Shown here: piece after piece, positions 1 to 64,000 of the stretch
How positions within the stretch are numbered: the stretch's first letter is position 1
How the letters are laid out: each line of letters opens with the position of its first letter
DNA from: Candidatus Methanosphaera massiliense
GTDB lineage: Archaea > Methanobacteriota > Methanobacteria > Methanobacteriales > Methanobacteriaceae
Length of the DNA: 64,000 nucleotides
Direction of reading: 5' to 3'
Assembly (NCBI RefSeq): GCF_028890305.1
Contig: NZ_JARBXM010000001.1
Span: 1,468,501 to 1,532,500 of the forward strand
Program-made: the position numbers and the translations under genes
The notes under the pieces: generated by a model
Database searches by the model: none
Told to the model about the DNA's origin: nothing
What the model saw: the letters and a program-made list of their open reading frames with translations, nothing else

Positions 1-1009
1 CCACGCCAGTTATCACTGATGTTCCCTCAGCCTCTGCCATGAGTACTGCTACTGTTGGAAGTAGGTCCGGTGCATTTTCAAGGTTTATGTCAAATGCCTT
101 TAACTGTCCATCACTTTCTATGTGAACCTCAGTATCGGATACCTTGACTGTTGCACCCATCTTCTCTATTATATCCAGTATTACCTTATCACCCTGCATT
201 GAATCACTGTAGAGATTCTTAATTGTGATTGATGATGGTATCATAGCTGCTGCTGCTATCATGTATGATGCTGATGAGTAATCTCCTTCTATTATGTATT
301 CTGTTGCCTCATATTTTTGTGGTTCTATGTAGTATGATGAATACTCAGGGACATTTGTTGTATCATATTCGAAGTCTATACCGAACTTACTAATTACGGA
401 TAATGTCATGTTAACATACGGCTTAGATACAAATGTTCCACGCACATTTAGTGTTACAGGCTTCTTTGAATATGGAGCAGCCATTATTATTGATGATATA
501 AACTGACTACTAACATCACCCTTGATATCTGTTTCTCCACCATCAAATCCACCCTTTACTATTATTGGTGGTGTTCCATTACTCTGTGAGGAGTAGATTG
601 TTACTCCCAGATTCTTTAGTGCATCAATAAGATCTTGCATTGGACGTTTTCTTAGTGATTCATCACCAGTGAATATTGTATAATTTGCTCTTGGTGCAAT
701 AGCTGCTACACTACTTAGTATCCTTACACTAGTACCTGAATTTTTTACATCAATAACATTATCAGGTGTTCTGATATATCCAGCAGTTCCCTGAACTATA
801 CATTTATCAGGATACCTCTGAAATAATGCACCTAACTGTTCACATGCTTCAAGAGTTGCTAATGTATCCTCAGAATATAATGGGTCTTTTAATACTGACT
901 GACCCTCAGCTAGTGCGGCTGCGATGAATGCTCGATGAGAATAACTTTTTGATGCTGGAGCCTTAATACTTCCTCCGATTCTACTTATCTTCTCAACTTG
1001 TAAATCCAT
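1..1009 (-). CDS. aroA: 3-phosphoshikimate 1-carboxyvinyltransferase (EPSP synthase), 3' part outside window
   Basis: EPSP synthase joins shikimate-3-phosphate and phosphoenolpyruvate in the chorismate (aromatic amino acid) pathway in the cytoplasm. Reading the minus strand from the ATG at 1009 gives MDLQVEKISRIGG, then the PASKSYSHR substrate loop, an SGTSVRIL stretch and a GDESLRKRPM segment, all typical of AroA. A GGAGAA ribosome binding site lies just upstream of the ATG. About 336 residues are inside the window, against roughly 420-430 for the family, so the C-terminal fifth lies beyond base 1. The gene follows valS on the same strand after a gap of about 70 bases, which contains a T-run and a TATA-like TTTATAAATATATGA on the minus strand, so it may have its own promoter. 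Identification is confident; the promoter is inference. Confidence 0.93.
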   Translation of the reverse strand, partial: MDLQVEKISRIGGSIKAPASKSYSHRAFIAAALAEGQSVLKDPLYSEDTLATLEACEQLGALFQRYPDKCIVQGTAGYIRTPDNVIDVKNSGTSVRILSSVAAIAPRANYTIFTGDESLRKRPMQDLIDALKNLGVTIYSSQSNGTPPIIVKGGFDGGETDIKGDVSSQFISSIIMAAPYSKKPVTLNVRGTFVSKPYVNMTLSVISKFGIDFEYDTTNVPEYSSYYIEPQKYEATEYIIEGDYSSASYMIAAAAMIPSSITIKNLYSDSMQGDKVILDIIEKMGATVKVSDTEVHIESDGQLKAFDINLENAPDLLPTVAVLMAEAEGTSVITGV

Positions 1010-1081
1010 AAGTAATTTCTCCAAATAATATAGTTATAAAAAAATCATATATTTATAAAAAAAGTGGGTAATAAGAAGTAG

Positions 1082-3718
1082 TTATTGCTGTACTTCTAAG
1101 AGAATATCAAATTCCTCTGTACGTAGTATGTCAACAACTTCTCCTGTCTGACTAACTAGTTCTGATTCTGTTGTAACATGTTCCTTGGTAAATGCTACTT
1201 CACCAACAGTTACCTGTCCGTCTTTCTCTAGTTTTTCTGCAATTTCTTCTGGGTCATTACTTGCAATGTATGAAATTATATCCTTTGCATGTTGCTTGAA
1301 TTCCGGTCCTACTTTACTCATTATTGGCTCCATTGAAATTACTTTTTCACGTAAATCTGGTTTACCATTCTGTACTGTTATATTATCCACTTTGTTAGTA
1401 TTTTTAATATCCTCTATGGTGGTTTCTATTTTCTTTACATCTTCTGTATATATGTTTACAGTATTTAGTAACTGGTTTAATGGTATTCCATGTGATGATT
1501 TGTATCTTCTAAGTTCATCTATGATATCTATTGCATAGCTACCTATTAATTCTACATCATCATCAATATATTCTTCATGGAGTTCTGGCCATCCGCCGAT
1601 ATGTAATTCTTTTGATTCCTTACCAAGGTATTGAGACACATTATCTGAGAAGAATGGTGTTATTGGTGCCATTAATGCTAATGTTGTTTCTATTACAGTT
1701 TTAAGAGTATACTTTGCATCAGCTGTAGAATCTATGTCTTCATATAATCTGTATTTAACAGCCTCAATATACTCATCACAGAAATCATGCCATACAAAGT
1801 CATATATAGCTTGTTCTGCCTTTGCAAAGTTATATTCTTCAAATGCATCAGTCACTACCTTGTTTAATCTGTTTAACTTAGATAATATCCATTTATCAAT
1901 AATATTATCTCCACTAAGTTCTTCTGGTACATTCTCATCCAGGTGCATGTTAATAAATCTGAATGCATTCCAGAATTTACGTAGGAACTTATATGCATGT
2001 TTAATATCCTTCCAGCCAAATGGCACATCTGCTCCCGGTACACTGTTAGCAGACCATAATCTAAGAGCATCAGCACCATACTCATCTATAACAGCCTCAG
2101 GCTGTATTACATTACCTAATGATTTACTCATTTTATGGCCGTCCTCACCAAATACCATACCATTAATTACAAGTTCATCAAATGGTTTTTCACCGGTAAG
2201 AGCATAACATCTTAGAATTGTATAAAATGCCCATGTTCTTATAATATCATGTCCCTGTGGCCTTAAAGTTGCAGGGTATACAGTTTCCCATCCAGGATTT
2301 GGCCAATCAGCTATAGTTAATGGAGTTATTGAACTATCCATCCAAGTATCTAGTACATCCTCCTCTGGTGTGAAGCTGGTGCATCCACAGCTACATGCAT
2401 GGTCAGGCTGGTCAATAGTAGGATCCACTGGTAACTGTTCCTCACTAGGTAGTACTACCTTATGACAATCATTACAATACCATACAGGTATAGGAGTAGC
2501 AAATATTCTCTGTCTGGATATACACCAATCCCAATCCATACTGTTAGCCCAGTTTTCTAACCTGTGATACATATGGTCAGGTACCCATCTCATACTCTTT
2601 GCCTGTTCAATGATGTCCTCTGTCATATTCTTTACAGCTACAAACCATTGTTTCTTGGTCATGATTTCTATAGGAGTCTTACATCTCCAGCATACACCAA
2701 CATTCTGGTCTACATCTTCCTGTTTTATGAGGAATCCTTCCTCTTTTAAGTCATTGATAATAGCTTTTCTACATTCCTTGATAGGCATGCCAGCATATTT
2801 ACCTGCTACTGGTAGCATTTCACCTTTTTCATCAATAGCATCTATGATGTCAAGGTCATAACGTGTAACCCATTCAACATCAGTCTTATCACCAAAGGTA
2901 CAAATCATTACCACACCAGTACCATATTCAGGGTCTACTGTTTCATCAGTGATAATTTTAACCTCACGGTTATAGATTGGTAGTTTAACAGTTTTACCAT
3001 GAAGATTACTGTAACGTTCATCATCAGGATGTACTACAACAGCCACACAGGCACATAACAATTCAGGACGGGTAGTAGCAATAGTAGCATTACCAGAGCC
3101 ATCAGCAGCTGGGAAGTTAACATAATTTAACTTAGTAGTATTATCCTTATACTCAACCTCTGCAAATGCTATAGCAGTTTCACATCTAGGACACCAATTA
3201 ATAGGATGAATATCCTGATAAATCATGTCCTTATTATACAATTTAAGGAAAGAAAGCTGAGTTCTCCTCTTATTCTCAGGAAGCATGGTGATATACTCGT
3301 GATCCCAGTCCTGGGAATAACCCATCTTACGCATCTGTAAACGCATCTTCTCAATATTATCATGAGTCAAGTCAATACAATAATCCCTAAATGTCTCACG
3401 GGAAACATCATTCTTCTTAATATCATGAATCTCCTCAACTTTAACCTCTGTTGGAAGACCATGACAATCCCATCCCTGTGGGAATAAAACATCGAAATTA
3501 TTCATACGTTTATACCGGGCAATAATATCCATATAAACCCAATTCAAAACGTGACCCATATGAAGCTTACCTGTAGGATAAGGAGGAGGAGTATCAATAA
3601 TATAAGTTGGCTTAGTACCGTCACCTATAAATCTATACGTATTATCTCTTTGCCATAATTCCTGCAATTCTTCTTCTGTAGTATGATCATAATCCTTTGG
3701 AATATCATTATTACTCAT
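1082..3718 (-). CDS. valS: valine--tRNA ligase
   Basis: This class I aminoacyl-tRNA synthetase charges tRNA-Val. At 878 residues it has the expected size. The ATP-binding HIGH signature appears as [11 protein letters not shown] near residues 47-57 and the KMSKS loop as [10 protein letters not shown]. The editing (CP1) domain lies between them, with zinc-ribbon-like cysteine pairs CPRC, CWRC and CSCGC. A tRNA-binding anticodon domain and a C-terminal helical tail follow. The ATG at 3718 is followed by [16 protein letters not shown] and preceded on the minus strand by AGGAGATACATA, a good ribosome binding site. It is probably the first gene of a valS-aroA transcription unit. Nothing unusual was seen in the catalytic motifs. 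Confidence 0.97.
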
Positions 3719-4141
3719 ATATTATGTATCTCCTAAAATTCAGGTTTAATAAAATAAAAAAATATTATCATAAATACCTTGAATTATCATTAGAGATAAG
3801 TAAAAACTCATCAACCAATGATAAATATACAATATGATATTATATATGTGAAAAATAGAATATAATTTTATTTATTGAAATGACTATTAAATAAGTAAAA
3901 TTATAACCAAAAAAAGTTGATAAATGAATGATTCAATCTTATTATTATACACCCAGGATTCCTCAAAGATTATGTTATTTTCCAACTAATTTCATGAATA
4001 CTTTCTTTATTATAAAATTATAGGTTTTCTACAAAGCAGTTATTTCAAAAAACTATACTTAATAAACATTTTTACACTTAAGTAATTTTTTTATAAAATA
4101 AAAAAGAAAAATAGAAACAATAAAACGTTAGAGTGATATTT
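3719..4141. other. noncoding gap between divergent valS and glf
   Basis: This gap of about 420 bases separates the divergently transcribed valS and UDP-galactopyranose mutase genes. It is almost entirely A and T with scattered T-runs. I see no open frame with a ribosome binding site, no RNA-gene-like GC-rich stretch and no long inverted repeat. It presumably holds the two promoters, but TATA-like strings are so common here that I cannot pick one. Confidence 0.5.
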
Positions 4142-5254
4142 TTGAAGAAATATGATTATTTAATAGTTGGTTCAGGATTATTTGGGTCAGTATTTGCACA
4201 TGAAATGAACAAAAAGGGTAAACAATGTCTAGTTATAGAAAAAAGAAATACTGTTGGTGGAAATATATATACTGAGAAAATTGAAAACATTAACGTGCAT
4301 AAATACGGTGCACATATATTCCACACAAATAATGAAGAGATATGGCAATACATAAATCAATTCGCTAAATTTAACAGATTTACAAACTCACCAATAGCAA
4401 ACTATGAAGGAAAATTATATAATCTTCCATTCAATATGAACACATTTTATCAAATATGGGGCGTAAAAACACCTGAAAAAGCAAAAAAAATTATAGAAGA
4501 AGAAAAAAAGGAATATAAAACAGATAATCCTTCAAACCTAGAAGAACAAGCAATAAATCTTGTTGGTTCCACAATATATAAATTATTAATCAAAGGATAC
4601 ACTGAAAAACAATGGGGAAAATCCTGCACCGAACTACCATCATTTATCATAAAAAGATTACCTGTACGTTTCACATATGATAACAATTACTTTAATGACC
4701 TATATCAAGGAATACCAATAGGCGGATATACTCAAATAATAGAAAAATTATTAAATGGTATTGAAGTAAAATTAAATACTGATTATTTTGACAACAAAGA
4801 AAAATGGGATAATATAGCTGACAAAGTACTATTTACAGGAATGATTGACCAATACTTTGATTACTGTTATGGTGAATTAGAGTACAGAGGATTAAAATTT
4901 GAAACTGAAATTAAAGATACAGACAACTACCAAGGAAATGCAGTAATCAATTATACCGAAAGAAAAATACCATACACGCGTATTATTGAACATAAACACT
5001 TTGAAAACAGTGCATCAGAAAAAACAATAATTACTAAAGAATATCCGCAAACATGGAAAAAAGGCGAAGAAGCATATTACCCTGTCAACGATGCTAAAAA
5101 CTCAGAGTTATATAACAAATATCAAAAACTAGCTGAAAAAGAACCAAATATCCTATTTGGTGGAAGATTAGGAATGTACAAATATATGAATATGGACCAA
5201 GTTATAGAAGAAGCACTAACATTAACAAAAAAAGAAAATAACATGAATTTATGA
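4142..5254 (+). CDS. glf: UDP-galactopyranose mutase
   Basis: This FAD enzyme interconverts UDP-galactopyranose and UDP-galactofuranose, the donor for galactofuranose in surface glycans. The N-terminus carries the Rossmann FAD motif YLIVGSGLFGS followed by a VIEKRNTVGGN segment, and the GAHIFHTNNEEIWQYIN region is typical of Glf. Length is about 370 residues, normal for the family. A GTG at 4133 opens the frame further upstream, but the string GAGTGAT there looks like the Shine-Dalgarno sequence for the TTG at 4142, so I chose 4142. The gene stands alone, facing the minus-strand glycosyltransferase 5433-8543 across a short gap. It implies that a galactofuranose-containing polymer is made; the transferases that use it may be among the neighbours. 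Confidence 0.92.
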   Translation: MKKYDYLIVGSGLFGSVFAHEMNKKGKQCLVIEKRNTVGGNIYTEKIENINVHKYGAHIFHTNNEEIWQYINQFAKFNRFTNSPIANYEGKLYNLPFNMNTFYQIWGVKTPEKAKKIIEEEKKEYKTDNPSNLEEQAINLVGSTIYKLLIKGYTEKQWGKSCTELPSFIIKRLPVRFTYDNNYFNDLYQGIPIGGYTQIIEKLLNGIEVKLNTDYFDNKEKWDNIADKVLFTGMIDQYFDYCYGELEYRGLKFETEIKDTDNYQGNAVINYTERKIPYTRIIEHKHFENSASEKTIITKEYPQTWKKGEEAYYPVNDAKNSELYNKYQKLAEKEPNILFGGRLGMYKYMNMDQVIEEALTLTKKENNMNL

Positions 5255-5432
5255 ACATATTCCAACAAACAATAGTTATATTGTTTCAGCCATTATCAAC
5301 ACAATTATTTAAAAAAAAATAAATTCATAAGTATTGTATTACTAGAATCATGTTATAAATTATTTTTAAAACTCTAAAAATACTACTCTATAATCATATT
5401 AAAAATTCAAAAATAAGAAAAAAGGAAAGAGA

Positions 5433-8400
5433 TTAATTATTTAATTTAGATAATACATCCTTCCTAGATTTACCTTTATACGTAGGATTTGGCTTTCTAC
5501 TCTCATCAATTCCATTACATACATAATGTGTTTCAGGTGTTAACAATTTACACCACTTTCGTCTAGTTAAATCTCTATTATTATTCAAATAATAACCAAT
5601 ATTAAACCAGCTATTGTTTTGTAATGCCCGGTATAATCTAATATTCAATACAATGTTAGATAAACCACCTGATTTTAATAATATATATACATAAGGAATC
5701 CATAATAATACCTTCTTCTTAAGAGATCCCTTTAATTTATAATATTCAATAGTAGTATCATCATCTTTCAGTTTATCTGTAGTTCTTAATGTGTTAGTAT
5801 TTATTAATTTATTATGCATGGTAGAGTATTCATTTCGAAGATTCTTCTTTGAAACAATTCTAGACACATTATATACAATTTCATTAACAGAATTATGGTT
5901 AAAATACTTAATATTATTATGCATATAAGCCTTTTTGATAATATCATTCCATCTATTCATTACTGCTTCTTCAGAACATTTCTCACGAATTGTCTTTCTA
6001 GCATTAACCCCATATTCCATTGATTTCTCAGGATTGTTTATGAAGAATAATATACTTTCTGCTAATTGTTCTACATTATATTGTTCTACAAGTAGTCCAT
6101 TTTCATTATTTATGATTACATCGGAAGGTCCATAATTTATATCATAGCTTATCACAGGTACCCCATTAGCCATGGATTCTAGTATAACCATAGGTAAACC
6201 TTCAAAGTGAGATACTAATATTGTTACAAGTGAAGAAGCCATTTCTTCATTGACATTATTAACATGACCCCTAAAGTTTATAATATCTTCTAAGTCATTT
6301 TCTTTAATATATTCCTGTAACTTATCATATTCTTTTATTTCGTTAGGCTTCAATGCTCTTCCAAATATATCTAAATAGACATTAGGATTAGATTCATGAA
6401 CTATTTTCATAGCTTTTAAAGCATCAATTAAATTTTTTTCAGTAGATACCCTAGCAAATATAGATATCTTATTAACATCTATAGAGTCATAATCCCTATC
6501 TTGAATATAATCATCCATATCAATAACATTACTTATATTATATATATTATCCATATGGAATTGATTTTTAAGATCATTATTCAAAGATTCTGTTAAGGAA
6601 ATTAAAACATCTAAATCCTCTTTATTATTAAATAAAGCTATATCTCTTAGTTCGTTATCGGAGGAAGATGGATTTTTATAAGGATTAGAATGTAAAAAGC
6701 CAATTTTATATGCAAGACTTGAATCAACATTTTCTATAGAAGGAACAACACCAGAGCAATCATTGATTAAAAATGGTTTCACTTCCTGACTCTTACATTG
6801 TTCAACTACAAAATATGTTACAAATTCTTTATAATCCTCAAAATCTGTAACTGTACTTGTAATTCTATCATTTAATTGTATTGAATAATTATTTTTATTA
6901 TATTTTAATTTTAAATAATTAAATCCATCAACTGTATAAAAATTACTTTCTATTAATACCGTATGACTTAAAATTGTTTCAATAAATAATGAGTCATTAA
7001 TATATAACTCTGATCTAGCTAATACTATAGAAGAAGTATCTAAATCGCTTAATTTAAAATCATTATCCTTATTATCACGTAGAGTAAATAAATCATTTAC
7101 ATCAAAGGAATCTTTAAGATAATAATCATATAAAATTGAATCATCATCTTTTACAGTTTTTTTGATGACAAAATCATCAGAAACATATATTTCTCCATCA
7201 AAATCTACAAAATAATTACTTTTATAGTTGGAATCTACATCCATAGTATTAATATCACGATAATAATGATACATGTTACGAATTTCGACATTATCATTAA
7301 GATAACCTAATTCACGATGATGCTTTTCAATGAAAGAAATATTTTTAAAATTACGAGCTAAATTACTTTTAAAAAGATTAGGATCAACATTTAATAAAGT
7401 AACATCATATCCTGCATGATCAAACATATTAGCTCTGTTAAAAACTGCTTTAGCTAGTCCACCTATATCACAATCAAAACCAAAGAATAACATGAAAAAT
7501 TTAGATTTTTTAATTAACGGATTTATATCTACATCATTCATAGCTATTGCTAAGTAATCAGAGATAGCGAGTGCATTAATATATTCATGTTTAGCAACTA
7601 AATCAAAAAATTTTTTTAAATCTTTTGGAGGATTTAAATTATCGGATTCAGCAAATACTTCATATAATTGATTTGCATCCTTTAACAGTTCAACTTTATC
7701 TTCAGGGCCTAAATTACTTGTGACAAGTTGTCTTGTCCAGAAGAAAAGATGTCTTGCTGCATACCAATTATATTCTGGATTATATTCATTTAATAAATTA
7801 TAAAATAAATTATATGATTTAATGAATCCTTTTAAATTTTTTTTACTCTTTTTAGATGTTACTGAGACATGTTTATTCTTGTTATCTACATTAGAACTTG
7901 TCTGATATTTTAATACAGGTTTATTAATAAAAACTGTATTACTTGATTTTAATAAACATTCTCCTACAAATACTAAATCCTGGGCAGGTAGATATTCTGG
8001 AAATTTTATTTTGTTATCTAATACAAATTCCTTCTTAAAAATTTTAGCCCATACAGAAGGATTTGTTTTAAATAGATCTGTATTCTCATCAATAGTATTT
8101 ACTTGAATTATGTCATTGTCATCTAATTCTAAAAAGTTCCAATTCATAGGAACATATTTTCCATTTTCATATTTGACATAATTTCCTGAAACAAAATCAG
8201 AGTCATACTTTTGTATAGTGTCATATAACACTTCACAAGCATCAGAAGTATACTCATCATCAGGGTCTAAAAACATTAAATATGATGCAGTAGCATTTTC
8301 AATACCTATATTTCGAGGTTTTCCTGCAAAACCACTATTTTCGTCCATTGGAATAAATTTAACATTAGAGTATTCAACTGATAATTTAGTTAATATGTCT

Positions 8401-8543
8401 CGACTGTTATCTGTAGAATAATCATCTACAAATATAACTTCTAAGTTTTTAAAGCCTATAGATTGATTATATATAGATTTAAAAGCAGATTTAATTGTAT
8501 TTTCTACGTTATATACTGGTATCACTATGGAAATTTTATACAT
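5433..8543 (-). CDS. double-domain glycosyltransferase (GT2 + GT4), paralogue A
   Basis: This 1036-residue protein fuses two glycosyltransferases. Residues 1-230 are a GT-A (GT2) domain starting KISIVIPVYNVENT, with FVDDYSTDNS at 38-47 and the metal/nucleotide motif LDPDD at 92-96. From about 350 a GT-B (GT4) domain begins (IGGLAKAVFNRANM); its C-terminal half carries the EX7E motif FEGLPMVILE with glutamates near 781 and 789. The last 60 residues (YYLNNNRDL...THYVCNG...SRKPNP) resemble the short repeat often seen in surface-polysaccharide glycosyltransferases. It probably adds two sugars in sequence to a surface glycan; substrates cannot be read from the sequence. There is no signal peptide or clear membrane segment. 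The ATG at 8543 has GGGAT upstream. It is closely related along its whole length to the next gene. Confidence 0.88.
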   Translation of the reverse strand: MYKISIVIPVYNVENTIKSAFKSIYNQSIGFKNLEVIFVDDYSTDNSRDILTKLSVEYSNVKFIPMDENSGFAGKPRNIGIENATASYLMFLDPDDEYTSDACEVLYDTIQKYDSDFVSGNYVKYENGKYVPMNWNFLELDDNDIIQVNTIDENTDLFKTNPSVWAKIFKKEFVLDNKIKFPEYLPAQDLVFVGECLLKSSNTVFINKPVLKYQTSSNVDNKNKHVSVTSKKSKKNLKGFIKSYNLFYNLLNEYNPEYNWYAARHLFFWTRQLVTSNLGPEDKVELLKDANQLYEVFAESDNLNPPKDLKKFFDLVAKHEYINALAISDYLAIAMNDVDINPLIKKSKFFMLFFGFDCDIGGLAKAVFNRANMFDHAGYDVTLLNVDPNLFKSNLARNFKNISFIEKHHRELGYLNDNVEIRNMYHYYRDINTMDVDSNYKSNYFVDFDGEIYVSDDFVIKKTVKDDDSILYDYYLKDSFDVNDLFTLRDNKDNDFKLSDLDTSSIVLARSELYINDSLFIETILSHTVLIESNFYTVDGFNYLKLKYNKNNYSIQLNDRITSTVTDFEDYKEFVTYFVVEQCKSQEVKPFLINDCSGVVPSIENVDSSLAYKIGFLHSNPYKNPSSSDNELRDIALFNNKEDLDVLISLTESLNNDLKNQFHMDNIYNISNVIDMDDYIQDRDYDSIDVNKISIFARVSTEKNLIDALKAMKIVHESNPNVYLDIFGRALKPNEIKEYDKLQEYIKENDLEDIINFRGHVNNVNEEMASSLVTILVSHFEGLPMVILESMANGVPVISYDINYGPSDVIINNENGLLVEQYNVEQLAESILFFINNPEKSMEYGVNARKTIREKCSEEAVMNRWNDIIKKAYMHNNIKYFNHNSVNEIVYNVSRIVSKKNLRNEYSTMHNKLINTNTLRTTDKLKDDDTTIEYYKLKGSLKKKVLLWIPYVYILLKSGGLSNIVLNIRLYRALQNNSWFNIGYYLNNNRDLTRRKWCKLLTPETHYVCNGIDESRKPNPTYKGKSRKDVLSKLNN

Positions 8544-8842
8544 ATTTTTTATCCCATTAACTGTTTTTCTTTAGTAATTGTATATGTTTATATTTTCTAT
8601 AATATATAGTTTGAAATAATAAAAATAATCAGATGAATATTGTTATTATTACATATTTTTTATTATTATTCGAAATAACCTTTTAAAAGTATTATTTAAT
8701 AAAAAAAAGATGGTAATTATAATACTATATTATATTCAAGGTTTGAATCTTTATAGAATTTTTTTATATAAAGAATATAATCTATTTTTTCTGTCATGTA
8801 ATGAAAATTTTAATAATAATTACAATCATTTCATGAAAATAA
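8544..8842. other. noncoding gap between the paired glycosyltransferase genes
   Basis: About 300 AT-rich bases lie between paralogues A and B, which read in the same direction. The only structure I see is a short inverted repeat, TCTTTATA at 8749-8756 and TATAAAGA at 8767-8774, with a T-rich loop. It lies roughly 70 bases past the end of paralogue B and could be a weak terminator hairpin or chance. No open frame with a ribosome binding site was found. Confidence 0.35.
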
Positions 8843-11800
8843 TTATTGCAATTTAGCCAGTATATCTTTCTTACTCATTTTTTTAAAGTATTTAGAATTA
8901 GGTTTCCTATTTTCATAGTAGCCATTACATATATAATGAGTTTCTGGAGTTAATATCTCACACCACTTTCTTTTAGAAAGATCATTATTTTTATTTAGAT
9001 AATATCCAACATCAAACCATGTGTTATTTTGTAAAGCTCTGTATAATCTTATGTTTAATATTATTTCTGATGATTTTCTTGAATTAAATAAGATATATAT
9101 GTATGGTAGCCAGGAAAATAATTTTTTTCTTGTTAATCCGTTATATTTATAATATTCAAGTGTTGTTTTCATATCATTTAGTTGTTGTTTTTGGTTATTT
9201 GCTTGATTATCTGCTAATGATGATGTTAAATTAAATATTTTTCCTCTCTCATATTCTCTAGTCAGATTGAATAATCTAATTTTATTAGATAGGAATGCAT
9301 CTTCAAACACTTGTTCCCATTTACTTGCAACTGCATTTGATGAGAAGTTTTTTATTATTGATTCTCTAGCATTATCCCCATATTCTTTTGATTTATCTGG
9401 ATTGTTTATGAAGAATAAAATACTTTCTGCTAATTGTTCCACATTATATTGTTCCACAAGTATTCCATTGACATTATTTATGATTACATCGGAAGGTCCA
9501 TAATTTATATCATAACTTATCACTGGCACTCCATTAGCCATGGATTCTAGTATAACCATAGGTAAGCCTTCAAAGTGAGATACTAGTATTGTTACTAGAG
9601 ATGTTTGCATTTGTTTGTTAACATCATCTACATGACCCCTGAATATTACTGTATCTTCTAAACCATATTCTTTTATTAATGTTTGTAGTTTATCCTGTTC
9701 CTCTAATTCTTTTTGTTTTAAAGCTCTTCCAAAGATTTCTAGTCTTACATCAGGATTAGTTTCATGTACTATTTTCATTGCTTCAATTGCATCTTCTAAA
9801 TTTTTTTCAACACTAACTCTTGCAAATATGGATATTTTATTTTTGTCAACTTTGTTAAAATCTCTTTGATTAGGATAATCTTCTATGTTTATAAAGTTTG
9901 GAATAGTATATATTTTTTCATAATCAAATTCCTTATTGAAATCTTCTCTTTCCCTGTTTGTTAAGGTCACTAGTGCATCCAAGTCTTCAATATTATCCAG
10001 AACTGCTACATTCCTCATTTGTCCGCCATATCTATATGGCTTTTTATATGGATTTGAATAAATATTTCCTATTTTATAAACTAGCTGAGGTGATATTGTC
10101 TCTATTGATGGAACAGAACCTGAACAATCATTTATTAAGAATGGTTTAGTATCTACTTGTTTGATATAATCATATAAGAAGTTATTTACAAAATCTTTAA
10201 ATGAAGTATATGTAGTTTTTGAGTCTAATGTTCTATTAAATAAGTTTATTTTCAGATTTTTGTTTATATCATATTCTACTGAAACAAACTTAAAACCATC
10301 ACAAGTATAAATATTATTTTCTTTTAGTATACCATTAGAATATATTGTTTCAGTTTTTAGACTATTATTAATATATAATTCACTTTTAAACAGCTTATCT
10401 TCTACATTAAGATTATCTCTGATGATAAATTCTTCATTTTTTACATTCTCTTGTAATAATGTTATTTCCTCTGTTGAAAAATTATTTCTATTATAATAGT
10501 TATATAACTGTGAATCATCCATATGATTAATTTTCTCTATAATATATCGGTCATCAACATAAATATTATTTTCAAAATCTATATAATCTAAACTTCTATT
10601 AGATTCCGTATAGTCCACAGTGTTTTTCTTACTTAAGTATTCAAACATGTTAACAAATTTTACATTATCATTGATGTATCCTAAGTCTCTGAAGTGATTT
10701 TCAATCAAATTAACATTTTTATAAGTCTCAGATAAACTTTTATCTATAATGTTAGGATCTATGTTTAATAATGTTACTCTGTATCCATTTTCATCTAACA
10801 TGTTAGCTCTATTAAATACTGCTTTTGCTAATCCGCCTATGTTCATATCAAAGCCATAGAAGAGAATTAATACATCCTTGTTCTTTGTTATTCTGGTTAT
10901 ATTACTATCATTTAGATACAATGATAATAAATCTGATAATTTAATAGCGTGGTAGTAATCTTTTTGATATACTAATTCAAAGAATAATTCAAATTCTTTC
11001 TGTGGTTTTAGGTTATCTGATTTCTGGAATTTTTCATATAATTCTCCAGCATCTGTTAATAATGATAATTTATCCTCAAATCCTAGTTGACATGTACAGA
11101 ATTGTGTTGTCCAGAAATAGAGGTGTCGTACAGCTATCCATGTGTAACTAGGATTATATTCTTCAAGTAAGTTGTATAATAGTTTATATGATTTAATAAA
11201 TCCGGATAGTGTATTGAAACTTTTTCGTGATGTTACAGATACATGTTTATTACCAGAGTCAATATTATCACTAGTAATATATTTTACTACAGGTTTATTA
11301 ATGAATACCGTGTTTTTTGATTTTAGTAGACATTCACCTACAAATACCATGTCCTGTGCAGGTAGAAATTCAGGAAATATAATATTATTTTCTGTTATAA
11401 AATCTTTTCTTATTATTTTAGCCCATACTGATGGATTAACTTTCAATAAATCTACTTCTTCATCAATTGTTTTTACTTGTATTATACTATTCTCTAGATT
11501 TAAATAATCCCAATTCATGGAACTATATTCATTATTTTCATATTTAACATAGTTTCCAGATACTAAATCTGCATTATAGTTTTTAATAGCATTATATAGT
11601 ATCTCACATGCATTGGATAAGAACTGATCATCAGGATCTAAAAACATCACATAATCTGATGACGCATTTTTTATTCCAATATTACGTGGCTTTCCAGCAT
11701 ATCCACTATTTTCTTCTAATGATAATGCCAGAACATTATCATATTTAGATGCATAGTCTTGAATTATGTTAAGGCTATTATCTGTGGAACAATCATCAAC

Positions 11801-11914
11801 AAATATAACTTCAATATCCTGGAAATCAATGCTTTGATTATATATAGAATCAAATGCCTTTGAAATAGTGTTTTCCACATTATAAACCGGTGAAATTACT
11901 GAGATTTTATACAT
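8843..11914 (-). CDS. double-domain glycosyltransferase (GT2 + GT4), paralogue B
   Basis: This protein of about 1023 residues has the same architecture as the gene at 5433-8543: an N-terminal GT2 domain (KISVISPVYNVENT, FVDDCSTDNS, LDPDDQ), a middle GT-B N-terminal half (IGGLAKAVFNRANM) and a GT4 half with FEGLPMVILE. It ends with the same short repeat (YYLNKNNDL...THYICNG...NRKPN). The frame is open to a TTG at 11926, but GGGTGT lies directly before the ATG at 11914, so I chose that. The region encoding the FEGLPMVILESMANG block is nearly identical in DNA to paralogue A (9390-9600 against 6035-6250), while the middle domains have diverged. It probably makes a related disaccharide step in the same glycan; donor and acceptor are unknown. 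Confidence 0.88.
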   Translation of the reverse strand: MYKISVISPVYNVENTISKAFDSIYNQSIDFQDIEVIFVDDCSTDNSLNIIQDYASKYDNVLALSLEENSGYAGKPRNIGIKNASSDYVMFLDPDDQFLSNACEILYNAIKNYNADLVSGNYVKYENNEYSSMNWDYLNLENSIIQVKTIDEEVDLLKVNPSVWAKIIRKDFITENNIIFPEFLPAQDMVFVGECLLKSKNTVFINKPVVKYITSDNIDSGNKHVSVTSRKSFNTLSGFIKSYKLLYNLLEEYNPSYTWIAVRHLYFWTTQFCTCQLGFEDKLSLLTDAGELYEKFQKSDNLKPQKEFELFFELVYQKDYYHAIKLSDLLSLYLNDSNITRITKNKDVLILFYGFDMNIGGLAKAVFNRANMLDENGYRVTLLNIDPNIIDKSLSETYKNVNLIENHFRDLGYINDNVKFVNMFEYLSKKNTVDYTESNRSLDYIDFENNIYVDDRYIIEKINHMDDSQLYNYYNRNNFSTEEITLLQENVKNEEFIIRDNLNVEDKLFKSELYINNSLKTETIYSNGILKENNIYTCDGFKFVSVEYDINKNLKINLFNRTLDSKTTYTSFKDFVNNFLYDYIKQVDTKPFLINDCSGSVPSIETISPQLVYKIGNIYSNPYKKPYRYGGQMRNVAVLDNIEDLDALVTLTNREREDFNKEFDYEKIYTIPNFINIEDYPNQRDFNKVDKNKISIFARVSVEKNLEDAIEAMKIVHETNPDVRLEIFGRALKQKELEEQDKLQTLIKEYGLEDTVIFRGHVDDVNKQMQTSLVTILVSHFEGLPMVILESMANGVPVISYDINYGPSDVIINNVNGILVEQYNVEQLAESILFFINNPDKSKEYGDNARESIIKNFSSNAVASKWEQVFEDAFLSNKIRLFNLTREYERGKIFNLTSSLADNQANNQKQQLNDMKTTLEYYKYNGLTRKKLFSWLPYIYILFNSRKSSEIILNIRLYRALQNNTWFDVGYYLNKNNDLSKRKWCEILTPETHYICNGYYENRKPNSKYFKKMSKKDILAKLQ

Positions 11915-12146
11915 TTTTACACCCAATCATATAAACTCTTGAATTAATAAAAAGAAACGCTGAGTCTATTATTATATTTAATTTAATTCCCCTATTTTAA
12001 TAATAGATTAATATTAATAATATATAGTAATTGTAACTTTATAAAATTTAGTTAAATATTTAGTATGAATTATGTATAAAATAATTTAAAAATAGTATCT
12101 AAATATAAAACAATAGTAATATATAAAAAAGGAAAGAAAATAAAGG

Positions 12147-13586
12147 TTAGAACCATGTGATAAAATCATATTTAGGTGTGCATATGATTCCCTGATTTTT
12201 TAATCCATAAAATGCCTTAAATGTGTATTCTATACCTTTTTCATCCAATTTTTCCTGGAGGTTTTTCATAGTATTTTGTTCACCAGTTCTATCATAATCA
12301 TCAAGAATAATTATAAATTCATCATCTAATTTATCAATTAAAGTCAATATATTACTTCTAGGATAACTCTGAAATTCTCCGGAAGGTAAGAATCCTGTAG
12401 GACCATCTATGATTACTAAATCTAATTTATTATCAGATAATTTTTCTTCTAAATCTCTGTATCTTGTGTTGGTAGTGTTATTGTATTCGAATTCCTCTAC
12501 TTCTACATATTTAATTGATATATTTTTACAGAAATCCAGATTTTTAGAGAAGTTTTCAATCCATGTCTTATCCTGATCGATTATTGTTAATTTTGAATGA
12601 GTGAATTTATTTGTGTATTGAGTGGTTAATTTTGATGATTGACCTAATCCCAGTTCTAGAATATTTGATGGTTTTACCTCATTTAATATTCTGTATAAGA
12701 GGTATAGGAATGAATAATTAGCTGCTCCATTATTTGATGAGAAATTTTCATTATGTAGCCATGATGAATTCTTTATTGTATCATTAAATACTAGTCCATA
12801 ATTTACTTCCCTAATTCTTCTTAGAATATCATTATATGTCCCTTTATATTGTTCTAGATTGTTTTGTGATTCCTGGATGTTAGAATGAAATATTCTGAAT
12901 TTAGCTTCTAAATCTTCAACATTTTCATTAATACAATCTAATCTATCATTCAAATCATTTTCTACTAAATTATCCTTAGTAGTCATATCCTGACTAAATT
13001 CCTTAAAGTTTCCATCCAGATTAGTAATAGTATCTTTTAAGTCAGAAGTACTTTTATCAATAGATTTAATATCTTGACTAAAATCATTGAAACTATCATT
13101 TAAATTATTAATAACCTCTTTTAATTCAGAAGTATTTTTATCAAATGATTCAATACCTTGACTAAATCCCTGGAAGTTATCATTTAAATTAGTAATAGTG
13201 TTTTTTAATTCTGAGTTGTTTTTATCAGAGGATTCTGTCATTACTTCTATATCATCTTGTATCAATAGACTGTTCGTTCTGATATTATCCTTTATTTTAT
13301 TAATATTCTCGGATAATTCATTGTTATTCTGATTAATTATGTTGAAATTATCATTAATCCTGTCACTAAGTGCATTGAGGTCTTCTTTAATGTTTTTATA
13401 TTGGTTATCTGATTCTTTGAGTTCTTCATTTATTCTATGTAGATTTTTATTTTCTTTTTGTAATGTTTTGATAAGTTTTTTATTATCTGTATTCTGTGAA
13501 ACTAGTTTCTTATAATTATCTTTGTAAAATTGATAACTATTACTAGATGTAATTATCTTCTCCTTCATGTTGTCTATAAATGACAT
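12147..13586 (-). CDS. coiled-coil protein with C-terminal SAM-dependent methyltransferase-like domain
   Basis: This 479-residue protein has three parts. Residues 1-100 are a charged helical region starting MSFIDNMKEKIITSSNSY. Residues 119-205 hold three copies of a roughly 30-residue repeat (NSELKNTITNLNDNFQGFSQ, then two variants), predicted as coiled coil. From about 255 to the end is a Rossmann-like domain with ILELGLGQSSKLT (309-321, glycine-rich SAM loop), a TIIDQD strand end (334-339), LVIIDGPTG (390-398) and IIILDDYDRTGE (425-436). This fits a class I methyltransferase, perhaps one that methylates a sugar or caps a growing glycan as WbdD-type coiled-coil enzymes do; that role is inference. 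A GAGGTG site precedes the ATG. The preceding gene on this strand encodes a short version of the N-terminal part. Confidence 0.75.
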   Translation of the reverse strand: MSFIDNMKEKIITSSNSYQFYKDNYKKLVSQNTDNKKLIKTLQKENKNLHRINEELKESDNQYKNIKEDLNALSDRINDNFNIINQNNNELSENINKIKDNIRTNSLLIQDDIEVMTESSDKNNSELKNTITNLNDNFQGFSQGIESFDKNTSELKEVINNLNDSFNDFSQDIKSIDKSTSDLKDTITNLDGNFKEFSQDMTTKDNLVENDLNDRLDCINENVEDLEAKFRIFHSNIQESQNNLEQYKGTYNDILRRIREVNYGLVFNDTIKNSSWLHNENFSSNNGAANYSFLYLLYRILNEVKPSNILELGLGQSSKLTTQYTNKFTHSKLTIIDQDKTWIENFSKNLDFCKNISIKYVEVEEFEYNNTTNTRYRDLEEKLSDNKLDLVIIDGPTGFLPSGEFQSYPRSNILTLIDKLDDEFIIILDDYDRTGEQNTMKNLQEKLDEKGIEYTFKAFYGLKNQGIICTPKYDFITWF

Positions 13587-13676
13587 ATCTTAAAACACCT
13601 CTATTTAGAAACTTGTCTGTGTTACTTGATGATTATCTCTAGGTCGAATTTATCTAATGAATTCAAGAATTAAATT

Positions 13677-14075
13677 TTATTCAAGTTTATTATTAAGATC
13701 TTCTTTAATTGAAGAACCAGTGGATATGAGTTCTTTTAAATCATTAGACATGTTCAAATGATTGTATTCAATTTTTTTAACTAGTTCTCTGTTGTTATTA
13801 TTTAAATTATTAAAGTTATTTGAAACATTTCTATTTAGATTATCTATATCATCTTTTATGGATGAATATGATTCATTAACTCTGGTTAAATTAGAATTTA
13901 TCCTATTTAAATTCTCATTTTCCTTAAATAGATTCTCGTTTTCTCTTTTTAGTACTTGGATTAATGTTTCTTTCTTATGGATTTCCTCATTCAACTTTTC
14001 ATAGTTTTCTTTGTAAAATTTAAAACTATTACTTGAACTTATAATTTTTAATTTTATTTTACCAAAAAAGGACAT
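13677..14075 (-). CDS. short coiled-coil protein, truncated sibling of the methyltransferase gene
   Basis: This protein of about 132 residues starts MSFFGKIKLKIISSSNSF, matching the N-terminus of the 479-residue neighbour (MSFIDNMKEKIITSSNSY), and continues as asparagine- and leucine-rich coiled coil. It stops before any methyltransferase domain. The frame is open to an ATG at 14135, but the ATG at 14075 has a clear GAGGT site and aligns with the sibling's start. The gene may be the stub left by a tandem duplication, or a real partner that forms mixed coiled coils with the full-length protein. The intact ribosome binding site argues that it is still translated. Function is unknown. Confidence 0.6.
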   Translation of the reverse strand: MSFFGKIKLKIISSSNSFKFYKENYEKLNEEIHKKETLIQVLKRENENLFKENENLNRINSNLTRVNESYSSIKDDIDNLNRNVSNNFNNLNNNNRELVKKIEYNHLNMSNDLKELISTGSSIKEDLNNKLE

Positions 14076-14280
14076 AGATTTTACCTCATAACTAAAAAAA
14101 ATTTTTATATTACTAATATATTTACTTTTTTTCATATTAAATTATTTGCAAATTATCAAAAAACAGCAAGTATTTATTATTAAGTAACAATGAAAAATAA
14201 TTCTCAAAATAAATAATTAAATATTCAGTAAATAAAAAAATAATAATATACTAAATCAAATAGGGATAAAAGGGAAAAAC

Positions 14281-15474
14281 ATGGTTAAGATTTCAGTAAT
14301 AATGCCAGTATATAATGAAGAACAATACCTTGAAAAAACATGTCAAAGTCTAAAACAACAAACACTGGATGACATAGAACTTATCTGCATAAATGATGGC
14401 TCAACAGATAATTCAACAGATATACTAACTAATCTAGCAACTGAATATGATAATATAAGAATCATAAACCAGGAAAATCAGGGTTCAGGAATAGCAAGAA
14501 ATAAAGGAATAGATGAAGCTAAAGGAGAATACATAGCATTCTTAGATGCTGATGACAAATACATTGACCCCTATAGTTTAAAAAAAATGTATGAATACGG
14601 CTATAAAAATAATGCAGACATTATTTGTGGAAATCTGAAACGAATATCAAGTGAAGGCAAATTAGAAGATAACTTTAATTATGTTGAAGGAAACTATGCA
14701 TACTTCCCAGAATACGATAAATTAACACCACAGGACTATGGAATACCATGGGCATTCTATAAAAATATCTACAGAAAGAAATTTCTAGATGAAAACAATA
14801 TAAGATTTCCTGATCTTAAACGTGGCCAAGACCCTGTATTTCTTGCAGACGTGCTGACAAAGGCTGATGTAATCTATACTGTGCCTGTATATCTTTATGG
14901 TTATAATTATTCAGCTAGTGGTGGAGCAAATAGTAAAGTAAACTCACATGACAAGAAACTAGATTATCTCGAACACTTCAAGGAAACATTTAGAATACTT
15001 GAAGATAACGGATTCTACAATATTTCCCAGAAATACAAGGAACGTTTAATATTATACTTGCAATTACAGAATAACAGAACTGATAAAGAACTAATCCAAC
15101 TAGTGCATGAAGTATTTGAAGATGATGACCCTCAATACTTCAACAATATTGAAGATGAAGTATTGTATCTTCAAATTTATCTGATAAACAATACAAATCC
15201 CATAGCTTATAAAACTAGTATTGCTGATGTAAAAGAACAATTATACATGAAGGTAACAACTGATAATGTAAACTATGATATCATGAAGAAATACCTGGAA
15301 ATCATGGATAAAAACTATGAGGACAATGAAATTATAGTAGAAAAACTTAAAGAAGAAAATGATAATACTAAAAATTCCAGTAGTTGGAAAACAACAGGAT
15401 TCATAAGGTCTATCGAAAAAATAGCATTCAAGGGAAAAAATAAATGTAAAAGAATGTTGGTGAGCATATGGTAA
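14281..15474 (+). CDS. family 2 glycosyltransferase with C-terminal SW tag
   Basis: This 397-residue protein begins KISVIMPVYNEEQYLEKTCQ, with the GT2 nucleotide-binding CINDGSTDNS and the metal-binding FLDADD, so it transfers a sugar from a nucleotide donor. The second half is helical, and the C-terminus (365-377) carries NSSSWKTTGFIRS, a version of a tag found at the ends of several other proteins in this window. AGGGAAAAAC lies before the ATG. It overlaps the next glycosyltransferase by seven bases (ATGGTAA), so the two are cotranscribed and probably translationally coupled. Sugar specificity cannot be told. Confidence 0.9.
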   Translation: MVKISVIMPVYNEEQYLEKTCQSLKQQTLDDIELICINDGSTDNSTDILTNLATEYDNIRIINQENQGSGIARNKGIDEAKGEYIAFLDADDKYIDPYSLKKMYEYGYKNNADIICGNLKRISSEGKLEDNFNYVEGNYAYFPEYDKLTPQDYGIPWAFYKNIYRKKFLDENNIRFPDLKRGQDPVFLADVLTKADVIYTVPVYLYGYNYSASGGANSKVNSHDKKLDYLEHFKETFRILEDNGFYNISQKYKERLILYLQLQNNRTDKELIQLVHEVFEDDDPQYFNNIEDEVLYLQIYLINNTNPIAYKTSIADVKEQLYMKVTTDNVNYDIMKKYLEIMDKNYEDNEIIVEKLKEENDNTKNSSSWKTTGFIRSIEKIAFKGKNKCKRMLVSIW

Positions 15475-16544
15475 AAGTATCAGTAGTAATACCAGTATAT
15501 AATGTAGAAGAATATCTTAGAGAATGTCTTGATACTATTGTAAATCAGACACTGAAAGATATAGAGATAATATGTGTAAATGATGGTTCAACTGATAAAT
15601 CACTAGATATACTAAAGGAATATGCAGATAAAGATGACCGTATGACTGTTTTATCACAGGAAAATTGTGGTCATGCAGTAGCTACAAATAGGGGAATAGA
15701 CCTTGCAAAGGGAGAATACCTATTTCTCATGGATTCTGATGACATGCTAAAATTAAATGCATTAGAAGATACTTATAATATTGCACAGCAAAAAAATGTG
15801 GACTTTGTACTATTCAGGGCATTAAATTATAATGATAAAGAAGATAAAACCTACAAAGCAGAAAATTATAGTATGAATAGGCTAGCAAGAAAAGTAGGAG
15901 ATAACATCTTTAACTACAAAGATATTGGTGATTTGATATTTAAAATAACAGTTACGCCATGGAGTAAACTCTACAAAAGAGATTTTATAGAAGAAAATCA
16001 TGTGAGATTTCCTGAAGGCTTAGTATTTGATGATAATGTATTCTTCTGGAAGGCACTCTTTAGTGCAGAAAGAATATACTTCTACAAGGAATATTTATTT
16101 ATGAGAAGATGGTATCCAACATCATCAACAACTGCTGGAAATCAGCACTTTATTGATTCAATAGCAATATATAATCTTGTATGGGATGTATTTAAGGAAT
16201 ATGATTTATTTGGTAAATACAAGGTAACACTATATAATAATAAGATGTTTCTAGCATACATGAGATTTTCAAAGATTAAAGAGGAATTTAAAGAAGATTA
16301 CTATAATACTATGCGTGAGGATTTCATGAAAATATTCAATGACAAAGAATTATACAGGGATATGATGAAAAACATTGAGCCTAAGTATAAAAAAATGTTT
16401 GAATTAGTGCTAATATCAGACACATCAGAGGAATTCATATTATCAAAAGAATACTGTCAGATGAAAAATTCACTAAGCTGGAATATAACAAAACCATTAC
16501 GTAAGATAAATACACTAACAAGAAAAGCTAAAAATAAGCTATAA
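15468..16544 (+). CDS. family 2 glycosyltransferase with C-terminal SW tag
   Basis: This 358-residue GT2 enzyme starts KVSVVIPVYNVEEYLRECLD, with CVNDGSTDKS and the metal motif LMDSDD. A conserved WSKLYKRDFI segment, common in bacterial capsule glycosyltransferases, lies in the acceptor half. It ends with NSLSWNITKPLRKI (334-347), the shared C-terminal tag. The ATG lies inside the stop of the preceding gene, so the pair forms an operon and probably acts on consecutive sugars of one glycan. The donor is unknown. Confidence 0.9.
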   Translation: MVKVSVVIPVYNVEEYLRECLDTIVNQTLKDIEIICVNDGSTDKSLDILKEYADKDDRMTVLSQENCGHAVATNRGIDLAKGEYLFLMDSDDMLKLNALEDTYNIAQQKNVDFVLFRALNYNDKEDKTYKAENYSMNRLARKVGDNIFNYKDIGDLIFKITVTPWSKLYKRDFIEENHVRFPEGLVFDDNVFFWKALFSAERIYFYKEYLFMRRWYPTSSTTAGNQHFIDSIAIYNLVWDVFKEYDLFGKYKVTLYNNKMFLAYMRFSKIKEEFKEDYYNTMREDFMKIFNDKELYRDMMKNIEPKYKKMFELVLISDTSEEFILSKEYCQMKNSLSWNITKPLRKINTLTRKAKNKL

Positions 16545-16711
16545 TCCCCCTTTAACATTTTTCTCATCATACTTTTTTTATAATAAAATTACATACAAAT
16601 TCCAGGATTATTAAAGAAATAACATTTACATAATTAATAAATTATTTCATACAAGAAAAACAGAAATAGTAATAGTAAATAAATTTTTTAAATAATGGTG
16701 GATGTATAATC

Positions 16712-18724
16712 GTGGATTTTGAAATTAAATACAAAGATGCTATGGGTAGAGTAGGTAAGTTTAAAACACCACATGGTACTGTAACTACACCAGCACTCAT
16801 GCCAGTAGTTCATCCAGGTAAACAAACATTAGATGTGAAGAAATTTGGAGCAGAAATTGTTATCACAAATTCTTACATCATATACAAGAATGAAGAACTT
16901 AAAAAGAAGGCACTAGAGGAAGGAGTGCACAGTTTAATTGATTTTCCGGGAACTATAGAAACAGATTCCGGTTCATTCCAATTATCAGTTTATGGTGATA
17001 TTGACATAACAAATGAAGAAGTAATAAAATTTCAGGAAGCAATAGGAACAGATATAGGAACTTCCCTTGATATTCCGACAGCACCCTATGTAAAACGTGA
17101 AGAAGCAGAAGAAGACCTTGAAATAACAATAAAAAGAGCAGAAGAAGCATCACGTGTTAGAAGTAATCTCTTGCTAAATAGTGTAGTTCAGGGATCTACA
17201 TTTCCTGATTTAAGAGAAAAATGTGCAAAAGAAATAGCACAATATGATGCAGATATTTATCCTATTGGTGCAGTTGTACCCTTAATGGAAATGTACAGGT
17301 ATGCTGATTTAGTTGATGCAGTAATTTATTCTATGAGAGGATTACCAGAGAATAAACCTAGACATCTTATGGGTGCAGGTCATCCAATGGTATTTGCACT
17401 AGCTGTTGCAATGGGATGTGACCTATTCGATAGTGCCGCATACATACTTTATGCTAATAAAGACAGATTCATGATGCCTGAAGGTACACTTAAACTAGAA
17501 GATCTTATAGAAATGCCATGTAGCTGCAGAGTTTGTACAGAATATACTGTAGATGAATTAAAACAAATGGATAAAGAAAAAAGAGCTAAACTTATAGCTG
17601 AACATAACCTTCATGTTAGCTTTGCAGAAATAAGAAGAATAAGACAAGCTATCGTTGATGGTGAATTAATGAAACTTGTAGAATTACGTTGCAGGTCACA
17701 CCCATTCCTATTAGATGGTCTTAGAAGATTAAAAGAATACCAGCAGGACATGGAAAAACTTAATCCTAGCAGTAAAAAAACAGCATTCTTCTACACAGGA
17801 TACGAATCATTATCCAGACCCGAAGTTTCAAAACACATAAAATGTCTTAATAATCTTAAACCAAAGAATAAAAATCTTGTAATACTACCGCATACTCGTA
17901 AACCATATAGCAAGTATGTTCATAGAGAATACATTAAAAAGTATACTCCAAAGATTCCAACATTCTACTCTAACAATGATACATATTTAGATTACAGTAA
18001 TAGTGATGTTGTAGTGGCAGATGTTCCATTCGGAATTATTCCACTTAGTTTAGATGAGTATTATCCATTAGCACAGAACGAATCTCCATCAATACATGAT
18101 GAGGACTCAAAACAATTTATCAGAAATGCTATTGATGAATATACAACCATATATGATAATATATTAATTCACAGGAAAGTTATGGACAAGTTTGATTTAA
18201 AAGGATATAATCTTGTTGAAGAAGAGCTTGAACTACCAGATGCAATTGTATCTGATTTTGATAGATTAAAGGATATTGCTGATTACCAGTTTGGTACTGG
18301 TGCTGGAACAGCATTATTTGGTGATAATCCAGATAACATAACTATTGAGAAGAGTCGTAAAACCAAGAAGATTAGACACGTCTTCGAGGATGGTGCTAAT
18401 ATTGTTAACATGAGAGCTAATGATGGATTTCTCATATTATCTGATTTAGGTGCTATCAGATTACATGAATTCTTTGATGCTCCTCATATGCGTGTTGTTG
18501 TTACAGAGGATTCAGAGCCATTTGCACTTAAAGGAAAATCAGTATTTAACAAATTCGTCATGGATTGTGATGAAAATATAAGACGAAATGATGAAGTACT
18601 GATTGTTAATAAGGATGATAAATTACTAGCATTCGGTAAATCATTATTATCTAGTTATGAGATTAATGATTTTATGAGTGGTCAAGCAATAAAAACACGT
18701 AAATGGAAAAATCCCCGTGAATAG
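16712..18724 (+). CDS. tgtA: tRNA-guanine(15) transglycosylase (archaeosine biosynthesis)
   Basis: The enzyme exchanges guanine 15 in the D-loop of archaeal tRNAs for preQ0, the first tRNA step towards archaeosine. The TGT barrel carries DSGSFQ at 85-90, GAVVPLME near 186-193 and the nucleophile region GCDLFDSAAY with D240. Zinc ligands are C270, C272, C275 and a histidine near 301. After a central region the C-terminal 75 residues form a PUA RNA-binding domain (ANIVNMRANDGF...LLAFGKSLLSSYE). The length of 670 matches the archaeal family and is longer than bacterial Tgt. The start is a GTG preceded by GGTGG. It is followed within four bases by the stretch leading to pyrI. Confidence 0.96.
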   Translation: MDFEIKYKDAMGRVGKFKTPHGTVTTPALMPVVHPGKQTLDVKKFGAEIVITNSYIIYKNEELKKKALEEGVHSLIDFPGTIETDSGSFQLSVYGDIDITNEEVIKFQEAIGTDIGTSLDIPTAPYVKREEAEEDLEITIKRAEEASRVRSNLLLNSVVQGSTFPDLREKCAKEIAQYDADIYPIGAVVPLMEMYRYADLVDAVIYSMRGLPENKPRHLMGAGHPMVFALAVAMGCDLFDSAAYILYANKDRFMMPEGTLKLEDLIEMPCSCRVCTEYTVDELKQMDKEKRAKLIAEHNLHVSFAEIRRIRQAIVDGELMKLVELRCRSHPFLLDGLRRLKEYQQDMEKLNPSSKKTAFFYTGYESLSRPEVSKHIKCLNNLKPKNKNLVILPHTRKPYSKYVHREYIKKYTPKIPTFYSNNDTYLDYSNSDVVVADVPFGIIPLSLDEYYPLAQNESPSIHDEDSKQFIRNAIDEYTTIYDNILIHRKVMDKFDLKGYNLVEEELELPDAIVSDFDRLKDIADYQFGTGAGTALFGDNPDNITIEKSRKTKKIRHVFEDGANIVNMRANDGFLILSDLGAIRLHEFFDAPHMRVVVTEDSEPFALKGKSVFNKFVMDCDENIRRNDEVLIVNKDDKLLAFGKSLLSSYEINDFMSGQAIKTRKWKNPRE

Positions 18725-18736
18725 AGGTTGATTTAT

Positions 18737-19198
18737 ATGGTTAAAGATGAATTAAAAGTAAAACGTATAAAAAATGGTACAGTTATTGATCATATTAAGG
18801 CTAATCGTGCTTTGAATATATTAAGCATGCTTAATTTACCTGATGATGAAACTCCTATCATGGTTGCTATTAATGTTGAATCATCACATATGGGTAAGAA
18901 GGATATTATTAAGATTGAAGGTCGTGAATTATCACAGGAAGAAGTTGATAAATTAGTACTTCTTGCTCCTCAGGCTACTCTTAATATTATACGTGATTAT
19001 GAAAATATACGTAAATCTCCTGTTGAACTTAAGGATGAAATTGTTGGCGTTGTGAAATGTAGTAATCCTAATTGTATTACAAATTCTAATGAACCAATAG
19101 AAAACAGATTCTATGTACAAAATAAGGAGCCTGTTAAATTAAGATGTTATTATTGTGAGAGAACTATGGATTATGAAGACATAGAATCACAATTCTAG
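18737..19198 (+). CDS. pyrI: aspartate carbamoyltransferase regulatory chain
   Basis: PyrI binds nucleotide effectors and assembles with the PyrB catalytic trimers in pyrimidine biosynthesis. The sequence shows the N-terminal allosteric domain (KVKRIKNGTVIDHI, RALNIL) and the C-terminal zinc domain, with cysteines in VKCSNPNCITNSNE and LRCYYCERTMDYED. It is about 153 residues, normal for the family. A TTG at 18728 opens the frame, but GAGGTTGAT immediately before the ATG at 18737 marks the true start. It sits directly behind tgtA and just before a YjbQ gene, so the three are probably cotranscribed. pyrB is not in the window. Confidence 0.95.
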   Translation: MVKDELKVKRIKNGTVIDHIKANRALNILSMLNLPDDETPIMVAINVESSHMGKKDIIKIEGRELSQEEVDKLVLLAPQATLNIIRDYENIRKSPVELKDEIVGVVKCSNPNCITNSNEPIENRFYVQNKEPVKLRCYYCERTMDYEDIESQF

Positions 19199-19212
19199 GA
19201 GTGTACACTAAT

Positions 19213-19623
19213 ATGTCAATAATACATGACATGATACATACCAACACAAATCAAAATGTTGAAGTTATCAATATTACAAGTAATGTAAATGATATTATTA
19301 GAAAACATGATATAACAAACGGCATAGTAAACATATCCACCAAACATACAACTTCAAGTATAATGATTAACGAAGATGAAGAAGGTCTGAAAAAAGATTA
19401 TGTTAAATTCTTAGAAAAAATAGTTCCTAATGATAACTACCTTCATGACAGAATAGATAATAATGCTACTAGCCATTTAAAAGCAATGCTTACAACACCA
19501 ACACAAACATTACCCATAATTGATGGAAAAATAAGCCTTGGAACATGGCAAAGCATATTCTTTGTAGAATTAGACGGACCAAGAAGTAATAGAACAATAA
19601 ACATAATGATAATAGGTGATTAA
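19213..19623 (+). CDS. YjbQ / UPF0047 family protein
   Basis: This small cytoplasmic protein of about 136 residues belongs to the YjbQ family, whose members show weak thiamine-phosphate-synthase-like activity and whose true role is unsettled. Family hallmarks are STKHTTSSIMINED, then HDRIDNNATSHLKAML, and the closing LGTWQSIFFVELDGPRSNR with its conserved histidine and DGPR. An in-frame GTG at 19201 overlaps the AGGAG ribosome binding site, so the ATG at 19213 is the better start. It is closely spaced behind pyrI. Confidence 0.9.
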   Translation: MSIIHDMIHTNTNQNVEVINITSNVNDIIRKHDITNGIVNISTKHTTSSIMINEDEEGLKKDYVKFLEKIVPNDNYLHDRIDNNATSHLKAMLTTPTQTLPIIDGKISLGTWQSIFFVELDGPRSNRTINIMIIGD

Positions 19624-19830
19624 ACCTATTCATCTATACTACTTTTCTAAGAGTAAATTATTCAAAAAACAGTTATTGATATTCTTATTTTTAATGTACA
19701 TTGCCCAGTAATCGTAATTAAATATCATTATTTAATTTAGTTATAATGAAAAAAAACTACTCCAAATTACATAAAAATTAAATATTATCTCTTAAAAAAA
19801 TATGAATAATAGTAATAAAGGATGTAAAAT

Positions 19831-22011
19831 ATGGTTGAAATTTCTGTTATTATTCCTGTTTTCAATAGTGAGGAATTTTTGAATAAATGTTTAGATTCCC
19901 TATTAAACCAATCGTTCACAGATATTGAGATTATTTGTGTTGACGATGGATCTACTGACAACTCATTAAAAATTTTAAAATCATATGCCAATAAAGATGA
20001 TAGAGTAAGAGTTTTCACACAAGAGAATAATGGTGCTGGTGCTGCCCGTAATTTAGGATTAAAATATGTTAATGGTAAATATATTTTATTTGTAGATTCT
20101 GATGATTGGTTTGAAGAAGATGGGTTTAAATCACTTTATGATAAAGCTGAACAGCTTAATGTTGACCTACTTTTATTTGATTCTATCGAATATAAAACAA
20201 ATAATCAAGTTGCAGAAAGAAGATTTTTTAATAAAAATGAAGATGATTTTAGTAATTTAGTATTTGATTATCATTACAAAAATAATAAATTAGTAATGAA
20301 TAGTTTTTTTGTTCCATGGACTAAACTGTATAGAACAAAATTCTTATTAGACAAGAATATTAAATTTTCAGAAATACCTATTTTTAATGATATGTATTTT
20401 AACGTTGCTGTCACTATTTTAGCTTCAAAAATTGCATATTATCCTAAAATTCTATACCATTACAATAAAATAAATGAATCATCTATACAGGCAAAAATTA
20501 AATCAAATAGAAAAGCTCTTATTATTGTAGATGTTTATAAAAGTATTGAGAATTTTTTAAGAAAAAACAATTTTTATGAAGAATTAGAACTTGATTATTT
20601 GTCTTCTAAAATTGCAGAGTATCGTAGTATTTTAAATAGAGTTCATAAAGATTGTAAAGAAATATTATTTAATAAAATAAAAGAAGATTTTATGAATTTA
20701 AACTTATCTAACGAAGCTATCTTTAAAAAATTATATTTGAAAAGATATTCCTTTTATATTCGTGTGCTAAATTCTAATTCTTTTGAGGAATTGGATAAAT
20801 TTAATAAAGTTAATTTATTAGATAATATTGAAACAGATATAACACATCAAAATGTTTTATATGCTAGTTATGTTGATGCTGATTATGTTAAATCTTTTGA
20901 AAAAATAAAAGATGATATTGATAAGTTAGAATTATTTGATAAAGACTATTATGTTAATAACTACGACTATAATGGTGATATAGACCCTCTTATTGATTAC
21001 TTGTGTGATGGAGTTTATAAGGGATATAATCCATCACAAAGATTTAATACTGAATTTTATTCAGAGGAATATAATATAACCTCTAATCCACTAGTATATT
21101 TTGTTAATAAGGGCTATTATGAAGGAAAAATAAAAGTAAATCCCACAGTTAATAATATCAAATCAATTAATAGATTAAAATTAGATGATGAAATTTCTAA
21201 TTTTAAAGAGGTAGGTGTTAATAATAATATTGAAGGCCGTGAAGAAATTATTGTTTCATTAACCTCTTTTCCAGAACGTATGCATGATATTAAATACTGC
21301 ATATATTCTCTGCTCACTCAATCTTTTAAACCCGACAAAGTAATTTTATGGTTAGCTTATGATGAATTTCCAAATAAAGAAGAGGATATTCCACAATCCG
21401 TTTTAAATTTAAAAGAAAATGGTTTGACAATTAAATGGTGTGAAAATTATCGTTCATATAAAAAATTAATACCTACATTAAAAGAATACCCTAATTCATG
21501 TATAGTTACAGCGGATGATGATTTATATTATCCTAAAGATTGGTTACAGAATTTATATGAAGACCATATTAATTATCCAAATAATATTATATCAACAAGA
21601 TGTAGAGAGGTTCAATTAGACGATTATAATAATTTTAAAAAATATAATCAATGGAAAGTAGCTACTGCTGGTACTGATAGTTCCTTTTTAAACTTTCCTA
21701 CAAATGGTGCTGGAACGTTATTTCCACCACATTCATTAAATGAAAAAGTAACCGATGATAAATTATTTAGAAAACTATGTCCAAATACTGATGATATATG
21801 GTTTTGGACAATGGCTGTTCTAAATAAAACAAAAATAAAAAAATGTAAAAAATTAATACCATATTGCACATATATTAATCCTTATCGAGAAATATACTCA
21901 GAAAACATATTATGGCGTGAAAACAGTAAAGGACGTAATGACACCGAATTAAACAATGTTTTAAAAGAATTTCCAGATATTGAAGAAATAATGATAACTG
22001 ATAAACCATAG
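19831..22011 (+). CDS. double-domain glycosyltransferase, intact copy 1 of a duplicated pair
   Basis: This 726-residue protein starts with a GT2 domain (ISVIIPVFNSEEFLNKCLDS, CVDDGSTDNS, FVDSDDWFEEDG). Around 375-440 come two short repeats of the type YYVNNY..DPLIDYL..G and FYSEEYN..NPLVYFVNKGYYEG, common linkers in bacterial surface-glycan glycosyltransferases. Residues 475-726 form a second GT-A-like domain beginning VSLTSFPERM, with a DDD motif (TADDDLYYP, aspartates 562-564). It therefore probably adds two sugars. AAGGATG lies before the ATG. It is followed two bases later by a coiled-coil gene, and the whole pair is repeated at 22886-25104. Substrates are unknown. Confidence 0.88.
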   Translation: MVEISVIIPVFNSEEFLNKCLDSLLNQSFTDIEIICVDDGSTDNSLKILKSYANKDDRVRVFTQENNGAGAARNLGLKYVNGKYILFVDSDDWFEEDGFKSLYDKAEQLNVDLLLFDSIEYKTNNQVAERRFFNKNEDDFSNLVFDYHYKNNKLVMNSFFVPWTKLYRTKFLLDKNIKFSEIPIFNDMYFNVAVTILASKIAYYPKILYHYNKINESSIQAKIKSNRKALIIVDVYKSIENFLRKNNFYEELELDYLSSKIAEYRSILNRVHKDCKEILFNKIKEDFMNLNLSNEAIFKKLYLKRYSFYIRVLNSNSFEELDKFNKVNLLDNIETDITHQNVLYASYVDADYVKSFEKIKDDIDKLELFDKDYYVNNYDYNGDIDPLIDYLCDGVYKGYNPSQRFNTEFYSEEYNITSNPLVYFVNKGYYEGKIKVNPTVNNIKSINRLKLDDEISNFKEVGVNNNIEGREEIIVSLTSFPERMHDIKYCIYSLLTQSFKPDKVILWLAYDEFPNKEEDIPQSVLNLKENGLTIKWCENYRSYKKLIPTLKEYPNSCIVTADDDLYYPKDWLQNLYEDHINYPNNIISTRCREVQLDDYNNFKKYNQWKVATAGTDSSFLNFPTNGAGTLFPPHSLNEKVTDDKLFRKLCPNTDDIWFWTMAVLNKTKIKKCKKLIPYCTYINPYREIYSENILWRENSKGRNDTELNNVLKEFPDIEEIMITDKP
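21335..21840 (+). repeat. direct repeat, copy 1 (identical to 24381-24886)
   Basis: About 506 bases encoding the second glycosyltransferase domain read the same here as at 24381-24886; I found no difference by eye. Flanking parts of the two genes are clearly diverged. This points to recent gene conversion between the duplicated genes rather than plain age of duplication. Confidence 0.8.
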
Positions 22012-22022
22012 GAATGGATAAA

Positions 22023-22697
22023 ATGTTAAATTATGAAAATAACGTAATAGATAAAGAAAAAGATAATGAAAAAATAATCTTTGAAAATAAAGAATATATT
22101 TTAACATTAGAAGCATCTTTATACAAAAGATCACAGGAATACGATACATTATATGGTATTTACAATAGAACAAAAGATAATTACAATAAATTATTAAATA
22201 ATTATGATAAATTAGCTAATAATTATGATAAAATATCCAGTAACTATGATAATATATCTGATAAATATGAACAATTAGCTAACAATTATGATAGAATATT
22301 TAATGATTATAATCAACTAACTGATAAATATGAAAAAAAATCCGCAGAATATACTCATTTATCCAATGACCACGAAAAAATAATGAATAATTATAACCAA
22401 TTAAATGATAAATATGATAAAATATCCCTAGATTATAGTCAGTTATCTAACAAATATAATGAAAAAATAGATGATTACACACAATTATCTGAAAAATATG
22501 ATAAAATATCCCTAGATTATAGTCAATTATCTAACAAATATAATGAAAAAATAGATGATTACACACAATTATCCGGTAAATATGATAAAGTAGTTAGAGA
22601 TTTAAAAGTGGTTATAAATTCAAAAAGTTGGAAAATTACAAAACCTTTTAGAGATTTTATGAACTTCTTTAGAAAAAGAAAGACCAATAAAAACTAA
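22023..22697 (+). CDS. coiled-coil repeat protein with C-terminal SW tag
   Basis: This protein of about 224 residues is almost entirely coiled coil, built from a short unit of the type NYDKLA / KYDKIS / DYTQLS repeated many times. It ends with NSKSWKITKPFRDF, the tag also seen on glycosyltransferases and on the hydrolase-like protein in this window, followed by a lysine-rich tail. There is no enzyme domain. An in-frame ATG at 22014 is too close to the AGGA site; the ATG at 22023 is better spaced. It follows the 726-residue glycosyltransferase directly and so is probably its partner, perhaps a scaffold or length-measuring rod. That function is inference. Confidence 0.75.
   Translation: MLNYENNVIDKEKDNEKIIFENKEYILTLEASLYKRSQEYDTLYGIYNRTKDNYNKLLNNYDKLANNYDKISSNYDNISDKYEQLANNYDRIFNDYNQLTDKYEKKSAEYTHLSNDHEKIMNNYNQLNDKYDKISLDYSQLSNKYNEKIDDYTQLSEKYDKISLDYSQLSNKYNEKIDDYTQLSGKYDKVVRDLKVVINSKSWKITKPFRDFMNFFRKRKTNKN
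22410..22577 (+). repeat. two tandem 84-base repeats inside the coiled-coil gene
   Basis: An 84-base unit (28 codons, KYDKISLDYSQLSNKYNEKI followed by DDYTQLSE) occurs twice in a row, at 22410-22493 and 22494-22577, with only a few differences such as CAG/CAA and the last codons. The unit is a whole number of coiled-coil heptads, so copy-number change would keep both frame and heptad phase. Confidence 0.85.
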
Positions 22698-22885
22698 TTA
22701 TGGAATTTCATATTTATAGTTATTCATTTTATATTTTTTTATTTAAATACAGTATTATCCTTAGTAAACCATTATTTTTTTCACTGTAATAGTTAAATTA
22801 CTAATATACAAATATGAAAAAAATGCAAAAATAAATAGTATTTCATAAAGATATACTAAGTACTAAATGATAAAGATGAAAAAAT

Positions 22886-25067
22886 ATGGTTAAAATTTCT
22901 GTTATTATTCCTATTTTTAATACAAGGAAATTTTTGAATAAATGTTTAGATTCCCTATTAAACCAATCTCTCACAGATATTGAGATTATTTGTGTTGACG
23001 ATGGGTCTACTGATAACTCATTAAAAATCTTAAAATCATATGCCAATAAAGATGATAGAGTAAAAGTTTTAACACGAGAGAATAATGGTGCTGGTGCTGC
23101 CCGTAATTTAGGATTAAAATATGTTAATGGTAAATATATTTTATTTGTAGATTCTGATGATTGGTTTGAAGAAGATGGGTTAAAATTGCTTTATGATAAA
23201 GCTGAACAGCTTAATGTTGACCTACTTTTATTTGATTCAATTGAACATAAAATAAATAATCAAGTTACAGAAAGAAAATATTTTAATAAAAATGAAGATG
23301 ATTTTAGTAATTTAGTATTTGATTATCATTATAAAAATAATAAATTAGTAATGAATAGTTTTTTTGTTCCATGGACTAAACTGTATAAAACAAAATTCTT
23401 ATTAGACAAGAATATTAAATTTTCAGAAATACCTATTTTTGAGGATATGTTTTTTAACGTTGCTGTCACTACTTTAGCTTCAAAAATTGCATATTATCCC
23501 AAAATTCTATATCATTACAACAGATTAAATTCATCCTCAATAACATCAGATATTAAATATGGTGCAAAAGCTCTTATTATTACAGGGGTTTATAAAAATA
23601 TTGAGAATTTTCTAAGAAAAAACAATTTTTATGAAGAATTAGAACCTAACTATATATTATCTAAAATTAAGGAGTATATTAATGTTTTAAACAGAATTCA
23701 TGAAGATTACAAAGAAATATTATTTAATAAAATTAAAGAAGATTTCATAAATTTAAACTTATTTAACAAAGATATCTTTAAAAATCTATATTTAATAGGA
23801 TACTCCTTTTATATCCATGTACTAAATTCCAATTCATATAAAGAACTGAATAAATTTAATTCATTAAAAGCTATTGAATCAGATATAACGCTGAAAAATG
23901 TTTTACATCCAAATTATGTTGATGCTGATTATGTTAAATCTTTTGAAAAAACAAAAGATGATATTGATAAGTTAGAATTATTTGATAAAGAATATTATAT
24001 CAATACTTATAATTATGATGGTCTTTTAGACCCTCTAATTGATTATTTATGTGATGGAGTTTATAAGGGATATAATCCATCACAAAGATTTAATACTGAA
24101 TTTTATTCAGAAGAATATAATATAACCTCTAATCCATTAGTATATTTTGTTAATAAGGGCTATTATGAAGGAAAAATAAAAGTAAATCCCACAGTTAATA
24201 ATATCAAATCAATTAATAGATTAAAATTAGATGATGAAATTTCTAATTTTAAAGAAACAGGTATTAGTAATAATAATAGTATGGATGAAGATATTATTCT
24301 TTCATTAACATCTTTTCCGGAACGTATGGATGATGTTAAATACTGTTTATATTCTTTGCTTAATCAATCTTTTAAACCAAACAAAGTAATTTTATGGTTA
24401 GCTTATGATGAATTTCCAAATAAAGAAGAGGATATTCCACAATCCGTTTTAAATTTAAAAGAAAATGGTTTGACAATTAAATGGTGTGAAAATTATCGTT
24501 CATATAAAAAATTAATACCTACATTAAAAGAATACCCTAATTCATGTATAGTTACAGCGGATGATGATTTATATTATCCTAAAGATTGGTTACAGAATTT
24601 ATATGAAGACCATATTAATTATCCAAATAATATTATATCAACAAGATGTAGAGAGGTTCAATTAGACGATTATAATAATTTTAAAAAATATAATCAATGG
24701 AAAGTAGCTACTGCTGGTACTGATAGTTCCTTTTTAAACTTTCCTACAAATGGTGCTGGAACGTTATTTCCACCACATTCATTAAATGAAAAAGTAACCG
24801 ATGATAAATTATTTAGAAAACTATGTCCAAATACTGATGATATATGGTTTTGGACAATGGCTGTTCTAAATAAAACAAAAATAAAAAAAATGTAAAAAAT
24901 TAATACCATATTGTACATATATTAATCCTTATCGAGAAATATACTCAAAAAATATATTATGGCATGAAAATAGTAAAGGACGTAACGATACCGAGTTAAA
25001 TAATGTTTTAAAAGAATTTCCAAATGTTAAAGAAATAGTAATAAATGATAATTATAGAAATGAATAA
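22886..25067 (+). pseudogene. double-domain glycosyltransferase copy 2, frameshifted at an A-run
   Basis: This is a duplicate of the gene at 19831-22011, with the same GT2 domain, linker repeats and VSLTSFPERM second domain. Translation from the ATG at 22886 runs to a premature TAA at 24893-24895 (669 residues). The cause is visible: the run of seven A in copy 1 (21837-21843) is eight A here (24883-24890). Removing one A restores a frame that matches the end of copy 1 (LIPYCTYINPYREIYS...GRNDTELNNVLKEFP) and ends at the TAA at 25065-25067. The premature stop removes about 55 residues, after the DDD motif and most of the second domain. It could be inactive, partly active, phase-variable by slippage, or an assembly error. 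Confidence 0.82.
24381..24886 (+). repeat. direct repeat, copy 2 (identical to 21335-21840)
   Basis: This is the second copy of the 506-base identical block within the duplicated glycosyltransferase gene. The identity runs right up to the A-run, where the two copies differ by one base, and high similarity continues past it into the start of the coiled-coil gene remnant. Confidence 0.8.
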
Positions 25068-25068
25068 A

Positions 25069-25104
25069 ATGTTAAATTACGAAAATAACATAATATTTAA
25101 ATAA
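25069..25104 (+). pseudogene. stub of the duplicated coiled-coil gene
   Basis: Directly after the repaired end of glycosyltransferase copy 2 comes an ATG followed by LNYENNIIFK and a stop. The first eight codons match the start of the coiled-coil gene at 22023 (MLNYENNVID), and the spacing from the glycosyltransferase stop is similar. Similarity ends at about 25095. This marks the right-hand edge of the segmental duplication and shows that the second coiled-coil gene has been lost. Confidence 0.75.
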
Positions 25105-25373
25105 AAATATAATGAAAAGACAGTTGACTATATTCATTAGATATTGTACTGATTCTATTTAACTGAACAATATTCTTGGATTGAAAAAGTACTGTAATAT
25201 ATTATTATCTTAATATTATTTATTTATAATAATTCATACAAATTTCAAGTTTTAATTTGTATAAAAAAAAGAGTTATTTAAAAAAAAGTATGAAATTAAT
25301 TAAATAATTTCAATTAGTGCTTATAAGAATTTCAAGAATATACTTAATCCGAAATTGAAGAAAAAATAATAAT

Positions 25374-26495
25374 TTATAGTTTAAGTATTTTTATTAATTT
25401 ACGTAGGGGATACGTTATTTTCCAACTTTTTGAATTATATACATCTTTTTTAAATTGAAGTAATTCTTGATTTTTTTCCATGACTTTATTGTATTTTTCT
25501 TCATTTGTTTTTAAAGCTTTTTGTTTTTCGTCGATAGTTTTCATAGCTTTCTTATATTTTTCCTCTTGAGCTTTTATTGTTTTTTGATATTCATCGTTTA
25601 ACTGTATAACTTTTTGATATTTACTTATTTCATCGTATTCTATGAATTCCACATTTTTCAGAAATTTTATTAATTCATTATTCGTTATACATAAATGATT
25701 TTTATTTTTTCCATCTAGTCTAATTTTAATTTTATTTCTATTATTATTAGCTTTGTAAGGAAGAGTATCTAATTCTTCAAAAAATGGAAGAAAACTTACT
25801 TTGAAATCATGTTCATAAGTACAGTCAAGAATAAGATAAGCATTAGGGATATACTGTTCCTTTTTCATCAATTCAATTATGTCAAAACGATATTTGTATT
25901 TTTCAAATTCTTCATCAGACAAACCATTATAAAGATAAGATCTTATAGCAGGATACTGTTTATATGCATTACTTTGAAGAATTTCAGCAATACAAATAGA
26001 ATTTTTCAGTAATATTGAAAGCATAAATGATATAGAACCACCCATAGAACTTCCATGAAATATAATATTATTATAACGATTACTGTCATTATAATCGAAG
26101 ATATTATTAGCTATTGTTTTTATTATGTCTGCAGTTTTCTTTAAATGCCAGTCTTCAGGAGTTCCGACTAACCAGGATCCCCTTATTTCAGGATTAACAT
26201 AGCGTCCTGTATCATTTATACAAATAGATGATTCTTCCCATTCCCACATTCTATTATAATATGGTTTTCCTTTGAACTCATTTACTTGTTCTCTTGTTAC
26301 TGCTCCTGGTGATAGAACTAATAATTTATCTGATTTTTTTAAACGACAGAAAAATTCATATTTTAAATTATTAAGGTTAACAATTAGATTAAATGGTTCT
26401 CCGTTAATTGGAAAATTAAAATTAGACAAAGAATCCAAGTCATTGAATTCATATGTTTTATATTTCAAAAGATTTTTCTCTTTATTATTTTCCAT
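25374..26495 (-). CDS. alpha/beta-hydrolase-like protein with coiled coil and C-terminal SW tag
   Basis: This 373-residue protein has an N-terminal globular domain with the nucleophile-elbow string HGSSMGGS (S150), a LILDCTYEHD strand end with candidate acid D230, and a candidate histidine at 267 (NKNHLCIT), together a plausible Ser-Asp-His triad. Residues 285-350 are coiled coil (YQKVIQLNDEYQKTIKAQEE and onwards) and the C-terminus at 354-368 is NSKSWKITYPLRKLI. It may be an esterase or acyl-modifying enzyme acting on the surface glycan, comparable in layout to glycan O-acetylation or accessory-secretion proteins; this is inference. There is no signal peptide. It is transcribed alone from the minus strand, converging on the duplicated glycosyltransferase. 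Confidence 0.65.
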   Translation of the reverse strand: MENNKEKNLLKYKTYEFNDLDSLSNFNFPINGEPFNLIVNLNNLKYEFFCRLKKSDKLLVLSPGAVTREQVNEFKGKPYYNRMWEWEESSICINDTGRYVNPEIRGSWLVGTPEDWHLKKTADIIKTIANNIFDYNDSNRYNNIIFHGSSMGGSISFMLSILLKNSICIAEILQSNAYKQYPAIRSYLYNGLSDEEFEKYKYRFDIIELMKKEQYIPNAYLILDCTYEHDFKVSFLPFFEELDTLPYKANNNRNKIKIRLDGKNKNHLCITNNELIKFLKNVEFIEYDEISKYQKVIQLNDEYQKTIKAQEEKYKKAMKTIDEKQKALKTNEEKYNKVMEKNQELLQFKKDVYNSKSWKITYPLRKLIKILKL

Positions 26496-26812
26496 ATAAA
26501 ATCCCTTTTATTATATAATTAGTAATTATAAGTAAAATTTATTATCTATACTTTGTTTATATTTGATATTTTTTACTTTTATTATTTATTCTATAAATAA
26601 TTTTTATTTTAATTTATTTAATATATGTTTTATAAATAATAGCTTTGTATATGCCTTTTTCAAGTGTTTTAATACATATGATAAAAAGTAAAGATAATTT
26701 TTCGTTCTATAAGTTATTATAATGTTGATAGAGGTTTTATAAATACTATTTAGTACTAACCAATCATTAAAAAAAAGAGTGTAAATAGAAAAGTTATTTT
26801 ATTATAGTATTT
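26496..26812. other. noncoding gap
   Basis: This AT-rich stretch of about 317 bases lies between two minus-strand genes. It includes the upstream region of the hydrolase-like gene and the end of the STAS-like gene's unit. Apart from T- and A-runs that could serve as terminators on the minus strand, I see no frame, RNA gene or repeat. Confidence 0.45.
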
Positions 26813-27076
26813 TTAGTCATCGAATAGATTTTTTGATATTTTTATTAGTTCTGCATCTTGTTTTAATAGATTTTTTTCTGTTACGTTTTTTGTGCATTCT
26901 TTTTTCTGTGAACTGTATTCTTGTGCAAATGATATGCTCATAAAGTCTATGCCTTTAAAGTCTAGTATTATATCATTATCACTTATTTTGTTTATTTCCT
27001 TAAATAATTCTATTGCTGCTACGTCGGCTGATAGCATTCGTGGTAGTATATCTATTACTTTAATCTCTTCAGTCAT
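26813..27076 (-). CDS. small STAS-like (DUF4325-type) protein
   Basis: This protein of about 87 residues contains DIILDFKGIDFMSISFAQEY, which matches the STAS-like DUF4325 pattern (a beta strand, DFxGI, then an S-x-SFA helix start). Such domains occur in regulatory partner proteins; the role here is unknown. The frame is open to a TTG at 27088, but GGTGA within the end of the preceding gene is well placed for the ATG at 27076. It follows the aldo/keto reductase stop by one base, so the two genes are cotranscribed and probably translationally coupled. Confidence 0.7.
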   Translation of the reverse strand: MTEEIKVIDILPRMLSADVAAIELFKEINKISDNDIILDFKGIDFMSISFAQEYSSQKKECTKNVTEKNLLKQDAELIKISKNLFDD

Positions 27077-27077
27077 A

Positions 27078-28232
27078 TTATTCACCAAAATGTTCTTCTA
27101 CTATTTTTAATTTTTCAGGAATATTTATTGATTGAGGACATGATTCTATGCATTTTCCGCATCCTACACAGTTATGGGCTTTTTTGTCTTCATGCATATG
27201 AAATCTGTATTGTACTGAGTTTATTGTTTCATCTCCTAGCATGTCCATGTTGTATTCTCTAAAACACTTAGGTATATTTACGCCAAATGGGCAGGGCATA
27301 CAATAGTTACAGGCTGTACATGGAATACTTATTAGTTTATCGTATTCTTCTTTTACATCTATTAGCACTTGTTTATCTTCATTGTCTAGCATGCCTATTT
27401 CTGCATTATCTACTAATGCTATGTTTTCTTTTACTTGGTTTAGGTTACTCATACCACTTAGTACACAGTCTATTTCTGGTTTGTTCCATAGATAGTTAAA
27501 TGCCCATTCTATTGGTTTATAGTTTCTCTTGGATTTGTGGAATATTTCCTGAACTGGTTTAGGCTGATTATTTGCTAGTTTTCCACCCCGGAGTGGTTCC
27601 ATAATCATTGTGCCTATGCCTTTATTGTCAAGTGTTTTTATTCCTTGCAGTCCTGTATTATCATTTTCATCCAGATAATTTAGTTGGGTTAGTGTGCATT
27701 CCCATTTGTCATAATCATCTAGTATTTGATTTAATAATTCATTAGATCCATGTGTTGAGAAACATGCATGTTTTATTCTGCCATCACTTAGGGCTCTGTC
27801 TACAAATTCGTATAATCCTCCTTCTTTAATATTATCATAGAATGAGTCTTTTATGGAGTGTACGAAAAATAGTTCTATCTGATCTGTTTTTAATCGTTTT
27901 AATTGTTCATCTAATGTTTTATCAAAGTATTCCCAGCTTTTTATTTCCCATGATGGCATTTTGGTTGAAACGTGTACTTTATCATAGAATCCTGAGCTTA
28001 ATATATCACCAAGTATTGATTCACTTACACCTGGTTTTGATCTGTCAGTTGTATGATAAACCCATGCTGTGTCAAACATGTTTACTCCATGTTTAACTGC
28101 ATACTCTATCATTTGTTCTGTTTGTTTTATATCGACGTGTTCAGGATTTTCATCTAATAAGGGTAACCTCATAGCACCGAATCCTAGAATTGATGCTGAT
28201 ATACCTGTTTTTCCAAGTGTTCTATATTTCAT
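27078..28232 (-). CDS. aldo/keto reductase with C-terminal 4Fe-4S ferredoxin domain
   Basis: This 384-residue protein has an aldo/keto reductase barrel starting MKYRTLGKTGISASILGFGAM, with the catalytic pattern NMFDTAWVYH, STKMPSW (lysine) and FFVHSI (histidine). The C-terminal 90 residues carry cysteine clusters CTACNYCMPCPFG and CVGCGKCIESCP, typical of bacterial-type ferredoxin domains that bind 4Fe-4S clusters. This fused form is common in anaerobes and is thought to couple carbonyl reduction to an iron-sulfur electron donor; the substrate is unknown. It begins a two-gene operon with the STAS-like gene. Confidence 0.9.
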   Translation of the reverse strand: MKYRTLGKTGISASILGFGAMRLPLLDENPEHVDIKQTEQMIEYAVKHGVNMFDTAWVYHTTDRSKPGVSESILGDILSSGFYDKVHVSTKMPSWEIKSWEYFDKTLDEQLKRLKTDQIELFFVHSIKDSFYDNIKEGGLYEFVDRALSDGRIKHACFSTHGSNELLNQILDDYDKWECTLTQLNYLDENDNTGLQGIKTLDNKGIGTMIMEPLRGGKLANNQPKPVQEIFHKSKRNYKPIEWAFNYLWNKPEIDCVLSGMSNLNQVKENIALVDNAEIGMLDNEDKQVLIDVKEEYDKLISIPCTACNYCMPCPFGVNIPKCFREYNMDMLGDETINSVQYRFHMHEDKKAHNCVGCGKCIESCPQSINIPEKLKIVEEHFGE

Positions 28233-28375
28233 AAATATTATATTTGATATTAATATACTAAATATTTAATGATTTATTGTTATAAATTTTTCGATAATAT
28301 GAAATAAATACACACTTTTTTTAAACATTATTACATTTAGGATATAGTCCCTATAAGATTTATAAGAAAAAAAGG

Positions 28376-28383
28376 TATATATA
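28376..28383 (+). promoter_or_regulatory. TATA box of the histone gene
   Basis: The string TATATATA preceded by an A-rich AAAAAAAGG (a possible BRE) lies 43-50 bases before the histone ATG, the right place for an archaeal TBP/TFB promoter with a short leader. The leader carries a strong GAGGTGA ribosome binding site. Confidence 0.6.
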
Positions 28384-28425
28384 GAAATGAAATATATAAT
28401 ATATGATAATCTGAGGTGAAATAAT

Positions 28426-28631
28426 ATGACAGAATTACCATTAGCACCCCTAAAAAGAATTCTTAAAAATGCAGGTGCTACACGAATTAGTGACGAGGCA
28501 GTAGAAGAACTAGCAAAAGTATTAGAACAATTAGGGAAGATGTCGGCGGTGAAGCAGTTAAATATGCAAAACATGCAAATAGAAAAACTGTTAAGGCAAA
28601 CGACATTAAATTTGTAATTGATAATAAATAA
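28426..28631 (+). pseudogene. archaeal histone gene with a one-base deletion
   Basis: Translation from the ATG at 28426 gives an archaeal histone start (MTELPLAPLKRILKNAGATR, then ISDEAVEELAKVLEQLG) and then an unrelated tail, ending at 28617 after 63 residues. Reading the next frame from the GGG at 28534-28536 gives EDVGGEAVKYAKHANRKTVK and ANDIKFVIDNK, ending at the TAA at 28629-28631. That is exactly the missing second half of a histone fold, including the RKT motif. One extra G would restore a 68-residue protein of normal size. As written, the product lacks the last part of helix 2 and helix 3 and could not form a proper dimer. Promoter and ribosome binding site are intact. It could be a recent pseudogene or a sequence error. 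I see no good slippery site for programmed frameshifting. Confidence 0.85.
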
Positions 28632-28814
28632 TTTCACATAGAATAACTATATCTTTTTCTAAGATAATCTAATAAAAACATATAATTATTTCCCAATATC
28701 CACGACATGTATTGGGAATAAAATTACTCTTTTTTATAATGAAAAATTATCCAACATAAATACAAACTAATTAAACTAAAAAGAATCTTCTAAATAAATA
28801 AGGAGTTATCCATT

Positions 28815-31439
28815 TTGTCAGGAAAATCACAAACTACACACGGGAAAATAACAGATAACATATTTAAATTCACGATATTCATTAAAATATCCTGTGATAT
28901 CTACTTAGATAATACAATTACATCAATAATTAACCAAACAATGGACTTCAAAAACAATATCCAAGTAATATTATTAATTGATACCTATAAAACTCCCATA
29001 AATATAGATGAACATATTAGAAGATATCCTGAAAATATCACTGTTATTCACCTCAAGGACTCAGCTAATTATATAACTAATAAATCAGAATTAATAAAGG
29101 GAAAATACGTCTCATTAATTAACTGTGGAGATTATATAACAAGCACCACACTAGAGAATACTTATAACTATCTGGAAGAATACTTCGATGAAATAGATTT
29201 AGTATCAATACCCGTATACACGACTGATAAACACGTTCCTGATAACTTAAACTATAAATTCAGTACTAGTAATGTTATTAACCTTGTAAATAAGCCTAAC
29301 AATCCATTAACCTATATTAAATCTACATTTATCAAAAAAGATGTGCTATTAAGTGTATACTCAGAGAATAATCATGAACAACTACCAGGTTCTACAGTAA
29401 TTAATCAAATAATATTAAAACGATTGAAGTATGGTGTTCTAAGCACTGATAAATACTATGCAAATACAATTAATAACCCGCACGTTGAGAATATACTAGA
29501 TTACATGGATAATTATCTTATTAAACTATTAAACATAGTCCGTGATAATAAGAATAGTTTTCCATACATATCCTATCTAATAACATATGAATTACAGAAC
29601 ATAATCAGAATACACACACTTGACATGTTAAATAATAAAGAAAAAAAGCTGTTCTGGAATAAGCTAGAATATCTTTTAAGCTTTATAAATGAGCAATATA
29701 TTATAAACAATCCTAATATTACAAGTGAAAATAAAACATTTCTGTTATACCTCATAAACAAGGATGAAAACACAATCATCACAACTAGCAGTAATGATGC
29801 AGTCATTAAAATTAAGGATTATGACATAGACAGGTTAAGTAATAACAAGATTATAATAGACATTGCAGAGATAAAGGATGACGTGCTTGATATTGAAGGC
29901 TGCTATTCATCAAGTTTTAACAACCAGCGAATAGATGTAAAGCTCATCGTCAATACAAAGAGTGACAGTCATGAGTATAATCCTGAATACATTACATATG
30001 ATAGTCCTGAACGTAGTAATATACAGCATATCTCGATAACATGGAAATATATCAAAAACTTTGTATTTAAAATTCCATTAGAAAAAAATGTTAATGCTAC
30101 ATATACCTTGGAAATTGTGTTAAAACATGGGGGAGAAAGAATTGTATATAAACCTCTTATAAGCTTTGGTGGATCAGCATCAATATCCATGTCTACACCA
30201 TACCATGTAAGAGATGATAAAATATTATCATTCAAGGATAACAAGTTACAGGTAGAAAAATATTCATTCCATAAAATGATTAAATATGAAGCTAAATCAT
30301 TGATGAAGATATTACATGAAAAAAAGAAAGGATACATGCATGCATTGAAATTACACCTACTGTACCTGATTCTTTATCCATACATGAATAATAAGAAAAT
30401 ATGGTTATTCATGGATAGATCAGACTCTGCTGATGATAATGCAAAATACCTATTTGAGTACTGTAACAGTGCAGAAGATAATATCAGTAAATACTTTGTA
30501 ATCAGCAATGAATGCAGAGATTATACCAAATTAAATGATAAATATGATAATATAATATGTTTTCAGTCATTAAAACATGAATTATTATACTTGTTTGCCA
30601 AGAAAAATATTAGTTCATATGTGAATGATTTTCATACAAATCCATTCTATGATAAGAATAACCAGTTATACAGGGGAATAGCCAGACCGGATAAGATATT
30701 CTTACAGCATGGCGTTACTAAGGATAATCTATCAGAATACACTAATAAATATAAGAAAAATGTATCACTGTTAACAACAGTATCCACATTAGAACGTGAC
30801 GCATTCCTAAGGGAAAACTATAATTATGATGAAAATGTAGTGCAAGTGCTAGGATTTCCTAGATATGACTCACTTACAAGTCAGCCTGAGAAAATAGTTC
30901 TATTTGCACCCACATGGAGAAATAATATTAACAGTGCCGAGAAATTCATTAACTCCGGTTATTATGAGATGATACAGGAGGTCTTATCTAGTAAACAGTT
31001 AGAGAATACTATCAAGGAAACTGGTTATAGGTTAGTGTTTAAAGCTCATCCACTACTAGAGGAGTATGTTGACCTGCTAAATATACCTGATTATATAATC
31101 GTTTCCAGGAATGAATCATATCAGGAATTATTCATGAAAAGTTCTCTGTTAATCACTGATTATTCCTCTGTCTTCTTTGATTTTGCATACCTTAAAAAGC
31201 CTGTTATATATTACCATCCGATAAAGGATTATCATTACAGGGGAGGTTATTATAACTATGATACTATGGGCTTTGGAGAAGTATGTGTAACAGAGAATAA
31301 GTTAATAAGTATAATAGAAAAGTATCTTAGTAATGATTGTATTATGGAGGATGAATATAAATCTAGAGTAGATGCATTCTTCAAGTATCATGATTCCAGT
31401 AATTGTATGAGAGTCTACAAATGGCTCTTAAAACATTGA
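28815..31439 (+). CDS. TagF-like CDP-glycerol glycerophosphotransferase family protein with degenerate GT2 domain
   Basis: This 874-residue protein has an N-terminal GT2-like domain whose metal motif is degraded (SLINCGDYI in place of FLDADD), then a beta-rich middle. The C-terminal glycerophosphotransferase domain carries FLQHGVTKDN (H632), FAPTWRNN, KAHP (H745), TDYSSVFFDF (781-790) and KDYHYRGGYY. The family polymerises or primes polyol-phosphate chains such as teichoic acids in Gram-positive bacteria, acting at the membrane's inner face. Here it suggests a phosphate-linked surface polymer in a methanogen, though family members also transfer other polyol phosphates. The start is a TTG, nine bases after AAGGAG. 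No CDP-glycerol synthase is seen in the window. Confidence 0.88.
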   Translation: MSGKSQTTHGKITDNIFKFTIFIKISCDIYLDNTITSIINQTMDFKNNIQVILLIDTYKTPINIDEHIRRYPENITVIHLKDSANYITNKSELIKGKYVSLINCGDYITSTTLENTYNYLEEYFDEIDLVSIPVYTTDKHVPDNLNYKFSTSNVINLVNKPNNPLTYIKSTFIKKDVLLSVYSENNHEQLPGSTVINQIILKRLKYGVLSTDKYYANTINNPHVENILDYMDNYLIKLLNIVRDNKNSFPYISYLITYELQNIIRIHTLDMLNNKEKKLFWNKLEYLLSFINEQYIINNPNITSENKTFLLYLINKDENTIITTSSNDAVIKIKDYDIDRLSNNKIIIDIAEIKDDVLDIEGCYSSSFNNQRIDVKLIVNTKSDSHEYNPEYITYDSPERSNIQHISITWKYIKNFVFKIPLEKNVNATYTLEIVLKHGGERIVYKPLISFGGSASISMSTPYHVRDDKILSFKDNKLQVEKYSFHKMIKYEAKSLMKILHEKKKGYMHALKLHLLYLILYPYMNNKKIWLFMDRSDSADDNAKYLFEYCNSAEDNISKYFVISNECRDYTKLNDKYDNIICFQSLKHELLYLFAKKNISSYVNDFHTNPFYDKNNQLYRGIARPDKIFLQHGVTKDNLSEYTNKYKKNVSLLTTVSTLERDAFLRENYNYDENVVQVLGFPRYDSLTSQPEKIVLFAPTWRNNINSAEKFINSGYYEMIQEVLSSKQLENTIKETGYRLVFKAHPLLEEYVDLLNIPDYIIVSRNESYQELFMKSSLLITDYSSVFFDFAYLKKPVIYYHPIKDYHYRGGYYNYDTMGFGEVCVTENKLISIIEKYLSNDCIMEDEYKSRVDAFFKYHDSSNCMRVYKWLLKH

Positions 31440-31499
31440 AAAAAAATAAGTATTGAAATAAAAGGGAGAATAATTTAATGTTCTCCAAAAATCTTTTTT

Positions 31500-33179
31500 T
31501 TATTCATTTTTAGCAAATTCCACTTCAAATGCTATGACAGGATATTCTAATTCAAAGTTTGTTAATACTTCCGGATGTATTTCTCCAAAGTATCCCTTGA
31601 ATGTGAATGGTGTGTTATCATTTAATGGTTTTGTTGTGAATTCTGCACATCTGCCCTGTATGAATGTTGGATTATCAGAGTCAGCTAATTCCATTTCAAA
31701 TCCCATGTTAGCTACAAATGATTCTACTATTGATTTTATTGTTGTAAAGTTTGCCTCGGATGATATCTGTGCTGCTGCAAGTTTTTTAACTGTGACCATT
31801 TGTGTTTCCTGTTCTGGGTCCAGGTATGCAACATCACCTATCTCGAATATTTTCTGTGGTAATTCCTCGTGTTTGTTATCCTCTAAAAATTCCAGTAGAC
31901 TATTTATTAATGATTTTCTTATCATTGTTCTGTCTTGTGTGATTGGCTGTGCTACTGTTACTCTGTCTTCTTCCACTTCTTTTCTTAGTTTTGTGTAGTG
32001 TTGTTCTTCACTTGTTAACATTAAGCTTTTTATTTCTGTGAATGATAATCCTATCATTACTTGTTCTATTATTTGGTCAAACTGTCTTTTAGGGTCTGGA
32101 TTTGCTATGGTTGCAAAGTCTGGTAGTTCAGCTGGTAATTCATTGAATCCGTATCCTAGTGCTATGTTTTCTATTATGTCTACTTCGTGTAGTATGTCTA
32201 TCCTGTATCTTGGCACTGTTACTCTTACTGTGTTTTCATCTATTTTCTCTGCATTGAATCTGGTTCTTTCTAGTGTTTCTACTATTTTATCTGATGTTAG
32301 ATCTATTCCTATGTATTCTTCTGCTGTTTTAGTATGTACATCTATTATTTTTGGTTCAAATTGTGGGTATGTTATGTTGTCCCTGTATGGATAGTTTACT
32401 TCTATTGTTTCTATTGTTGCTCCGTTTTCTGATAGGTTTGCTGCTATTATGTTTAGTGAGTTTGTTACTGCTGTTAGGTCTGTTCCTGTCACATCTATGA
32501 ATAGGTTTTTTGTGTCTGTTGTTAGTTTTGTTAGGTCACTGTTTATGATTGGTGGCATTGACATTATGTTTCCTTTTCCATCGACTATTAATGGGTATTT
32601 GTCAAAGTCTTTTAGGAGTTTTGCATATTTTTCTCCTTTAGCATGTTTTTCTAGTATTTCGTTTAAGGTTAGGTTTTCTGTTGATTCTAATGGGATAAAT
32701 TTTACTTCATCTGGATTTCCTGCTTTGTAATAAAATGGTCCTTCTACTTTATCGAAGTCGTGGATTCCTATTGCTACTTTTTTTCTGTCTCTTCCTATTA
32801 CCCAGTGTAGGTGTTCCTGGAATTCCATTATGTTGACTAGTTCTGCATCGTCTATTTCTACATTTCTTATTATGCAACTTGCAACGTATGGTCTGATGTT
32901 TTCTAGTTCAGGGTCTACTGTTATTGTGTTATCTGATTCTTGTACGTTGTATTCTGGTATTCCTTTTTCTAGGTTCAGGTATCCTTTTAGTGATCTTACT
33001 ATTCCTTCGATACTATAGTTGTCTGGACGGTTTGGGAAGAATTCTGCCTTGACTTCGGTATCATCGTATGATTCTACATCACTTGATATCATTGGTAGTA
33101 TGTTTATTAGTTCGTCTTTTGGTAATTCTTCTCCTAATTGTTTGTATAATTCTTCATATGTAAAATTTATTACAGGCAT
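31500..33179 (-). CDS. pheT: phenylalanine--tRNA ligase beta subunit (archaeal type)
   Basis: PheT pairs with PheS to charge tRNA-Phe and contributes the B3/B4 editing domain. At 559 residues it is the compact archaeal/eukaryotic form. It starts MPVINFTYEELYKQLGEELP and includes EFFPNRPDNYSIEGI, a B5 domain (RVTVPRYRIDILHEVDIIEN, IALGYGFNELP) and a final class II-like core (LGYFGEIHPEVL type: FKGYFGEIHPEVLTNFELEY). The ATG is preceded by a GGATGATAA site on the minus strand. It stands alone; pheS is not in the window. Confidence 0.96.
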   Translation of the reverse strand: MPVINFTYEELYKQLGEELPKDELINILPMISSDVESYDDTEVKAEFFPNRPDNYSIEGIVRSLKGYLNLEKGIPEYNVQESDNTITVDPELENIRPYVASCIIRNVEIDDAELVNIMEFQEHLHWVIGRDRKKVAIGIHDFDKVEGPFYYKAGNPDEVKFIPLESTENLTLNEILEKHAKGEKYAKLLKDFDKYPLIVDGKGNIMSMPPIINSDLTKLTTDTKNLFIDVTGTDLTAVTNSLNIIAANLSENGATIETIEVNYPYRDNITYPQFEPKIIDVHTKTAEEYIGIDLTSDKIVETLERTRFNAEKIDENTVRVTVPRYRIDILHEVDIIENIALGYGFNELPAELPDFATIANPDPKRQFDQIIEQVMIGLSFTEIKSLMLTSEEQHYTKLRKEVEEDRVTVAQPITQDRTMIRKSLINSLLEFLEDNKHEELPQKIFEIGDVAYLDPEQETQMVTVKKLAAAQISSEANFTTIKSIVESFVANMGFEMELADSDNPTFIQGRCAEFTTKPLNDNTPFTFKGYFGEIHPEVLTNFELEYPVIAFEVEFAKNE

Positions 33180-33301
33180 TTTATTATCATCCTTTGTTTT
33201 ATTTTTTTAGTTGTGAAATTGTATTATAATTATTTTAAGAAGTTTATGTGAAAAAAAATTAAATTTATTTTTTATTTTTGTGTGGAATCAAGTGTTTTCT
33301 T

Positions 33302-33655
33302 TTACATTGCTAGTATTATCATAAAGAATATTGATTCTATCACAAAGTGTAGTGATCTGTGTTGGAGCCACGTCATCTCTAGGTTAAAGTAGTTGTGGTA
33401 TAAGTCTATTACTAGGTGTATTGCTCCTGCCAGTATTCCTATTGTTGGTGACTGGAATACTAGTGTTAGTATTATTACATGAAATATTGCTTCTAATACT
33501 TCGTGTGTTATCCATGTTATGAATGATGATTGTACTATGTTGTATACCATTTCTCCAAAGATAATATAGAAATCTGAGAATGTGTGCCATATTATTCCGT
33601 GGAGTTCATCGGAACAAGCTAGTACTATTGCTATATAAAACCATTCTATGTTCAT
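33302..33655 (-). CDS. small histidine-rich membrane protein of unknown function
   Basis: This protein of about 117 residues appears to have three or four membrane helices. Its many histidines lie near helix ends: DELHGIIWHTF, WITHEVLEAIFHVI, AIHLVIDLYHNYF and WLQHRSLHFVIES. The HxxxDxxH and HRSLH strings could bind a metal, but I do not recognise a characterised family. The frame is open to a TTG at 33667; GGTGA before the ATG at 33655 decides the start. It is probably an archaeal conserved membrane protein. Confidence 0.65.
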   Translation of the reverse strand: MNIEWFYIAIVLACSDELHGIIWHTFSDFYIIFGEMVYNIVQSSFITWITHEVLEAIFHVIILTLVFQSPTIGILAGAIHLVIDLYHNYFNLEMTWLQHRSLHFVIESIFFMIILAM

Positions 33656-33667
33656 TGATTTCACCAA

Positions 33668-34010
33668 AAAGTTGTTAAAAATTTATACATTTTATTTGTT
33701 CAACTTTTATATTATATTTATTTATATGTATTTCTTTTCTTATTATTTTTTTCTAATCTTTTTGTTTGTTTACTGATAAACTTACTATACTATTTTTATT
33801 AATTTATGACTATATGTGAAAATAACGATATACTTTTCTAAATAATTAAGTCATCATATGTTCTTTAACAATGTGAAATTTATATATATCATAGAACTAT
33901 ATTATAATTATTAAATAAGAAAAAGAATAATTAAATAAATAAAATAATAAAAAAATATTTTTAATTAAAACGAAATTAATTAATAAGTAATAAAATAGGA
34001 GGAAATAATC
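33668..34010. other. long upstream region of the HTH regulator gene
   Basis: These 340 AT-rich bases separate the divergent membrane-protein gene and the HTH regulator. A TATA-like AAATTTATATATATC at 33876-33890 lies about 120 bases before the regulator ATG, which would give a leader of roughly 100 bases, unusually long for this genome. The leader is nearly all A and T and ends in AATAGGAGGAAATAATC, a strong ribosome binding site. I see no riboswitch-like structure. Confidence 0.45.
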
Positions 34011-34409
34011 ATGAAACCACCATGTGAAATAGTCGTATGGTATGTTATACCATCAATAAGATCAAAATTAGCTAAAGAACTATTAAATTTAGGAATGAAA
34101 CAAAAAGACATTTCTGAGTTATTAGATATTACCCAGCCAGCTGTATCACAATACATCAGTGACAAACGTGGACATGAAATAGATTTCGCACCAGAAGTAG
34201 AACAATACATTAAAGACATGGCAAAAGACATGAAAAATGGTGATCTACAACCTATAGACTTAATACCAAGATTCTGTCATGTATGTAAAACCATCAAAAC
34301 ACAGGAAGTTTTATGTCAATTACATAAAGAAAAAGTTAACATTCCTGAACACTGTAATGTATGTATGGGTAGCTTATCCAATAGAACTGCAGATGAATTA
34401 AGAGAATAA
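34011..34409 (+). CDS. HTH transcriptional regulator with C-terminal cysteine motifs
   Basis: This 132-residue protein has a helix-turn-helix at about 30-52 (KQKDISELLDITQPAVSQYI), resembling the COG2522-type archaeal predicted regulators. Its C-terminal half has two cysteine pairs, CHVC (89-92) and CNVC (115-118), plus C102 and H105, which probably bind zinc or an iron-sulfur cluster. That arrangement could sense metal or redox state. The ATG has an AGGAGG site. It is monocistronic, and its long AT-rich upstream region fits autoregulation, which is inference. Targets are unknown. Confidence 0.82.
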   Translation: MKPPCEIVVWYVIPSIRSKLAKELLNLGMKQKDISELLDITQPAVSQYISDKRGHEIDFAPEVEQYIKDMAKDMKNGDLQPIDLIPRFCHVCKTIKTQEVLCQLHKEKVNIPEHCNVCMGSLSNRTADELRE

Positions 34410-34478
34410 TCTTAATAAATTTTCAGTATTTTCTTTTTTTTAAAAATTAAAAATTTTATGAAATCATTTTTTTTTATA

Positions 34479-35417
34479 CTAGAATAATACAGTTTGTTTA
34501 GAATCTCTTAGTAGTAAACGTTTATTCTTGGATTGTGTTATCTTATCTTTTTCTGTGATTTTACCTAACAAGAGTGGTGACTCTGGATTATGTAATTTAT
34601 AGTTATTTTTTGCTAATCTCTGATTTCTGTTAGCATAACAGTATTTACATTGATTAGGACAGGTATTATATGCTCCAAAGTCATGTGTTGGAACACATCT
34701 GCAGCCGTCTCTTAGTCCGGTATGCTTAATTTTTCTGAATTTTATGTTATTAGCCTCTTCTAGTATCTTTGTTGTTACACATGCACTATTTCTGATTCCA
34801 TACTTAGTTAAATCTTCATTAATTAAACAGGTTTGTATAGGTATACTGTACTTATTTGCTATTTTTCCTAAGTGCTTTATTATATATTGAGTATCTTCCC
34901 TTGTAAATGGTATTATCTCTGGCATGTTTATTTTTACTTTCCTGTACATGTCAACAAAACTAAAGATTGAATAATTAATATAATTGTTTATTTCTGAGGC
35001 AATATATTCAAATGTCTCCAGGTGGTCATCTATTGTATAGTTGTCTGTTATTAGTATTGGATCATATCTCCATGCTATCCTTTCTTTTCCTATTATCTCT
35101 GATAATTCTGTTAATGTTTCTATGCTTTCATCTATGCTTGGTACGTTGGGCTCTACGTCTTTTCCATAGGCTGTGATAGTGTACTGACATAGTATATTAT
35201 AATTTTTGTTTATCTTGTCTATGTGGTCCAGGAGTGGTTTGTAGTTTTTTGAGCAGAATATCATTGCATCAACTTGTTCTGGTCTTAGGTCAAACTTTGA
35301 TACTTGGTGCTTGTCGTATGGATTTCTTGAGTAAACATATCCCTCTTTCAGTCTATTAAGTAGCCATGGCGTGTAGTAGTTTACTATGTCTGTTCTTATA
35401 CTTACGTTATATATCAT
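34479..35417 (-). CDS. DUF1848 family protein with CxxCxYC iron-sulfur motif
   Basis: This 312-residue protein matches the DUF1848 family: MIYNVSIRTDIVNYYTPWLL at the start, RYDPILITDNY in the middle and a C-terminal CRCVPTHDFGAYNTCPNQCK segment followed by YCYANRN. The three cysteines of CPNQCKYC resemble a radical-SAM cluster motif but sit near the C-terminus, not in the usual N-terminal position. The family has no established reaction. It is transcribed alone on the minus strand and is divergent from gshA. Confidence 0.85.
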   Translation of the reverse strand: MIYNVSIRTDIVNYYTPWLLNRLKEGYVYSRNPYDKHQVSKFDLRPEQVDAMIFCSKNYKPLLDHIDKINKNYNILCQYTITAYGKDVEPNVPSIDESIETLTELSEIIGKERIAWRYDPILITDNYTIDDHLETFEYIASEINNYINYSIFSFVDMYRKVKINMPEIIPFTREDTQYIIKHLGKIANKYSIPIQTCLINEDLTKYGIRNSACVTTKILEEANNIKFRKIKHTGLRDGCRCVPTHDFGAYNTCPNQCKYCYANRNQRLAKNNYKLHNPESPLLLGKITEKDKITQSKNKRLLLRDSKQTVLF

Positions 35418-35550
35418 GTTTTGACCAGCTGTTTTTCTCGGTTATTAATTGTTTTGTTATATTTTTTTATAAATGTTATTTTCTATTATATCAATAATTT
35501 TATAACAATGTTAAAAATATTTAATAAGAACTAAAAACTAATAAAATATT

Positions 35551-36981
35551 ATGACACTATTTACAACGAAAACTCTGCAAAAAACATTAACTCCACAAGA
35601 GATATTAGCAGGAAACTTTGGATTAGAAAAAGAGGGACTACGTATAACCAAAGAAGGAAAACTAGCAACACCACCTCATCCACAAATATTCGGAAAAAAA
35701 CTCGAAAACCCATACATAACAACAGATTTCTCAGAAAGCCAAGTAGAAATAGTCACACCAACATACGACACAATAGACAAGGCATACTACAATATATCCT
35801 TCCTAGTAGACATAGTAAACACAAACATACCCGACGATGAATACATATGGAACAACTCACTGCCATGCATACTACCACCACCAGAAGAAATACCGATAGC
35901 AAAATACGATAAAACCAACAAAGCAGGAAAACAGGCAGAAGAATACAGAAAACAACTATCAAAAAAATATGGAACAAAAAAACAACTAATATCCGGTATA
36001 CACTACAACTTCTCATTCAAAGAAGAAACAATAGAAAAACTATACAAAAACACGACACACAACTACACCTACCGTGAATTCAAAGACCAATTATACCTGA
36101 AAATAACAAGAAACTACCTGAGATACAGATGGCTAATAATATACCTAACAGGATGCTCAGTAGGAGCACATAAAACATTCACCAAACAATGTCTCAGTCT
36201 ACTAGAAAAGGAAGACGGAAACGACGGATACTACAGTACAAAAGGACCATCATTCAGAAATGGTACAAGCGGATATAAAAACATAGAACACCTCTACCCA
36301 CGCTATGATACAGTGAAAAACTTCCTTGATGATGTAAACAGATTTATAGATAATGGAAAACTATCAGAAGCCAAGGAATTATACACTCAAATCAGACTAA
36401 AACCAAAAGATAAAAACAACATGATACAATCATTAAGAGATGATGGTATACTATACATTGAAATAAGAACTGTAGATATTAACTCATTCGATAAATGTGG
36501 AATATCTAAAAAAGACATGCAATTCCTACATCTATTTATAATATATCTCTTAATTAAAGAAGAAACAGAATATGATAAATGGCAGGAAGAAGGAGTATAC
36601 AATGAAGAAAAAATAGCAGAGCAGGGATATAATCCACATACAGTACTACTAAAAAATGGCCAGGAAACAAATCTGAAAGAATGGGGACAAGAAATAGTCA
36701 ATGAAATGAAGGAAATGAATAAAGAGTTAAACCTACAGAAAGAAGAACTAATTAATATGGCTGAGGTAAAAATAAATGATTTCTCAAAAACTCATGGAAA
36801 AGAATTAGTAAATATTATACAGAACAAGGGATTTATAAACAGTCAGATATCAATAGCTAAAAATAATAAGGAAACAAGTATTGACATGATTGACGAGGAA
36901 TATATAAGAAATAATAAAAACCTAAAAGAAACATATGTCAAAGCATTACCTGGAAGATTCAAATACATATCCTCCCAGTAA
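35551..36981 (+). CDS. gshA: glutamate--cysteine ligase
   Basis: The enzyme makes gamma-glutamylcysteine from glutamate and cysteine with ATP. The 476-residue sequence has bacterial GshA hallmarks: FGLEKEGLRITKEGKLA, ITTDFSESQVEIVTP, SGIHYNFSF, KGPSFRNGTSGYKN and YIEIRTVDINSFDKCG. It is slightly shorter than E. coli GshA. No glutathione synthetase is adjacent, so the product may be gamma-glutamylcysteine itself used as the low-molecular-weight thiol. The gene looks bacterial in origin and is rare among methanogens as far as I know, so horizontal transfer is likely; its codon use is not obviously different from neighbours. The ATG lies in an AT-rich leader without a strong ribosome binding site. 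Confidence 0.92.
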   Translation: MTLFTTKTLQKTLTPQEILAGNFGLEKEGLRITKEGKLATPPHPQIFGKKLENPYITTDFSESQVEIVTPTYDTIDKAYYNISFLVDIVNTNIPDDEYIWNNSLPCILPPPEEIPIAKYDKTNKAGKQAEEYRKQLSKKYGTKKQLISGIHYNFSFKEETIEKLYKNTTHNYTYREFKDQLYLKITRNYLRYRWLIIYLTGCSVGAHKTFTKQCLSLLEKEDGNDGYYSTKGPSFRNGTSGYKNIEHLYPRYDTVKNFLDDVNRFIDNGKLSEAKELYTQIRLKPKDKNNMIQSLRDDGILYIEIRTVDINSFDKCGISKKDMQFLHLFIIYLLIKEETEYDKWQEEGVYNEEKIAEQGYNPHTVLLKNGQETNLKEWGQEIVNEMKEMNKELNLQKEELINMAEVKINDFSKTHGKELVNIIQNKGFINSQISIAKNNKETSIDMIDEEYIRNNKNLKETYVKALPGRFKYISSQ

Positions 36982-37241
36982 ATACTTCTTTTAACCATCA
37001 ATTATCCGAATAATTATAGTAAAATATTCTATAATAGATACTACTACTTTTAAATAAACAAGTCTCTAACTATAAAATAAGAAATTATAAATAATCCATG
37101 TACATACAACACTCTATTTTTATTAGAATTCATATTATGAAAAAAATAAATAACTACAATTCAATAGATAATTAATATATAACAATATTATATTACACTT
37201 ACAAAAAAAATTAAATACAATACAACGGAGAAAAAGATAAA

Positions 37242-37724
37242 ATGAAAAAAGATATAAACGACTCAAACTGGATAAGACCAATGCCAAACGCACTAGTATC
37301 CTGTAAAAGCAAAGATGGAAAAGAAAATGCACTAGCAATAGGATTCATATCAAACGCGGGAACAGATCCACTACTAATAATGGTAGCAGTAAGACCATCC
37401 CGTTACTCAAACAAGGTAATAAGAGAAACAAAAAACTTCGTAGTAAACCTACCAACAAAAGACTACCAGGAAGAATTCAGCTACCTAGGCAGTGCATCCG
37501 GATTTGATGAAGATAAACTGGAAAAGATTAACACAGAAAAAGCAGATATCGTTGATTCACCAATACTCAGTGACTGTCCAATCAACTATGAATGCACATT
37601 AACAGATATATACTCACCAGGTAGTCATGACTTATTCATAGGAAAAGTAGAAAAAGTACACTGTGATGAAGAATACTTAAACGATGACGGAACAGTAAAC
37701 TGGGATAAAATAAATCTATTATAA
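37242..37724 (+). CDS. flavin reductase-like (flavoredoxin-type) protein, tandem copy 1
   Basis: This 160-residue protein has the FMN-binding split-barrel fold of the flavin reductase-like family: NALVSCKSKDGKENALAIGF, MVAVRPSRYSNKVI, TKNFVVNLP and a closing LFIGKVEKVHCDEEYL. Such proteins bind FMN and shuttle electrons or reduce flavins in anaerobes; the partner is unknown. GGAGAAAAAG lies before the ATG. A paralogue follows after 20 bases with its own GGAGG site. Confidence 0.88.
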   Translation: MKKDINDSNWIRPMPNALVSCKSKDGKENALAIGFISNAGTDPLLIMVAVRPSRYSNKVIRETKNFVVNLPTKDYQEEFSYLGSASGFDEDKLEKINTEKADIVDSPILSDCPINYECTLTDIYSPGSHDLFIGKVEKVHCDEEYLNDDGTVNWDKINLL

Positions 37725-37744
37725 CATTACTGGAGGAAAATAAA

Positions 37745-38230
37745 ATGAAAAAAGATGCTATAATTGATAAATCAAGAATTGAACCAAAACCTAACACAAT
37801 CATATCCTGCCGTAAAGATGATGTAGATAATGCATTAGCAGTAGGATTTGCATCCAATGCAAGTCTAGAACCAGCAATGGTAATGGTAGGAATTGTACCA
37901 ACAAGATACTCATATCATATGATAAAAGATACAGGAAAATTTGTAGTTAACATACCTGGCAAAGACTTTGCTGATGAATTCAAGTATCTTGGAACAGTAT
38001 CACGCAGAGATGAAGATAAACTAGCAAATATTAACACTGCTGATGGTGATGTTGTAGATGCACCTATTTTAACAGACTGTCCTGTTAACTTTGAATGTAC
38101 TGTTGTTACTTCCGTAAAACCAGAGAATGGTACTCATGAATTATTCATTGGTAAAGTAGAGAAAGTACACTGTGATGAGGAATACCTCGAAGAGGGTATA
38201 ATTCAGTGGGATAAAATAGACTTATTATAA
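37745..38230 (+). CDS. flavin reductase-like (flavoredoxin-type) protein, tandem copy 2
   Basis: This 161-residue paralogue of the preceding protein has matching segments NTIISCRKDDVDNALAVGFA, MVGIVPTRYSYHMI, TGKFVVNIP and LFIGKVEKVHCDEEYLEEG. The pair clearly arose by tandem duplication and is cotranscribed (20-base gap containing GGAGG). The DNA of the closing segment is more alike than the rest. Two similar flavoproteins might form a heterodimer; this is inference. Confidence 0.88.
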   Translation: MKKDAIIDKSRIEPKPNTIISCRKDDVDNALAVGFASNASLEPAMVMVGIVPTRYSYHMIKDTGKFVVNIPGKDFADEFKYLGTVSRRDEDKLANINTADGDVVDAPILTDCPVNFECTVVTSVKPENGTHELFIGKVEKVHCDEEYLEEGIIQWDKIDLL

Positions 38231-38376
38231 TTTCTCCCCATCATATAACCTTTTTTTTAACTTCTTTTATCTAGATTATAAATACATCCTAATTTTATAA
38301 TACTTTAAATGAAAAAAAAGTAGGGTGGTTATTTTAATACATTAACTTTTAACAGTATATGTATATTATATTCTGT

Positions 38377-38934
38377 TTAGAAATCTGTTTCTGTTTCTGC
38401 TAGTGTTTTCCATTTCTGGTCTTTTTCTGATAATATCAATTCATCAATATCATCCATAGGCCATTCGATTCCTATTTCTGGGTCATCCCATTTAATTCCG
38501 CCTTCATCTCCAGGGTTATAGAAATCTGTACATTTGTATGTGAATTCTGCTATATCGGATAATACTAAAAATCCGTGTGCGAAGCCTTCAGGGATGTAGA
38601 ATTGTTTTTTGTTTTCCTCTGATAGGATTACTCCTTCCCATTTTCCATATGTTGGGGAATCTTTTCGGAGGTCTACTGCTACATCAAATACTTCTCCTTT
38701 TATTACTCTTACCAGTTTTCCTTGTGGTTGTGTGTATTGGAAGTGTAGTCCTCTGAGTACTCCTTTCTTTGAGCGTGACTGGTTGTCCTGCACAAAGTTA
38801 AATTCTAGTCCTGCCTCGTCAAATAGGTCTTTTTGGTATGTTTCCATGAAGTATCCTCTTTCATCACCAAATACCTGGTTTTCAATTATGTATACTCCTT
38901 CAATTGATGTTTTGTTAAATGTGAATTGTGCCAT
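38377..38934 (-). CDS. rfbC: dTDP-4-dehydrorhamnose 3,5-epimerase
   Basis: RfbC epimerises dTDP-4-keto-6-deoxyglucose on the way to dTDP-L-rhamnose. The 185-residue cupin has VFGDERGYFMETYQ, VQDNQSRSKKGVLRGLHFQ with the catalytic histidine, VFDVAVDLRKDSPTYG and YIPEGFAHGFLVLSD. rfbA, rfbB and rfbD are not in the window, so either they lie elsewhere or the enzyme serves another nucleotide-sugar epimerisation. It is divergent from rfbF with a 218-base AT-rich region between. Confidence 0.95.
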   Translation of the reverse strand: MAQFTFNKTSIEGVYIIENQVFGDERGYFMETYQKDLFDEAGLEFNFVQDNQSRSKKGVLRGLHFQYTQPQGKLVRVIKGEVFDVAVDLRKDSPTYGKWEGVILSEENKKQFYIPEGFAHGFLVLSDIAEFTYKCTDFYNPGDEGGIKWDDPEIGIEWPMDDIDELILSEKDQKWKTLAETETDF

Positions 38935-39152
38935 AATTATCTGTTCCTCATATTTTTGGTTATTATATGTTTTATCATTTTTGTGTTATACTTCTTATTA
39001 GTACAATTTTAATTGTATGGTTAATAAGTGATAGTTAACTCTTTTATTAAAGTATTCTTTATTTTTTTTAATTAAATATTAATATATTATTAAATATAGA
39101 TTAATATTACTTAACGAATTAATCATAAGATAAAACAACAAAGAGAGGTGTT

Positions 39153-39935
39153 ATGATGAAAGTTGTTATTCTAGCTGGAGGATTCGGAACAAGAATATCA
39201 GAGGAATCACATTTAAAACCTAAACCGATGATTGAAATTGGTGAAAAACCTATACTTTGGCATATTATGAAAATATATTCATACTACGGATTCAATGAAT
39301 TCATCATATGTTTAGGATACAAGGGACATATGATTAAGGAATTCTTCGCAGATTACTATCTACACACATCAGACGTTACATTCGATTTATCAAAAAATGA
39401 AATGACAGTACACAACAATTACTCAGAACCATGGAAAGTCACACTAGTAGACACAGGATTAAATACCATGACTGGTGGTAGAATAAAAAGAATAAGAGAA
39501 TATTTACCAGATGATGAACCATTCATGCTAACATATGGAGACGGGGTATGTGACGTAAACTTGCAGGACCTACTGGAATTCCATAAAAAACATGGAAAAC
39601 TAGCAACAATAACCGCAGTGAACCTGGCAGGACGATTCGGAGTACTGACAATAGACGAAGACGAGACAATCACACAATTCTCCGAGAAAACAAAAGAAGA
39701 TGGTGGATGGATAAATGGTGGATTCATGGTAATGCAGCCAGAAGTAATAGACTACATAAAGGATGACACAACAGTATTTGAAAAAGATCCACTGGAAAAT
39801 CTAGCACATGATGGTGAACTAAAATCATACAAACATCATGGATTCTGGAAATGTATGGATACAAAAAGAGACCATGACGCACTGGAAAAACTATGGCAAG
39901 AAGATAAAGCTCCATGGTATATATGGAAGGAATAA
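39153..39935 (+). CDS. rfbF: glucose-1-phosphate cytidylyltransferase
   Basis: The enzyme makes CDP-glucose from glucose-1-phosphate and CTP, the first step to CDP-3,6-dideoxyhexoses. The 260-residue protein begins MMKVVILAGGFGTRISEESH and has LKPKPMIEIGEKPILWHIMK, the nucleotidyltransferase signature, with LTYGDGVCDVNL for metal binding. AGAGGTG precedes two adjacent ATGs. It opens a rfbFGH operon; the next gene starts 20 bases after its stop. Confidence 0.95.
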   Translation: MMKVVILAGGFGTRISEESHLKPKPMIEIGEKPILWHIMKIYSYYGFNEFIICLGYKGHMIKEFFADYYLHTSDVTFDLSKNEMTVHNNYSEPWKVTLVDTGLNTMTGGRIKRIREYLPDDEPFMLTYGDGVCDVNLQDLLEFHKKHGKLATITAVNLAGRFGVLTIDEDETITQFSEKTKEDGGWINGGFMVMQPEVIDYIKDDTTVFEKDPLENLAHDGELKSYKHHGFWKCMDTKRDHDALEKLWQEDKAPWYIWKE

Positions 39936-39955
39936 ATCAGTATTATGGTGATATA

Positions 39956-41029
39956 ATGCATGAATTTTATAAAGATAAAAAAGTATTAGTTACAGGTCAC
40001 ACAGGATTTAAAGGCTCCTGGATTTCAGAATGCCTGGCTAATATGGATGCAGATGTAGTGGGTTACTCCCTTAATCCACCTACAGAACCTAATCTTTATA
40101 ATTTATTAGATCTTAATTCAAGAATAACATCTATAATAGGAGACATACGGGATATTGACAATCTGAAAAAGGTCTTCAATGAATATGAACCGGAAATTGT
40201 TATTCACATGGCAGCTCAGCCAATCGTCAGAGATAGCTACAAAGACCCATTATACACATATCAGACAAATGTCATGGGTACTGTCAATATCTGTGAATGC
40301 ATAAGACAAACTGGTAGTGTAAAATCATTTCTGAATGTTACCACAGATAAGGTTTACGAAAATGTGGAAAAAGATGAAGGATATGTGGAAGATGATAAAT
40401 TAGATGGCTATGACCCATATTCTAATAGTAAATCATGCTCAGAACTTGTTACACACTCATATAACAATTCATTCTTCAAAGATATAGGTATAGCTTGTTC
40501 GACAGCCCGTGCAGGTAATGTTATTGGTGGTGGTGATTTTGCTAATGATAGAATCATTCCAGACTGTGTGAGAGCAGTTGGTAGAAAAGAAGATATAATC
40601 ATCAGAAATCCATACTCTATCAGGCCATATCAGCACGTTTTAGAGCCAATATTTATCTATTTAACAATAATGAAAGAACAATACAATAACAGTAAGTATG
40701 CAGGTTACTATAATATTGGGCCAGATACCAGTGATTGTATTACTACTGGTGAATTAGCAGATTTATTCTGTAAGTACTATAACAAGGATAATGATTTTAA
40801 AGTTAAATGGGTCAACAAATCAGATGACGGACCTCATGAAGCTAAGTTCCTGAAACTTGATAACAATAAAATTAAAGAAGTATTTAACTGGAAGCCTGTA
40901 TGGAATATAGAAAAAGCGATAGAGAAAACAGTGAAATGGACAAAAGCTTATTATAATAATGATAACTTATTAGAAGTAACTCATGAACAAATGCATGAAT
41001 ACTGTCAAGAATTACATGGAGGTAATTAA
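39956..41029 (+). CDS. rfbG: CDP-glucose 4,6-dehydratase
   Basis: This NAD-dependent short-chain dehydrogenase/reductase converts CDP-glucose to CDP-4-keto-6-deoxyglucose. VLVTGHTGFKGSWISE carries the TGxxGxxG motif, VIHMAAQPIVRDSYKDP follows, and YDPYSNSKSCSE contains the YxxxK catalytic pair. An in-frame ATG lies upstream at 39914 inside rfbF, but GGTGAT just before the ATG at 39956 gives a protein of about 357 residues, the usual size. Its 3' end overlaps the likely rfbH start. Confidence 0.95.
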   Translation: MHEFYKDKKVLVTGHTGFKGSWISECLANMDADVVGYSLNPPTEPNLYNLLDLNSRITSIIGDIRDIDNLKKVFNEYEPEIVIHMAAQPIVRDSYKDPLYTYQTNVMGTVNICECIRQTGSVKSFLNVTTDKVYENVEKDEGYVEDDKLDGYDPYSNSKSCSELVTHSYNNSFFKDIGIACSTARAGNVIGGGDFANDRIIPDCVRAVGRKEDIIIRNPYSIRPYQHVLEPIFIYLTIMKEQYNNSKYAGYYNIGPDTSDCITTGELADLFCKYYNKDNDFKVKWVNKSDDGPHEAKFLKLDNNKIKEVFNWKPVWNIEKAIEKTVKWTKAYYNNDNLLEVTHEQMHEYCQELHGGN

Positions 41030-42371
41030 AATATTTGAAAATAAAACAGAAGGAGAAGCACGGAAAAAAATACTGGAATTAGTAAAGGAATATACTGACA
41101 GATATCATAACCAGGAAAAGCCATTCAAGCAGGGAGATAGGATATCTTATGCTTCAAGGGTTTATGATCATGATGAAGTTATGAATCTAGTAGATAGTGC
41201 TCTTGAGTTTTGGTTAACCTCTGGAAGATATACTGAGGAATTTGAGAAAAAATTAGCAGAATATCTTGGTGTTACCTATTGTTCCTTTGTAAACTCTGGA
41301 TCATCAGCTAATCTTCTTGCATTCATGTCATTAACTTCACCATTACTGGAGGAACGTCAGGTAAAACCTGGTGATGAAGTGATAACGGTAGCTGCAGGAT
41401 TTCCTACAACAGTAGCTCCTATTATACAGTATGGTGCTGTACCAGTATTTGTTGATGTTACTATTCCACAGTATAATATTGATGCTGAACAAGTGGAAGA
41501 GGCCATAACTGATAAGACAAAGGCTATAATGGTTGCACATACTCTTGGTAATCCATTTAATCTGGAAAAAATTGTGAAAATATGTAAGAAGTATAATTTA
41601 TGGTTAATTGAGGATAACTGTGATGCTCTTGGCAGTACTTATACAATTGATGGTAAAACAAAACTTACAGGTACAGTAGGTGATATTGGTACTAGTAGTT
41701 TTTATCCACCACATCATATGACTACTGGTGAGGGTGGTGCTATTTATACTAATAATCCCCTTCTTAATAGAATTGTAAGGTCCTTCAGGGATTGGGGTAG
41801 AGATTGTCAGTGTGCACCTGGCCAGGATAACTTCTGTGGAAATAGATTTACACAGAAATATGGTGAGTTACCTGTTGGATATGACCATAAATATGTTTAC
41901 TCTCACTTTGGATATAATTTAAAGGCTACTGATATGCAGGCGGCTGTAGGATGTGCACAGCTAGATAAATTCCCATCATTTGTTGAGAGAAGAAAACAGA
42001 ATTTCAAAATGTTATATGAGGGATTGAAGGATTTAGATGATAAACTAATACTTCCAGAGAAAGAGCCTAATTCAGATCCTAGCTGGTTCGGATTTATGAT
42101 TACTGTCAAGGATAACTTAAACAGGAATGATATTGTTCAATATCTCGAAACTCATGGTGTTCAGACAAGAATGTTATTTGCGGGTAATCTTATTAAACAT
42201 CCATGTTTTGACCAGATACGTGGCGATGATAGTAAATATCGTGTTATAGGTAATCTTGAAAATACTGATAAAATAATGAAAGATACCTTCTGGATTGGAG
42301 TATATCCTGGTATGACAAATGAAAAACTAGATTACATGATTAAATGTATAAAAGAAGCCATAAATCAATAA
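41016..42371 (+). CDS. rfbH: CDP-4-keto-6-deoxyglucose 3-dehydrase (E1)
   Basis: E1 is a PMP and 2Fe-2S enzyme that removes the C3 hydroxyl of CDP-4-keto-6-deoxyglucose, leading to 3,6-dideoxyhexoses. The usual PLP lysine is replaced by histidine, as expected for E1 (YPPHHMTTGEGG), and the cluster cysteines appear as NCDAL and RDCQCAPGQDNFC (C-x-C-x7-C). The N-terminal start is uncertain: the ATG at 41016 overlaps rfbG and precedes a perfect GGAGGT at 41018-41023, which is correctly spaced for an ATA codon at 41031. Homologues begin near that point. No E3 reductase (AscD/RfbI type) is present in the window. Confidence 0.93.
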   Translation: MEVIKIFENKTEGEARKKILELVKEYTDRYHNQEKPFKQGDRISYASRVYDHDEVMNLVDSALEFWLTSGRYTEEFEKKLAEYLGVTYCSFVNSGSSANLLAFMSLTSPLLEERQVKPGDEVITVAAGFPTTVAPIIQYGAVPVFVDVTIPQYNIDAEQVEEAITDKTKAIMVAHTLGNPFNLEKIVKICKKYNLWLIEDNCDALGSTYTIDGKTKLTGTVGDIGTSSFYPPHHMTTGEGGAIYTNNPLLNRIVRSFRDWGRDCQCAPGQDNFCGNRFTQKYGELPVGYDHKYVYSHFGYNLKATDMQAAVGCAQLDKFPSFVERRKQNFKMLYEGLKDLDDKLILPEKEPNSDPSWFGFMITVKDNLNRNDIVQYLETHGVQTRMLFAGNLIKHPCFDQIRGDDSKYRVIGNLENTDKIMKDTFWIGVYPGMTNEKLDYMIKCIKEAINQ

Positions 42372-42399
42372 AAAAATAGATAGTTAATTATGGTAATGG

Positions 42400-43305
42400 T
42401 TAATTATTTTCTTTAAACCATTCCACTGTCTTTTTAATTCCTTCCTTGAAGGATGTTTCTATTCTAAAGTTAGTATCCTCTTCTAACTTTGATATATCAC
42501 CCGTAAGATACATTACTTGATTAGGATTATAATCTCTTTTTCCAAATCCTAATTCATAATCAGGATTAATACAATCTTTTAAATCGATCAGATAATCCTT
42601 TAACCTTCTTTTTTTACCAGAGCATATTATATATGTTTGATTATTAACTCCATTTATTGCTATTTCATACAGTGCCTTTGCACAATCCCCTGAGTATATA
42701 TAATCCCATACCTGGTCACCATTAGTTGTGTCAAATGGCTGATTATTTAATATTGCATTAATACAGGACCCTATGAGAGTTTTTTTATCTCCTGGTCCAT
42801 ATACACTTAAGATTCTAGTCCAGCAATGCTTGATATTTAATTCATCAGCATATAATCTGCTTAATTTTCCAGAAGTATATTTGGCTATTCCGTATGGTGT
42901 TACTGGATTAATACTAGTGTCCTCTGTTAAGGTTTCATTATGATTACCATATTCTGCCTGGGAACCTGTACCTACAAAGGATTTACATCCTAATAGTGAT
43001 GCTAGTTTCACTGCATCCATGGTAATTTTTATATTATCTATCTGTGAATAGATGTCATTACGATAATTTCCATAGGTTCCCCTCCATCCTAGGTGGAAGA
43101 ATATATCTGCCTGTTCTATCTTATCTTCCAGGCTACTTAGATTATTTAAATCACATTCTATGATTTTAACGTTAGAGTGCTGTGGAATATATTTTATCTT
43201 ATCTGAATTAGGACGTGTGATAGCATATACAATATTTTCATTTTTCAATAAATTAATCAATGCTAATCCTATCATTCCTGTTGAACCTGTGATGACTATT
43301 TTCAT
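42400..43305 (-). CDS. NAD(P)-dependent epimerase/dehydratase family sugar enzyme
   Basis: This extended short-chain dehydrogenase of about 301 residues has MKIVITGSTGMIGLALINLL (nucleotide fold) and TPYGIAKYTSGKLSR with the YxxxK pair. It probably reduces or epimerises a CDP-keto-sugar made by the convergent rfbFGH operon. In yersiniose A synthesis a comparable reductase (YerF) acts after the thiamine-diphosphate enzyme; that assignment here is inference. A G-rich GGGGGGTGG before the ATG at 43305 decides the start over an upstream ATG at 43335. It is the last gene of a four-gene operon and converges on rfbH with only 28 bases between. Confidence 0.85.
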   Translation of the reverse strand: MKIVITGSTGMIGLALINLLKNENIVYAITRPNSDKIKYIPQHSNVKIIECDLNNLSSLEDKIEQADIFFHLGWRGTYGNYRNDIYSQIDNIKITMDAVKLASLLGCKSFVGTGSQAEYGNHNETLTEDTSINPVTPYGIAKYTSGKLSRLYADELNIKHCWTRILSVYGPGDKKTLIGSCINAILNNQPFDTTNGDQVWDYIYSGDCAKALYEIAINGVNNQTYIICSGKKRRLKDYLIDLKDCINPDYELGFGKRDYNPNQVMYLTGDISKLEEDTNFRIETSFKEGIKKTVEWFKENN

Positions 43306-43327
43306 ATACTGCCACCCCCCCACCATC

Positions 43328-45148
43328 TTACTCATTTTTTAATAAGTCGATGTACATGTTTTCCTCTAATTCTTTTCTATCAAGGAATGGTTTCATATCT
43401 TCAAGCGGTGCAGATACCATTTTACCGTCAGGTAACTTTTTAGATGCAGATTTTGGTTCAAATGATTGTTCTGTATCAACAAATACCTCACAAATCATAG
43501 GAGTGCTTGCCTCTAATGTAGCTTTAATCACGTCACTTAAAGTATCTAATGAATCAGAGCTAATATATGGTATGTCAAATGCATAAGCAATCTTCTTCAT
43601 TTCAGGGAAGCTTATGTCACCGCTATCAGGTCCTATTCCTACAAATGGTTTTTCAAAGAAGGAACGTTGTGTAATTCGTATTGACTGATATCCTTCATTA
43701 TTTATTATAAATATCTTGATTGGCAAGTTAAGATGTGCAATTGTTTCTAGTTCCTGGATATTCATCTGAATACTTCCATCACCACATACACATATTATAT
43801 TCTCCTCAACACCCAGACATGCTCCAATAGCTGCTGGTAAATCATAGCCCATTGATGCTACTCCGGAATTAACTACTAATCTCTGACCTTTCTTAAGCTT
43901 ATATCCATGGATACATGCACATGCAGCTCCATTTCCTGCAACTATTTTATCATTCTCTTTCATATTTTCAGACAAGGTATCTAGAAATGCATAGACGTTG
44001 ATTTTTTCTCTCTGTTCATATTTTGAATTATCACATACTGGATATTTATATTTCCATACATTACACTGTTTTACCCAGTCAGAGTAGTCAAAGGTATAAT
44101 CATGATAATTATCATCAAGGTATTTGTTTAGTTTTGTTAAGAATTCCTTAATGTCTGATTGTATAGGCATATCTATTGTTAATGTTGGTTTTTTGATTTC
44201 ATTCGGATCTATTTCTACCATTATCTTATAAGCTTCTCTTGCCCAGCTGTCATAAGCAAATGATACTTGTCTAGTACTAAGTCTACATCCTAGTGAAAAT
44301 ACGAGATCACTGTTTTGAACTGCAAAGTTTGCAGGTCTATCTCCAAATGAACCACCACATCCAACAGTTAACTCATTTTCATATTCTAGTGAATCAGTTG
44401 CATTCCATGCATTTACCACTGGAATATTTAATTTCTCAACTACACTAATAAACTCATCATAAGCACTGTTAGTTCTTATAGCACTTCCAGCATAAATTAC
44501 TGGTCTTTTTGCTTCTATGATTTTATCTATTACCTTCTGTAATACTTCATCTGTCACTGGTTTACCAAGGTCTAACTCCAATTCATCCGGATTAAAGCTG
44601 ATAAGGTCATCAGTATCTATTATTGCTCCCTGTATATCTAATGGCACATCTATCCAGCATGGTCCTGGCCTGCCTATCATTGCCAAATATAATGCTTTTT
44701 CAAGGCAGTATTTTATCTTGTTAGGGTCAGTCACCATTTCCGCATATTTTGTCATTGAATCTACTGTGGATACTATGTCCCATTCCTGGTCCCCTAATTG
44801 TCTTAGGTCTAATCCTGTGCTAGCTACTGTCATCTCATATTTTACCTGTCCTGATATTACTAGCATTGGTATGGAATCCAGATAGGCTCCCAGTACGCCT
44901 GTTATTGCATTAGTTCCTCCGGGTCCTGTTGTTACACATACTGCCGGTAATTTGTTTGACATTCTATAGTAGCCTTCAGCTGCGATTGTACATGCTTGTT
45001 CATGATGATTGTGTATACAGTGTAGGTCTTTATTATGTCCAAATCCATCATTCAGATGCATCGCACCTCCACCTACAACTGTGAATAAGGTGGTTATATC
45101 ATGTTCTACTAAAAATTGTGCTATGTAATCTGCTACTCTTATCTTCAT
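43328..45148 (-). CDS. thiamine-diphosphate enzyme, acetolactate synthase-like
   Basis: This 606-residue protein has the three domains of the acetolactate synthase/pyruvate oxidase family: a Pyr domain with HNHHEQACTIAAEGY (E50 activates the cofactor), a middle domain, and a PP domain with the GDGS...NN cofactor motif at 456-485. No acetolactate synthase small subunit is adjacent, and the neighbours are sugar genes. A parallel is YerE, which uses thiamine diphosphate to add a two-carbon unit from pyruvate to CDP-3,6-dideoxy-4-ketohexose and so makes the branched sugar yersiniose. I infer a similar carbon-branching role. The alternative is a plain IlvB paralogue. Confidence 0.85.
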   Translation of the reverse strand: MKIRVADYIAQFLVEHDITTLFTVVGGGAMHLNDGFGHNKDLHCIHNHHEQACTIAAEGYYRMSNKLPAVCVTTGPGGTNAITGVLGAYLDSIPMLVISGQVKYEMTVASTGLDLRQLGDQEWDIVSTVDSMTKYAEMVTDPNKIKYCLEKALYLAMIGRPGPCWIDVPLDIQGAIIDTDDLISFNPDELELDLGKPVTDEVLQKVIDKIIEAKRPVIYAGSAIRTNSAYDEFISVVEKLNIPVVNAWNATDSLEYENELTVGCGGSFGDRPANFAVQNSDLVFSLGCRLSTRQVSFAYDSWAREAYKIMVEIDPNEIKKPTLTIDMPIQSDIKEFLTKLNKYLDDNYHDYTFDYSDWVKQCNVWKYKYPVCDNSKYEQREKINVYAFLDTLSENMKENDKIVAGNGAACACIHGYKLKKGQRLVVNSGVASMGYDLPAAIGACLGVEENIICVCGDGSIQMNIQELETIAHLNLPIKIFIINNEGYQSIRITQRSFFEKPFVGIGPDSGDISFPEMKKIAYAFDIPYISSDSLDTLSDVIKATLEASTPMICEVFVDTEQSFEPKSASKKLPDGKMVSAPLEDMKPFLDRKELEENMYIDLLKNE

Positions 45149-45186
45149 CTTTTGCCTCTGAAATATTATATTATTATATTGTTTTG

Positions 45187-46209
45187 TTATCTTTGTACTC
45201 TTCCTGTACCATTACCTTTACTAAGATTTTCTACTTCTTCAACTGTGACTATGTTAAAGTCTCCTTCAATGGAATGTTTTAAACAGCTTGCCGCCGTTGC
45301 AAATTCTAGTGAATCCTGTAGTGACATTTTCTGTAGGATTCCGTAGATTAATCCTGCTGCAAAACTATCTCCTCCACCTACACGGTCTACTATGTGAATG
45401 GAGTATTCTTTTGGCTGATATATTTTTGCACCGTCATATAGTATTGATGTGAATTTATTATCACTTGCTGATATGGATGTTCTTAGTGTGCATGCTACTA
45501 TTTTACAGCCAAATTTATCATGTATCTGTTTTGCTACACTTTCATATCCCTGATAGTTTATTTTTCCTTTTTCTACGTCAGTATTTTCAGCTTTTATTCC
45601 AAATACTTTATCTATATCTTCCTCGTTAGCTATGCATACATCTACGTATGGCATGATTTCTGTCATTATCTTATTTGCCTCTGTAGTTGTCCATAGTTTT
45701 GAACGGTAATTAAGGTCACAGCTTACTGTGACGTTATGTTGTTTTGCTTTTTTACATGCGGTGATACATATCTGGGATAATTGCTTGCTTAATGCTGGCG
45801 TTATTCCTGAGAAATGGAACCATTCTGCATCGTTAAATATTTCATCCCAGTTAAAATCAGTTGGTTTTGCCTGTGATATTGAGGAGTATGCTCTGTCATA
45901 TATTACTTTGGATGGTCTTTGACTTGCACCTTTTTCCATGTAGTATATTCCCAGACGTTCTCCTCCACGTACTATACTATTTGTATCTACATTGTATTGT
46001 CTTAATGTGTTTATAGCGGCTTGTCCTATTTCATTAGACGGTATTTTTGTTATGAATACTGAGTTTATTCCATAATTAGCTAATGAGATAGCTACGTTTG
46101 CTTCGCTTCCACCATAATTTACATCAAATTTATTTGCTTGGAGAAATCTGTAATAGCCCTCGGGGGATAATCTTAGCATTATTTCTCCAAATGTCACTAC
46201 TTTATTCAT
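45187..46209 (-). CDS. PfkB family sugar kinase, 2-keto-3-deoxygluconate kinase-like
   Basis: This 340-residue kinase begins KVVTFGEIMLRLSPEGYYRF and continues with YGGSEANVAISLANYG, the pattern of KDG kinases, and ends with the PfkB anion-hole motif DRVGGGDSFAAGLIYG. It would phosphorylate a 2-keto-3-deoxy sugar acid or related sugar. It lies eight bases after the aldolase gene and shortly before the thiamine-diphosphate enzyme gene, so all are cotranscribed. In this setting it could prepare or salvage the 2-keto acid used for carbon branching. This is inference; a catabolic KDG role is the alternative. Confidence 0.87.
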   Translation of the reverse strand: MNKVVTFGEIMLRLSPEGYYRFLQANKFDVNYGGSEANVAISLANYGINSVFITKIPSNEIGQAAINTLRQYNVDTNSIVRGGERLGIYYMEKGASQRPSKVIYDRAYSSISQAKPTDFNWDEIFNDAEWFHFSGITPALSKQLSQICITACKKAKQHNVTVSCDLNYRSKLWTTTEANKIMTEIMPYVDVCIANEEDIDKVFGIKAENTDVEKGKINYQGYESVAKQIHDKFGCKIVACTLRTSISASDNKFTSILYDGAKIYQPKEYSIHIVDRVGGGDSFAAGLIYGILQKMSLQDSLEFATAASCLKHSIEGDFNIVTVEEVENLSKGNGTGRVQR

Positions 46210-46216
46210 ATAATCA

Positions 46217-46999
46217 CTATAATTCTACATCAACTCTGCTTTTAAGGTCATCGAATCTTTGTTTGTCTTCATCTACTATTGACTGGTAATAGTTTAGCTT
46301 GTTTTTCAGGTATAGGTATTCGAATGTTATTGCTGTGTCAATTGCTTCTGAGTAATTTCCGTTGAGTTTTTCTATGTCAAATACTATTTTTCTTGTTTCA
46401 AATCTATCTATTTTATCTTCTAGTTCTTTGATGAAATCTATACTTTTTACTGATATTGTTCCTCCGAATGCTGAGTTAAATCCGTAATCATTTGATTTGT
46501 CAATTATGTTTGTACAATATTCCATCATTTGTTTACCGTTAATATCTAATTTTGGTATGTTGCATGATTTTGAGAAGTCACTTCTTCCAATTACTACTGT
46601 GTTTAGAAAATCCTGGTTTTCTTTGAATATGTCATCCATATTGTTGTATGCTGTGATTGTTTCTAGATTTATTATTTTGTCTATTGTTCCATCGGATTTT
46701 GAGGGGAATACTTTGTTAAATGCTCCTCTGAATTTTGAAGCTGCGAATGCTGTTTCTATCATTGGTGCCATTATTCCGTCTGCTCCAAATATTTTACAAT
46801 CGTCTAAATCACGTACGGCTTCACATCCTCCTATTTTGATGTACATTTTTAAGCCTGATTTGGATATGATGTCGCGTAGTTTTGTTAGTTCATCTTTTCT
46901 TGATCCTTCTGTTTCAAATTCAGATTTTACTGCTATTACTCCGTAATCTTTCTTTAATGTCTTCAATATTTCAATCATTTGTTTCTCTGTATCATTCAT
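46217..46999 (-). CDS. HpcH/HpaI aldolase / citrate lyase beta-like protein
   Basis: This 260-residue TIM-barrel protein has features of the HpcH/HpaI class II aldolase superfamily: YIKIGGCEAVRDLDDCKIFG, ADGIMAPMIETAFAASKF (metal-binding glutamate) and VVIGRSDFSKSCNIP, corresponding to the IGPNDLS metal-binding aspartate segment. Such enzymes make or cleave 2-keto-3-deoxy acids from pyruvate and an aldehyde. It is the first gene of the aldolase-kinase-ThDP-epimerase operon. Substrate is unknown; a role in supplying a keto acid for glycan sugar synthesis is inference. Confidence 0.78.
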   Translation of the reverse strand: MNDTEKQMIEILKTLKKDYGVIAVKSEFETEGSRKDELTKLRDIISKSGLKMYIKIGGCEAVRDLDDCKIFGADGIMAPMIETAFAASKFRGAFNKVFPSKSDGTIDKIINLETITAYNNMDDIFKENQDFLNTVVIGRSDFSKSCNIPKLDINGKQMMEYCTNIIDKSNDYGFNSAFGGTISVKSIDFIKELEDKIDRFETRKIVFDIEKLNGNYSEAIDTAITFEYLYLKNKLNYYQSIVDEDKQRFDDLKSRVDVEL

Positions 47000-47187
47000 G
47001 AAAACACTCCACCGTTATTCAAATATTAAAAATGAAAGATTATTCTAAAAATAGAATAAAAATTCTTATAATAATATATATTACCACTGAATTTATTAAA
47101 ATTAACTTAATTTTTAATTTTATTAAACAAAAATTAATAAATAATTATTCTAAATATAAATATTAATAAAAAAATGGAACGATAATA

Positions 47188-48252
47188 ATGTTAGAAGACC
47201 TATTAGAATTAATACTAATCACATACAACAGAGATTCCTATTTAGATAAAACATTAGAACAATTATTAGATAGCCCATTCAAAAACTGTAAAATAACAAT
47301 ACTAGATAATTGCTCACCAGATAACACCCAGGAAATATGTAAAAAATACGTAGGTAAATTTCCAAACATGATAATAAAACGTCATAACATTAATATCGGG
47401 GGAAATGCTAATATACTACGAGCTGTTGAAACATCCACATCCTATTACACATGGATTGTAGGAGATAATGATGATTATGATTTCACAGTTACAGATGATG
47501 TGATAGAAGCCATTGAATCTAAAAAATATGATATCATAGATATATGCTCACCAATGCTACCGACAACACCAGAAAATCCGTCAGACGAATCATTAAATCA
47601 ATTACTAGACAAGAAGAATAAAATTGAAGGAACTGATAAGACAAGCACCCGTGAAATATACACACAGGAATTAATTGACATAATGCAGGGAAACTTCTTC
47701 ATGGACATGGCATTCATCTCTGGATACATCTACAGAACAAGTATTTATGATACTGAAGCAATGATACATGGATATGATAATATTCCAAACTTCTTCCCGC
47801 ACTTCGTGTTAATTAATAAGGCAGTTGAAAATAATTATTTCATATATAAATCAGAAAGAGATCTTGTTATTCAACGTGAAAATCCACAGAATGATTCATT
47901 CACGTACACATTCACCAAGTTCTATGACGGATGGCTAAACTCAGCATTAATGATAAAAGATTCAAAGTATAGAAAGATTTGTTATCAAAATCTGGATAAT
48001 CATTCACTAACCACAAACAATTACCTGATAGTATTACCTGTTGCTGTAATGGTAGATAAAGCCACAGGTCGACCTGACATTAAAAATAATCTCATATCAC
48101 TAATAGCAGTATTATATAAACATAGCGGATGGATTAAGGGATTTTTCATATCATTATTATTATTACTGGTTTATGTAGTTCCTAGTGGAATATATAAACG
48201 ATTATATGAACCAATGTATAACAGAGAACAGGAAAAATTAAAAAACAAGTAG
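47188..48252 (+). CDS. membrane-associated family 2 glycosyltransferase
   Basis: This 354-residue GT2 enzyme begins LELILITYNRDSYLDKTLEQ, with ILDNCSPDNT and the metal motif VGDNDD (a DND variant). Near the C-terminus GFFISLLLLLVYVVPSG is a single membrane segment, so the enzyme is probably tethered to the membrane's inner face. It reads away from the aldolase operon and stands alone. Sugar and acceptor are unknown. Confidence 0.87.
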   Translation: MLEDLLELILITYNRDSYLDKTLEQLLDSPFKNCKITILDNCSPDNTQEICKKYVGKFPNMIIKRHNINIGGNANILRAVETSTSYYTWIVGDNDDYDFTVTDDVIEAIESKKYDIIDICSPMLPTTPENPSDESLNQLLDKKNKIEGTDKTSTREIYTQELIDIMQGNFFMDMAFISGYIYRTSIYDTEAMIHGYDNIPNFFPHFVLINKAVENNYFIYKSERDLVIQRENPQNDSFTYTFTKFYDGWLNSALMIKDSKYRKICYQNLDNHSLTTNNYLIVLPVAVMVDKATGRPDIKNNLISLIAVLYKHSGWIKGFFISLLLLLVYVVPSGIYKRLYEPMYNREQEKLKNK

Positions 48253-48294
48253 AAAATGTTAGTTAAGTTATAGTAAAAAAAACTTTAAAAACAT

Positions 48295-48497
48295 TATTTT
48301 AGGAAATTAGTCTATTATTATACTATGGCTAAATATAACACAGAATAATTCAAAATAATGTTCCCTGTTAATGTTTTTTTATAAAACTCAAAAGGTGTTT
48401 TTATATATAAAACTTATGTATTTGTCTGTATAGGTAACAGACAATAAAAAATCTTAAAATTTTTATATATATAAGTTACCCTAATTTCCTCAAAATA
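48295..48497. repeat. possible small mobile element or relic: about 200 bases bounded by inverted repeats
   Basis: TATTTTAGGAAATTAG at 48295-48310 is matched by its reverse complement, with one inserted C, at 48481-48497 (CTAATTTCCTCAAAATA). The 170 bases between are AT-rich noncoding DNA. This is the layout of a miniature inverted-repeat element or of a large stem. I do not see a convincing target-site duplication, and no second copy exists in the window. Confidence 0.35.
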
Positions 48498-48715
48498 TCG
48501 CTTATTTTTTAAAATAAAGTAATTACCTATTTAAAAAAAATGATATTAGTATACTTTTTGAAAATAAATCAGATATCATAGAATACTAATAAAATATTCT
48601 TAATTATAATTTTTATATAACTATTTGGAAAATTAAAGAATACTTAACCTAAAAATAGATAATATTTATATTATGTTACTATAAATATGAAGTATGTATT
48701 TATTATTTATTAAAA

Positions 48716-48734
48716 ATCTACTGTTATAGTAGAT
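48716..48734. promoter_or_regulatory. perfect palindrome upstream of the GT4 gene
   Basis: ATCTACTGTTATAGTAGAT has two seven-base arms around a five-base centre and ends 26 bases before the ATG of the next gene. It could be a dimeric repressor site overlapping the start of transcription, or a small hairpin in the leader. No second copy was noticed. Confidence 0.4.
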
Positions 48735-48760
48735 ATAAAGGAATATAGGACTAAGTTAAA

Positions 48761-49885
48761 ATGAAATTTTGTATGATTTTAGAATCATTTTCACCTAACT
48801 CAAAAAATGGTGGAAATTTTCGATGTTGTGAACTAAGTAAAAACTTAGTAAAGCTTGGACATGATGTTGACATAATTTCAATGAAAAGCGAGGATAATGA
48901 TGCTGAACATGAAGTATTGAATGGTGTTCACATATACCGTATAGGTCCAAAAATGAAACAATCAGAAAATATAGTTAAATACACTGTTTTAAACTATGTG
49001 AAATCAATTCTATTATGGATAAGAAAACATGATTATGACATAATAGATATTCAGTCACGTTCATCATCAATATATACAACACTAGTATCTAAATTAAGCC
49101 ATACACCAGTAATAGGCACAGTATACGAATTAAATAATGATGATACAGAAACATTCAACAATTTTGTTAACAAAGTATCAATTAAAAAGTATGATAAAGT
49201 ATTAACAACTAATGAATCCACTAAAAATGAATTAGTAAACAAATATGATGTCAATCCAGATAAGATAGCATTAATGTCTATAGGTGTAAATCTTAATAAT
49301 ATTGATAAAATTAAATGCAAGACAAAAAATCATGATAGAATATTGTATGTAGGTACTCTGACAGCATATAAAAATATAGATCATCTGCTAACAATAATAT
49401 GTCATCTAAAAGAAGTTCAGCCAGGTATTAAACTTGTAATTATAGGTGACGGACCTGAAAAAGAACATCTGGAAGAGATTATTAGGACAAATAATATTCA
49501 GAATCATGTTGAATTTATAGACAATGTAAGCCAGGAAGAACTAATCTATCAGATGAAGCTTGCAAATCTTCTAGTATTACCATCAACACATGAGAAATTT
49601 GGAATATTGTCTACAACAGCTAATGCTTGTTACACACCGACAATAGCATATAAATCCAAGGGAATTAAAGAAGTTATAAAAGATAAAAAGACAGGATATC
49701 TTGTTAAACCTGAAAATATTGAAGAATTAGAAGAGAAAATACGATATGTTCTAGAAAATGATGATGTTAACAAGACACTACGTAGACAAGCAAGAGAATA
49801 TATTGAAAGCAAGAACAATTGGGATGATATAACATTATCCTACATAAATATGGCATCAAAGCTTGTTAACTGCTCAAAACTATAA
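48761..49885 (+). CDS. family 4 glycosyltransferase
   Basis: This 374-residue GT-B enzyme starts MKFCMILESFSPNSKNGGNF, with RILYVGTLTAYKNIDHL opening the donor domain and VIIGDGPEKEHLEE in the middle. The usual EX7E pattern is only half present: EKFGILSTTANACYTP keeps the first glutamate but has a threonine or alanine where the second is expected, so catalysis may differ. It probably adds a sugar to the surface glycan. It is followed 13 bases later by an iron-sulfur flavoprotein gene. Confidence 0.87.
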   Translation: MKFCMILESFSPNSKNGGNFRCCELSKNLVKLGHDVDIISMKSEDNDAEHEVLNGVHIYRIGPKMKQSENIVKYTVLNYVKSILLWIRKHDYDIIDIQSRSSSIYTTLVSKLSHTPVIGTVYELNNDDTETFNNFVNKVSIKKYDKVLTTNESTKNELVNKYDVNPDKIALMSIGVNLNNIDKIKCKTKNHDRILYVGTLTAYKNIDHLLTIICHLKEVQPGIKLVIIGDGPEKEHLEEIIRTNNIQNHVEFIDNVSQEELIYQMKLANLLVLPSTHEKFGILSTTANACYTPTIAYKSKGIKEVIKDKKTGYLVKPENIEELEEKIRYVLENDDVNKTLRRQAREYIESKNNWDDITLSYINMASKLVNCSKL

Positions 49886-49898
49886 GGAAGTTAGTAGT

Positions 49899-50468
49899 AT
49901 GAAAGTTGTGGGAATTGTAGGAAGTCCTAGAAGTAAGGGTAACACCGAATTTCTAGTACAGACAGCACTTAACAGAATAGCCAGTGAAGGTATAGAAACT
50001 AAATTAATCACATTACATGATAAAGATATTAACTTCTGCAGGGGATGTGATGCCTGTAAGAAGACTGATAAATGTGTCATTGATGATGACATGATTGATA
50101 TTGCAGAAATTGTCAGAGATGCTGACGGTATTATTATGAGTAGTCCTGTATACTTCGGGGATATGACTGGACTTGCTAAGACATTTATTGACAGATTACG
50201 TCCACTACGTAATAATCATGCATTGAAGAATACTGTTTGCGGTGCTATCAGTACTGGCGGATTCCGTAACGGCGGTCAGGAGAGTACTATTGCATCTATT
50301 CATGATTTCTTCCTGATACAGGGTGCTATTATTATTGGAGATAACAGGCCTACTGCTCATTATGGTGGTACTGGTGCCGGAAATACCAGTGCGGATGATG
50401 TGGGTATTGAAACATCTGTAAATCTTGCTACTAGAATGGTTGATGTTCTAAGACTGGTGAATGAATAA
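49899..50468 (+). CDS. iron-sulfur flavoprotein (NADPH-dependent FMN reductase family)
   Basis: This protein of about 189 residues has a flavodoxin-like fold: VVGIVGSPRSKGNTEFLV binds the FMN phosphate and SSPVYFGDMTGLAKTFIDR lies near the ring. The compact cysteine motif CRGCDACKKTDKC fits the 4Fe-4S site of archaeal iron-sulfur flavoproteins (Isf). These serve in electron transfer and peroxide or oxygen protection in methanogens. The frame is open to an ATG at 49863 inside the previous gene, but AAGGA before the ATG at 49899 decides the start. Confidence 0.9.
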   Translation: MKVVGIVGSPRSKGNTEFLVQTALNRIASEGIETKLITLHDKDINFCRGCDACKKTDKCVIDDDMIDIAEIVRDADGIIMSSPVYFGDMTGLAKTFIDRLRPLRNNHALKNTVCGAISTGGFRNGGQESTIASIHDFFLIQGAIIIGDNRPTAHYGGTGAGNTSADDVGIETSVNLATRMVDVLRLVNE

Positions 50469-50670
50469 TTATTTAACTTGTGAATTTAGTCCCATCTTAT
50501 TTTTTTATTAAATTTTTTTGGAATTTTTTTTGATTACCTGTGTATATAATTCTGTTTCTAAGTGATAAATTCAAGTTATTTTTAAAAAATATAAAAAGAA
50601 CTTTCTATATAAATATAACATAACATTTTAAATAAAATTATTAAAGGAAATAAAACAGGTCAATAACAAA

Positions 50671-51378
50671 ATGAACAAAGAAAACATACCTCCGATAACA
50701 TCTAAAATTTACATTATACTATCCTGTTACAATGAAGAAAAAACTCTTGAAAAAGTAACCTCCGAACTTGTTGAACGTGGATTTTACGTATTAATAATAG
50801 ATGACGGATCAATGGATAATAGTCCGGTAATAGCACGTAAATTAGTAAGAAAATATCGTGGAAAAGTATGGCATTACAGACATGCTATTAATATTGGACT
50901 TGGCGGTGCTATTCAAACAGGAATTAAAGCAGCCTTAAGTAAAGATGCAGATATCATAATCACATTTGATGCTGACGGCCAGCATAATCCGGATGATCTT
51001 TATAATATGTATCCACCATTACAAAATCATGAGGCGGATGTTGTAATCGGTGCAAGAGATTTTGAAGACATGCCATCAGGAAGAAAATTTGGTAACACAG
51101 TAATGAATCATATAACATTTCTATTCCAGGGAAAGATGGTAACAGATTCACAGTCAGGACTAAGAGCATTCACAGCAGATGCAGCACGTAAACTACAGTT
51201 AAAATCACCGCAATATGGTGTTTCATCAGAAATTATCGGTGAAATAAAAAGAAGAAATCTAAAACTGCTAGAAGTACCAATGACAACAATATATGATAAA
51301 AGAACCATAGAAAAAGGAACAAATACCCTTGTAGGTATAAAGATTTTACTAGAATTCCTAAATGAAACAATAAAATAG
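50671..51378 (+). CDS. dolichol-phosphate mannosyltransferase-like GT2
   Basis: This 235-residue soluble GT2 of the DPM1 type has YIILSCYNEEKTLEKV, LIIDDGSMDNSP, the motif TFDADGQHNPDDL and QSGLRAFTADAARKL. Such enzymes load a sugar on a polyprenyl phosphate at the membrane. It is paired with a DUF2304 membrane protein 12 bases downstream, a common arrangement in which the small protein may anchor the enzyme. The lipid-linked sugar could feed the extracytoplasmic side of glycan assembly. Confidence 0.9.
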   Translation: MNKENIPPITSKIYIILSCYNEEKTLEKVTSELVERGFYVLIIDDGSMDNSPVIARKLVRKYRGKVWHYRHAINIGLGGAIQTGIKAALSKDADIIITFDADGQHNPDDLYNMYPPLQNHEADVVIGARDFEDMPSGRKFGNTVMNHITFLFQGKMVTDSQSGLRAFTADAARKLQLKSPQYGVSSEIIGEIKRRNLKLLEVPMTTIYDKRTIEKGTNTLVGIKILLEFLNETIK

Positions 51379-51390
51379 GAGTAGGACACT

Positions 51391-51735
51391 TTGTTTACAT
51401 ATCAAATAATTATAATAATAATAAGCCTTCTTGCCATGTTTCTGATAACTAGGAGATTTCAAAAAGATACTCTTAACCTTGGAATGTATCTGCTATGGCT
51501 AGCAATATGGATACTGGTAATAATAGCAGCAGTATTCCCAGAGATAAGTATACATCTAGCTAGTATCTTTGGATTAGGAAGAGGTCTTGATGTATTATAT
51601 ATTACAGCGATAATTATACTGTTTTACCTATTATTTAAACTATTTAATAGAATAGAAGACCAGAAAAAACGTATAAATAAGCTTGTAAGTGAATTAGCCC
51701 TACAAGAACATGAAAACGATGAAGATGATGAATAA
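51391..51735 (+). CDS. DUF2304 small membrane protein
   Basis: This 114-residue protein has three predicted membrane helices (YQIIIIIISLLAMFLI, LGMYLLWLAIWILVII, VLYITAIIILFYLLFKLF) and an acidic coiled tail (RIEDQKKRINKLVSEL...). This matches DUF2304, usually found beside Dpm1-like glycosyltransferases. The start is a TTG with AGGAG upstream. Membrane anchoring of its neighbour is the likely role, by inference from the pairing. Confidence 0.88.
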   Translation: MFTYQIIIIIISLLAMFLITRRFQKDTLNLGMYLLWLAIWILVIIAAVFPEISIHLASIFGLGRGLDVLYITAIIILFYLLFKLFNRIEDQKKRINKLVSELALQEHENDEDDE

Positions 51736-52004
51736 TATACCAATACTTCCCTCCCCCCACTCACTATTTTTTTTAAAGATAAATTTAATAATTTAATCCA
51801 ACTAATTAAATAAAATCATTTAAACTACATAACTAATTCTAAAATCATAATATTAAAAAAGATTAATTTTAATATAATAAAAATCACATATAGATATAAA
51901 TAGAATACAATGATATAATCTTAAAAAATATATCATTAGTTTAAGGACTCGATTTTTATTAACACGATAATAACGAGAATTCAAATTATAGGAGGAATAA
52001 TGTT

Positions 52005-52370
52005 ATGTTTCCAGGTGGAAAAATAAATCCAAAACAATTAAAACAAATGGAAAGAACCATGAAAAAAATGGGTATGAACATGAAAGAACTTAAAGGAGTA
52101 GAAGAAGTAGTGATTGTACTCAAAGACAAAGAAATAGTAATCAAAGATGCTGAAGTAAACATCATGAACGCTATGGGACAAGAAACATACCAAGTTACAG
52201 GTAAAGCAGAAGAAAGAATAAAAAACAGTGAAAGTACTGAAGAAGCAGAGATATCTGATGAAGACATTGAATTAGTAGCATCACAGACAGGAAAATCCAA
52301 AAAAGAAGCAGAAAAAACTTTAAAAGAAACTAATGGAGATTTAGCTGAAGCTATAATGAGGTTATCCTAG
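52005..52370 (+). CDS. nac: archaeal nascent polypeptide-associated complex protein
   Basis: NAC binds nascent chains at the ribosome exit; the archaeal form is a homodimer. The 121-residue sequence has MFPGGKINPKQLKQMERTMK, a NAC domain (VEEVVIVLKDKEIVIKDAEV, GQETYQVTGKAEE) and a C-terminal UBA domain (DIELVASQTGKSKKEAEKTL). A GGAGGAA site precedes the ATG. The next gene starts at the base after its stop, so the two are cotranscribed. Confidence 0.95.
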   Translation: MFPGGKINPKQLKQMERTMKKMGMNMKELKGVEEVVIVLKDKEIVIKDAEVNIMNAMGQETYQVTGKAEERIKNSESTEEAEISDEDIELVASQTGKSKKEAEKTLKETNGDLAEAIMRLS

Positions 52371-53102
52371 ATGACAACTATTGTCCATATATCAGATTTA
52401 CATACTGGTTACACTCAGTTTAGAGAAGACCTATTACTACAAACTATTGATGAAATAAATGAAATGAAACCATCTGCTGTAATTATTACAGGAGACTTGA
52501 CAGATCATGGATTCTATAGGGAATTTGTTGAAGCAAAGAAATACATTGACATGATAGAACCTACTAAGATAATAGTACCGGGAAATCATGATGCACGTAA
52601 TATTGGTGACGAAGTATTTGAAGATCTCTTTGGTGAAAGATATGGTACTCTTGAATTAAAAGAGGAAGCAATAAAGATAATAGGATTGGACAGTAGTGAA
52701 CCTGATCTAGGACATGGTAAAATTGGTCGACTTCAGAAGAAATTCATGGAAGAAGAAATAGCCGATGCTAAGGAAAGAGGATTATTTATAATAATAGCTC
52801 TTCACCACCATATCATCTCTATACCAAACACTGGAAGAGAGAGAAATATTCTAAGTGATGCTGGAGATATATTGTTAGCATTACTGAAAAATGATGTTAA
52901 CCTAGTATTATCTGGACACAAACACGTTCCACATTTATGGAAGATGAAAAATACGATATTCTCTACTGCAGGAACAGTTTCATCAATGAAGCTAAGAGGA
53001 AATACTTGTCCTTCCTATAATATTATAGAGATAGACAATCAATATGTTGAGATAACACAGCATAATTCTGATGGAACAGAGAAAGAATTAACACAACCAT
53101 AA
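52371..53102 (+). CDS. metallophosphoesterase
   Basis: This 243-residue calcineurin-like phosphoesterase has the full metal-binding set: VHISDLHTG, IITGDLTDHG, VPGNHDARN, ALHHHII and LSGHKH. It therefore binds two metals and cleaves phosphoesters, possibly a cyclic nucleotide (class III phosphodiesterase-like) or another small phosphodiester. It is translated directly after NAC and lies 108 bases upstream of the ribonuclease/palm-protein operon. A functional link to that operon (removal of a nucleotide signal) is possible but only inferred from position. Confidence 0.92.
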   Translation: MTTIVHISDLHTGYTQFREDLLLQTIDEINEMKPSAVIITGDLTDHGFYREFVEAKKYIDMIEPTKIIVPGNHDARNIGDEVFEDLFGERYGTLELKEEAIKIIGLDSSEPDLGHGKIGRLQKKFMEEEIADAKERGLFIIIALHHHIISIPNTGRERNILSDAGDILLALLKNDVNLVLSGHKHVPHLWKMKNTIFSTAGTVSSMKLRGNTCPSYNIIEIDNQYVEITQHNSDGTEKELTQP

Positions 53103-53210
53103 ATCTAATTTAGATTATAAAAGATAACTATAAAAAATGTTATATACAGATATAATTATTAATAATGGAACAGTTTTTTAAATTAAAATAAACATATAAA
53201 AGGTGATCTT

Positions 53211-54251
53211 TTGAAAATAATTGTTGATGGGTCAAATGTAGCATATTACGGACAACAAGCTGATGAAGAAACAGGAAAAGTAACACCCAGCTTAAAGACT
53301 CTAAAAGTAGCTATAAATACCCTTAAAAAGTTAGGACATGAACCAATCGTTCTAGCCGATGCACCACTACGACATGAAATTGATGATAAAGATGGCTTTA
53401 ATGAAATGATTCAGAACGAAGAAGTATTCCCAGTACCAGCTGGAACTATAGCTGATCATTACATATTAAACCTAGCATATGAAAAAGACGCAAAAATATT
53501 ATCAAACGATTTATTTAGAGATTATAGAGACGAATTTCAGGATATAGACAGTCGAAGACTACCATACAGAGTAAAAAATGGTCGCTTCCAAATTGGAAAA
53601 CCAGCGCCTCCTAAAAAAGTAAAAAACATACTTCAAAAAATCTGTTCTAAATCATTAAATGAATTTGAAAAAAGAGGATTTGACGTATATAAATCTAAGA
53701 AAAATCGTAAATTTTCAGGACTTGCAGTAGCACAGGAAGCTATAAGCAGAGTAAGTGATGAAGACGCAAACGCTATTGATTCAAAACTAGAAGATGTATT
53801 CTTAAAAATACCAATATTAAACAAAATGGTAAGCTTTGTAGATGAAGGAATGGAAGAATCAGACTTCCTAATATTCGTACTGGTAAACCCAAAAGATTAC
53901 AAAGAAGCAGTACGTAACGCAGGAACAATAGCAATAACCGTAAGAAACAAGTTAAACCTTGACCACTCACCACTAGTAGCAGTAAGAAATGACTTATTCA
54001 CAAGACCTGGAACATTCGAATTAAACATAATATACTCAGATGAAGTACTAGAAGAATCACCATACAACCTAGACATAATAATAAATGACTCAGATTACTC
54101 ATTTATTAAACACAACTCAAGAAATATAGCAAGTACAATGGCAGCCAGACTAGGAACATGGAAATTCCCAATAGTATCAGTAAAACCAAGTATGTTAATG
54201 GAAAAACCAGGACAATTCGAAATTTCAATAGAACGTGGAGGCAAAAGATAA
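53211..54251 (+). CDS. Regnase-like NYN-domain ribonuclease
   Basis: Residues 1-135 resemble the Zc3h12a (Regnase) NYN/PIN-like nuclease domain: KIIVDGSNVAYYG (D6), ADHYILNLAYEKDAKILSND (D82, D100), FRDYRDEF (D104) and a closing RLPYRVKNGRFQIGKPAPP. The acidic residues match the metal-binding site of the family, so RNA cleavage is likely. The remaining 200 residues are unrecognised and may regulate or bind substrate. The start is a TTG five bases after a near-perfect GGTGATC. Its stop abuts the ATG of the GGDD palm-like protein, so the two are coupled. The RNA target is unknown. Confidence 0.82.
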   Translation: MKIIVDGSNVAYYGQQADEETGKVTPSLKTLKVAINTLKKLGHEPIVLADAPLRHEIDDKDGFNEMIQNEEVFPVPAGTIADHYILNLAYEKDAKILSNDLFRDYRDEFQDIDSRRLPYRVKNGRFQIGKPAPPKKVKNILQKICSKSLNEFEKRGFDVYKSKKNRKFSGLAVAQEAISRVSDEDANAIDSKLEDVFLKIPILNKMVSFVDEGMEESDFLIFVLVNPKDYKEAVRNAGTIAITVRNKLNLDHSPLVAVRNDLFTRPGTFELNIIYSDEVLEESPYNLDIIINDSDYSFIKHNSRNIASTMAARLGTWKFPIVSVKPSMLMEKPGQFEISIERGGKR

Positions 54252-55469
54252 ATGGCTTTTGAAGGATTATTAAAAATCCTATTCTCTCGTCTATTAAATA
54301 AAAAAGTTATTAGTATAGGAACAAATTACTACGCTACAAATGATTTAGAAACAGAATATGTTTCACTCATAAACCTCACAAAAACAATGCTTGTAGAAAT
54401 CAAGCCTGCTGAGATAAATAGTCAAAGTATTTTTCAAAACCTTGAAAGAGAAATAGATCAACGTGACCTACCATTAAACAGGAAATTCATTGAAATCAGA
54501 CCAGCAGAAAATAAAATCAATGAATATGCACTGCTAAGTAACATTATAATGGGAAATGATCGTTATCTATACATAGAAATATTCAAACGATCACCAGTTA
54601 TAGAATCTTTCGCAAAGATGGTTGAAGTAGTAGGTGGAGAAATCATAGAAAAAAGTAAAACAGAACTTGTTTCACACATGCCTTCAAAGAAGGAAGGTAT
54701 AAGAATAGCAATTAAAATGATTTCTCTGGGAATGCAGCAAGGAGTTAACGTAAGAGGAGCAGTGGGAATGACTGGTGCAGCCTCCATTGAAAGAGCAATA
54801 GAAATGGATGCTCAAATAGGAGAAGTGTCAGGAGTCGGATTCACCAAACTCGGAGGAGAATATGGTGTAATATTCGAAACAATACCTACCACTGAAAAAG
54901 TTAAACTCACACCTGTACAAGTAGACAATTTTATGTATATAGATGCAAAGGATTCCACAGGATTTATATCAAAATACGGAAAAGACAGGCTCATAGAGAT
55001 TATGAATGATATTAATGCATACATAGCCAATGAGGGACAAGGTAAAATTGAGGGTTACCGTGTAGGTGGAGACGATTTAATTATTAACTATCCATCAAAG
55101 TCCATAGCACTGAAAACAGGACTGGACTGTGCATGGTATGCATTAAATAATGGACTAAATCTACGAGTAGGAATAGGAAACAGTAGAAAAGAAGCTGGAG
55201 AAAATGCTCATCTAACAGATTCAATCAAGATACATGACAACACACCAGTAATAGTATTTGACATGGCAAATGGTAAATACGCATACTACATACCAACAGA
55301 ATTCACAAGATCAATGATAGACTATCTTACAACAAAATCTGCAACACTAATTGGAGTATTCATATTCATATTCTTGTTAACACTGGTTGGTTGGAATACT
55401 GGAAACATGTGGCTAGGATTAATAGGTATACTGATAACCCTGATAATCGTAGTAGCCACAGGAGAATAG
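54252..55469 (+). CDS. membrane-anchored protein with GGDD palm-like (nucleotide cyclase / GTP cyclohydrolase III-like) domain
   Basis: This 405-residue protein has an N-terminal 210 residues that I do not recognise. Residues 225-340 look like a palm/cyclase fold: YIDAKDSTGFISKYG (D231) and RVGGDDLIINYP with GGDD at 272-275, followed by NLRVGIGNSRKEAGENA. That order resembles archaeal GTP cyclohydrolase III and GGDEF/Cas10-type palm domains, where the aspartates hold two metals. Two membrane helices close the protein (about 364-380 and 386-402), so the domain faces the cytoplasm. It starts on the base after the ribonuclease stop. A nucleotide-making or nucleotide-cyclising activity is inference; the homology needs profile searching. 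Confidence 0.7.
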   Translation: MAFEGLLKILFSRLLNKKVISIGTNYYATNDLETEYVSLINLTKTMLVEIKPAEINSQSIFQNLEREIDQRDLPLNRKFIEIRPAENKINEYALLSNIIMGNDRYLYIEIFKRSPVIESFAKMVEVVGGEIIEKSKTELVSHMPSKKEGIRIAIKMISLGMQQGVNVRGAVGMTGAASIERAIEMDAQIGEVSGVGFTKLGGEYGVIFETIPTTEKVKLTPVQVDNFMYIDAKDSTGFISKYGKDRLIEIMNDINAYIANEGQGKIEGYRVGGDDLIINYPSKSIALKTGLDCAWYALNNGLNLRVGIGNSRKEAGENAHLTDSIKIHDNTPVIVFDMANGKYAYYIPTEFTRSMIDYLTTKSATLIGVFIFIFLLTLVGWNTGNMWLGLIGILITLIIVVATGE

Positions 55470-55485
55470 GGGAGGTATTAAAATT
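55470..55485 (+). promoter_or_regulatory. perfect ribosome binding site pointing to an ATT start
   Basis: GGGGAGGT at 55470-55476 (after the previous stop) is followed by six bases and then ATT at 55483-55485, in frame with the Asn-rich protein. The nearest in-frame ATG is 57 bases further on, inside a membrane segment, with no ribosome binding site. The arrangement suggests initiation at a non-standard ATT codon. Confidence 0.5.
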
Positions 55486-55893
55486 AAGTCATCAACAAAT
55501 TCAAAGATAATACTTGTATTAGTTGTAGGAATAATTGCAATGCTATGTGGCTCACTAGGCGCAACTGTAATACACTTCGATGCACCCTCCCTAGATTTAG
55601 GAAGTTTATTCGAAAACAATGGCACAAATAATACAACACTGAACAATACAACAAACGAAACAAACAATACTACAATAATATACGAACAAACAAGCAATAA
55701 CAATTACAACAACTACAATACAACTTCAGGTAAAGGAAATAATTCAAATAACAATAATAATAACCACAATAAGAACAATAACAATAATAACAACAATAAC
55801 AACAACAATAATAATAATAATAATAATAACAATAATAACAATAACAATAATAAAAACGGTTCTGAAAATCAACAACAAAAGAACAATAATTAA
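55483..55893 (+). CDS. asparagine-repeat protein with N-terminal membrane anchor
   Basis: Starting at the ATT placed by a perfect GGGGAGGT, the frame gives about 136 residues. A charged N-terminus and the hydrophobic segment SKIILVLVVGIIAMLCGSLG form a signal anchor, then a threonine/asparagine-rich stretch and an uninterrupted run of 26 asparagines. An ATG at 55540 would cut off half the anchor. Low-complexity T/N tracts on one anchor are typical of cell-surface or linker segments, so most of the protein is probably outside the membrane. It closes the operon with the ribonuclease and the GGDD protein. Function is unknown. Confidence 0.6.
   Translation: MKSSTNSKIILVLVVGIIAMLCGSLGATVIHFDAPSLDLGSLFENNGTNNTTLNNTTNETNNTTIIYEQTSNNNYNNYNTTSGKGNNSNNNNNNHNKNNNNNNNNNNNNNNNNNNNNNNNNNNKNGSENQQQKNNN
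55771..55851 (+). repeat. AAT/AAC trinucleotide repeat
   Basis: An in-frame run of about 26 AAY codons, including seven consecutive AAT, encodes poly-asparagine. Such tracts change length easily by slippage, in steps of one residue, without loss of frame. Confidence 0.85.
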
Positions 55894-56044
55894 TGGAAAC
55901 AACATATAAATAATAAAAAATTATTATTAAAATAAAATATTACGAATACTCAAATAAAATAGGGGAGTATTCATTTTTACTCTTAATCTTCTTTTCTAGA
56001 ATGAAAATTATTTTTTAAAAATTTCTTTTTATAATACGGATGAT

Positions 56045-57244
56045 ATGATGAAAATTTTAGACAATGGTATATGTTCCATTAGTAGTTTACAAGCTAGTGG
56101 ATATAAGGAAGGTAAATATGGTGTAAGCATACTTTACCATGAAAACTCAACAGCTGCTGCTGTTTACACACAAAACAAGGTATATGCAGCTCCTATTGAT
56201 ATTACAAGAAAACATTTAGAAAATGGTAAAATTTCAGCTGTTATAATTAACAGTGGAAATGCTAACTGTTATACTAAAGAGGACGGTATGAAAAAAGGTT
56301 TAGAATTAGCACAGCTTGTTGCTGATACATTAGACATTCCGGTTGAGGATGTTGCAACAGCATCTACTGGTGTTATTGGTAGGCAGATGCCTATGGATAT
56401 TATTAAACCAGTAGCAGAGGAATCTCTTAAACGTCTTGGTAATAGCAGGGAATGTGCCAGCTGTGCAGCTGATGTTATTCGTACAACAGACCTTGTCAGT
56501 AAGGAATGTGCTGTTGAATCAGCATTAAATGATGGCACCGTCTTCAGAGTAGCTGGTATGTGTAAGGGTTCTGGTATGATTGCACCTAATATGGGTACTA
56601 TGCTAGCATTCATAGTCACAGACCTTGAAATGGATAAGGATACATTACAGGATGCTATACGTGACAGTGTACAGAAATCATTTAACATGGTTGTTGTTGA
56701 TGGTGATGAAAGTACTAATGATACTGCATTATTAATGAGTACTAATGATGTTAAAGGTGCTGTTGATGATAACTTCTATGAGGCACTTGATTATGTATGC
56801 ACTAACCTTGCTAAGAAGATTGCGAAGGATGGTGAGGGTGCCACCAAGTTAATAGAAGTTGTATGTGATGGTGCTGATAGCTATGATGATGCAGTTGTTG
56901 TGGCTAAAAGTGTTGTATCCAGTAGTTTAGTTAAAACTGCTGTTGCTGGTGCTGATCCTAATTGGGGTAGAATTATTAGTGCTATGGGTTATTCTGGTGT
57001 TGATTTTGACCCGGATAATATTTCTATTAGTATTGGTTCTGGTGATGATAATGTTGTTATTGTTGATAAGGGTACAGTTACAACTTATGATGACCCTGAG
57101 AAGTTAGAGGCTGCTGAGAATCTTATGCAGAAGGATGAGTTAATTATACGTGTTAATCTACATGAGGGCAGTGAAAATGCTACTGCTTACGGCTGTGATT
57201 TAACGTATGATTATGTTAGAATTAATGCGGAGTACACTACGTAG
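56045..57244 (+). CDS. argJ: bifunctional ornithine acetyltransferase / N-acetylglutamate synthase
   Basis: ArgJ moves the acetyl group from N-acetylornithine to glutamate in the cyclic arginine pathway. The 399-residue precursor has VIINSGNANCYTKEDGM, STGVIGRQMPMD and the self-cleavage site KGSGMIAPNMGTMLAFI, where T185 becomes the new N-terminus of the beta chain. A GGATGAT site precedes two adjacent ATGs. argB follows after a short gap. Confidence 0.96.
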   Translation: MMKILDNGICSISSLQASGYKEGKYGVSILYHENSTAAAVYTQNKVYAAPIDITRKHLENGKISAVIINSGNANCYTKEDGMKKGLELAQLVADTLDIPVEDVATASTGVIGRQMPMDIIKPVAEESLKRLGNSRECASCAADVIRTTDLVSKECAVESALNDGTVFRVAGMCKGSGMIAPNMGTMLAFIVTDLEMDKDTLQDAIRDSVQKSFNMVVVDGDESTNDTALLMSTNDVKGAVDDNFYEALDYVCTNLAKKIAKDGEGATKLIEVVCDGADSYDDAVVVAKSVVSSSLVKTAVAGADPNWGRIISAMGYSGVDFDPDNISISIGSGDDNVVIVDKGTVTTYDDPEKLEAAENLMQKDELIIRVNLHEGSENATAYGCDLTYDYVRINAEYTT

Positions 57245-57289
57245 ATATTTTATTTATTTTGGATTATTTAATGGAGTTAGTTGAGATTT

Positions 57290-58186
57290 ATGGTAGAACA
57301 AGAACAGTTAGAAATTAGTAATGTTTTAATTGAAGCATTACCTTATATTAAGAAATTTCATGATAAGAAGATTATGATTAAGTATGGTGGACATGCTATG
57401 ATTGATGAGCATGCTATGAGTTCCACTGCAAGAGACACAGTATTACTTAAATATGTAGGTATGCAGCCTATTGTAGTTCATGGTGGTGGTCCTGAGATAT
57501 CACGTTCCATGGATAAAATGGGTAAGGAACCTAAATTTATTGGTGGTTTAAGAGTTACTGATAAGGAGACCATGGAGATTGTTAAGATGGTTCTTGTTGG
57601 TAAGATCAATACTGAGATTGTGTCTAAAATCGGTTTACATGGTGGTAAGAGTTTAGGTATTTCTGGTAAGGACGGATATCTTCTTGAATCATCACGTAAG
57701 GGTCCTACAAAGATCAGACATGAAGATGGTGAAATATTAGAGGTTGACCTTGGATATGTTGGTAAGATTGATAAGGTTAACAGGAAGATTGTTGATGATT
57801 TAACTGATAATAATTATATTCCGGTTATATCACCTCTTGGTATTGATAAGGATGGTAATACTCTTAACTTGAATGCTGATACTGTTGCAGGTTCTATTGC
57901 TAGTAGTGTTGATGCTGAGAAGTTAATTGTATTGACTGATGTTCCAGGTATTTTAACTGACCCTGATGATCCTGATAGTCTTATTAGACGTATCAGAACT
58001 GATGAGTTAAAAGAGTTAATCCGTGAGGGTGTTATTACTGGTGGTATGATTCCTAAGGTTGAAACTTGTATTAATGCTGTGGAGAATGGTGTTAAAACTG
58101 CTCATATATTGGATGGTAGACTTAATCATTCTATATTACTTGAGATTTTCACTAAGCATGGTATTGGTACAATGGTACGTGAATAA
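57290..58186 (+). CDS. argB: acetylglutamate kinase
   Basis: ArgB phosphorylates N-acetylglutamate. The protein of about 298 residues has [37 protein letters not shown] (glycine-rich substrate loop), [18 protein letters not shown] and [17 protein letters not shown], all family hallmarks. A TTG at 57281, three codons upstream, is also possible: GGAG lies at a spacing that suits the TTG slightly better than the ATG at 57290. I kept the ATG because it matches usual start points, with this uncertainty. Confidence 0.95.
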
Positions 58187-58260
58187 TCACCCTCTCTTTT
58201 TATCTATTTTTTTAAGTGAAGAATATTTTTTTATGTAAAAGTTATTTTCAGTGTTTTATT

Positions 58261-59151
58261 ATGAAATCTATAAAGTTAACAGATGATGAGATTAGTAAGT
58301 TTATTTATCAGACTCGTAATTTACGTCATGAAAAGCCTCACCAGTATGAACGTATCCGTATTAAGGATGGTGATGTTGTTCTTATTTTGTATAATTCTAG
58401 GAAGTTAGTTTTTAATGACAATAGTAGTACCCGTAATTTGCTGGGTTCTGTCTTAGAATTAAAAGAATACAATTCCACAGGTGAAACTTATACTAATAAT
58501 AAAAGTATGCAGTATAATCCTGATATTTTACTAGATGACTATAGTTTTACCATAGGCTCTGATGAAACTGGTAAAGGTGAATGGTATGGACCGCTTGTTG
58601 TAACAGCAGTATCTACATCACATGATGATAATTTGAAATTAAAACGTATTGGAGTGACTGATAGTAAGAAATTATCAACAAAACAAATCTATAAACTATA
58701 CCCTAAAATAGAAAAACTAGGCATTAACAGCAGAACAATCATTCTTAAACCATTCAGTTACAATAGATTATACCAGAAATTCACCAGTAAGGGAAAAAAC
58801 CTGAATCACTTACTGGCATACCTTCATTCAAAGGTTATAACAGAATTACTGCAGGATATTCAGACAACAGATGTACTGGTTATTATTGATAAATTTGATT
58901 ATAAAAAGATGAATGAATATCTTAACATTAATGATAAAATCAAAGTAATACAGGAATCAAACGGTGAAAAATACATACCCGTTGCTACAAGTAGCATAAT
59001 AGCAAAATACAATTATGAACAAACCTTAAAAGAAATAGAAGAAAGATATAATATTAACTTAAGAAAAACAAAACCAAAAAATATTAACAAAGACGTAATA
59101 AATAAAGTTGCAAAAACACACTTCAAAAACGTTAAACCATACGCATATTAA
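58261..59151 (+). CDS. rnhC: ribonuclease HIII
   Basis: This enzyme cleaves RNA in RNA-DNA hybrids. The protein of about 296 residues has an N-terminal substrate-binding extension (residues 1-85) and the RNase HIII signature FTIGSDETGKGEWYGPLVVT with D101 and E102, then GVTDSKKLS and VATSSIIAKYNYEQ. The G-[S]-DE and GKGEWYGP pattern is that of HIII and not HII. RNase HIII is mainly bacterial, so this may be an acquired gene. A GTG at 58216 would extend the frame, but the ATG at 58261 fits homologue starts. It lies between argB and argC with no clear link to arginine synthesis. Confidence 0.88.
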   Translation: MKSIKLTDDEISKFIYQTRNLRHEKPHQYERIRIKDGDVVLILYNSRKLVFNDNSSTRNLLGSVLELKEYNSTGETYTNNKSMQYNPDILLDDYSFTIGSDETGKGEWYGPLVVTAVSTSHDDNLKLKRIGVTDSKKLSTKQIYKLYPKIEKLGINSRTIILKPFSYNRLYQKFTSKGKNLNHLLAYLHSKVITELLQDIQTTDVLVIIDKFDYKKMNEYLNINDKIKVIQESNGEKYIPVATSSIIAKYNYEQTLKEIEERYNINLRKTKPKNINKDVINKVAKTHFKNVKPYAY

Positions 59152-59178
59152 TAAATTAATTATAAGGAGCAATATAAA

Positions 59179-60207
59179 ATGAGTAAAATAGATGTAGCAA
59201 TAATAGGTGCTAGTGGATATACTGGCGGAGAACTAATGAGAATACTACTAAGACATCCAAAAGTAAACATAAAAACTGTTACAAGCCGTAAAAATGAGGG
59301 AGAATATGTATCAGAACTACATCCAAATCTAGAAGGAGTAGATCTTAAATTCACAAACCCAAAACCAGAGGATGTGGATGCTGATGTTGTATTCAGTGCA
59401 CTTCCACACGGAGCATCAATGAAACTAGTGCCAGAATACCTGAACAATGGATCAAAGGTAATCGATCTAAGCGGAGATTTCAGATTCAGTGATTATAAAG
59501 TGTATGAGAAATGGTATGGAATGAAACATTTACATCCAGAATTAGATGCAGTATTCGGATTACCTGAGATAAACAGAGACCAGATAAAAGATGCAACATT
59601 AATAGCTAACCCTGGATGTTTCCCAACAGGAGGAATATTATCTAGTCTACCAATAGTAGAAAACCAGTTAGTAGATAGAATAATTCTAGACAGTAAAAGT
59701 GGTGTAAGTGGAGCAGGAGTAAAACCTAATGAAAGAACACATTACCCGACCTGTACTGATAACGTTAAACCATACGCTATAGCAAACCACAGACACACAC
59801 CTGAAATAAGAGAACAACTAAGAAACTTTGGTAGTAAAGATGTTAAAGTATCATTCACACCACACCTTGTACCAGTAATTCGTGGAATACTCACAACTAA
59901 TCACAGCTTCCTAATAAAAGATGATGTGACAGCAGAAGATATATACAACCTATACAGTGAATACTATAAGGATGAACCATTTGTACAGGTGTTAAAGGAT
60001 AATAAAGTACCACTGCTAGCAAGTGTACGTGGATCTAACAACTGCCAAATAGGTGGTATTTCTCTTGATGATGAAGACCAGCTAGTAGTTATCTCTGCAA
60101 TTGATAACCTTGTTAAAGGAGCATCAGGTCAGGCAGTTCAAAACATGAATATCATGTTTGGATTTGATGAGACAACAGGATTAAAAGAAGTAGGATTATA
60201 TCCTTAA
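59179..60207 (+). CDS. argC: N-acetyl-gamma-glutamyl-phosphate reductase
   Basis: ArgC reduces N-acetylglutamyl phosphate to the semialdehyde with NADPH. The 342-residue protein has VAIIGASGYTGGELMRILL for cofactor binding, VFSALPHGASM, VIDLSGDFRF and the active-site NPGCFPTGG with C147. AAGGAG precedes the ATG. With argJ and argB it makes most of the arginine branch; argD is not in the window. Confidence 0.97.
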   Translation: MSKIDVAIIGASGYTGGELMRILLRHPKVNIKTVTSRKNEGEYVSELHPNLEGVDLKFTNPKPEDVDADVVFSALPHGASMKLVPEYLNNGSKVIDLSGDFRFSDYKVYEKWYGMKHLHPELDAVFGLPEINRDQIKDATLIANPGCFPTGGILSSLPIVENQLVDRIILDSKSGVSGAGVKPNERTHYPTCTDNVKPYAIANHRHTPEIREQLRNFGSKDVKVSFTPHLVPVIRGILTTNHSFLIKDDVTAEDIYNLYSEYYKDEPFVQVLKDNKVPLLASVRGSNNCQIGGISLDDEDQLVVISAIDNLVKGASGQAVQNMNIMFGFDETTGLKEVGLYP

Positions 60208-60263
60208 AAGTACATGTAAGTATAAATATCAAAATAAACTTTATATAACTAGGTGGCTTATAA

Positions 60264-60728
60264 ATGACAGACTTAGTAATATACTATACAAGAACAAATA
60301 AAACAAAGACTATTGCAGAGGAAATAGCAAAAGAAAAAGATGCTCAATTATTAGAAGTTATTGATAAAACAAATAGGGATGGATCAATCAAATTCTTAAC
60401 TAGTGCAATAGATGCAATGCGTGGAAAGAAGACAAGCATTGAATATGATGCTGTGGATTTATCAGAATATGACACAATATATATTGGTTCTCCAGTATGG
60501 GCATCTAAAGCAACACCAGCCATACTTGAGTTTGTAGAGGAAAATGACTTTAATAATACTAATGTAGTAAGTTTTGTAACACTTACAAGTAATGGTGCAG
60601 AAAAGGCTCTGGATAACTTAAACGATGCTATAAAATCAAAGGGTGGAAAGATTATCAGGTCTTTCTCTATTATAACAAAAGATACAGATATCATTAAATT
60701 AACCCATGATGCATTAAATGATGAATAA
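60264..60728 (+). CDS. flavodoxin, tandem copy 1
   Basis: This 154-residue flavodoxin-like protein has YYTRTNKTKTIAEEIAKE (FMN phosphate loop) and YIGSPVWASKATPAILEF (ring-binding loop). It would carry electrons or bind FMN in the cytoplasm. AGGTGG lies before the ATG. It is the first of four related genes in a row and is separated from the second by 164 bases, so it may have its own transcript. Confidence 0.9.
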   Translation: MTDLVIYYTRTNKTKTIAEEIAKEKDAQLLEVIDKTNRDGSIKFLTSAIDAMRGKKTSIEYDAVDLSEYDTIYIGSPVWASKATPAILEFVEENDFNNTNVVSFVTLTSNGAEKALDNLNDAIKSKGGKIIRSFSIITKDTDIIKLTHDALNDE

Positions 60729-60892
60729 ACTATATTCATCTATCACCCCTTATACTTAAACTATTTTTTAAAAGAAACTAAATCAAAAAATATAAACTTG
60801 AATGAAAAACATAATAATAAGTATAGAACAAAAATAAAGTAAATTTTTTTTAAATTATATAAACAATAATTGAAATAGGGGTTAAAAAAAAT

Positions 60893-61363
60893 ATGAATGA
60901 TATAGTAATTTATTATTCAAGAACAGGAAAAACAAAATTAGTAGCTAAAACAATAGCAAAAGAAATAGCTGCTGATACACAAGAAATTAAAGATTTAACA
61001 AATAGATCTGGTCTACGTGGCTTCGTAAAAGGAGTTATAGACATAAAATTCAACGCAAATACCGAAATAAGTCCTGAAAGAGTAGATTTAAAAGATTATG
61101 ATACAATATATATCGGTTCCCCTGTATGGGGTGCAAGAATAGCACCAGCCATAATGCAACTAGTAAACAACTGTGACTTTGAAGGCAAAAACGTTATAAC
61201 ATTTGTAACAATGAGCGGATCAGGTTCAGATAATGCATTATCAGAATTAAACAATCAGATAAAAACAAAGAAAGGAAACATAACCAACTCCTTTGCAATA
61301 ATTACTAAAAACACTGACATTCCCAAATTAACAAAGAAAGCATTAAATGATTTGGAGAATTAA
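60893..61363 (+). CDS. flavodoxin, tandem copy 2
   Basis: This 156-residue flavodoxin has the best-preserved phosphate loop of the four (YYSRTGKTKLVAKTIAKE) and YIGSPVWGARIAPAIMQL near the flavin ring. AGGGGTT lies before the ATG, and a long AT-rich leader precedes it. The next gene begins one base after its stop, so copies 2 to 4 form an operon. Confidence 0.9.
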   Translation: MNDIVIYYSRTGKTKLVAKTIAKEIAADTQEIKDLTNRSGLRGFVKGVIDIKFNANTEISPERVDLKDYDTIYIGSPVWGARIAPAIMQLVNNCDFEGKNVITFVTMSGSGSDNALSELNNQIKTKKGNITNSFAIITKNTDIPKLTKKALNDLEN

Positions 61364-61364
61364 G

Positions 61365-61832
61365 ATGAGAAGCTTAGTTATAGTATACTCTAATTCAGGC
61401 AACACATTAACCGTTGCAAAAACAATTAAAAAAGAATTAAAAGCTCATTTAAGGGAAATTACTGATTATACTATCCATAGAACAGTTCTAGATTATCTGT
61501 TTACTAGTGCTATTGATTCAGCTAGTATTAACCCAAGAAAGATAGATGTTGACTATTATGAAACAATATTTATTGGTACACCTGTATGGTTAGGTAGTGT
61601 AACTCCTGCAATAAAGAAAATTATAGATAACACCGATTTCAAAAATAAAAATGTAATATTATTCAATACACTAAAATGTATTGGTGGCGACATTGCCATG
61701 AAACGTCTTGCAAGACAAGTGAAAAAACATAATGGCAATGTCATAGGTGGCTTCTCCATATACAGTAATGGAACAAAAGAAGATATGATAAATAATACAC
61801 GAATAGCCTTATCAGATTTTAATTTAGTATAA
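61365..61832 (+). CDS. flavodoxin, tandem copy 3
   Basis: This flavodoxin of about 155 residues starts MRSLVIVYSNSGNTLTVAKT, with the ring loop FIGTPVWLGSVTPAIKKI. An upstream in-frame ATG exists inside copy 2, but GGAG at the end of that gene is spaced for the ATG at 61365. It is coupled to copy 2 and followed by copy 4 after 20 bases. Confidence 0.88.
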   Translation: MRSLVIVYSNSGNTLTVAKTIKKELKAHLREITDYTIHRTVLDYLFTSAIDSASINPRKIDVDYYETIFIGTPVWLGSVTPAIKKIIDNTDFKNKNVILFNTLKCIGGDIAMKRLARQVKKHNGNVIGGFSIYSNGTKEDMINNTRIALSDFNLV

Positions 61833-61852
61833 ACATGTAAAAGAGGATTATT

Positions 61853-62341
61853 ATGACTGTTTTAGTAACATATTCAACAAATAAGGAAATCAGAATTGTT
61901 TCAGAATTCTTAGCTAAAAGGGTGAATGGTGAATGTATAGAAATAATTGATTTAAAAAGAAAGAAAGGTTTCTTTAATAGTATTCGTAATAATTATAATG
62001 CTATGCGTTCTACTAAAACAGAAATTCAGCCAAATAGTATAGATTTAAGTAAATATAATCTTATTTTAATGGGAAGTCCTTCTACACTAGGTAATCCTTC
62101 ACCCGCTATATTAACTTTTATAGATAATTGCGACTTTAAGAATAAGGATGTAATTATATACACAACAACTCATACCAGGCAGGGACATGGCGTCTTAAAT
62201 GATATGAAAAAAAGAATTGAATCAAGAGGTGGTCGTATAATCAATTCTTTTATCATAAGAGTTAATGATAAAACTGAGGAAGAAATTATTCGAAACACTT
62301 TACGCGTAATCTATGCATTAGATTTAGATTTATATCTATAA
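61853..62341 (+). CDS. flavodoxin-like protein with degenerate FMN loop, tandem copy 4
   Basis: This 162-residue protein aligns with the other three but its phosphate loop is altered (TYSTNKEIRIVSEFLAKR instead of S-x-T-G-x-T), and the ring loop reads LMGSPSTLGNPSPAILTF, with the aromatic tryptophan lost. It may bind FMN poorly or have another role, such as a regulatory partner of the true flavodoxins. GAGGA lies before the ATG. It is the last gene of the set and converges on the Mur ligase locus. Confidence 0.8.
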   Translation: MTVLVTYSTNKEIRIVSEFLAKRVNGECIEIIDLKRKKGFFNSIRNNYNAMRSTKTEIQPNSIDLSKYNLILMGSPSTLGNPSPAILTFIDNCDFKNKDVIIYTTTHTRQGHGVLNDMKKRIESRGGRIINSFIIRVNDKTEEEIIRNTLRVIYALDLDLYL

Positions 62342-62396
62342 TAAATCATTATTCTTATTTTATTTTAAAAAAAATTAGTAGTGAAGGAGATTAGTA

Positions 62397-63826
62397 TTAG
62401 TTTTTGTTTTCTTCTTTTATTTTATTCTTAATTATATTCCATACAGCTTGTTCTTCACCACAGCCCGTGACTATTATATTAGAATATTCTGATTCATTAA
62501 TTAGTTTTACAATTCCTTTTATTCGTTTGTCGAAATCATATTCTATTGGATAGTAACTTGCATTTAATCCACTTTCAACTATTTTCTCATAGTACTTCTC
62601 TGCAGCATCTAAGGATACTCTTCCAGGAACTACTGTTATATGTGTTGGATTAACTGTTTTTAATGTTTTTAGATGATCTTCAAATATTTCTTCTTCATTA
62701 GCATCTGGCGTACAGTATATGAATTCTGCTTCTGAATTAAATAATTCCCTTTTCATGAATAATACATTTACTTTTAATGCATCACATTATCTCCCTGACC
62801 TATTCCTACTAGTTTATCACCTAGTTTTTCTACTTCAAATCTGCCTGGTGGTAGAATTGAGAAATCAAGTGAATTGAAATAATTTGTTATATTAGATTCA
62901 ATATTTTCAGGTTCAGGTGTGAAGCATGCATATGCTGTGAGTGATGCTAGTGTATTATATACGTTATGTGTACCAAATAATGGTAGACTTAGCTCTACAT
63001 CTATAGATACATTATCATCAAATGAATAATTGTACACAGAACCTATCACATGAACATCTAATCTACCATTTGAACTTAGTACTTTTGTAACTTTAATATC
63101 TGGTTCATGACGTGCGAATCCACATTCACATGAATACACTCCTCTCTGATTCATGTAATGACGTGAATATTCTAATTTTTTACCACATCTTGGACAATAA
63201 GAATCTGCTGGTTCATAAACATCTTCCACCATGTCTGTATCTAATCCATAATAAATTACATGGCCCTCCTCTTGCTTGTTTAATCCAATATTACATGTAT
63301 TTGGATCATCAGTGTTTACCATTACAACTCCATTCATCATGTCCTTAGATAGTAATGTTTTAGCCTTCACATATTGTTCAAATGAATTCTTCTTACCAAG
63401 TACCTGTGTATGCTCACGGGATATACTGGTGTATAATACTCCTTTTGGCTGAACATACTTCTGTACTTTGTCAGGTATTCCATGTTCAATATCTCTTATA
63501 CCATATTCAAAGACTCCGATATTAGCCTTTTTTGAAAGTAATGCCGTTGTAAGAGCATATATTGTATTATTATCCACACTAGATATAATATCCGTATCTT
63601 TAGATAATAGGTTTATTAGCATGGTTGTAGTGGTTGTTTTACCATTAGTTCCAGTAATAAGAATTGAACCTGTTTCTAATTGTTCGTTTGCAAGTTTTTT
63701 AATAGAATCTAGGCCAGCATACTTTATAAATAAATACCCCGGATAAGATTTACCTCCTGTTGGTAAGACTTTTAATAATTTATAAGTAAACTGGCTAAAT
63801 TTTTTAGTTAAGTTATAATTATTCAA
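62397..63826 (-). pseudogene. MurT-like Mur ligase family gene, frameshifted
   Basis: Translation from 63826 gives 350 residues: a Mur ligase ATP domain with SILITGTNGKTTTTTM (P-loop about 59-66), a zinc ribbon of the MurT type (CPRC at 211-214, CECG at 233-236) and GRFEVEKLGDKLVGIGQGDN, then a premature TAA at 62774. In the next frame the DNA continues DALKVNVLFMKRELFNSEAE, then the remaining C-terminal domain to 62397, about 119 residues from its first ATG, which has no ribosome binding site. One added base near 62785 joins the two into about 477 residues, the normal MurT-like size. MurT amidates cell-wall precursors with GatD in bacteria; relatives in these methanogens are linked to pseudomurein. 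No GatD gene is seen here. It could be a true pseudogene or a sequence error. Confidence 0.8.
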
Positions 63827-64000
63827 CCTCGTATCTCCAAAAAAAAATTATCAATAAAACATATAAACTAAATATAATTAAGTTATAATCTAAAAATTTA
63901 ATCTTTCTAGTTACTTTTTTGTATAATATACTATATATATTTGATATTTTTTAAATGAATTAAAAGATTCGATTATGATTAAATAAGATAAAAAGAGGTT

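Follow-up and report, generated by a model that had tools for sequence, protein, structure and literature searches.

The window, i.e. the whole stretch of 64,000 nucleotides of Candidatus Methanosphaera massiliense DNA that was analysed, contains a compact run of three genes, and all features described here lie on its forward strand. The first gene (53211..54251, 346 amino acids, TTG start) encodes an NYN ribonuclease joined to a partner domain, the second (54252..55469, 405 amino acids, ATG start) a cyclase-like, tandem-palm membrane protein, and the third (55483..55893) a small accessory protein with one transmembrane segment and an Asn-rich tail. There are 0 bases between the first two frames. 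The third frame is open for 136 codons from a probable ATT start, preceded by GGGGAGGT and located 13 bases past the palm stop; the list of open reading frames shows only 55540-55893 because the tool takes ATG, GTG and TTG starts. Counted from this ATT, the coordinates agree with the original prediction of a three-gene run with gaps of 0 and 13 bases, and its descriptions of the products as a Zc3h12a-type NYN nuclease with its aspartates in place, a membrane-anchored D...GGDD palm-like protein and an anchored, Asn-rich protein are likewise borne out by the matches, invariant residues and hydrophobic segments given below. Upstream are the genes of NAC, the nascent polypeptide-associated complex (52005..52370, TIGR00264 1.9e-38), and of a calcineurin-like metallophosphoesterase (52371..53102). 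The relatives that bear a name belong to Methanosphaera / Methanobacteriaceae, in agreement with the order assumed in the original prediction.

The nuclease domain of the first protein (residues 2-142, 53214..53636) matches PF11977 with an E-value of 6.6e-23 and 81.6 bits, as compared to a gathering score of 23. Residues D6, N9, D82 and D100 are invariant in 30 out of 30 aligned sequences and map by alignment onto Regnase-type proteins; we take these positions to have catalytic roles. To judge from its sequence, this is an intact Zc3h12a-type NYN ribonuclease gene, and its product is predicted to cleave RNA. The NYN domain with its conserved acidic residues is shared with Regnase-1/ZC3H12 and KHNYN, but no zinc finger family is found among the Pfam matches of the window's protein, and here the NYN domain is fused to an archaeal, duplicated partner domain. 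The latter (residues 134-346, 53610..54248) contains two repeats (53862..54062 and 54063..54248) that hhalign aligns to each other with a probability of 97.2 (E 3.5e-11), as opposed to a probability of at most 4.03 in 100 column shuffles. Searches of Pfam and PDB returned no convincing relative of the partner domain, and no recognisable ligand-binding fold was found in these profile searches. A Cas5-like hint (E 0.014-0.05) was taken as chance, and a DUF2286 match in one of 17 partner domains (E 0.004) was left unused because it is not repeated in the others.

The second protein appears from its sequence to consist of two tandem palm domains, a degenerate palm 1 (54555..54893) and a palm 2 with an intact acidic site (54915..55307). 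The two halves align in hhalign with a probability of 98.0 (E 1.4e-13), while 100 column shuffles gave at most 6.87. Palm 2 carries the first predicted metal aspartate, D231 (54942..54944), and the motif G272-G273-D274-D275 (55065..55076) with the second one; D231 and GGDD are invariant in 29/29 sequences and also in 17/17 rows drawn from both lineages that possess the protein, four of these rows being Methanopyrus-type. In palm 1 the residue at the position of D274 is non-acidic in all but one of the 17 rows. However, this domain may not be inert, since nearly all Methanobacteria keep Glu at the positions of D231 and D275, and it has invariant residues of its own (G172, T174, A176, A177, E180, R181, F197, K199, G201 and E203). 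When palm 1 is searched alone, it matches designed repeat proteins (best 6.7e-4), which we regard as a repeat artefact, and there is no cyclase among its 13 PDB matches. A CARF-like hint at the N-terminus of one member (E 0.011) was taken as chance and not used. The C-terminus contains two hydrophobic segments (363-381 and 386-404, 55338..55463), predicted from hydropathy to span the membrane.

The closest relatives found for the palm protein are class III nucleotidyl cyclases. A profile that includes the four Methanopyrus-type rows matches 1ybt with an E-value of 1.8e-5, and at E<=10 the list comprises five distinct PDB sequences, namely 1ybt and the Ma1120/'Cyclase' entries; we take 1ybt and Ma1120 to be class III cyclases, and two of the PDB rows are named Cyclase. 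With a profile of 29 Methanobacteria rows 1ybt again ranks first (0.0032) and six out of ten matches are such cyclases, including the cytidylate cyclase 8jsf. Palm 2 alone also ranks 1ybt first (0.0012), with cyclases making up 6 of its 20 matches and the remainder being unrelated. Three PADLOC models of PycC match 2 or 3 of the 17 palm members (best E 0.01-0.03). About 130 residues of the class III cyclases (Rv1900c/1ybt, Ma1120 and the PycC pyrimidine cyclases) align with palm 2, both metal aspartates included, with D231 and D274 falling on aspartates of 1ybt.

The palm protein differs from these enzymes in several respects. Firstly, its palms stand in tandem in one chain, the first one degenerate, and it has a GGDD motif and C-terminal membrane segments. 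Secondly, the similarity lies below the Pfam cut-off: no cyclase family exceeds any Pfam cut-off on it, the weak Pfam matches, 16 in number and scattered (best E 0.014), include no cyclase and no PF00211, and on the palm gene PF00211 reaches 11.4-11.5 bits in 2/100 genomes as compared to a cut-off of 21.9. Thirdly, the transition-state Asn/Arg pair, a motif of class III cyclases, was not recognised by eye in palm 1 or palm 2 (the match to the cyclases is weak in this part), and the stretch past the fourth strand resembles, by eye, GTP cyclohydrolase III or Cas10 more; for these reasons the chemistry of the palm may differ. The genome itself has no Guanylate_cyc match at E<=1, and there is a single match over the cut-off among 100 genomes of the order. 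We conclude that the palm protein is homologous to the catalytic domain of class III nucleotidyl cyclases; a cNMP would be its putative product.

The pair formed by the first two genes is core in Methanobacteriales. The palm protein occurs in 145 and the NYN protein in 143 of 149 genomes, both being present in 143/149. The two genes are on one contig and strand, with NYN first, in 141 of the 143 genomes that have both, and the matched stretches are at most 300 bases apart in 136 of these 141. Conserved adjacency across the order had been set beforehand as a test of the prediction, and with such counts of presence and of shared contig and strand it is not a matter of chance. One genome (G136, 63% complete), in which the NYN contig continues for about 3 kb beyond NYN and the palm gene is on another contig, is either a real or an assembly-made exception. 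As to the surroundings, 20 neighbourhoods were fetched; 16 of them have NAC upstream and eight have TGT next before NAC, with two more in which unlabelled frames lie between. Many genera have the pair in such TGT-NAC surroundings, an arrangement that would fit RNA processing too.

Within the sample, the distribution covers Methanobacteria and Methanopyrus-type genomes only, apart from one marginal match (G208, E 0.008, internal stop) that was not counted as a relative. In all five Methanopyrus-type genomes, which are probably Methanopyrales according to their kinship label and the available text of PMC11915815, the palm gene adjoins the partner domain, and a PF11977 ribonuclease domain was found in none of the five. 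Because these genomes keep both parts without PF11977, the constant unit consists of the cyclase-like palm and the partner domain; the ribonuclease, originally predicted to be the counterpart of the palm protein, is not constant.

The pair is already in print. Lupo et al. 2025 (PMC11915815) report it as 'cluster D' (OG0001213 and OG0001214) of pseudomurein archaea without a function, annotate the proteins as a Zc3h12a-like NYN ribonuclease and a 'Nucleotide cyclase' with more than one transmembrane segment, and describe the genes as syntenic in pseudomurein archaea. In the literature searched, this appears to be the only paper that concerns the pair. The cluster is listed and set aside there, and the available text does not describe a duplication of domains, an active site, a partner domain, a form lacking the nuclease or a mechanism; the tandem palms, the duplicated partner domain and the nuclease-free Methanopyrus-type form are added here. 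As far as the available part of PMC8646023 goes, there are measurements of cAMP in archaea, Methanothermobacter among them, very few class III enzymes are among the predicted archaeal cyclases, and the enzyme of most archaea is probably of an unknown class. The palm family is a concrete cyclase candidate, since nearly all sampled Methanobacteriales keep it, its acidic site is intact and the curated cyclase model misses it, and we regard it as a candidate for the enzyme behind the cAMP reports from Methanothermobacter.

We propose, with a probability of roughly 0.4, that the two genes form a core housekeeping module for nucleotide signalling in pseudomurein archaea, tethered to the membrane, in which the palm protein would make a cyclic nucleotide and the partner domain would read the output. 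The palm protein might fold on itself into a pseudo-heterodimer of two palms, an arrangement for which class III cyclases use separate chains, so that palm 2 would bind the metals through D231 and D274/D275 and the degenerate palm 1 would contribute the rest of the cleft. At the membrane it would convert an NTP to a cyclic nucleotide, cAMP being the first candidate. The duplicated partner domain might sense this output by touching the palm directly or by taking the product as its ligand. Where it is fused to the Regnase-like RNase, as in Methanobacteria, the signal would switch RNA cleavage, while in Methanopyrus-type archaea the partner would work without a nuclease. The sequences themselves show the gene pair with its adjacency, the duplication of domains, the cyclase-type homology, the conserved acidic residues and the lack of a nuclease domain in the second lineage; the catalysis, the product, the partner contact, the control of the RNase and the membrane orientation are inferred.

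The upstream phosphoesterase has Rv0805 and an Icc protein as its nearest solved structures. These act on cyclic nucleotides, and where a species has kept the enzyme, it might clear the signal. The earlier suggestion that it degrades a signal is thus consistent with its kinship, but it is a frequent rather than a constant neighbour, with no orthologue-strength match in 6 of 21 chosen genomes. As the RNase is dispensable and some genomes lack the phosphoesterase, a full circuit of making, reading and erasing the signal is not conserved. We speculate further, as a somewhat doubtful extension, that the palm protein, as a relative of class III cyclases that is membrane-bound and made of a single chain, might be the nucleotidyl cyclase so far missing from Methanobacteria and the Methanopyrus-type methanogens. 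Its product (cAMP or a rarer cyclic nucleotide) would be sensed by a duplicated domain of a new kind, which in Methanobacteria is wired to a Regnase-type ribonuclease, i.e. a housekeeping archaeal pathway of RNA decay under second-messenger control. If the palm does control its ribonuclease partner, second messengers would be joined to RNA decay outside immunity. The nuclease-free Methanopyrus-type form offers a comparison provided by nature, in which cyclase-partner signalling can be viewed apart from RNA cleavage.

Possible, if tentative, is a role in RNA processing, with the palm as a nucleotide-bound membrane scaffold or an RNA nucleotidyltransferase that places the NYN RNase and the partner at the membrane near the translation machinery, no diffusible signal being involved. 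The gene order TGT-NAC-phosphoesterase-NYN-palm, with NAC in 16 of the 20 neighbourhoods, the near-universal distribution in the order and the failure to recognise the transition-state residues would all fit such a role. Methanopyrus-type genomes, however, retain palm and partner without a PF11977 match, one of them (L116) has no TGT or NAC beside the pair, and the palm 2 aspartates are strictly conserved.

We consider it unlikely that the pair and the small one-TM protein form a cell-envelope sensor which surveys the state of the pseudomurein wall and tunes RNA or enzyme activity, with nucleotide turnover as an internal relay. The restriction of the sampled distribution to the two lineages agrees with such a sensor, as do the predicted membrane segments in two of the operon proteins, and the independent screen in PMC11915815 picked cluster D as pseudomurein-specific. 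The available text of that paper nevertheless judges the cluster probably not to act in pseudomurein synthesis; it also cites recent trees in which the Methanobacteria and Methanopyrus lineages form a clade, so shared descent suffices to explain the distribution. The third protein has one predicted hydrophobic segment, and 56 of its 136 residues are Asn. By eye, its N-terminal hydrophobic motif recurs in the frames that occupy this place in relatives, and its ATT aligns with their ATG. The tails of this small one-TM family vary and the Asn run is peculiar to one species; in three of the 13 genera looked at (L041, L042 and L045) the gene was not recognised, which also argues against a sensor of this kind.

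It is quite improbable that the palm protein is a metabolic enzyme, distantly related to GTP cyclohydrolase III and active in cofactor synthesis. GTP cyclohydrolase III has two palm domains in one chain, as has Cas10, and it shares with the palm protein a motif of the GGD type (GGDN in the fetched enzyme sequence) and a G-I-G stretch that is alike in both (22 columns, 36% identity in hhalign). The similarity is nevertheless insignificant (hhalign probability at most 11.4), and PF05165 is not among the Pfam matches of the palm protein. The true enzyme is a separate gene, located in the same genome at G000:C1:403640-404374 and present in 94/100 genomes, and this identification was rejected.

Anti-phage defence of the Pycsar or type III CRISPR kind, in which a cyclase would sense infection and its product activate the ribonuclease, has in its favour the logic of a palm plus an RNase, weak PycC matches of the palm protein, a PD-Lambda-2_C match of one NYN orthologue (1.6e-4) and matches of the phosphoesterase to PADLOC 'Effector' (5.8e-8) and NCBIfam DS9_1 (1.6e-20, but 73 bits as compared to a cut-off of 420), yet we reject it as extremely improbable, because the pair belongs to the core of the order, because searches of plasmids, phages and viral contigs returned no palm protein, and because no PF11977 nuclease was found in any of the five Methanopyrus-type genomes. 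The comparison drew on phages, plasmids, viral contigs (for the palm only), PADLOC, where the palm matches are weak, and PHROGs, and neither the patchy distribution nor the mobile or defence-island context of anti-phage signalling was seen. Cas10 occurs in 21/80 genomes of the order and is encoded by separate genes. The analogy to Cas10 with Csm6 in the original prediction is therefore not upheld: Cas10 palms of the order align with the palm protein at an hhalign probability of 6.3 or less, the PADLOC Cas10 model matches one of the 17 palm members weakly (0.042), and the genome has no match to the Cas10 palm PF22335, the only CRISPR profile searched. A place in the Cas10/GGDEF family was thus rejected, the GGDEF profile also being absent from the Pfam matches of the palm protein. 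What the palm protein does share with Cas10 is the GGDD motif, which is present in 20/20 fetched Cas10 genes.

The original prediction described a compact three-gene arrangement, and ORF calls confirmed its coordinates. A 346-residue protein with a Zc3h12a-type NYN nuclease domain (NYN; 53211-54251, + strand) is followed after 0 bases by a 405-residue, cyclase-like membrane protein with two tandem palm domains (the palm protein; 54252-55469, +), and then by a small Asn-rich frame (gene 3; 55483-55893, +) that opens with an ATT preceded by a strong ribosome-binding sequence. Relatives that carry a name belong to Methanosphaera and other Methanobacteriaceae, as expected for a host of this kind. 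The NYN-palm pair is a conserved core feature of the Methanobacteriales. The palm protein is present in 145 of 149 genomes of the order and NYN in 143 (each in 89 of the 90 good genomes), and no genome has NYN without the palm protein. Two genomes carry the palm protein without NYN and four carry neither, including one that is 94% complete (G056). The two genes share contig and strand, with NYN first, in 141 of the 143 genomes, and the gap between the matched stretches is at most 300 bases in 136 of these and 309 to 2534 bases in the other five. They are on separate contigs in two genomes: in G135 the NYN match reaches the contig end, and in G136 (63% complete) about 3 kb of contig follow NYN but do not include the palm gene, a separation that may be either true or made by the assembly. 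The genome of the window has one match to each protein at E<=0.001. The pair itself is not new, as the available part of an earlier paper already reports it as 'cluster D' (PMC11915815); set against that part, what seems to be added here is the internal architecture of the pair, together with the constant partner domain and the form without the nuclease.

The palm protein is similar in sequence to class III cyclases, but we regard it as a variant rather than a plain member, since it misses the curated cut-off and one catalytic feature was not recognised in it: no cyclase family exceeded its Pfam or NCBIfam cut-off, and the class III transition-state pair was not found by eye. A profile of 29 palm sequences matched 1ybt in the PDB at E 0.0032 (cyclases made up 6 of the 10 matches, the other 4 being unrelated), and palm 2 alone reached E 0.0012, with cyclases in 6 of 20 matches. 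With a 17-row profile, to which four rows from the Methanopyrus-type genomes had been added, the E value of 1ybt was 1.8e-5, and all 5 PDB sequences listed at E<=10 were 1ybt and Ma1120/Cyclase entries; 1ybt and Ma1120 are class III cyclases. Residues 102-214 and 224-358 of the palm protein represent a duplication (hhalign probability 96.8-98.0), while 100 column shuffles reached at most 6.87 and comparisons of palm 1 with Cas10 or GTP cyclohydrolase III of the same order gave at most 0.12. In palm 2, the two predicted metal aspartates, D231 and D274 (in GGDD), are invariant in all 17 rows and both are covered by the 1ybt match. Palm 1 looks degenerate yet not stripped, because Glu is kept at the positions of D231 (13 of 17 rows; 28 of 29 in Methanobacteria) and D275 (16 of 17), whereas at the D274 position 16 of 17 rows have a non-acidic residue (Thr, Ser, Gly or Asn). 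Palm 1 has an invariant set of its own (G172, T174, A176, A177, E180, R181, F197, K199, G201 and E203), as would be expected if it formed the other side of a cleft.

Most likely, the palm protein is an enzyme of the cyclase type that is anchored in the membrane, consists of a single chain and would make a nucleotide product at its one live site. Only 1 of 100 Methanobacteriales genomes has a gene above the class III Pfam cut-off, so such genes are nearly absent from the order; the single gene (L084:1363-2091, genome G082, 27.6 bits) lies apart from the NYN-palm locus. cAMP has been reported in Methanothermobacter, and the archaeal enzyme responsible is called unknown (PMC8646023). The palm protein is a candidate for the missing cyclase of these archaea.

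The nuclease domain of NYN (residues 2-142) is by profile and residues a plain member of the NYN ribonucleases. It is followed by a partner domain (134-346) that is internally duplicated (probability 97.2; shuffles at most 4.03) and for which Pfam and PDB searches gave no convincing relative. When the whole NYN protein was used as a profile on 60 genomes, the 11 genomes outside the class gave one match, which covered the C-terminal partner domain alone. In this genome (L116) a palm gene begins one base after the gene for a 241-residue protein made of the partner domain, and the palm protein occurs in 5/5 sampled genomes of the phylum concerned. Across these five Methanopyrus-type genomes, which are most likely Methanopyrales, the partner frame either stops immediately ahead of the open palm frame or slightly overlaps its beginning, and a PF11977 match was found in no genome of the five. 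Since the adjacency persists there without PF11977, palm plus partner domain is the evolutionarily kept unit; the RNase was either fused N-terminally in Methanobacteria or lost in the Methanopyrus-type lineage. Among 149 genomes sampled around one Methanopyrus-type genome, the palm family was found in the five Methanopyrus-type and 8 Methanobacteriales genomes, with one further, marginal match that contains a stop. The partner domain would read the nucleotide product of the palm protein, and in Methanobacteria the signal would reach RNA through the NYN domain.

Where present, the calcineurin-like phosphoesterase (52371-53102, +) may erase this signal. The solved structures closest to it are Rv0805, an Icc protein and 'Phosphohydrolase' 2zo9, and it scored 45 bits against the cAMP phosphodiesterase model PRK11148, below the cut-off of 225. 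In 20 neighbourhoods surveyed from other genera, NYN precedes palm in every case, and in 17 the first recognised gene ahead of NYN is that of the phosphoesterase; it is absent there in L048, not found in the 1.0 kb before the contig end in L053, and not seen in L046, where just 0.3 kb precedes NYN. It is also inconstant, with no match in 3 of 21 chosen genomes and weak partial matches alone in another 3; the five Methanopyrus-type genomes carry it away from the palm locus. The Methanosphaera-type genomes G011, G046, G051 and G067 have the orthologue apart from the pair. G028, G029 and G037 gave no match of orthologue strength. NAC lies upstream in 16 of the 20 neighbourhoods, preceded directly by a TGT gene in 8 and with unlabelled frames intervening in 2 more (two examples show TGT and PUA domains). 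The order TGT, NAC, phosphoesterase, NYN, palm is met repeatedly in different genera (e.g. L039:1524-7246); the TGT homologue of the window is an ORF starting at 16712, distant from NAC. A role in immunity fails on the distribution of the pair, which is core in the order, with palm not found in phages, plasmids or viral contigs, despite phosphoesterase matches to defence models, which were below cut-off or generic.

Gene 3 is accessory. By eye, a small counterpart that has a single hydrophobic stretch at its N-terminus and ends in a low-complexity tail was recognised at the same place in 10 of 13 genera, but not in L041, L042 or L045. Gene 3 has 56 Asn among its 136 residues, with 11 N-x-S/T sequons. 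The Asn run (55606-55893) is peculiar to the species of the window, and some related Methanosphaera have Ser/Gly runs instead. Several Methanosphaera-type species appear to use a near-cognate start, judging from the codons: the apparent start is ATT in the window (55483-55485) and in L003, L014 and L018, and ATA in L012, while the aligned position is TTG in L011 and L037 and ATG in most other loci compared.
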